Position numbers and translations under genes: made by a program. From NCBI GenBank assembly GCA_016779945.1, contig JADHMR010000012.1, forward strand, positions 1 to 32,857: a stretch of DNA of 32,857 bases, read 5' to 3'. This DNA comes from Bacteroidia bacterium (lineage in GTDB: Bacteria; Bacteroidota; Bacteroidia; NS11-12g; UBA9320). Below are positions 1 through 32,857 of this stretch, piece after piece (the stretch's first letter is position 1; every line of letters begins with the position of its first letter). The notes under the pieces are model-generated. The model ran no database searches. It saw only the letters and a program-made list of their open reading frames with translations, and was not told the DNA's origin.

Positions 1-1427
1 TTGACGATGCCATTGAAAAAGCAGCCAATCAACTTCCTAAAACTATTCATAAAGATGAAGTTTCTAAACGGGAAGATTACAGATCAATTAGCACCTTCAC
101 CATCGATCCAGCAGACGCAAAAGACTTTGATGATGCATTAAGTTTTCAAAAATTAAAAAATGGAAATACTGAAATTGGTGTTCATATAGCCGATGTTTCG
201 CATTATATAAATCCAACAGATGTTATTGATAAAGAGGCTATTAAAAGAGCCACATCCGTTTATTTAGTCGACCGAACAATACCAATGCTCCCTGAGGTCT
301 TGAGTAATAATATCTGTTCATTAAGGCCTCACGAAGAATCGTTGTGTTTCTCTGTAATATTTGAATTTGATTCAGATGCGAATGTCAAAGACTATCGATT
401 TGCAAAAACCGTCATTTACTCTGATCATCGTTTTTCGTATGAAGATGCCCAAGAAGTTATAGACTCAGAAAAAGGTCTGTATGCTGAAGAGTTGAAAACA
501 ATGAATCTAATTGCTTCAAAACTTCGAAAAAAGAAGTATGAAAATGGAGCGATTAATTTTGAAACAACCGAGTTTCGGTTCACCTTGGATAAAAATGGAA
601 AACCAATTGCAGTAATTCCTAAAGTCAGAAAAGATGCTCACAAGATGATTGAGGAGTATATGCTTCTTGCCAATAAATATGTTGCAAGACAGCTATATGT
701 TGACAACAATAAGATGCCTATTCCTTATCGTGTTCATGAGGAACCAAGTCCTGAAAAACTTGCTGAATTTGCTGAGACTGCTTTAAATTTTGGTTTCAGA
801 ATTGATACTTCAAACTACAAACAGCTTGCAGCTTCTATCAATAGTATGGTGAGTAAAGTTCAAGGTACCTTAGAAGGAGATATACTTCAACCATTAGCCA
901 TAAGAAGTATGGAAAAAGCATATTATACCACAAAAAAAGTAGGCCATTTCGGATTAGGATTTGATCATTATGCCCATTTCACATCTCCTATTCGTCGATA
1001 TCCTGATCTGATTACCCATAGGATGTTGAATGATTATCTTCAGAACAAAAAGTCATTTGATTATAGTCAAGTTGAGGCAATGGCATCGCATAGTAGTAAG
1101 CAAGAACAAAAAGCTACAAATGCAGAGAGAGCAAGTATTAAATACAAACAGGTTGAATATATGAGTGGTTTTAAAGGAGAAGAATTTGAGGGAATCATCA
1201 GTGGATTAACCGAGTGGGGTATTTACATAGAAATTATTGAGAATAAATGTGAAGGTATGGTTCGATTGAGAGATATAAAAGGAGATCAATACAGTTACTA
1301 CCCTGATAAAAAAATGATAAGAGGAAGAAGAACAGGTAAATCGTTCAATATGGGAGATAAATTATGGATTCGTGTAAAAAATACGGATTTGAATAAACGA
1401 AACATTGATTTTCAAATTATTTCGTAA
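1..1427 (+). CDS. rnr: Ribonuclease R, partial (5' end outside window)
   Basis: Frame stays open from base 3 upstream of the listed ATG: ...FTIDPADAKDFDDALSF...GVHIADVSHYI...; RNB motifs HYAHFTSPIRRYPDLITHR and C-terminal S1-like domain. Confidence 0.95.
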   Translation, partial: DDAIEKAANQLPKTIHKDEVSKREDYRSISTFTIDPADAKDFDDALSFQKLKNGNTEIGVHIADVSHYINPTDVIDKEAIKRATSVYLVDRTIPMLPEVLSNNICSLRPHEESLCFSVIFEFDSDANVKDYRFAKTVIYSDHRFSYEDAQEVIDSEKGLYAEELKTMNLIASKLRKKKYENGAINFETTEFRFTLDKNGKPIAVIPKVRKDAHKMIEEYMLLANKYVARQLYVDNNKMPIPYRVHEEPSPEKLAEFAETALNFGFRIDTSNYKQLAASINSMVSKVQGTLEGDILQPLAIRSMEKAYYTTKKVGHFGLGFDHYAHFTSPIRRYPDLITHRMLNDYLQNKKSFDYSQVEAMASHSSKQEQKATNAERASIKYKQVEYMSGFKGEEFEGIISGLTEWGIYIEIIENKCEGMVRLRDIKGDQYSYYPDKKMIRGRRTGKSFNMGDKLWIRVKNTDLNKRNIDFQIIS

Positions 1428-1439
1428 AAGGAAGAACTA

Positions 1440-1447
1440 TAAATTTG
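1440..1447 (+). promoter_or_regulatory. Bacteroidetes -7-type element TAAATTTG, 6 nt before ATG at 1454
   Basis: Exact match to TAnnTTTG; no TTG at canonical -33 spacing seen. Confidence 0.45.
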
Positions 1448-1453
1448 TTGCAC

Positions 1454-2416
1454 ATGCAAAAACTAAAAGAAATCATAGCTGAATTTGAAGCTCATCTCCC
1501 TTCAATAACTACACAACCAGGTAGTCCGAGAGAAGTATACGAACCGATCTCATATATTTTAAATATCGGGGGTAAACGAATTCGTCCAGCAATGACCTTA
1601 GCTGCATATAAATTATATCAGGATAAAACTGCTGATGATGTAATCAAACTTGCACAAGCTATTGAAATGTTTCACAATTTTACACTCATGCACGATGACA
1701 TCATGGACAAATCTGAATTGAGAAGAGGACAACAAACCGTCCATCTTAAATGGGATGACGCAACCGCTATATTATGCGGCGATCTTTTGCAAATTGAAGT
1801 ATATGAAAAACTAACCGAAATTGGAAATTTAGACATTCTTAATCTATTTAATAAAATGGCAAGAGAATTGTGTGAGGGTCAGATGAATGACATGATGTTT
1901 GAATCGAGAAGTATTGTCACCAACGAAGAATACCTCCACATGATTAGACAAAAAACGGCAGTATTAATTGGCTTCAGTCTTCAAGCAGGTGCTTTACTTG
2001 GTGGTGCATCAAAAATAGAATCTGACACATTATACGATTTGGGAATATCTATGGGCTTATCATTTCAATTAATGGATGACTACCTCGATAGTTTTGGTGA
2101 AAAAGCCAAAGTTGGGAAAAAAATTGGCGGTGATATCTTGAATAAAAAGAAAACATTTCTTTGGAACGAAATGTGGACTAACCTAAATCAAGAAGAGATA
2201 GATTCAATAAATCATGTTTTTGAAACATCAAATGATGACGAAATAATTGAATTTATTAAACGGAAAATGCAATCAACTAAAGCAGATCAAAAAACTCTCC
2301 ATCTAGCTGAACAGTATACTACAAGCAGTCATTCTATTCTGGATCATTTATCAAAAATTGGAAATACCGAATATTTAGAAGAAATTTTGAATTTGTTATC
2401 TAAAAGAGAAAATTGA
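1454..2416 (+). CDS. Polyprenyl synthetase family protein (prenyl diphosphate synthase)
   Basis: GGKRIRPAM, LMHDDIMD (first Asp-rich motif) and FQLMDDYLD (second). Start placed at ATG 1454 rather than TTG 1445, which lies inside a promoter-like element. Confidence 0.92.
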   Translation: MQKLKEIIAEFEAHLPSITTQPGSPREVYEPISYILNIGGKRIRPAMTLAAYKLYQDKTADDVIKLAQAIEMFHNFTLMHDDIMDKSELRRGQQTVHLKWDDATAILCGDLLQIEVYEKLTEIGNLDILNLFNKMARELCEGQMNDMMFESRSIVTNEEYLHMIRQKTAVLIGFSLQAGALLGGASKIESDTLYDLGISMGLSFQLMDDYLDSFGEKAKVGKKIGGDILNKKKTFLWNEMWTNLNQEEIDSINHVFETSNDDEIIEFIKRKMQSTKADQKTLHLAEQYTTSSHSILDHLSKIGNTEYLEEILNLLSKREN

Positions 2417-3264
2417 AACCCATAGACATTTACATCTCGTCCTCCCATGACATATATAAAAATATTGCTCTTGAGGAGTTTCTTTTAACTAGCTCAAAAC
2501 AAGATATTTTATTATTTTATATCAATAAAGACGCTGTTGTTATAGGTAAGCACCAAAATCCATGGATAGAAGTTGATTTATCACCATCTAGAGATTTTAA
2601 AATTATCAGAAGGTTAAGTGGTGGTGGAACTGTTTTTCATGATCTAGGAAATATTAACTTTTCATTTTTGCGAAATAAAGAAACTGATTTTGTCAATTTC
2701 AAAGAACATATTATTCCGATTAGTAAAACCCTAGAACAACTTAATATTCCCAATAGTATATCTGAACGAAATGATCTGTTTGTTGGTGAATATAAAGTAA
2801 GTGGTAACGCTGAACATGTAAACAGCTCACTAAAAAGATTATTACATCACGGGACTTTACTGTATGATAGCAATCTCGTAAAACTTAATGGAAGCATAAA
2901 ACCAAAAGAAGTATTGAACATTAAAACGCATGCAGTGCCATCAAAAAGAAGTCCTGTTTCCAATTTGAGAAAATTCTATGATTGGGGCAGCACAGAAACC
3001 TTTCTTGAATTAATTGTCCAAAAATTAAAAATCATAATTGATGTAAATTCTGTACAAGAAATAGATCCATCAAACATGACAGAAATCACCAATTTAGTCA
3101 ATGAAAAATACGCTTTAGACGAATGGAATTTTAATCATACACCCCAGTTTAAATACACTGGCAAATCTGGTGAGATTTATAAAATAAGAAAAGGCAAAGT
3201 AATAGAATCTAAAAATTCTAACGAAATTGGGCTACCCTTCAAAAAAATATTAGAGCATGACTAG
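2413..3264 (+). CDS. lplA: Lipoate-protein ligase A family protein (TTG start)
   Basis: NIALEEFLL, VVIGKHQNPWIEVDL, RRLSGGGTVFHDLGNINFSF, KVSGNAEHV, HHGTLLYD typical of LplA/BirA-fold ligases. Confidence 0.9.
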   Translation: MKPIDIYISSSHDIYKNIALEEFLLTSSKQDILLFYINKDAVVIGKHQNPWIEVDLSPSRDFKIIRRLSGGGTVFHDLGNINFSFLRNKETDFVNFKEHIIPISKTLEQLNIPNSISERNDLFVGEYKVSGNAEHVNSSLKRLLHHGTLLYDSNLVKLNGSIKPKEVLNIKTHAVPSKRSPVSNLRKFYDWGSTETFLELIVQKLKIIIDVNSVQEIDPSNMTEITNLVNEKYALDEWNFNHTPQFKYTGKSGEIYKIRKGKVIESKNSNEIGLPFKKILEHD

Positions 3265-3892
3265 AAAAGAAAGAGCATATGAAATTCATAAAATTCTAGA
3301 ATCTGAATTTGCAGAAGTACCCATACCTTTAGATCACAAAGATCCATACACACTTCTTATTGCTGTTTTATTGTCAGCACAGTGTACAGATGAACGTGTA
3401 AATAAGATAACTCCACTCCTCTTTTCAAAAGCAGATAACCCATATGATATGGTTAAAATGACCATCGAAGAAATTAAATCGATTATTAGACCATGTGGTT
3501 TATCACCTATGAAAAGTAAGGGAATATACGGATTAAGTAAAATTTTGATAGAAGAATATGAAGGTCAAGTCCCTCAAGACATGGAGGCCCTAGAAAAACT
3601 CCCTGCTGTTGGTCATAAAACAGCAAGTGTAGTCATGAGTCAAGCATTTGGTGTTCCTGCATTTCCTATTGATACTCACATACACCGACTTGCATACCGT
3701 TGGAAGTTAAGCACAGGAAAAAATGTAAAACAAACAGAGAAAGATTTAAAATCTTGTTTTCCAATTGAATCTTGGAATAAAGTGCATCTCCAAATTATTT
3801 TCTTTGGAAGAAAATACTGTCCGGCTAGAGGTCATAACCCAAGAACTTGTCCTATATGTAAAACTTATGGACGAGCATCACTATTCAAATAA
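3257..3892 (+). CDS. nth: Endonuclease III
   Basis: HhH-GPD LPAVGHKTASVVMSQAFGVPAFPIDTHIHRLAYRW and C-terminal Cys cluster C-x6-C-x2-C (CPARGHNPRTCPIC). Confidence 0.93.
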   Translation: MTRKERAYEIHKILESEFAEVPIPLDHKDPYTLLIAVLLSAQCTDERVNKITPLLFSKADNPYDMVKMTIEEIKSIIRPCGLSPMKSKGIYGLSKILIEEYEGQVPQDMEALEKLPAVGHKTASVVMSQAFGVPAFPIDTHIHRLAYRWKLSTGKNVKQTEKDLKSCFPIESWNKVHLQIIFFGRKYCPARGHNPRTCPICKTYGRASLFK

Positions 3893-3924
3893 GTTATTAT
3901 TCAAAGTTTTCATTCATATACACC

Positions 3925-3932
3925 TAACTTTG
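3925..3932 (+). promoter_or_regulatory. -7-type element TAACTTTG, 10 nt before ATG at 3943
   Basis: Exact match to TAnnTTTG just upstream of the start codon. Confidence 0.4.
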
Positions 3933-3942
3933 CAAACGAATA

Positions 3943-4641
3943 ATGAATCTGGAAGTAATTTACGAGGATAATCACCTAATTGCTGTTAATAAACCAGCAG
4001 GTCTTGTAGTGCAAGATAATGAGCACGGTCTGGCATCTTTGGAGCATCACGTGAAGTCGTATATTAAGGAAAAATACAACAAACCTGGAGCTGTTTTTTT
4101 AGGATGTATTCATCGGTTAGATACCAATGTTACGGGTATCGTATTATTTGCAAGAACGAGCAAGGCACTAACTCGAATGAATGATCAGTTCAAAAATCGA
4201 TTAATTCAAAAGACATACGCTGCTCTAATTCGGCGAAAACCCCAACCGATGGCTGGCACGCTAGAACATTGGTTAAAAAAAGATCCAAAACAGAATAAAA
4301 CAAAGCTATACCACGAAGAACAAAGTGGTAGTAAAAAAGCAATCCTTCATTACGAATTTATCAATACTGCAAACCATTGCTTTTTGGTAAAGGTTAGACC
4401 AATTACAGGAAGACCCCATCAAATACGTGTTCAACTTGCTCGAACATTTACTGGAATCGTTGGAGATGTGAAGTATGGTCAAACAAAACCAACATCAGAT
4501 AGAAGTATTTATTTGCATGCACTTGGTTTGTCATTTATGCATCCTGTAAGTAAAGAAAATTTAAATTTGCATGCGCCAATGCCCCAATTTGGAAATTGGA
4601 AATTTTTTAAAGACATCGAAAAAAACTTGTTGAAAGAATGA
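3943..4641 (+). CDS. RluA family pseudouridine synthase
   Basis: VNKPAGLVVQ, HRLDTNVTGIVLFARTSKAL, GRPHQIRVQLA signatures. Confidence 0.92.
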   Translation: MNLEVIYEDNHLIAVNKPAGLVVQDNEHGLASLEHHVKSYIKEKYNKPGAVFLGCIHRLDTNVTGIVLFARTSKALTRMNDQFKNRLIQKTYAALIRRKPQPMAGTLEHWLKKDPKQNKTKLYHEEQSGSKKAILHYEFINTANHCFLVKVRPITGRPHQIRVQLARTFTGIVGDVKYGQTKPTSDRSIYLHALGLSFMHPVSKENLNLHAPMPQFGNWKFFKDIEKNLLKE

Positions 4642-6263
4642 ATCAAATCGTAAAAATACCCCAAGCTAAAAATGAACCTGTAAAATCATATGCCCCAGGT
4701 GATACTGAAACTCTTAATCTAAAAAGTAAGCTACAAGAAATGAAAAATACAACGATAGACATTCCAATGTATATCGGCAGTAAAGAAATTTTTACAGAAG
4801 AAAAAATATCCATGCACCCACCGCATGAAATCAATCATACATTGGGTACATTCAACAAAGGAAATGCTTCTCACGTTGAAGCCGCAATTTCTGCAGCTTT
4901 AGAGGCAAAAGAAAGCTGGGCAAAGATGCCTTGGGAATCTCGAGCTGCTATTTTCTTGAGAGCTGCTGATCTTTTGGCAGGCCCATATCGAGACAGAATG
5001 AATGCAGCAACCATGCTTGCACAATCTAAAAATGCAATGCAAGCTGAAATAGATGCAGCATGTGAAATGATTGATTTTTTCAAATTCAACGTTCAATACA
5101 TGAGTGAAATCTATGCACAACAACCGCCAGAAAATTCTCCAGGTGTATGGAACCAACTTGAATACAGGCCTTTAGAAGGTTTTGTATTTGCACTTTCTCC
5201 TTTCAACTTTACAAGTATTGCTGCAAACCTATGTTCAGCTCCTGCAATGATGGGAAATACTGTTGTGTGGAAACCAGCAGAAACACAAATCTATAGTGCT
5301 CAAGTAATCATGGAACTATACAAAGAGGCTGGTTTACCTGATGGAGTTATCAATCTTGTTTATGTAGATGGACCTACTACCGGTGATGTGATTTTTAATC
5401 ACAGAGATTTTGCTGGCATTCATTTTACAGGAAGTACTGGAGTATTCAGACATATATGGAAAACCATTGGAAACAATATAGATAAATACAGAAGTTATCC
5501 CAGAATTGTAGGCGAAACAGGTGGCAAGGATTTTGTAATGGTTCATGCAAGTGCAGATATCAACCAAGTAAATACTGCTCTTGTTCGAGGATCTTTCGAA
5601 TTTCAGGGTCAAAAATGTTCTGCAGCATCTAGAGCTTACATTCCACAAAGTATGTGGACCAAATTAAAACCAATCCTTGTCGAAACTACAAATAGCCTTA
5701 AAATGGGTACTACTGAGGATTTCAGTAACTTTATTAATGCCGTAATTGACCAAAAATCGTTCGATAAAATTTCAAGCTATATTGATAGAGTGAATGAGAG
5801 TTCAGAGGCTGAGGTAATTGCTGGTGGTTCTTATGATGATAGTGATGGATATTTTATTCGTCCAACTATTATTGAAACAACAAATCCAGCATATGCAACC
5901 ATGTGTGATGAATTATTTGGACCTGTTTTATCCATATACGTTTACCCTGATGATGAATACGAAAAAACACTCCGTTTGGTGGATAATACTTCAGAATATG
6001 CTCTAACTGGTGCTATCTACGCAAAAGGGCGAGAACATATTAATACTGCACTAGACATTTTAAGAAACTCAGCAGGTAATTTTTATATAAATGATAAGCC
6101 AACTGGAGCCGTTGTTGGACAACAACCATTTGGAGGTGCCAGAGGAAGTGGAACTAACGATAAGGCCGGAGCACCTATAAACTTAATGCGTTGGACATCA
6201 ATGCGAACCATCAAAGAAACATTTGTTTCTCCATTGTCTTACGAATATCCCTTTCATAGCTAA
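4638..6263 (+). CDS. pruA: L-glutamate gamma-semialdehyde (1-pyrroline-5-carboxylate) dehydrogenase
   Basis: FALSPFNFTSIAANL, ETGGKDFVMVH, FEFQGQKCSAASRAYIP, GQQPFGGARGSGTNDKAGAP; start overlaps previous stop (ATGA). Confidence 0.95.
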   Translation: MNQIVKIPQAKNEPVKSYAPGDTETLNLKSKLQEMKNTTIDIPMYIGSKEIFTEEKISMHPPHEINHTLGTFNKGNASHVEAAISAALEAKESWAKMPWESRAAIFLRAADLLAGPYRDRMNAATMLAQSKNAMQAEIDAACEMIDFFKFNVQYMSEIYAQQPPENSPGVWNQLEYRPLEGFVFALSPFNFTSIAANLCSAPAMMGNTVVWKPAETQIYSAQVIMELYKEAGLPDGVINLVYVDGPTTGDVIFNHRDFAGIHFTGSTGVFRHIWKTIGNNIDKYRSYPRIVGETGGKDFVMVHASADINQVNTALVRGSFEFQGQKCSAASRAYIPQSMWTKLKPILVETTNSLKMGTTEDFSNFINAVIDQKSFDKISSYIDRVNESSEAEVIAGGSYDDSDGYFIRPTIIETTNPAYATMCDELFGPVLSIYVYPDDEYEKTLRLVDNTSEYALTGAIYAKGREHINTALDILRNSAGNFYINDKPTGAVVGQQPFGGARGSGTNDKAGAPINLMRWTSMRTIKETFVSPLSYEYPFHS

Positions 6264-6269
6264 ACAATC

Positions 6270-6770
6270 ATGAATAAATTATCGCTTTTATCAATTCTCA
6301 TATTCGCTTTTGGCTGTGGAAATAATACACAATCAGGTTTTGAAAATGAAGAACCCATCTCATCTGCACCCATAGCAACTTCAAAAATCATCATGACCGA
6401 TACATTGTTTATCGTGGCATTGGGTAAAAATATGAGTGAAATGAAGTTTAACAAAAAAGTAATTCGTGTTCCTTCAGAAAAAAACATAACTATTGCTTTA
6501 ACTAATCAAAGCACTGATGCAACTTTGCCTCATAACATTGTATTCATTGAAAAAGGACATGCCAATGATGTTGGTCAAGGGGGGCTTAGTCATAAGAATA
6601 ATGCTTATGTTAATCCCGATGATAAAAATGTTATTGCACATTCACCACTTGCTCAAATTGGAGAGACTGTATATTTATCATTCGAAACTCCTGAAGCGGG
6701 CGAGTATGAGTTCATCTGCTCCTATCCCGGTCATTGGGGGATTATGAAAGGTGTGTTTATTACTGAATAA
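6270..6770 (+). CDS. Azurin-like cupredoxin, putative lipoprotein
   Basis: N-terminal hydrophobic segment ending in Cys (FAFGC); type-1 Cu ligands LPHN...CSYPGHWGIM (C-x4-H-x3-M as in azurin). Confidence 0.85.
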   Translation: MNKLSLLSILIFAFGCGNNTQSGFENEEPISSAPIATSKIIMTDTLFIVALGKNMSEMKFNKKVIRVPSEKNITIALTNQSTDATLPHNIVFIEKGHANDVGQGGLSHKNNAYVNPDDKNVIAHSPLAQIGETVYLSFETPEAGEYEFICSYPGHWGIMKGVFITE

Positions 6771-6772
6771 GT

Positions 6773-8272
6773 TTAAAACGGAGTATCTTCTCCTGGATCA
6801 AAAGGAGACATATCGTTCATCTTGCTTGATAAAGTAACACTGCTATCAGTAAATGTGTCAGATCCGTAATTGCTATATCCCCAATCTGTAAACTTACCAT
6901 AATTTTTCACAAATTTTAAATTCACTGTCCCAGGTGAACCATTTCGATGCTTACGAATGATTATTTCTGTTAAACCCTCATTATCATTTCCTTCTTCATC
7001 TTGAGTTATGCCATAGTATTCTGGGCGATAAATAAAAGTTACAAGGTCAGCATCTTGCTCGATAGACCCTGATTCCCTCAAATCAGATAACATTGGCCGT
7101 TTGTCCTGTCTTTGCTCTACTGCCCTACTTAATTGGGCAAGAGCAATCACTGGGATATCCAATTCCTTTGCCAACGATTTTAAGGATCGAGATATGTAAG
7201 ATATCTCTTGTTCACGATTACCAGCCAACTTTTTATTACCCTCATCCGCCCTCATTAATTGGAGATAATCAATGATTATCATATCAATATTTCGTTGACG
7301 TTTTAATCTTCTTGCTTTAGCCTTCAAATCAAGAACGGTCAGGGCTGGTGTATCGTCAATAAATATACCTGCGTCTTCAATCGTGCTGATTTTAGTATGC
7401 AGTTGCTGCCATTCGTGTTCTGCCAGTTTACCACTTCTGATCTTTTCAGATGATAATTCTGCTTCGGAAGAAATTAATCGTTTTACCAGCTGTAGGCTAC
7501 TCATTTCAAGGGAGAAAAGAGCAATATTTTTATTTCCTATAACTGCGGCATTTCTAGCAACAGAAAGAACAAAAGCAGTCTTACCCATACCTGGTCTGGC
7601 AGCCAAAATAATCAAATCACTATTTTGCCACCCAGAGGTCATTCGATCCAATTCCGTAAAACCAGTAGCAATACCTGACAGACCATTATTATCAGATTTT
7701 GATTCCTCAATATCTTTAATAGCCTTTGCAATCAGATCACTCACAGAGTCGTAATTCTTAGTCATACTGTCATTCTTAATTTCGAATAACTGCTTTTCAG
7801 ACTCATCCAAAAGTTCAAAAGCATCGGAAGTTTCCTCGAATGCCTTTTCTCCTATTTCTCCAGCAACTGAAATTAATTGTCGTTGGATACTTTTCTGAAT
7901 AACAATATGAGCATGATATTCAATATTAGCAGCACTACTTACTCGATTCGTAAGTGAGGTAATATAGAACGCACCTCCAGCAGCTTCCAAATTTCCGTTT
8001 TTACGTAACTGCTCGGTTACTGTGAGAATATCAACAGGATTTCCAGCCATAAATAACTGGAGAATTGCTTCGTAAATCAATTGATGACTTTCTACATAGA
8101 ATGCCTCTTTTTTTAGATAACTCGCTACTTTTTCAGCAGCATGTTTCTCAAGCATTAACGCTCCTAAAACAGCTTCCTCCAATTCACGAGCCTGAGGTTG
8201 TAATTTGGACATTTGATTCAAATTACTGATTGAAAGTTTACTTTTAGGGGTATTGACTCGCTTTTTATCCAT
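6773..8272 (-). CDS. dnaB: Replicative DNA helicase
   Basis: LEEAVLGALMLE, LIILAARPGMGKTAFVLSVARNAA, IIIDYLQLM, LSQLSRAVEQR-like motif (LAQLSRAVEQRQDKRPMLSDLRESGSIEQDAD). Confidence 0.97.
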   Translation of the reverse strand: MDKKRVNTPKSKLSISNLNQMSKLQPQARELEEAVLGALMLEKHAAEKVASYLKKEAFYVESHQLIYEAILQLFMAGNPVDILTVTEQLRKNGNLEAAGGAFYITSLTNRVSSAANIEYHAHIVIQKSIQRQLISVAGEIGEKAFEETSDAFELLDESEKQLFEIKNDSMTKNYDSVSDLIAKAIKDIEESKSDNNGLSGIATGFTELDRMTSGWQNSDLIILAARPGMGKTAFVLSVARNAAVIGNKNIALFSLEMSSLQLVKRLISSEAELSSEKIRSGKLAEHEWQQLHTKISTIEDAGIFIDDTPALTVLDLKAKARRLKRQRNIDMIIIDYLQLMRADEGNKKLAGNREQEISYISRSLKSLAKELDIPVIALAQLSRAVEQRQDKRPMLSDLRESGSIEQDADLVTFIYRPEYYGITQDEEGNDNEGLTEIIIRKHRNGSPGTVNLKFVKNYGKFTDWGYSNYGSDTFTDSSVTLSSKMNDMSPFDPGEDTPF

Positions 8273-8660
8273 GTTTTTTCTTAACTAATTAACTTACAAA
8301 TTTTTAAATAATTACGCTTAAGTTCCCCAAAATTACCACGTACAATAACATTTCCTAATCGTTAATTAGTGAATTAGAATTATTAACATACTATAAAAAA
8401 AATGTTAGTGGAACGTTAATAACCGACCACAAAAAACATAAACAACTAATAATCAGTACGATTTTATCAACATGCTTTTTTTAACTAAATAAAGTTTCAC
8501 GAAAATCTTAGTTAATACCTTTGAAATAAAGAAATGTAATTAACTGATAATCAAATCATTTATAATTATCAACTAAATTGATTCAAATAACTCAATTTGT
8601 ATACAATAAATAGTCAAATCAGAAGAAAAATGTAAAAAATAAGTAAAGGAATTGAAATGA

Positions 8661-8692
8661 TTGCATGACACACTTTTTTGGTCTTATATTTG
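8661..8692 (+). promoter_or_regulatory. Bacteroidetes sigma-A-type promoter of clpC
   Basis: TTG (8661-8663) - N21 - TATATTTG (8685-8692); ATG at 8709. Confidence 0.6.
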
Positions 8693-8708
8693 TTAGGTAG
8701 TATACAAA

Positions 8709-11228
8709 ATGGAGGCACAATTTTCACCAGGAGTTAAAGAAGTAATACAGTTTAGTCGTGAAGAAGCAATTCGACTAGGACACAGTTACATAGGCACAGA
8801 ACACTTATTGCTTGGTCTTATAAGACAAGGTGACGGAAAAGCAATCCGACACATGAAAGCAATGGGTATAGATATGCTCAGACTAAAAAAATCAATTGAA
8901 AATAGTATTCAAGACACCTCTAACAAAACCACTAATATTGGAAATATTCCCTTAACCAAACAAGCGGAAAAAGCCCTAAAAATAACATATTTAGAAGCCA
9001 AAATTTTTAAAGACGATGTTATTCGAACAGAACATCTACTTCTTTCTATTCTTAGAGATGAAGACAATGTTGCCTCACAGATCCTAAACCAATTCGGCGT
9101 AGATTACGACTTATTTAAAAGTGCTATGGAAGACAAATTCCCAGATACATCCATTGAAATGAGTAATGACTCACCAGAAGAGTTTTATCATGAAGAATCT
9201 GGAAAATCAACTCCCCCACAAAGCAAATCTAAATCAAAAAGTAAAACTCCTGTATTGGATAACTTTGGAAAAGACTTAACCAAATTGGCAGAAGCTGACA
9301 AATTGGACGCTATTGTTGGTAGGGAAAAAGAAATTGAACGAGTTTCTCAAATTTTAAGTCGAAGAAAAAAGAATAATCCCGTTTTAATTGGTGAACCTGG
9401 AGTAGGTAAAACTGCCATTGCTGAAGGATTAGCTCTTCGTATCTCCCAGCGAAAAGTATCTCGTGTTCTATTTGACAAAAGAGTTGTTACCCTCGATCTT
9501 GCTAGCCTTGTTGCTGGAACTAAGTACCGTGGTCAATTCGAAGAACGCATGAAAGCTGTCATGACTGAACTTGAAAAAACTGATAATATTATCTTGTTCA
9601 TAGATGAAATTCACACCATTGTTGGTGCAGGTGGTGCAAGTGGCTCTTTGGACGCTTCCAACATGTTTAAACCAGCACTTGCACGAGGAGAAATCCAATG
9701 CATCGGAGCAACTACTCTTGATGAATATCGTCAATATATTGAAAAAGACGGAGCTTTAGAACGAAGGTTTCAGAGCGTCATGGTAGAACCAACATCCCCA
9801 GAAGAAACGCTCGAAATCCTTGAAAATATAAAATCTAAATACGAGGACCACCACAGTGTAGAGTATACCACTGAGGCACTCGAAGCATCTGTTAAAATGA
9901 GTGTTCGGTACATCACAGACCGCCATTTACCTGACAAAGCCATTGATGTTCTTGATGAAGTTGGTGCACGTGTTCATTTGAGTAACATTCATGTACCACA
10001 GAACATCCAAGAGCTCGAACAAAAAATTGAAGAAATCAAGGAGAATAAAAATAGAGTAGTTAAAAGCCAAAAATACGAGGAAGCTGCACGTTTACGTGAT
10101 GAAGAAAAATCACTACTTGAAAGCCTTGAAGAAGAAAAAATTAAGTGGGAAGAAGACAGTAAAACTCAACGTTACAAAGTAAAAGAAGACGATGTAGCAG
10201 ATGTTATTGCAATGATGACAGGTATTCCTACCAAACGAATCGCTCAAAAAGAAGGAAATCGACTCCTCAAAATGGGAGAAGAATTAAAAGGCAGTGTAAT
10301 TGGACAAGATCAAGCTGTAGCCAAACTAACCAAAGCTATTCAACGCACACGTGCAGGACTGAAAGCACCCAACAAACCCATCGGATCATTTATTTTTCTT
10401 GGTAGTACTGGTGTTGGTAAAACAGAAATGGCTAAAACACTTGCCAAATACTTATTTGATTCTAAAGAAGCACTTCTTCGAATTGATATGAGTGAGTATA
10501 TGGAGAAATTTGCAGTGACAAGACTAGTGGGGGCTCCTCCGGGATATGTTGGATACGAAGAGGGAGGAATTTTAACTGAAAAAATTAGAAGAAAACCCTA
10601 CGCGGTCATCCTATTTGATGAAATTGAAAAAGCTCACCCAGATGTATTTAATCTCCTTCTTCAAGTATTGGACGAAGGCTTCTTAACCGATAGTCTAGGA
10701 AGAAAAGTAGATTTTAGAAATACCATTATTATCATGACTTCCAATATTGGTTCCCGACAACTTAAAGAATTTGGAGCGGGTGTAGGTTTTGGTACTAATG
10801 CCAAAACTCAAGCAGCTGATTTAAATTCTAAAGGAGTTATCGAAAATGCTCTCAAACGATTTTTCTCGCCCGAATTTTTAAATAGGATTGATGATGTAAT
10901 CGTTTTCAATTCGCTCGAGAAAGAACACATCCAACAAATACTTGAGTTATCTTTACTTGAATTGTTGTCTCGAATCAAACAAATTGGTTTTGATATAAAA
11001 CTAGACCAAGCATCTAAAAATTATCTGGCTGAAAAAGGTTTTGATTCTGATTTTGGGGCTCGACCACTCAACAGAGCTATTCAAAAATATTTAGAAGATC
11101 CATTGGCAGAAGAAATTTTGAAATCTGATATCAATGAAGGTGATTTGATTCATGTCAAATACGACAAAAAACTAGACAAATTGGTCTTCAAAAAAGAAAA
11201 AGGAAAAACTACTACAAAAGATAAATAA
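8709..11228 (+). CDS. clpC: ATP-dependent Clp protease ATP-binding subunit ClpC
   Basis: Two Clp-N repeats, Walker [10 protein letters not shown] and [12 protein letters not shown]-like middle region, full-length AAA+ double ring protein. Confidence 0.95.
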
Positions 11229-11502
11229 TCCCATTTATCTCCTGTTTATTCTAATTTTTACTTTGATTTATTGAATGCTTTTTGACTATTTATTGACTAA
11301 ATTTTAGCTAAAATATTGCTCAAAATAGGATTTGGTTAAATATCATACTCAAATATGACAAATATCATAAACGCGAAATTTAAACAACGCAAATCGCTGA
11401 TAAACAGTTATTTATTCAAAACAAGCTCAACGTTTATCACCTTATTTCTCAGCTCCTTAGCTCATTTTTTGTCATGACCCCGTTATAAGGAGTGCAACCC
11501 TA

Positions 11503-11534
11503 TTGACAAATAGGGCTTCTGAATCTTAAATTCG
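11503..11534 (+). promoter_or_regulatory. Possible promoter: TTG - N21 - TAAATTCG
   Basis: TTG 11503-11505 and TAAATTCG 11527-11534 upstream of ATG 11563; the -7 element has one mismatch (TTCG). Confidence 0.35.
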
Positions 11535-11562
11535 TTAGAATAACATAAAAATAATTTCACCT

Positions 11563-12206
11563 ATGAAAGAACACTTCAAACAAAAAAAATGGCTTCACAA
11601 ATTAAAAACAATTTTGGCTCTAGGATTACTGCTTTTTGCAACCTCCGCAATGGCCCAACTCAATGGAACTTACACTATTGATTCAAGTACTGTCACAAGT
11701 GGCACAAACTATCAAAGTTTTGTAGATTTTGCTGACACTATTAATAAATATGGAGTCTCTGGCCAGAAGGAAATGACGTTTACAGATGGACTTTCGGAGA
11801 TGGTAGTAATGATGATTCTGAGAATCCAACCTATACCTATGATGAGACTGTAGATCAGGGAACATTTACGGTATGTTTAGCAACTAAAAAAGGAGAATGT
11901 TGGAATGATGAATGTGAGGATGTCACAATCGACTTAGTAGGAATTAGGAATCTTGCACAGGACAATGACATGATTAATCTATACCCTAATTCAACTACAG
12001 GAAAGTTCAACATTACCGTTGAAAATACTGGGGATGTAGTTGTTAAAGTTGGAGACATCTTAGGAAACGTTTTAGACATTGATGTAACTGACAATATGAA
12101 TGGTACATTCAGTATAGACTTATCAGTAGTAGCTGATGGCGTATACTTCGTACAAGTGAAAAACGGTGATTACTTCGCAACTAAACGAATCACAGTTTCT
12201 AAATAA
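11563..12206 (+). pseudogene. Frameshifted/internally deleted secreted protein: signal peptide plus N-terminal fragment, then PKD-like domain plus T9SS type A sorting domain in another frame
   Basis: Frame 1 (11563..11853): MKEHFKQKKWLHKLKTILALGLLLFATSAMAQLNGTYTIDSS... . A different frame open 11748..12206: SLWPEGNDVYRWTFGDGSNDDSENPTYTYDETVDQGTFTVCLATKKGECWNDECEDVTID...INLYPNSTTGKFNITVEN...GVYFVQVKNGDYFATKRITVSK*. Confidence 0.75.
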
Positions 12207-12231
12207 AATAAGTTGTTTATTTCAACTTAAG

Positions 12232-12263
12232 AAAGTCCTCGTATTTATACGAGGACTTTTTTT
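12232..12263 (+). terminator. Rho-independent terminator
   Basis: 13-bp perfect stem AAAGTCCTCGTAT/ATACGAGGACTTT followed by a T run. Confidence 0.9.
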
Positions 12264-12328
12264 ATTAAACAAAAGTTTGCATCATTAGAGAATAAGTAAA
12301 AAACTAGGTAAAATAATCACTATTCCTT

Positions 12329-12336
12329 TAAATTTG
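12329..12336 (+). promoter_or_regulatory. -7-type element TAAATTTG, 6 nt before ATG at 12343
   Basis: Exact TAnnTTTG match. Confidence 0.45.
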
Positions 12337-12342
12337 CTCTTA

Positions 12343-12870
12343 ATGGAAATAGGATCAAATCTCTTTAAATTTAGCCTTAAGGGTACCAACAATAGAACGT
12401 ATAATAACTTCACATTTGCTGACAGAACAGCCTTGGTAATTGTTGTTACTTGCAACCATTGCCCCTATGCAAGAGCATATTGGAGCCGGCTAATAAAACT
12501 CTACAACAAATTTGAAAAGGATAATCTGGGAATTCTTGCAATCAATGCAAATGATGCTGAAGCATATCCTGCAGATTCGTTTGATGCAATGAGAGACCTT
12601 CAAAAACAACTAAAATTACCCTTTCCCTATTTACACGACGAAACTCAAAAAGTTACTAAAAAACTAAAAGCCACAAGAACTCCAGAAGTTTTTGTATATA
12701 ATAGCAAACGAAAGCTTGTTTATAAAGGAGCTATAGACGATAACTGGGAAAATGAAGAAATGGTAACACGTGTTTTCTTGGAGGACGCTATTGAATATAC
12801 ATTGGATGGTATGGAGCCCGATTATGCCGAAATACCCGCTGTGGGATGCAGTGTAAAATGGAAAAAATAA
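12343..12870 (+). CDS. Thioredoxin family / AhpC-TSA-like redoxin
   Basis: ALVIVVTCNHCPYARAYWSRL with CxxC (CNHC), TRTPEVFVYNSKRKLVYKGAIDDN. ATG 12343 preferred over TTG 12334. Confidence 0.85.
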   Translation: MEIGSNLFKFSLKGTNNRTYNNFTFADRTALVIVVTCNHCPYARAYWSRLIKLYNKFEKDNLGILAINANDAEAYPADSFDAMRDLQKQLKLPFPYLHDETQKVTKKLKATRTPEVFVYNSKRKLVYKGAIDDNWENEEMVTRVFLEDAIEYTLDGMEPDYAEIPAVGCSVKWKK

Positions 12871-12876
12871 TGCCTA

Positions 12877-13695
12877 ATGGATTTGCTGAAAGGTAAAAAT
12901 ATAGTTATTACAGGAGCTTCTTCGGGGATTGGAAAAGCTTTAACAATAGAAGCCTCAAAATGCGGTGCTAATTTAGTCTTAGCTTCAAGACAAATAGATA
13001 AACTCGAAGCAATTAAATCAGAAATATCTAATCCAGTATCTACAATATTTTGTATTCAAACTGACGTAACAAGCCAAAAAGAATGCGAAAATTTAATTCA
13101 TTTAGCAAAACAAAAACTTGGAAGTATAGATGTCCTTATCAATAATGCTGGAATATCCATGCGAGCAGCATTTGATGAAGTAGAAACCCGTGTTTTAGAA
13201 GAAATAATGAATGTTAACTTTTGGGGTACTGTATATTGTACAAAAGCGGCAATTTCTTCGCTATTAGAGAGCAAAGGAAGCTTAGTTGCAGTTTCCTCTG
13301 TCACTGGTTTTAAAGGACTGCCCGGAAGAACTGGCTATGCCTCCTCTAAATTCGCAATTAATGGCCTTTTTGAGAGTATTCGAATGGAATACATGAATAG
13401 AGGCCTACACACACTGATAGCTTGCCCAGGATTCACTGCTAGTAATATACGGTACAATGCACTCACATCCAACGGGTCTAAACAAGAGCGTAGCCCAGGA
13501 AAAGAATCAGAAATGGATAAGGCATCAGATGTTGCACTTGACATTTTACAAGCAATAAGAGATCGTAAAGATTTTATGCTTACGAATAGACAAGGAAAGA
13601 TAATCTACTGGGTTAATAAATTTTTTCCTAAATTTTTAGAAAAAAGAATTCACAAAACCATCGCAAAGGAACCTAACTCTCCAATAAAAAATTAA
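12877..13695 (+). CDS. SDR family oxidoreductase
   Basis: GASSGIGKA, NNAGIS, YASSKFA catalytic motif. Confidence 0.93.
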   Translation: MDLLKGKNIVITGASSGIGKALTIEASKCGANLVLASRQIDKLEAIKSEISNPVSTIFCIQTDVTSQKECENLIHLAKQKLGSIDVLINNAGISMRAAFDEVETRVLEEIMNVNFWGTVYCTKAAISSLLESKGSLVAVSSVTGFKGLPGRTGYASSKFAINGLFESIRMEYMNRGLHTLIACPGFTASNIRYNALTSNGSKQERSPGKESEMDKASDVALDILQAIRDRKDFMLTNRQGKIIYWVNKFFPKFLEKRIHKTIAKEPNSPIKN

Positions 13696-15458
13696 TGCGA
13701 ATCACAACGAAACTTACTGAAAAAACACAAGAGGCAATTAGCGAATTATACGACATTAGTGAATTTGATATAAGTTTCGAACAAACCAATCCAAAATTTG
13801 AAGGTGATCTGACCCTCGTTGTATTTCCATTTTTGAAATACAGTAAAAAAAGACCCGAAGACACAGCTGAAGAAATAGGAAACTTTCTCACCAAACAAGT
13901 GCATGAAATTAAATCTTTCAATATTGTTAAAGGTTTTCTGAATATTCAATTTAGCGACGAATACTGGTTGAACGAATTAAAAGATCACGTTAATTTGGGC
14001 ATTCAAATCCCTAAAATTGGTGATAATAATAAAATTGTTGTAGAATACTCCTCCCCTAACACCAATAAACCGCTACATCTTGGGCACATAAGAAATAACG
14101 TACTTGGTTATTCTATTTGTCAGATTTTTGATGCTGTTGGTTTTGACGTTGTAAAAAATAATTTGGTTAATGATCGAGGAATCCATATTTGTAAGAGTAT
14201 GGTTGCTTATCAGAAATGGGGAAACAATGAGACTCCTGAATCTTCTGGACTTAAAGGTGATCACCTTATTGGCAAATACTATGTAAAATTTGATAAAAAT
14301 TATCAAAAAGAAATTCAAGAATTGATTGCCAAAGGAATTGACAAAGAGGAAGCTAAAGAAAAATCATCTCTTATGATTGAAACTCGAAATATGCTCCAAA
14401 AATGGGAACAGGGTGATACGAACACCGTTGCTCTATGGAAGCAAATGAATGGTTGGGTTTATGAAGGTTTTGATCACACCTACAAAAGACTTGGAGTAAG
14501 TTTTGATAAAATCTACTATGAGTCAGACACCTATTTACTAGGTAAAGAAATTGTTCAGGAAGGATTAAAATCAGAGGTCTTTTTCAAAAAGGAGGATGGT
14601 AGTATTTGGATAGATCTCACCCCGGAGGGATTAGATGAAAAAATTGTTCAACGATCTGATGGAACATCAGTTTACATTACCCAAGATATTGGAACGGCTG
14701 ACCTAAAATACAACGAATTCAAGATGGATAAATTCGTCTATGTTGTAGGAAATGAACAAGACTATCATTTCAAAGTACTACAGCTTATCCTCAAACGATT
14801 AGGAAAATCATACGCAGATGGACTATATCACTTGAGCTATGGTATGGTAGATCTTCCAGAAGGTAAAATGAAAAGCCGTGAGGGAACTGTTGTAGATGCA
14901 GACGAATTAATGGATGAAGTTGTAGCAACTGCAAAAAAACAAACTGAAGAACTGGGGAAAACCGATGGAATGAGCTCGCAAGAACTATCTGATCTATATG
15001 AAGTTTTAGGTATAGGGGCTATTAAATATTACTTGCTAAAAGTGGATGCGAAAAAAAGAATGATGTATGATCCGAAAGAATCCATTGATTTTCAAGGCAA
15101 TACTGCACCATTTATCCAGTATACGTATACAAGAATAGCATCACTTCTTAGAGCTACAGAACAAGTGAATTTTGAAGTACCTGCTATTTTAAATCCCATA
15201 GAAAAGGAATTGGTTAAGCTAATTAGTAACTACCCTAATGTTATTCTATCCGCCGCAAACAATTACAATCCCTCAGAGGTAGCTAATGCTGTTTATGAAA
15301 TTGCTAAATCATTCAATAAGTTCTATCACGAACTCTCTATTCTTGGCGAACAAGATCATAATACACGTTGCTTCAGAATATCACTCTCAAACTCGGTGGG
15401 GCATACCATAAAACATGGATTTAATTTATTAGGAATACAAGTTCCTAATAGGATGTAA
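13695..15458 (+). CDS. argS: Arginyl-tRNA synthetase
   Basis: VEYSSPNTNKPLHLGHIRNNVLG (HIGH-type motif), GMVDLPEGKMKSREGTVV (KMSKS-type region), anticodon-binding C-terminus. Confidence 0.96.
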   Translation: MRITTKLTEKTQEAISELYDISEFDISFEQTNPKFEGDLTLVVFPFLKYSKKRPEDTAEEIGNFLTKQVHEIKSFNIVKGFLNIQFSDEYWLNELKDHVNLGIQIPKIGDNNKIVVEYSSPNTNKPLHLGHIRNNVLGYSICQIFDAVGFDVVKNNLVNDRGIHICKSMVAYQKWGNNETPESSGLKGDHLIGKYYVKFDKNYQKEIQELIAKGIDKEEAKEKSSLMIETRNMLQKWEQGDTNTVALWKQMNGWVYEGFDHTYKRLGVSFDKIYYESDTYLLGKEIVQEGLKSEVFFKKEDGSIWIDLTPEGLDEKIVQRSDGTSVYITQDIGTADLKYNEFKMDKFVYVVGNEQDYHFKVLQLILKRLGKSYADGLYHLSYGMVDLPEGKMKSREGTVVDADELMDEVVATAKKQTEELGKTDGMSSQELSDLYEVLGIGAIKYYLLKVDAKKRMMYDPKESIDFQGNTAPFIQYTYTRIASLLRATEQVNFEVPAILNPIEKELVKLISNYPNVILSAANNYNPSEVANAVYEIAKSFNKFYHELSILGEQDHNTRCFRISLSNSVGHTIKHGFNLLGIQVPNRM

Positions 15459-15468
15459 AACCTTGATT

Positions 15469-18297
15469 TTACTTAATTTTTAGACTATACCCTAGTTTGA
15501 ATGTTCTCTGTGGCTGACGTTGAGAAAAAATCTGGTCCTCAGCATTAAAACCACGATAAACTTGAACAGGTATATCGTTTAAGATATTTGTAACAGCAAA
15601 TGAAATTTGAGACCTTTTTTCCTTACCTATGGAGTAAGAAGATTTGAAGTTTAAGCTGTGAAAAGATTCAGTATAAACATCCAGTAAACGACCAATTCCA
15701 ACAATCGATAATTTAGGCCCTTGAACATTGTATGAGAAATTCGCAATAAAACCAGATTCTTTGTCATTGTAATTTAAACCAAAATTAATAATGTACGGAG
15801 CTTGCCCCTGCATTTCTCTTTTATCATCGAGGGTTTGTCCTTCACGTAATTCATTTGTTTTACCAATTATTTCGTTAGGAGTCATTTCTACTTGTGAAAG
15901 TATGTATGAGAAGTTACTTGTTACTGAAAGTTTGTCTGTTATAAAATTAAGCGACTTTTTAACTTCTAGCTCTGCACCAAAAACATCTGCACTCAACGCA
16001 TTCCTTGGAGTGAAATTAGTAGGTGTCTCAGGTTTATATACTACTATTTCGATAGGATTATTAAAATGTTTATAAAATCCACTCACAGAAATTAATTCTC
16101 CTCTTTTCATGAATTTCTCAAAACGTAAATCCAAATTAGTTATTTCAGTCTGTTCCAAATCTAGATTACCAATAAATGTTCTTCCAGAAATTGGATCATA
16201 AATTTGAGCCAATGATTTTTCTTTAAAGGACGGTCTTGCAATCGTTTGTGATGCAGCCAATCTTATGTTTACATCTGATGTTGCTCTGAATATAAAACTT
16301 GCAGAAGGTAAAACATTTAGTTCGTTTAGTACATTTTCATTGGAGTAAACCTCATTATTTGTATTTTCTCCAGTGTAAAACATATCTGCTTTTTCAACTC
16401 TTAACCCGTAAATTGCAGTTGCTCTTGAACCTATGGGGAGCTCATTCATTGCATAGGCACCCATGACATTCATTGAAGACACAAACTCATTAGATTTAAT
16501 TGGTTCCCCAAAAACAGCATATCCTTCATCTGATTCTGCACTATACAAGTATTCATTGAAAATCTGATTTGGATCACCATTCAAACTAAAACTACCGACA
16601 GGCTGAAACACATATTGTAAAACTCCAAAATCTCGGTGTTTATAATTGTGAGCCATTCCAAATTTCAACTTGGAAACTTTATTATTTTTAATAAAAATAT
16701 TTCGTTCTACATCAAACTTACTATTGATGCTTTGTTCACTTAAATTTCTATAAAGCCTTTTTATCTCTGAACCTGCACCTACATTGAATTTATAGCCTTC
16801 GTCGCTAACAGAAAGAGCTGTAATTTTCATATCAGGTTCGTGATTGGTAGAAATTGAGGGCGATAATTTCGTGGTAAATTTCCAAACAGAGTCTTTTTTA
16901 TACTCATGTTTAAAAAATAGATTAGTGAGGGTACGCTGGTTATAATATAAAATGGTTCTATCAAGTGTAGCTCCAGCATCACCATAAGGATTAGCAATAT
17001 TTTCGTACATCAACTTTGAGGATTTTTTCACCCCATTTCTTGTATGAAAAATCGATGAACTAAAACTATGCTTACCTGCCTTAATCGAGCCATTAGCCAG
17101 TGTGCTCCAAAGCACCTCATTTTCTCCTACACTTCCATTATTTTTTTCAGCTAGGGTTAATTCATTTACAGTTTTGTCTGCATTTTTAAGATAAGTTTCG
17201 AAAATTACGTTATCAAAATAACTGAAAATATTGCTATAACCTGTAGCTACATTAAAACCATATGTCTTATTTTTTTTGTTGAATTGATTTCCGTAATCCA
17301 ACGAAAATGAAGTATTAAGCAAACTACTTTGTGTTAACACATCCATATTTTTACTAAATGCATTAGCATTGCTTTCTGCTCGTTGAGCACCGCCACCAGA
17401 CTGAGTATATTCTGATTTTGGTATCACCTTAGGTTCAGAAAAAGGGAGTTCTCTTGATGATCTACCAAAAGCAAGAATATCACCAGATGTTGATTCTTGA
17501 CTTAAATAATTTGAATTAAAATTCATTGCTGGGTTATACCCTATTCCTAATGAAAAATTTAAAACTTCCTTAGACTGAAAATCTTTGGTTTGTATATCTA
17601 CCCAACCGCCCGTAAAATCTCCTGCTAGGTTTGGTGTAAAACTTTTAAGTATTATGATATTATCAATCAAATTTGTTGGGAAAATATCCATTTGAACTGT
17701 ATTTCTATCAGGGTCTAAACCTGGTATTTCCATGCCATTGAGAACTGTTTTGGTGTATCGATCACCTAGCCCTCTAATGAAAAGGTATTTACCTCCGTCA
17801 ACACTCACACCAGTTACTCGACTTGCTGCACTAGCTGCATCTCCATCTCCAGCTTTTTTGAATGCCTGAGCAGAAACTCCATCCATTAAATTGACCGATT
17901 TCTTTTGTGCAACAATTAATGCATTTTCTGAATTGGTTGCTTTTTTTACTCGAATAGTTACTCCACCTTTCACTGCATCTTGAGCTTGAACACCAACTTT
18001 AATGACTCCCAAATCAACAGCCTGACCCTCAACAAGTTTAACATTAGGTATAATTTTGGTATCATAACCCATCAATTTGATTTGAATGTCATGAGAGCCT
18101 ACCATGAAACTTGCTTTAAATTTTCCCTCGGTGTCAGAGTATCCTCCCCCATTAGATGTGGGTGATGTAATAGTTGCACTTACAAGTGGCTCACCACTTG
18201 ATATATCTAAGATCTTTCCTGAAACCTCAACTCGTTGTGCTTTTGCAGACCAAGAGAAAAAAAGAAAAATGAAGATTATACTTCCTACTGCTTTCAT
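15469..18297 (-). CDS. TonB-dependent receptor with N-terminal carboxypeptidase-regulatory-like domain
   Basis: Signal peptide, CarbopepD_reg_2-like N-terminus, plug domain SVDGGKYLFIRGLGDRYTKTVLNGMEIPGLDPDRNTVQMDIFP, C-terminal beta-barrel strands. Confidence 0.9.
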   Translation of the reverse strand: MKAVGSIIFIFLFFSWSAKAQRVEVSGKILDISSGEPLVSATITSPTSNGGGYSDTEGKFKASFMVGSHDIQIKLMGYDTKIIPNVKLVEGQAVDLGVIKVGVQAQDAVKGGVTIRVKKATNSENALIVAQKKSVNLMDGVSAQAFKKAGDGDAASAASRVTGVSVDGGKYLFIRGLGDRYTKTVLNGMEIPGLDPDRNTVQMDIFPTNLIDNIIILKSFTPNLAGDFTGGWVDIQTKDFQSKEVLNFSLGIGYNPAMNFNSNYLSQESTSGDILAFGRSSRELPFSEPKVIPKSEYTQSGGGAQRAESNANAFSKNMDVLTQSSLLNTSFSLDYGNQFNKKNKTYGFNVATGYSNIFSYFDNVIFETYLKNADKTVNELTLAEKNNGSVGENEVLWSTLANGSIKAGKHSFSSSIFHTRNGVKKSSKLMYENIANPYGDAGATLDRTILYYNQRTLTNLFFKHEYKKDSVWKFTTKLSPSISTNHEPDMKITALSVSDEGYKFNVGAGSEIKRLYRNLSEQSINSKFDVERNIFIKNNKVSKLKFGMAHNYKHRDFGVLQYVFQPVGSFSLNGDPNQIFNEYLYSAESDEGYAVFGEPIKSNEFVSSMNVMGAYAMNELPIGSRATAIYGLRVEKADMFYTGENTNNEVYSNENVLNELNVLPSASFIFRATSDVNIRLAASQTIARPSFKEKSLAQIYDPISGRTFIGNLDLEQTEITNLDLRFEKFMKRGELISVSGFYKHFNNPIEIVVYKPETPTNFTPRNALSADVFGAELEVKKSLNFITDKLSVTSNFSYILSQVEMTPNEIIGKTNELREGQTLDDKREMQGQAPYIINFGLNYNDKESGFIANFSYNVQGPKLSIVGIGRLLDVYTESFHSLNFKSSYSIGKEKRSQISFAVTNILNDIPVQVYRGFNAEDQIFSQRQPQRTFKLGYSLKIK

Positions 18298-18316
18298 TAA
18301 TTAATATTAATATGGT

Positions 18317-18363
18317 GCAATGTTCATTTGAATAGGTTATCTAAATGTTAAGTAATTATTAAG
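18317..18363 (-). promoter_or_regulatory. Putative operator of the TonB receptor: three 8-mers spaced by 3 nt plus AACATTGC
   Basis: Minus strand CTTAATAA-TTA-CTTAACAT-TTA-GATAACCT (18363..18334) then N10 and AACATTGC (18324..18317). Confidence 0.5.
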
Positions 18364-18410
18364 CAATTCTTTGTGTATAATTTGTTAAATCTCGTCAACA
18401 CAGATATAAC

Positions 18411-18441
18411 AAAAAAAGCATCGCAGAAACTGCGATGCTTT
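18411..18441 (-). terminator. Rho-independent terminator of the beta-helix lipoprotein gene
   Basis: 12-bp stem AAAGCATCGCAG-AAA-CTGCGATGCTTT; T run follows on the minus strand. Confidence 0.85.
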
Positions 18442-18475
18442 AAACATATGAGTAGATTTATTAATTAGTACTTAA

Positions 18476-19765
18476 TTAAAAATCAGATAATAATCCTTTT
18501 GCATCTGCAAGAGTCCATCCAACAAACTCAGATTTATCAGCACCCCCATCTTTGGCAGTTACTAATTTATTACCTGAAGAAACAAACTTATCATCTGAAG
18601 CAGCAGCATCAGCACCGTCAGCTTTATCAGCGAAGATATCTTCTACAGAAGACCAAGTAGTTGTATTTCCGTCTGGCTCGCCATCTTCGTCTAATGTCCA
18701 TGCAGTAGAGTTGAAAGAATTGTTAGTAATGTTGAGAGCTCCTGAAGAAAAGTTAGAAGACACAACTGGCTCATCCAATTCAACATCAGCATTTTGATTG
18801 AATCCAAAGAAGTAAAGACCGTCAACAGTTCCTCTAGCTTTTGATCTGAAATCAGCAAACTCACCTTGAACTGGACTTCCCATCAATGAACCATTCTTTA
18901 GTGTGAAAGAACCTTCAGAGTTTTCAGAACCTTCAGGTCCGTCAATTTCTAAACCGTGGTCAGAACTTGCTCCACCTATGTAAATGAAGTTATCAATAGT
19001 ACCAGCATAAGCCTGATCGATGTCGTAAGCGTCATCTCCTTGATAGATAACTATTGCATCGTCAATGTTTACTGTTCCACCAAAGCATTCGATACCATCA
19101 TCAACATTAGCTACTACTTCTACGTGGTGGATAGTAGTACCTGTACCAACACCACCAAGAGTTAAACCATTGATCTCATTACCTTCACCGATTAAAGTAC
19201 CTCCGTGACGGATAGAAACGTAAGTAATTGTACCTGAGTTATCAGCAGCGTCAGGACCACCGTAGTTTCCTTCAACAACATCAGCTGGAATTCCTTCAAT
19301 CTGCTCTGTAGCTCCTGTTTTTGGAGAAGTTGGTGCATTACCTAACACGATAAGACCACCCCAGAAACCAGTTGCAGTAGCAGGATCTAAATTTGCTCCA
19401 AATTTCTCTCCTAATGCGATTTCATCAGCAATTGAAGTAAAGATAATTGGATTTTCTGCAGTTCCTGCAGCATTAATTTTTGCTCCTCTTGCTATTACTA
19501 GTGATGAAGCATTTGCACCTGTTCCAGCTTCGCCTTTAACGATTGTTCCAGGTTGGATTGTTAATGTTACCCCACTTTTTACTATAACTCTTTCTTTAAG
19601 GATGTGAAACTTATCAGAAGACCAAGTTTCATCTGCAGTAATAAATCCTGCGTGCTCAACTGAATTTGAAGGAGCCTCAACTGTAATAGTTTGAGTTTCG
19701 TTATCATCACATGCAGTAAAGAAGAAGAATGATAGAATTAAATAATAAAATAATGTTTTTTTCAT
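18476..19765 (-). CDS. Putative lipoprotein with right-handed beta-helix-like repeats
   Basis: Lipobox-like N-terminus FFFFTACDDN; repeats such as VTLTIQPGTIVKGEAG..SSLVIARGAKINAAGTAENPIIFTS and LTLGGVGTGTTIHHVEVVANVDDGIECFGGTVNIDDAIVIYQGDDAYD. Confidence 0.75.
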   Translation of the reverse strand: MKKTLFYYLILSFFFFTACDDNETQTITVEAPSNSVEHAGFITADETWSSDKFHILKERVIVKSGVTLTIQPGTIVKGEAGTGANASSLVIARGAKINAAGTAENPIIFTSIADEIALGEKFGANLDPATATGFWGGLIVLGNAPTSPKTGATEQIEGIPADVVEGNYGGPDAADNSGTITYVSIRHGGTLIGEGNEINGLTLGGVGTGTTIHHVEVVANVDDGIECFGGTVNIDDAIVIYQGDDAYDIDQAYAGTIDNFIYIGGASSDHGLEIDGPEGSENSEGSFTLKNGSLMGSPVQGEFADFRSKARGTVDGLYFFGFNQNADVELDEPVVSSNFSSGALNITNNSFNSTAWTLDEDGEPDGNTTTWSSVEDIFADKADGADAAASDDKFVSSGNKLVTAKDGGADKSEFVGWTLADAKGLLSDF

Positions 19766-19793
19766 TTCGTATAAATTTTAATAGTTTGTTAGG

Positions 19794-19828
19794 GCAATGT
19801 TGGACTCGTTATATTATCCTTTTGTTAA
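19794..19828 (-). promoter_or_regulatory. Putative operator of the lipoprotein gene, same composite motif as at 18317-18351
   Basis: Minus strand TTAACA-N4-GATAA-N12-AACATTGC with identical internal spacings. Confidence 0.5.
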
Positions 19829-19856
19829 CTAAAATTTATTAAATCTACAACATTGC
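19794..19856. repeat. 9-bp perfect inverted repeat GCAATGTTG / CAACATTGC, 45-nt spacer
   Basis: GCAATGTTG at 19794-19802 and CAACATTGC at 19848-19856. Confidence 0.6.
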
Positions 19857-19861
19857 TTTTT

Positions 19862-20692
19862 TTAGTACTTTTTAATTTGATCAAATAAACGGACGCACTC
19901 AACGGCCTCTTTGACATCATGGACCCGCAATATATTAGCTCCATTATTAAGTGAAAAAGCATGTAAAAAAGTAGAACCATTTAAAGCGTCTTGTACCGTT
20001 ATACCTAATGTTTTATAAATCATACTTTTTCGGGACACACCTATCAATAGTGGTACATTTAAACTCTTAAATTCATTTAGGTGATTCAATAGTTTATAAT
20101 TATGAGTTGTTGTCTTTCCAAAACCAAACCCAGGATCAACAATAACATCCTCGATTCCTGCAGATCTACATTTATGAATTACATCTTCTAAATATGAGTA
20201 GACTTCTTGTAAAACATCAAAGTAGTTTGGATTATCCTGCATAATTGATGGTTTACCTTGTTTGTGCATAGCTATGAATGGTACTTTATGTCGAGCAACA
20301 GTCGGAATCATATTTACATCATCACTACCAGCACTGATATCATTTATGATAGATGCTCCAACTTTAATAGACTCATCTGCAACCCTACTTCTAAATGTAT
20401 CTATTGAAATGGGGATGTCGGTTTCTTGAGATAATCGCTCTACAAGGGGTATCACACGATCTAATTCTTCGTCTTCTGAAATATTTTTTGCACCTGGTCG
20501 TGAACTATACCCCCCAATATCAATAATACTAGCTCCCTCATCAATCATTTTAATAGCCTTATGAACTGCATCATCAGTATGAATATACTTGCCCCCATCT
20601 GAAAATGAATCGGGTGTTACATTTAATATACCCATTACAATTGGTGATGAAACATCTAATTTTTTTCCGTTTATGTTGATGGTTCGCTTCAT
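19862..20692 (-). CDS. folP: Dihydropteroate synthase
   Basis: PIVMGILNVTPDSFSDGGKY, GASIIDIGGYSSRPGA, VDPGFGFGKT, GVSRKSMI. Confidence 0.96.
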   Translation of the reverse strand: MKRTININGKKLDVSSPIVMGILNVTPDSFSDGGKYIHTDDAVHKAIKMIDEGASIIDIGGYSSRPGAKNISEDEELDRVIPLVERLSQETDIPISIDTFRSRVADESIKVGASIINDISAGSDDVNMIPTVARHKVPFIAMHKQGKPSIMQDNPNYFDVLQEVYSYLEDVIHKCRSAGIEDVIVDPGFGFGKTTTHNYKLLNHLNEFKSLNVPLLIGVSRKSMIYKTLGITVQDALNGSTFLHAFSLNNGANILRVHDVKEAVECVRLFDQIKKY

Positions 20693-20736
20693 TTTGAAAT
20701 CAATGTAGTATAAATTCGCAACAAATTAATATCATT

Positions 20737-21285
20737 TTGAATTCAGACACCGCTTTACTTTTTGACAAATCTATTGCTAAATGCAGAGATATATTCAAAA
20801 AAAAGACTTTCGATTATGGAACTGCATGGCGAGTTCTAAGACCTATTTCTATTACTGACCAAATTTTCATTAAAGCTCAACGCATAAGAAGCATTGAAGA
20901 AAAACAAGAAAATAAAGTTGGTGAAAGTATCGAAAATGAATTCATAGGTATAATCAACTATTGTATTATAGCTCTGATACAAATTGAACTTAACGCTGAT
21001 GAGGACATGGAAATGGATCCTGAAAAAGTGCTAACTCTTTTTGATAAGAAAGCAACCTTGTGCAAAGAATTGATGATTGTGAAAAATCACGATTATGGTG
21101 AAGCATGGAGAGATATGCGTGTAAGTACATATACTGATCTCATTTTAATGAAGATTTTGAGAACAAAACAAATCGAAAACAAGGGAGGTAAAACACTTAT
21201 ATCTGAAGGAATTGACGCCAATTTTAGTGATATGCTTAACTATTCTATTTTTGCTTTGATAAGAATAAACAACTTCTATCAATAA
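20737..21285 (+). CDS. DUF1599 domain-containing protein (two tandem copies, TTG start)
   Basis: Two related segments: CRDIFKKKTFDYGTAWRVLRPISITDQIFIKAQRIRSIE and CKELMIVKNHDYGEAWRDMRVSTYTDLILMKILRTKQIE. Confidence 0.8.
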   Translation: MNSDTALLFDKSIAKCRDIFKKKTFDYGTAWRVLRPISITDQIFIKAQRIRSIEEKQENKVGESIENEFIGIINYCIIALIQIELNADEDMEMDPEKVLTLFDKKATLCKELMIVKNHDYGEAWRDMRVSTYTDLILMKILRTKQIENKGGKTLISEGIDANFSDMLNYSIFALIRINNFYQ

Positions 21286-21287
21286 TC

Positions 21288-22781
21288 ATGAAGTATTTAG
21301 CTAATTTTTTACGAATTTGTGTTGGTTTATTATTCATTTTTTCTGGACTAATAAAATCGAACGATCCCACAGGGTTTAGTTACAAATTAGACGAATACTT
21401 TTCTGTTTTTTCAGCTGATTTAGAGCCTTCACAAGATAGTTTAATTATCTGTTTTAATCATCAGAATCAAATAGATACCTTCTCCTATACTATAAACCCA
21501 AATCAGCAAAAAATCGATATTGTTGTTGATCAATCACCGTGGATTAATAACACATCTGATGAATCTATTTTTGAGCGTGAACTTACTTTTAATTTAAATA
21601 ATCAAGAGATTTATCGTTCAAATACTACATCATTTGATACCCTTAGGTATATCAGCAAATTAAGCTATGAGATTTCCAATAAATTAATTGGACAAAAAAA
21701 TATAGGTAATCTAAAAGCCATTGATACAATCGACATTACATCGCATATCATTCCAAATCCAATTTATGTAGATTTTTTTCAAAAACTACGATCGTTTACC
21801 ATACCTTTAGCAATGGGCATTTGTGTGCTTGAAGTTTTGTTGGGAGTTGCTTTGATTTTGGGTTGGGCACCTCGACTTATTCTATCAAGTATTTTTATTC
21901 TTACTCTATTTTTTACATTTTTAACATGGTATAGTGCCTATTTTAATAAAGTTACAGATTGTGGATGTTTTGGTGATGCCATAAAACTTACACCATGGGA
22001 AAGTTTCTATAAGGATGTAATTCTTGGGAGTGCAACCCTATTAATTGGTCTAGGTATTAAGCATATTAAACCTGTTTTTAGCACACCATTCTCTGTAAAA
22101 ATACTGACAATATCTTTAATCTTATCCGTTGGTTTTTCTATCTATTGCTGGCATTATTTACCGGTTAAAAATTTCCTTAAATTCAAAAAAGGAAATGATA
22201 TTTTTCAATTAGCAAATGTACCTGACAATGCTCCCTCCGATGTGTACGAAAATATTTTCATTTATGCCAAGGATGGGATCAATGAAGAATTTACAATTGA
22301 TGATATCAGCCAAAGAAATTTAAAAGAGGAAGGATATGTATTTGTTGATCGAATCGATAAGTTAATTAGTAAAGGTTTTGAACCTGAAATTCATGATTTC
22401 AAAATCATGGATGTAGATCAAACCAATGACTATATAGATGACTTTTATTCTGATTCTGGATTTAAACTATTAATTGTTTTTAATGATATTGAAAAGTCTG
22501 ACAATGAATCGATTGATGAACTTAAAAGCATCATTCGTTTTTGTAACGAGAATCAAATTACAATCTATCCTCTGACTGCTAGTAAAACCCAAAATGTTGA
22601 AGAATTTTCAAAAAAACACAATCTTAACATTCCTTTTTATTACGGTGATAAGACCAACCTAAAATCTATCATCCGAAGTAATCCCGGTTTGGTTTTACTT
22701 CAAAAGAATGTGGTTATTGAGAATTGGCCAAGCACTCGTCTTCCGTCAGAAAAACAACTTAGTAAACTAACAATTCAATGA
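21288..22781 (+). CDS. DoxX/MauE-like membrane protein with C-terminal soluble (thioredoxin-like?) domain
   Basis: LRICVGLLFIFSGLIKSNDPTGFSYKLDEYF, later TM segments and TDCGCFGDAIKLTPWESFYKDVIL motif. Confidence 0.75.
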   Translation: MKYLANFLRICVGLLFIFSGLIKSNDPTGFSYKLDEYFSVFSADLEPSQDSLIICFNHQNQIDTFSYTINPNQQKIDIVVDQSPWINNTSDESIFERELTFNLNNQEIYRSNTTSFDTLRYISKLSYEISNKLIGQKNIGNLKAIDTIDITSHIIPNPIYVDFFQKLRSFTIPLAMGICVLEVLLGVALILGWAPRLILSSIFILTLFFTFLTWYSAYFNKVTDCGCFGDAIKLTPWESFYKDVILGSATLLIGLGIKHIKPVFSTPFSVKILTISLILSVGFSIYCWHYLPVKNFLKFKKGNDIFQLANVPDNAPSDVYENIFIYAKDGINEEFTIDDISQRNLKEEGYVFVDRIDKLISKGFEPEIHDFKIMDVDQTNDYIDDFYSDSGFKLLIVFNDIEKSDNESIDELKSIIRFCNENQITIYPLTASKTQNVEEFSKKHNLNIPFYYGDKTNLKSIIRSNPGLVLLQKNVVIENWPSTRLPSEKQLSKLTIQ

Positions 22782-23833
22782 TCCAATTCATTTTAAAAAG
22801 GATATTGAGTGGTTTTTTCATTTTATTCAGTGTAGTGACTGTAGTATTTTTCCTTTTTAAATTTTCTTTTCCTAATCCAGAAAAAATGGCAGTTGGTCAA
22901 CGAACTGATTTGGCAACTCAAGAATCTATAAAAAAAGAATTTGGTCTTGACAAATCTACCTTTACTCAATATTTGCTTTTTCTAAATGACTTATCCCCTA
23001 TCTCGTTCCATTCATCAAGTGATGAATTGACAAAAAAATATAACCCATTACTTCAAATTTCACTGTCAAATCGTGTTCTATTAATTAAAGGACCATTTCT
23101 CAGAAAATCATTTCAATCACGAATAAAAACAACGACATTAATAAGAGAATCATTCAAAGGCACTTTTATACTGGCTCTCGTTTCCATTTTATTTGCTGTC
23201 ATTTTTGGAGTGATGTTGGGTATATTTTCTGCGATTAAAGTCAATTCTACACTGGACCAAATTATTGTTTTTGTTAGTACACTTGGAATTTCGGTACCCT
23301 CGTTCTTTTCTGCTATTATTTTGGCTTGGCTTTTTGGTTTTTTACTTCACGACTACACCGGATTATTTATGACAGGGAGTTGGACAGATATCGATCCATT
23401 TACCGGAGAATATTACCAATGGAAAAATCTTATTTTACCTGCAATTGCGTTAGGTGTTAGGCCGCTTTCAATATTTACACTACTCACACGGAGTTCTATG
23501 TTCGAAACATTAAATAAAGATTTCATCAAAACAGCAAAATCTAAAGGAATTAGTCGATCGAACATACTAATTAAACACGCACTTCCAAATGCACTAAATC
23601 CAGTAATAACAGCAATCAGTGGTTGGTTTGCATCACTACTTGCTGGAGCATTTTTTGTAGAATATATCTTTAATTGGAGAGGATTAGGAAAATTAACGAT
23701 TGAAGCTTTAGAGATGAACGATCTGCCAGTGGTAATGGGGTCAATTTTATTTATAGGTTTTATATTTATAATCACGAATATTATTGTTGATATACTCTAT
23801 GTCAAACTTGATCCAAGAATTAAATTAAGCTGA
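22778..23833 (+). CDS. ABC transporter permease, DppB/OppB-like
   Basis: N-terminal FILKRILSGFFILFSVVTVVFFLF and EAA-loop region KDFIKTAKSKGISRSNILIKHALPNALNPVIT. Confidence 0.9.
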   Translation: MIQFILKRILSGFFILFSVVTVVFFLFKFSFPNPEKMAVGQRTDLATQESIKKEFGLDKSTFTQYLLFLNDLSPISFHSSSDELTKKYNPLLQISLSNRVLLIKGPFLRKSFQSRIKTTTLIRESFKGTFILALVSILFAVIFGVMLGIFSAIKVNSTLDQIIVFVSTLGISVPSFFSAIILAWLFGFLLHDYTGLFMTGSWTDIDPFTGEYYQWKNLILPAIALGVRPLSIFTLLTRSSMFETLNKDFIKTAKSKGISRSNILIKHALPNALNPVITAISGWFASLLAGAFFVEYIFNWRGLGKLTIEALEMNDLPVVMGSILFIGFIFIITNIIVDILYVKLDPRIKLS

Positions 23834-24336
23834 TGCATATTTTCCTAACAGGTTTCATGGGTGTTGGAAAAACCACAATTGGGCTTCAGTTGTCTGAAAT
23901 TCTTGGATTAGACTTTTATGATATTGATCAAGAAATAACTAACCAAACAGGAAAATCAATTACTGAACTTTTTGAGAAAAATGGTGAAGAATATTTTAGA
24001 GTAATAGAAAAAGACACTTTAATTAATCTTAATGCAAAGAAGAATTTATCTGTAATTGCCCTTGGTGGTGGCACCCTAACTGATCAAGAAAATAGGAATT
24101 TGGTACTCCAAAATAACCTATGTATATACTTATTCAAATCATGGGAGGAAATTGAAGAAAGCCTCCCAAAACTGAAAAATAGACCACTTATCAATCAAAA
24201 TTCAATAGCAGAATTGAGAGCTATTTTCAATAAAAGAAGCTCATATTACGAACTATCACAGCTTAAGATGCCTATAAATACTGTGTTTAAGCCCCAAAAA
24301 CTGGCAAATTATTTGAAATTATTAACAAATAGGTAA
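23833..24336 (+). CDS. aroK: Shikimate kinase
   Basis: [53 protein letters not shown]. Confidence 0.95.
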
Positions 24337-24342
24337 CAGTCC

Positions 24343-24374
24343 TTGTATCCATGCGGTTCTTCATGTTAACATTG
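24343..24374 (+). promoter_or_regulatory. Possible promoter of HU gene: TTG - N21 - TAACATTG
   Basis: TTG 24343-24345, TAACATTG 24367-24374 (one mismatch to TAnnTTTG); same N21 spacing as clpC. Confidence 0.35.
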
Positions 24375-24404
24375 GAGAATAATAATTATTTAAACAATAA
24401 CAAA

Positions 24405-24677
24405 ATGAACAAATCAGATTTAATCTCAGCTATGGCTGATTCAGCTGGTATCTCAAAAGCACAGGCTGGTGAGGCACTAAACGCATTTATGGATTCTACT
24501 TCTTCTGCACTTAAAAAAGGAGAGAAACTTATCCTTGTTGGATTCGGAACTTTCTCAGTAAGTAAAAGAGCTGCTAGAACTGGTAGAAACCCAAGAACTG
24601 GAAAAGAAATTCAAATCGCTGCTAAGAATGTTGTAAAATTCAAAGCAGGTTCTGGACTTTCTGATAAAGTTAACTAA
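24405..24677 (+). CDS. HU family DNA-binding protein
   Basis: [28 protein letters not shown]...[37 protein letters not shown]. Start at ATG 24405, not 24351. Confidence 0.93.
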
Positions 24678-24698
24678 AATTTACATTGTAAATATTAG

Positions 24699-24732
24699 AA
24701 GCCTCTGTAGGATCCTGCAGAGGCTTTTTTTT
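24699..24732 (+). terminator. Rho-independent terminator after HU gene
   Basis: AAGCCTCTGTAGGATCCTGCAGAGGCTTTTTTTT near-palindrome plus T run. Confidence 0.9.
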
Positions 24733-24832
24733 GCAATAATTGAAACTCTGAATATACCTTGTTAAATCCTATCTTCGCATAATCAAAAAATCATTCCTTA
24801 AACATATTGCACAAACCTCTCCGAATCCTCCA

Positions 24833-25954
24833 ATGTATGAATTTGTTAGGAGTGAAGGAATTTATCTTTATGATAAAAATGGAAAATCATACATCGATTT
24901 AATAAGCGGAATAGCAGTAAATAATGTCGGACATTGCAACCCGGATGTCATAGCAGCTATTAAGAATCAGGTTGACAAATACAGCCACCAGATGGTATAT
25001 GGTGAGTATGTTGTTCACCCTCAAATAGAATTAGCCAAAACTGTGGCGAAATACCTTCCCTCAAACCTGCAATCCTTTTACTTTTTAAATAGCGGAAGTG
25101 AAGCAATCGAGGGAGCTATGAAACTAGTCAAAAAATATACAGGTAGATCAAAAATAGTAGCTATGAGAAATGCTTATCACGGAAGTTCTAGTGGTTCATT
25201 AAGCATGATGAGTGATGAATATTATTCGGGATCATTTAAGCCGTTACTCCCAAATATTTTTTTCATGGATTACAATGACTTGAACACCCTAGATATTATT
25301 GATGAAGCAACTGCCGCAGTATTTATAGAACCCATTCAAGCTGAAATTGGGTATTTGCCTGCTACACAAGAATTCCTGAATGCCCTGCGAGAAAAATGCA
25401 ATGAAACCGGAACATTATTAGTCTTTGACGAAATTCAAACGGGAATCGGTAGAACAGGAAAATTATTTGCTTTCGAACATTATAATGTTGTCCCTGATAT
25501 ACTTGTGAGTGCAAAAGCGTTAGGGGGTGGTATGCCAATAGGAGCATTTATCAGTTCCCGTGAAATCATGAAAAGCATTGAGGACAATCCAATCTTGGGT
25601 CATATCACTACATTTGGCGGACACCCTGTTTCTTGTGCTGCTGGAAATGCAGCAGTAAAGTATATCTTTAAAAAACAACTATTGGATAGTGTTCAAGAGA
25701 AAGAAGATTTATTTAGGGCTTTACTTGTTCATCCAAAAATTAAAAAAATAAGTGGTAAAGGCCTTATGTTATCCATCGAGCTTGATAGTTTTAAGGAAGT
25801 AGAACGAACCATGAAACGATGCATAGACAGAGGTGTTATCATTGACTGGTTCCTCTATAACACTAATTGTCTTCGTATATCCCCACCCTTGATTATTTCC
25901 AAATCAGAGATTCATGAGGTTTGTAAGATTGTTTTACAATCGTTAGATGAATAA
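24833..25954 (+). CDS. Class III (PLP-dependent) aminotransferase; true start probably upstream
   Basis: FYFLNSGSEAIEGAMKLVKK, NAYHGSSSGSLSMM, VFDEIQTGIGRTGKLFAFEH, SAKALGGGMPIGAF. In-frame upstream sequence FLKHIAQTSPNPP looks coding. Confidence 0.92.
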   Translation: MYEFVRSEGIYLYDKNGKSYIDLISGIAVNNVGHCNPDVIAAIKNQVDKYSHQMVYGEYVVHPQIELAKTVAKYLPSNLQSFYFLNSGSEAIEGAMKLVKKYTGRSKIVAMRNAYHGSSSGSLSMMSDEYYSGSFKPLLPNIFFMDYNDLNTLDIIDEATAAVFIEPIQAEIGYLPATQEFLNALREKCNETGTLLVFDEIQTGIGRTGKLFAFEHYNVVPDILVSAKALGGGMPIGAFISSREIMKSIEDNPILGHITTFGGHPVSCAAGNAAVKYIFKKQLLDSVQEKEDLFRALLVHPKIKKISGKGLMLSIELDSFKEVERTMKRCIDRGVIIDWFLYNTNCLRISPPLIISKSEIHEVCKIVLQSLDE

Positions 25955-25957
25955 ATT

Positions 25958-26125
25958 TTAGCTTTCTAGAGCTTCAATTTGTTTCAAAATAGCGTCAGCT
26001 TCGGCTGCTTTGGCATCAGAGGCTGTTCTGTTAATTGTACTTAACTTAAATGATTCTTTGAGAAGTTTTTCGTAAGTCTCTTCCAATTGTTCTTTTTGAG
26101 TTTTTTTCTTAAATAGACCAAACAT
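25958..26125 (-). CDS. Small 55-aa charged protein, similar to Bacteroidetes Lacal_2735-type small proteins
   Basis: Minus-strand translation MFGLFKKKTQKEQLEETYEKLLKESFKLSTINRTASDAKAAEADAILKQIEALES*; below the ORF-track length cutoff. Confidence 0.8.
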   Translation of the reverse strand: MFGLFKKKTQKEQLEETYEKLLKESFKLSTINRTASDAKAAEADAILKQIEALES

Positions 26126-26178
26126 ATTAATAAAACATACGAGAAATTAAATAGTTCATACAGCGTGTAAAGCTGGAC

Positions 26179-26343
26179 TTATTTTCCCCATAGACCTTCT
26201 TGTCTCCCTTTTTTCTTTTTTGCTGACTTTGGGTTATAACCTTCCATATCATCCTGAAGTGCAGCACAATGCTTTGCTTTACATGAAGATACCGATAAAA
26301 TAATCACAGAAATAAATAAGATATACAGAACAGTCAATTTCAT
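26179..26343 (-). CDS. Small 54-aa putative lipoprotein
   Basis: Minus-strand translation MKLTVLYILFISVIILSVSSCKAKHCAALQDDMEGYNPKSAKKKKGRQEGLWGK*, lipobox SVSSC. Confidence 0.7.
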   Translation of the reverse strand: MKLTVLYILFISVIILSVSSCKAKHCAALQDDMEGYNPKSAKKKKGRQEGLWGK

Positions 26344-26384
26344 TATTCAAATAACAAAGAATTACCTTACAAATTCAAAAAAAC

Positions 26385-26413
26385 TTGCTAAAAACAATAA
26401 GGTACTATATTTG
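26385..26413 (+). promoter_or_regulatory. Bacteroidetes sigma-A-type promoter of TonB receptor
   Basis: TTG (26385-26387) - N18 - TATATTTG (26406-26413); GTG start at 26449. Confidence 0.6.
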
Positions 26414-26448
26414 AATATGAAAGACTAAAACGATCAGACAGTCATAAA

Positions 26449-28830
26449 GTGCGTAAGCTATATTTCATAACTCTAATTACTATAAACCTCGCTATTAATG
26501 CTCAAATTCAAATTGTAAACAATAATTTGGAGCATATCTCTGGTGTGCTACTAATTCAATCTAGTAAGATAATTGGTATTTCTGACCAATATGGGAAAAT
26601 TAATATAGACACTTCTTCTAAAGAACTAGACAATTTATTTCTGTCACACAAAAACTATTATCAAAAAGAACTCACGCCTGAAATTTTACAAAGCAATACT
26701 ACCATTATTCTGACTAAAAAGATAAACACATTTGACCCCATTGTCGTTTCTAGTGGCAGGAATATTCGTTATAAGAATGATATCGCATTGCTCTCACAAA
26801 GAATAGATAAAAAGAAGATTGAACTATTTCTCCCTCAAACCTCGGCAGATCTTCTCAATGTAGACAATAACATTTATATACAGAAAAGCCAACAAGGAGG
26901 AGGAAGCCCAATTATACGTGGATTTGCTACAAATCGAATACTATTAGTTGTTGATGGAGTTAGAATGAATACCGCTATTTTCAGATCTGGAAATGTACAA
27001 AATGTTATTTCTATCGATCCATATACCGTTGAAAGCACAGACCTGATTTTTGGTCCTTCAAGCCAATTTTATGGCAGTGATGCAATCGGCGGAGTACTCA
27101 ATTTCACAACTATAAATCCAGAATTTTCAGAGGAAGGTGTGACCCTAAAAACAAAAAATAACTTCAGATATAGTTCTGCGAATAATGAAAATACTTACCA
27201 CACACAATTTCAGCTTAGTGGACGAAAAATAGCATCAATCACGAGCTTCACATATAGTAAATTCGGTGATTTGAGAATTGGAAAAAAAGGAAATGAGGTA
27301 TATGGCCGTCCCGACTATATTTCTACTGAGAATCAATTAGACACCATTATCCCGAATACTGATGAAAGCATACAAATTAATAGCGGTTATAGTCAAAAGA
27401 ATTTTTTACATAAAATCTCATTTAAACCTAATTCTAATCTAAGAGTCAATTATAATTTTCATTATAGTGAAACATCAAATATCCCAAGATACGATCGACT
27501 TATTCAGCGAGATGAATCTAATAAACTATACCATGCGGAATGGTATTACGGACCACAAACTTGGATGATGAATAATTTAGCATTGAAGTACACAAAAAAA
27601 CACGTATTGTTCGATCGTATTAAATCAACTATTGCTCATCAAAAATTTGTTGAAAGTCGGAATACTCGAACGATATATTCAAGTAATCTAAAACAAAGAG
27701 AAGAACAAGTCAACGCTTGGAGTCTGAATACAGACTTTATCAAGCACATTAATACCAAAACTCAAATAAATTACGGCTTAGAGTACGTATCAAATCTCAT
27801 ACAAAGCTCTGGTAATCAAACAAATATTAACAGTAATTCACTACAACCCATCACTTCTCGGTATCCTGATCAATCAACTTGGAAGACTGGCGGTATTTAT
27901 TTTAATGTTATCCAAAGATGGAATAATCATGCTATAACAGAAGGTGGATTAAGGTACAATATTGTTGGAATGAATGGACAATTTGATACTTCATTAACAT
28001 CCTATCCTATTTCAAATTTCAACATCATAAATCAGGCAATAACAGGGTCTATATCTCAATTAATAAAGAGAAGATTTGGCTCAATAAGTTTTATTTTATC
28101 AACTGCCTTTCGTTCGCCAAATATCGATGATATCGGTAAGACGTTTGATAGTAACCCTGGATTTGTTACCATTCCTAACCCCAATCTCAAACCAGAATAT
28201 GCCTATCACGCTGAAGCTAATCTAGACTATAATATTTTCAAAAATGTCAAAGTTCAAAATTCGATTTTTTATACTTACTTAGATCAATCTATTAGTTTGT
28301 CCAACACTACGTTAAACGGACAAGATAGCATACTTTACGACAACTCATTTAGTCAAGTGCAAATGCTTACCAATGAACAATTTGCATCTGTTTTAGGAAA
28401 TCAAATTACCTTGAAATACACGCCTAATGAGTTTATCTCACTAAAAACTACCTATACTTTTTTAGCCAGTCAGTCAAGTTCTGGAAATGCCATAAGACAC
28501 ATTACTCCAAATTTTGGTGGGACTACACTCATGTTAAATTACAAAAAGTTTGATATGTCGATTTACAGTATTTATAATCAGAGATTTAATAATAGTCAAT
28601 TTTCCAACTCAGAAAAAAATAAAACACAGTTTTATTTGAGAGATAAATTCGGTTTGGCCTATTCTCCAGCTTGGTACACTTTAAACTTTAAATTTGGTTA
28701 TTATCTGAATACAAAGACCAAGTTAAACTGTGGAATAGAAAACGTAACAGATAAAAGATATAGACCGTATAGTTCCAGACTAACCGCTCCAGGAAGAAAC
28801 ATCATACTTGCAATGCAAGTAAAATTATAG
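26449..28830 (+). CDS. TonB-dependent receptor, heme/hemoglobin-receptor-like (GTG start)
   Basis: Signal peptide; plug QKSQQGGGSPIIRGFATNRILLVVDGVRMNTAIFRSGNVQNVISIDPYTVESTDLIFGPSSQFYGSDAIGGVLNF; C-terminal barrel. Confidence 0.9.
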   Translation: MRKLYFITLITINLAINAQIQIVNNNLEHISGVLLIQSSKIIGISDQYGKINIDTSSKELDNLFLSHKNYYQKELTPEILQSNTTIILTKKINTFDPIVVSSGRNIRYKNDIALLSQRIDKKKIELFLPQTSADLLNVDNNIYIQKSQQGGGSPIIRGFATNRILLVVDGVRMNTAIFRSGNVQNVISIDPYTVESTDLIFGPSSQFYGSDAIGGVLNFTTINPEFSEEGVTLKTKNNFRYSSANNENTYHTQFQLSGRKIASITSFTYSKFGDLRIGKKGNEVYGRPDYISTENQLDTIIPNTDESIQINSGYSQKNFLHKISFKPNSNLRVNYNFHYSETSNIPRYDRLIQRDESNKLYHAEWYYGPQTWMMNNLALKYTKKHVLFDRIKSTIAHQKFVESRNTRTIYSSNLKQREEQVNAWSLNTDFIKHINTKTQINYGLEYVSNLIQSSGNQTNINSNSLQPITSRYPDQSTWKTGGIYFNVIQRWNNHAITEGGLRYNIVGMNGQFDTSLTSYPISNFNIINQAITGSISQLIKRRFGSISFILSTAFRSPNIDDIGKTFDSNPGFVTIPNPNLKPEYAYHAEANLDYNIFKNVKVQNSIFYTYLDQSISLSNTTLNGQDSILYDNSFSQVQMLTNEQFASVLGNQITLKYTPNEFISLKTTYTFLASQSSSGNAIRHITPNFGGTTLMLNYKKFDMSIYSIYNQRFNNSQFSNSEKNKTQFYLRDKFGLAYSPAWYTLNFKFGYYLNTKTKLNCGIENVTDKRYRPYSSRLTAPGRNIILAMQVKL

Positions 28831-28831
28831 T

Positions 28832-29794
28832 TTATTTTTTCTTGGGCTTACTGATGCTATCCCGCATATCAGTATCCGCTTGAATGTTTTTCATCTTGTA
28901 ATAATCCATAATTCCTAGATTACCACTTCTGAATGCTTCAGCCATTGCTTTTGGCACCTCTGCTTCGGCTAGGATTACAAGAGCCCGAGCATCTTGTGCT
29001 TTCGCTTTCATTTCTTGTTCTTCTGCAACAGCCATGGCTCTTCGCTCCTCTGCTTTGGCATTCGCAACTTTTAAATCTGCTTCTGCTTGATCGGTTTGTA
29101 ATTCTGCTCCAATATTTTTACCGATGTCAATATCTGCTATATCAATGGATAAAATTTCAAATGCAGTACCTGCATCCAAACCTTTAGCTAAAACTGTCTT
29201 TGAAATAGTATCTGGATTTTCCAATACGGCTTTATGAGTAGTTGCAGAACCAATCGTTGTAACTATCCCCTCGCCTACACGAGCAAGAATGGTATCTTCT
29301 CCTGCACCACCTACTAATTGTGCAATATTTGCTCTAACAGTAACTCTCGCTTTTGCAATTAATTGAATTCCATCTTTTGCAACTGCAGCAACTGGAGGTG
29401 TATTTATAACTCTTGGATTAACAGATAGTTGAACAGCATCCGCTACGTCACGTCCCGCCAAATCAATGGCAGCAGCCATATTAAAATCTAGGGGTATGCT
29501 TGCCTTATCTGCAGATATCAGTGCTTTTACAACGTTATTTACATTACCTCCAGCCATAAAATGAGTTTCTAATTCATTAGAAGAAACTGGTATCCCAGCC
29601 TTATTCCCGTTAATTAAAGCGTTTACAATTAAAGATGGTGGCACTTTTCTTATTCGCATAAAAATCAACTGAATGATGCTTACACTCTTACCAGATATCG
29701 ATACTTGAGCAGTAACCCAAAGACCTAACGGTACAAAGTAAAAAAATACAAAGAGTAATACTACTCCGACGATTACAAAAGGTATGATTCCCAT
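28832..29794 (-). CDS. floA: Flotillin-like protein FloA
   Basis: N-terminal membrane segment then [60 protein letters not shown]-type core ([13 protein letters not shown]) and [24 protein letters not shown]. Confidence 0.94.
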
Positions 29795-29800
29795 GATATT

Positions 29801-30268
29801 TTAGTTTTTTTGAATTTTAATATAGATTTTATTTTTAATTATTTTATTGACTTCGACCTCGGCTCCAGACGGAATAAAACTTCCCTCTGAATGAACTTCG
29901 ACGCGTTGATTATTAATATCTGCAACACCCGATGGTCGCAAAGCACTAATAGTCTTTCCGGTATCGCCTATTTTGACTTCTAGTTCTTGAATATCGTTTG
30001 CTTTGCCTGATATGGTTTCTTTATTGGAAAACATATCCCATGCTCCATTTCTAAAGGCGTAGACGACAACAATTGTCATGACCAAAGTTATTAATGCTAG
30101 AAGAATATTTCCATAAAATTTTCCATGATCGTTGTAGGTAAAATACACGCCTACTGCAACCATGACAAAACCCACTATTCCAACAATAAATCCTGGTACA
30201 ATAAAAATTTCAATCAGAAGTAATAAAAGTCCGAGGATAACGAAAGAGGCAACAATAGAAAGTGTCAT
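29801..30268 (-). CDS. NfeD family protein (short form, no protease domain)
   Basis: N-terminal TM segments LLLLIEIFIVPGFIVGIVGFVMVAVGVYF and OB-like C-terminus GKTISALRPSGVADINNQRVEVHSEGSFIPSGAEVEV; paired with floA. Confidence 0.9.
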   Translation of the reverse strand: MTLSIVASFVILGLLLLLIEIFIVPGFIVGIVGFVMVAVGVYFTYNDHGKFYGNILLALITLVMTIVVVYAFRNGAWDMFSNKETISGKANDIQELEVKIGDTGKTISALRPSGVADINNQRVEVHSEGSFIPSGAEVEVNKIIKNKIYIKIQKN

Positions 30269-30298
30269 AATATTACAGCCAATTTAGGGCTTTTTATA

Positions 30299-32857
30299 TT
30301 AAACCTCAATATAATCTGATACCGGCAGACAACTGCAAACTAGGTTTCGATCTCCATACGTATTATCTACTCTACCCACACTTGGCCAAAATTTATTTTC
30401 GATAACATAAGAAGCCGGATAGGCAGCTTTTGTTCTTGAGTATGGTCTATCCCAATTATCCCCCGAAACCAGTTGAGCAGTATGTGGTGCATGCTTAATG
30501 ACATTATTGTCTTTATCAACTTTTCCACTTTCAATTTCAGCAATTTCTTCTCGAATAGCTAACAGTGCATCACAAAAACGATCTAATTCTGATTTACTTT
30601 CACTTTCGGTAGGTTCGATCATGAGTGTGCCCGGAATTGGGAAACTAACTGTTGGTGCATGAAAACCATAATCAATGAGTCTTTTTGCAATATCCTCAAC
30701 CAGTACGCCTGAGGTAATTTTTAAAGGTCTTGGATCAACAACCATCTCATGCGCAACTGTTCCTTTTTGACCAGTGTACAAGACATCATATCCCTTAGAC
30801 AAACGATATTTCATGTAATTGGCATTCAAAATAGCAGTTGCTGTTGCTTTCTTTAAGCCTTCGCCTCCCATCATTTTAATATATGCATAGCTAATCAACA
30901 ATATACTCGCACTTCCAAATGGAGCTGCACTAACGGCTCTCATAGCTTTATCAGTGCTCACACCACTAACTACCGAGTGTCCTGGCAAATAAGGAGAAAG
31001 ATGTTCGGCTACCCCAATTGGCCCCATTCCTGGACCTCCTCCACCATGAGGAATACAGAAGGTTTTGTGTAAATTTAAATGACACACATCTGCACCAATA
31101 TTTGCTGGATTAGTATATCCTACTTGTGCATTCATATTAGCTCCATCCATGTATACTTGTCCTCCAAATTCATGGATTAACGATGTTACTTCTTTGATGG
31201 TTTCTTCATAAACGCCATTTGTACTTGGGTAAGTAATCATTGCAGCTGCTAATGTATCTTTATGATACGCTACTTTTTCTCTTAAATCAACCAAGTCAAT
31301 GTATCCATTTTCGTGGCACTTAACTACGACCACTTTCATCCCAGCCATAACTGCACTTGCAGGATTAGTTCCATGTGCCGACTCGGGAATAATTACGATA
31401 TTACGATGTTCCTGATTCGTGTCTTTAAAGTACTCTCTTATGGTCATTAGACCAGTGTACTCACCTTGAGCACCTGCATTGGGCTGAAGACTTACTTTAT
31501 GAAAGCCCGTAATTTCGGACAAATCACGCTCGAGGTCGTGCAATAATTCAGTGTAACCACTCAGCTGTTCTTTGGGTGCAAACGGATGAATATTCCCAAA
31601 AGCCTCCCAGGTTACAGGAATCATTTCAGTGGTTGCATTCAGTTTCATGGTACAACTACCTAATGCAATCATCGAGTGAGCAAGAGATAAATCTTTATTT
31701 TCAAGTGATTTGAGATATCTTAACATCTCATGTTCGGTATGATAAGAATTAAAAACTGGATGTTCTAAATAGGGTGTATTTCTATCCAAGTTGAGATCCC
31801 ACATTTGAGAAACTTTTTGCTCAAAAGAAACTTCAACACCTTTCAGTTCAGCAAACAAATCAATTAATAATTTTATATCTTCAAGTTCAGTTGTTTCGTC
31901 TATACTCACCCCAACAAAGGTTGACTCATATCTGAGGTTAATTTTATGTTGAGCTAGTATACTTTTTAGCTTGGATTGTTCATTTTCATCCAACAAAATT
32001 GCCAGTGTATCAAATGCACTGTTATTCTTGAGATTAAAACCTATTTTAACCAAATTGTTGGCTAAAATACTTGTCAATTGATTGACTTTAATAGCAATTT
32101 GCTTTAATCGTTTAGGACCATGATATGCTGCGTACATTCCAGCCATAACAGCGAGAAGAGCTTGTGCCGTACAAATATTACTAGTAGCTTTATCTCGCTT
32201 AATATGTTGTTCACGAGTTTGCAAAGCCATTCTTAAAGCTGTATTCCCGTTAGAGTCTTGTGAAACACCAATAACTCGTCCGGGTAGTCTTCGTTTGTGT
32301 TGTTCTTTAGTTGCAAAATAGGCAGCATGCGGACCACCGTTCCCCATGGGTATACCAAATCTTTGGGTACTACCAACAACCACCTCTGCACCCCATGTGC
32401 CAGGAGCTTCCAATAAAGTTAGCGATAAAATATCTGCAGCAACTACTGTTTTAACATTGTGTTCAAGTGCTTTGGCAACAAGATTAGCATAATCTTCAAC
32501 CGATCCTTCGCCATTTGGATATTGGACAAATAATCCAAAAAAGTCCTCGTTAAAATCAACATTAGATGGATTGCCTTTCACAACTGTGATACCTAAAGGT
32601 TCTGCTCTAGTTTCAATCACATCAATGGTTTGGGGGAATGCCTTGTCAGAAACAAAAAACTTATTTCCGCTCTTTTTACCTTTTGCAGAAAATACCATAG
32701 CCATAGCCTCTGCTGCCGCAGTGGCTTCATCCAAAAGACTTGCATTTGCGATTTCCATGCCCGTCAAATCCATAATCATTGTCTGGAAATTTAGAAGTGC
32801 TTCTAATCTACCTTGAGCAATTTCTGCTTGATATGGAGTATATTGGGTATACCACCC
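30299..32857 (-). CDS. gcvP: Glycine dehydrogenase (decarboxylating), partial (N-terminus outside window)
   Basis: Frame continues past the listed Met to the window edge: [49 protein letters not shown] site [24 protein letters not shown]. Confidence 0.97.

Follow-up and report, generated by a model that had tools for sequence, protein, structure and literature searches.

In the 32,857-nt stretch of Bacteroidia DNA analysed here, hereafter the window, a gene for a surface lipoprotein and one for a TonB-dependent receptor follow each other on the minus strand, and each is preceded by the same composite motif. The locus raises the question of whether the two genes are under common control and, if so, by which regulator and in response to which signal. 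An initial annotation had proposed PHO-box-like repeats, possibly read by a PhoB/PhoP-like factor, and a phosphate- or nutrient-starvation uptake module.

The lipoprotein and its TonB-dependent receptor

The features of the locus are collected in Table 1. The lipoprotein has no match to any Pfam family, and thus no SusD-type Pfam domain as in SusCD/PusCD systems, and no sequence relative among solved structures; the cysteine of its lipobox (C19) is invariant in 22 sequences. Its AlphaFold model is confident (pLDDT 89.4) and the top matches of a fold search with this model are mostly parallel beta-helices, at weak scores; the two results agree with the beta-helix lipoprotein described in the initial annotation. 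The receptor is composed of CarboxypepD_reg, Plug and beta-barrel domains and resembles TIGR01782, below the cut-off of that family. A second TonB receptor, of heme/hemoglobin-like type, is encoded in the window at 26449-28830.

Table 1. Features of the lipoprotein/receptor locus; positions are those of the window.
Feature	Position	Strand	Basis
TonB-dependent receptor with CarboxypepD_reg, partner of the lipoprotein	15469..18297	-	Domain search; neighbouring genes
AACATTGC, putative -7 element of the receptor promoter, 12 nt past the last half-site core	18317..18324	-	Flavobacterial -7 likeness; distant orthologues
PHO-box-like direct repeats before the receptor, CTTAATAA-tta-CTTAACAT-tta-GATAACCT (three 8-mers, 11-bp period)	18334..18363	-	Sequence; relatives; matrix score 24.7
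Intrinsic terminator in the lipoprotein/receptor gap	18415..18441	-	12 pairs, then Ts
ElpS-like surface lipoprotein, 429 aa, lipobox Cys19, predicted parallel beta-helix	18476..19765	-	Alignment; model; fold search
AACATTGC, putative -7 element of the lipoprotein promoter	19794..19801	-	Sequence; orthologue alignment
PHO-box-like direct repeat before the lipoprotein, GTTAACAA-aag-GATAATAT	19811..19829	-	Sequence; element here in 30/30 close orthologues (three weak)

Most of the relatives searched have matches to one or both genes; where both were located they are adjacent and co-directional, usually with the lipoprotein first. A neighbouring TonB-dependent receptor gene, as expected for lipoproteins of the ElpS/FI-FIII kind, is found in the window as well. 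ElpS is a phosphate-starvation lipoprotein of Caulobacter (PMC2996285); compared by description, Caulobacter ElpS/CC0171 and the window pair have in common a lipoprotein and a TonB receptor side by side, but the former lie beside a type II secretion cluster, and none is seen at the window locus. A Sphingomonas protein shares 37% identity with the window lipoprotein (238 aligned columns); its gene has a TonB receptor gene and a type II secretion cluster as neighbours, and in this organism the pair precedes the secretion genes, which is the arrangement published for Caulobacter elpS. The window receptor shares 27% identity, over 886 aligned columns, with one encoded on an Alteromonas plasmid next to phoBR and a pstS-type gene; the order there is phoB, phoR, the gene for a phosphate-binding protein (pstS-type), the pair and ExbB/ExbD/TonB. 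In F. johnsoniae the lipoproteins FI and FII, which lie beside TonB receptors, and FIII are among the most phosphate-responsive products induced at low phosphate, and FII is located in the phoBR cluster (PMC8115612). Compared by description, FI, FII and FIII (PUSIII, PUSIV) are, like the window protein, beta-helix-type hypothetical lipoproteins, FI and FII being accompanied by TonB receptors; two F. johnsoniae lipoproteins are described downstream of their receptors, whereas the window lipoprotein is upstream. The pair appears to belong to a kind of lipoprotein/TonB-receptor pair that is known from phosphate-starvation loci, with Caulobacter ElpS/CC0171 and F. johnsoniae FI/FII as examples. 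Caulobacter CC0171 is reported to be constitutive, unlike elpS (PMC2996285), and this counts against the PHO-box reading discussed below.

The shared element and its conservation

The composite motif TTAACA-N4-GATAA-N12-AACATTGC described in the initial annotation is exact at 18351..18317 and 19828..19794 of the minus strand, ahead of start codons at 18297 (receptor) and 19765 (lipoprotein) as annotated; also exact, at 18363..18334, are the three 8-mers of the receptor promoter, CTTAATAA-TTA-CTTAACAT-TTA-GATAACCT. With up to three mismatches the two sites are the sole matches in the window, where shuffles predict 0.07, and the genome of the window species (G000; 2.24 Mb, 91% complete, all genomes used being drafts) yields one extra match, with three mismatches and within a response-regulator gene. 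At the stringency used the two sites are the only ones of G000; looser matches, all of them inside long open frames, were put down to chance. In the window species a perfect 9-bp inverted repeat, GCAATGTTG/CAACATTGC (19856-19848 and 19802-19794), flanks the lipoprotein element; it was not seen in the near relative G009.

The likeness of the two regions had been called unlikely by chance. This holds for matched runs of at least 5, whose score of 19 is equalled in 1/1000 shuffles, but not for plain 35-nt identity of the two intergenic regions, which is equalled in 191/1000 shuffles, is not significant and was dropped as evidence. Taken by themselves, the two window sequences make a moderate, suggestive case; the weight is carried by conservation across species.

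Phylogenetic footprinting upstream of the lipoprotein gene in relatives gives (T/G)TAACA-N5-nTAAYAT-N12-(A/T)TTGC(A), and the cross-relative consensus is TAACA-N6-TAAYAT-N12-(A/T)TTGC. This refines the motif as first described: the basic unit is a direct repeat of 11-bp period with the core TAACA/TAAYAT, mostly 19-46 nt from the start codon. Conservation before orthologues, named earlier as a check, is evident: the element precedes the lipoprotein in 30/30 close orthologues, at a matrix score of at least 15.5 in 29 and of 8.7 in G109, and is weak in three (G109, G094 and G118); the scores of the 19 sites that served as training data are partly circular. The matrix was trained on lipoprotein promoters only, and the window receptor promoter, which is outside the training set, provides an independent test with a score of 24.7. 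Among 22 further lipoprotein loci (20 used neither for the matrix nor for the scan), 12 have a match that at most 1/100 shuffles reach, in most cases 20-35 nt ahead of the start codon; two of the 12, G028 and G114, had also come up in the pattern scan. The matrix thereby picks the lipoprotein promoters of distant species too. Several more distant homologues show no match at this strictness, which is counted against the PHO-box reading. Coincidence of two AT-rich upstream regions could account for a 35-nt identity equalled so often by shuffles, but not for the run-based score or for conservation over dozens of species; it is refuted for the lipoprotein element by this conservation, the receptor element being itself conserved in five species, and its overall probability is practically negligible.

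Before the receptor, an element of its own occurs in the window species and in G003, G007, G009 and G014, where the gap to the lipoprotein measures 168-183 nt (scores 19.5-30.9), and the third half-site is kept in 5/5 species with a receptor element of this kind. Elsewhere among the relatives the two genes are 31-139 nt apart, a spacing that is either too short or gives negative scores on the receptor side. With the receptor element confined to these five species, the second promoter would seem to be a lineage-specific trait. The proposed co-regulation of both genes, through two separate elements, would be special to this five-species subclade; the other relatives have a single element, on the lipoprotein side only. 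The intrinsic terminator annotated between the two genes is indeed present, and the simplest reading is that in these five species an operon with one promoter would have been split into two units that terminate separately and answer to the same control.

The trailing AACATTGC is most likely a -7 promoter element, outside the regulator site. Flavobacterial -7 boxes have the form TAnnTTTG, with a variant TAnnTTGY (PMC9723704); ATTGC/TTTGC fits them in sequence and position, TTTGC is found at the same spacing in distant orthologues, and the spacing to the start codon agrees with flavobacterial leaders, which are short (median 24 nt). At least two direct repeats with an 11-bp period directly precede the core promoter, at a constant distance of 12 nt from the putative -7, and the element is, by sequence, a predicted PHO box built into the promoter. 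Cyanobacterial PHO boxes, bound by SphR, consist of CTTAACCT repeats with 3-bp linkers, and in E. coli the PhoB boxes are located 10 bp ahead of the -10 (PMC1906773). The window element shares with both the 8-bp direct repeats, the 3-bp linkers, the 11-bp period and the place just upstream of the -10/-7, and its core is nearly identical to the cyanobacterial CTTAACCT-type core; unlike them, it belongs to another phylum and is followed at a fixed 12 nt by a Bacteroidota -7 (TTTGC/ATTGC) in place of a sigma-70 -10.

The resemblance of AACATTGC to a -7 box would also suit a strong constitutive sigma-A promoter, perhaps copied between the genes, in which no regulator takes part and the repeats reflect either AT-rich chance or a -33 element; in some species the initially transcribed stretches resemble each other (e.g., TTGCAGTATA in G014), and plain identity of the two regions, as reported above, is not significant. 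However, conservation extends beyond the -7 part: the half-sites keep their 11-bp spacing in different families and in front of phosphate genes, and the occurrence of just two sites in a whole genome is unlike a general promoter, making this explanation highly improbable.

Phosphate genes in relatives and candidate regulators

A pattern scan of 30 relatives returned 56 matches, compared with 18 for a reversed-pattern control. Sites were found before pstS in six genomes, before Porin_O_P in G011, G016 and G023, before polyphosphate kinase (ppk) in G030 and G032, before a purple-acid-type phosphatase in G118 and before an S1/P1 nuclease in G008; behind Porin_O_P a Na/Pi cotransporter is confirmed in G016 and G023, while G011 has a similar-sized unscanned gene there. 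G114 carries the pair within a pst-phoU cluster: a TonB receptor is followed by the element, the ElpS-like gene, a phosphate porin, PstS, three open frames and PhoU, the three frames being assigned by position only, two to PstC/PstA and one to PstB. When the matrix was applied to genuine pstS promoters, 7/18 had a match reached by 0/200 shuffles, the one in G026, at 145 nt, being doubtful, versus 0/12 for PstS-like paralogues, a weaker group used as negative control (Fisher p = 0.024); about half of the genuine pstS promoters have no match at this strictness, and this is counted against the PHO-box reading. The same element is found before phosphate-acquisition genes of the lineage, in relatives. 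Occurrence before pst and pho genes had been named beforehand as a check of the PHO-box idea, which gains support from these sites together with the 11-bp repeats and orthologue conservation; binding by a PhoB-type protein and a response to phosphate would be its predicted consequences. In B. fragilis PhoB controls pst, and a polyphosphate kinase and a polyphosphate-selective porin are tabulated as phosphate-responsive (PMC3547664).

A conserved PHO-like element also precedes a small CarboxypepD_reg protein (L149:1609, L150:5502, L142:2050 and sites in L139, L144 and L145); in several genomes this gene is followed by thioredoxin and a protein of about 80 aa, and it is divergent from a lipoprotein-like gene of about 530 aa. 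This operon has conserved sites and no known phosphate role, and it counts against the PHO-box reading.

Two PhoB-type regulators with kinases are encoded in G000, designated C100 and C91, so the host has candidate regulators. The C100 regulator, at G000:C100:4605-5276 with an adjoining histidine kinase, is the nearer to named PhoB (37% vs 29% for C91), and both fall below the TIGR02154 cut-off. Direct-repeat binding is common to regulators of the OmpR family, and the repeats could be sites of another member, such as C91, that answers a different signal, for instance general nutrient or envelope stress, with the phosphate genes forming a part of its regulon. The presence of a second full-length PhoB-type regulator in G000 and the sites before the CarboxypepD/thioredoxin operon are in line with this, as is the Riemerella anatipestifer PhoP regulon, which is wide and includes non-phosphate genes (PMC9603813). 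Against it, the identifiable targets in relatives are mostly phosphate genes and the PstS-like paralogues lack a site, so that this alternative is unlikely. R. anatipestifer PhoP binds sites with the core TTTAACA, a TonB receptor promoter being among the bound targets (PMC9603813). The two cases are alike in a related Bacteroidota host, the same core and a PhoB/PhoP-type regulator; a search of that paper's text found no 11-bp repeat, no -7 spacing and no phosphate-centred regulon (PMC9603813).

A predicted phosphate-starvation promoter

The locus very probably carries two PHO-box promoters, through which a PhoB-type regulator would control a lipoprotein/TonB-receptor uptake pair induced at low phosphate. 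Each gene would be under its own PHO-box promoter, and a PhoB-type regulator, most likely C100 with its adjoining kinase, would bind the 11-bp-spaced TTAACA-like half-sites, which are fixed 12 nt upstream of the -7, in the place usually taken by the -33 element. When phosphate is short, the bound regulator would recruit sigma-A RNA polymerase, and the ElpS-like lipoprotein and the TonB-dependent receptor may jointly bind and import, or help to mobilise, a scarce phosphorus source.

PstS (TIGR02136) was not detected in 19/19 genomes of the genus searched (G000-G018), and Porin_O_P was not found in G000 with one query, run without a positive control; because neither was found there, the element marks only this pair in G000. 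TIGR02136 PstS is present in many other genomes of the family, order and class. A Na/Pi cotransporter gene of G000 (C109:10983-13133, L161) has in its promoter a TAACT-N6-TAATAT repeat at the wrong distance to a -7-like element, which is not claimed as a site. As G000 lacks a detectable PstS, PhoR may not receive its usual signal through Pst-PhoU. A more speculative extension, rather doubtful at present, is that in the window species, a member of a Pst-less marine genus, the PHO-box regulon is reduced to the lipoprotein and the receptor, each with its own promoter, that the pair is the main dedicated phosphorus-scavenging system, and that PhoR senses phosphate without Pst.

No PHO-box promoter definition of this kind for Bacteroidota was found in the open-access papers searched; the consensus provides a concrete one, TAACA-N6-TAAYAT-N12-WTTGC. 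Through it, regulatory sequence would, besides proteomics, connect phosphate starvation with a widespread, uncharacterised lipoprotein/TonB-receptor pair, and Pho regulons could be predicted in uncultured marine flavobacteria.
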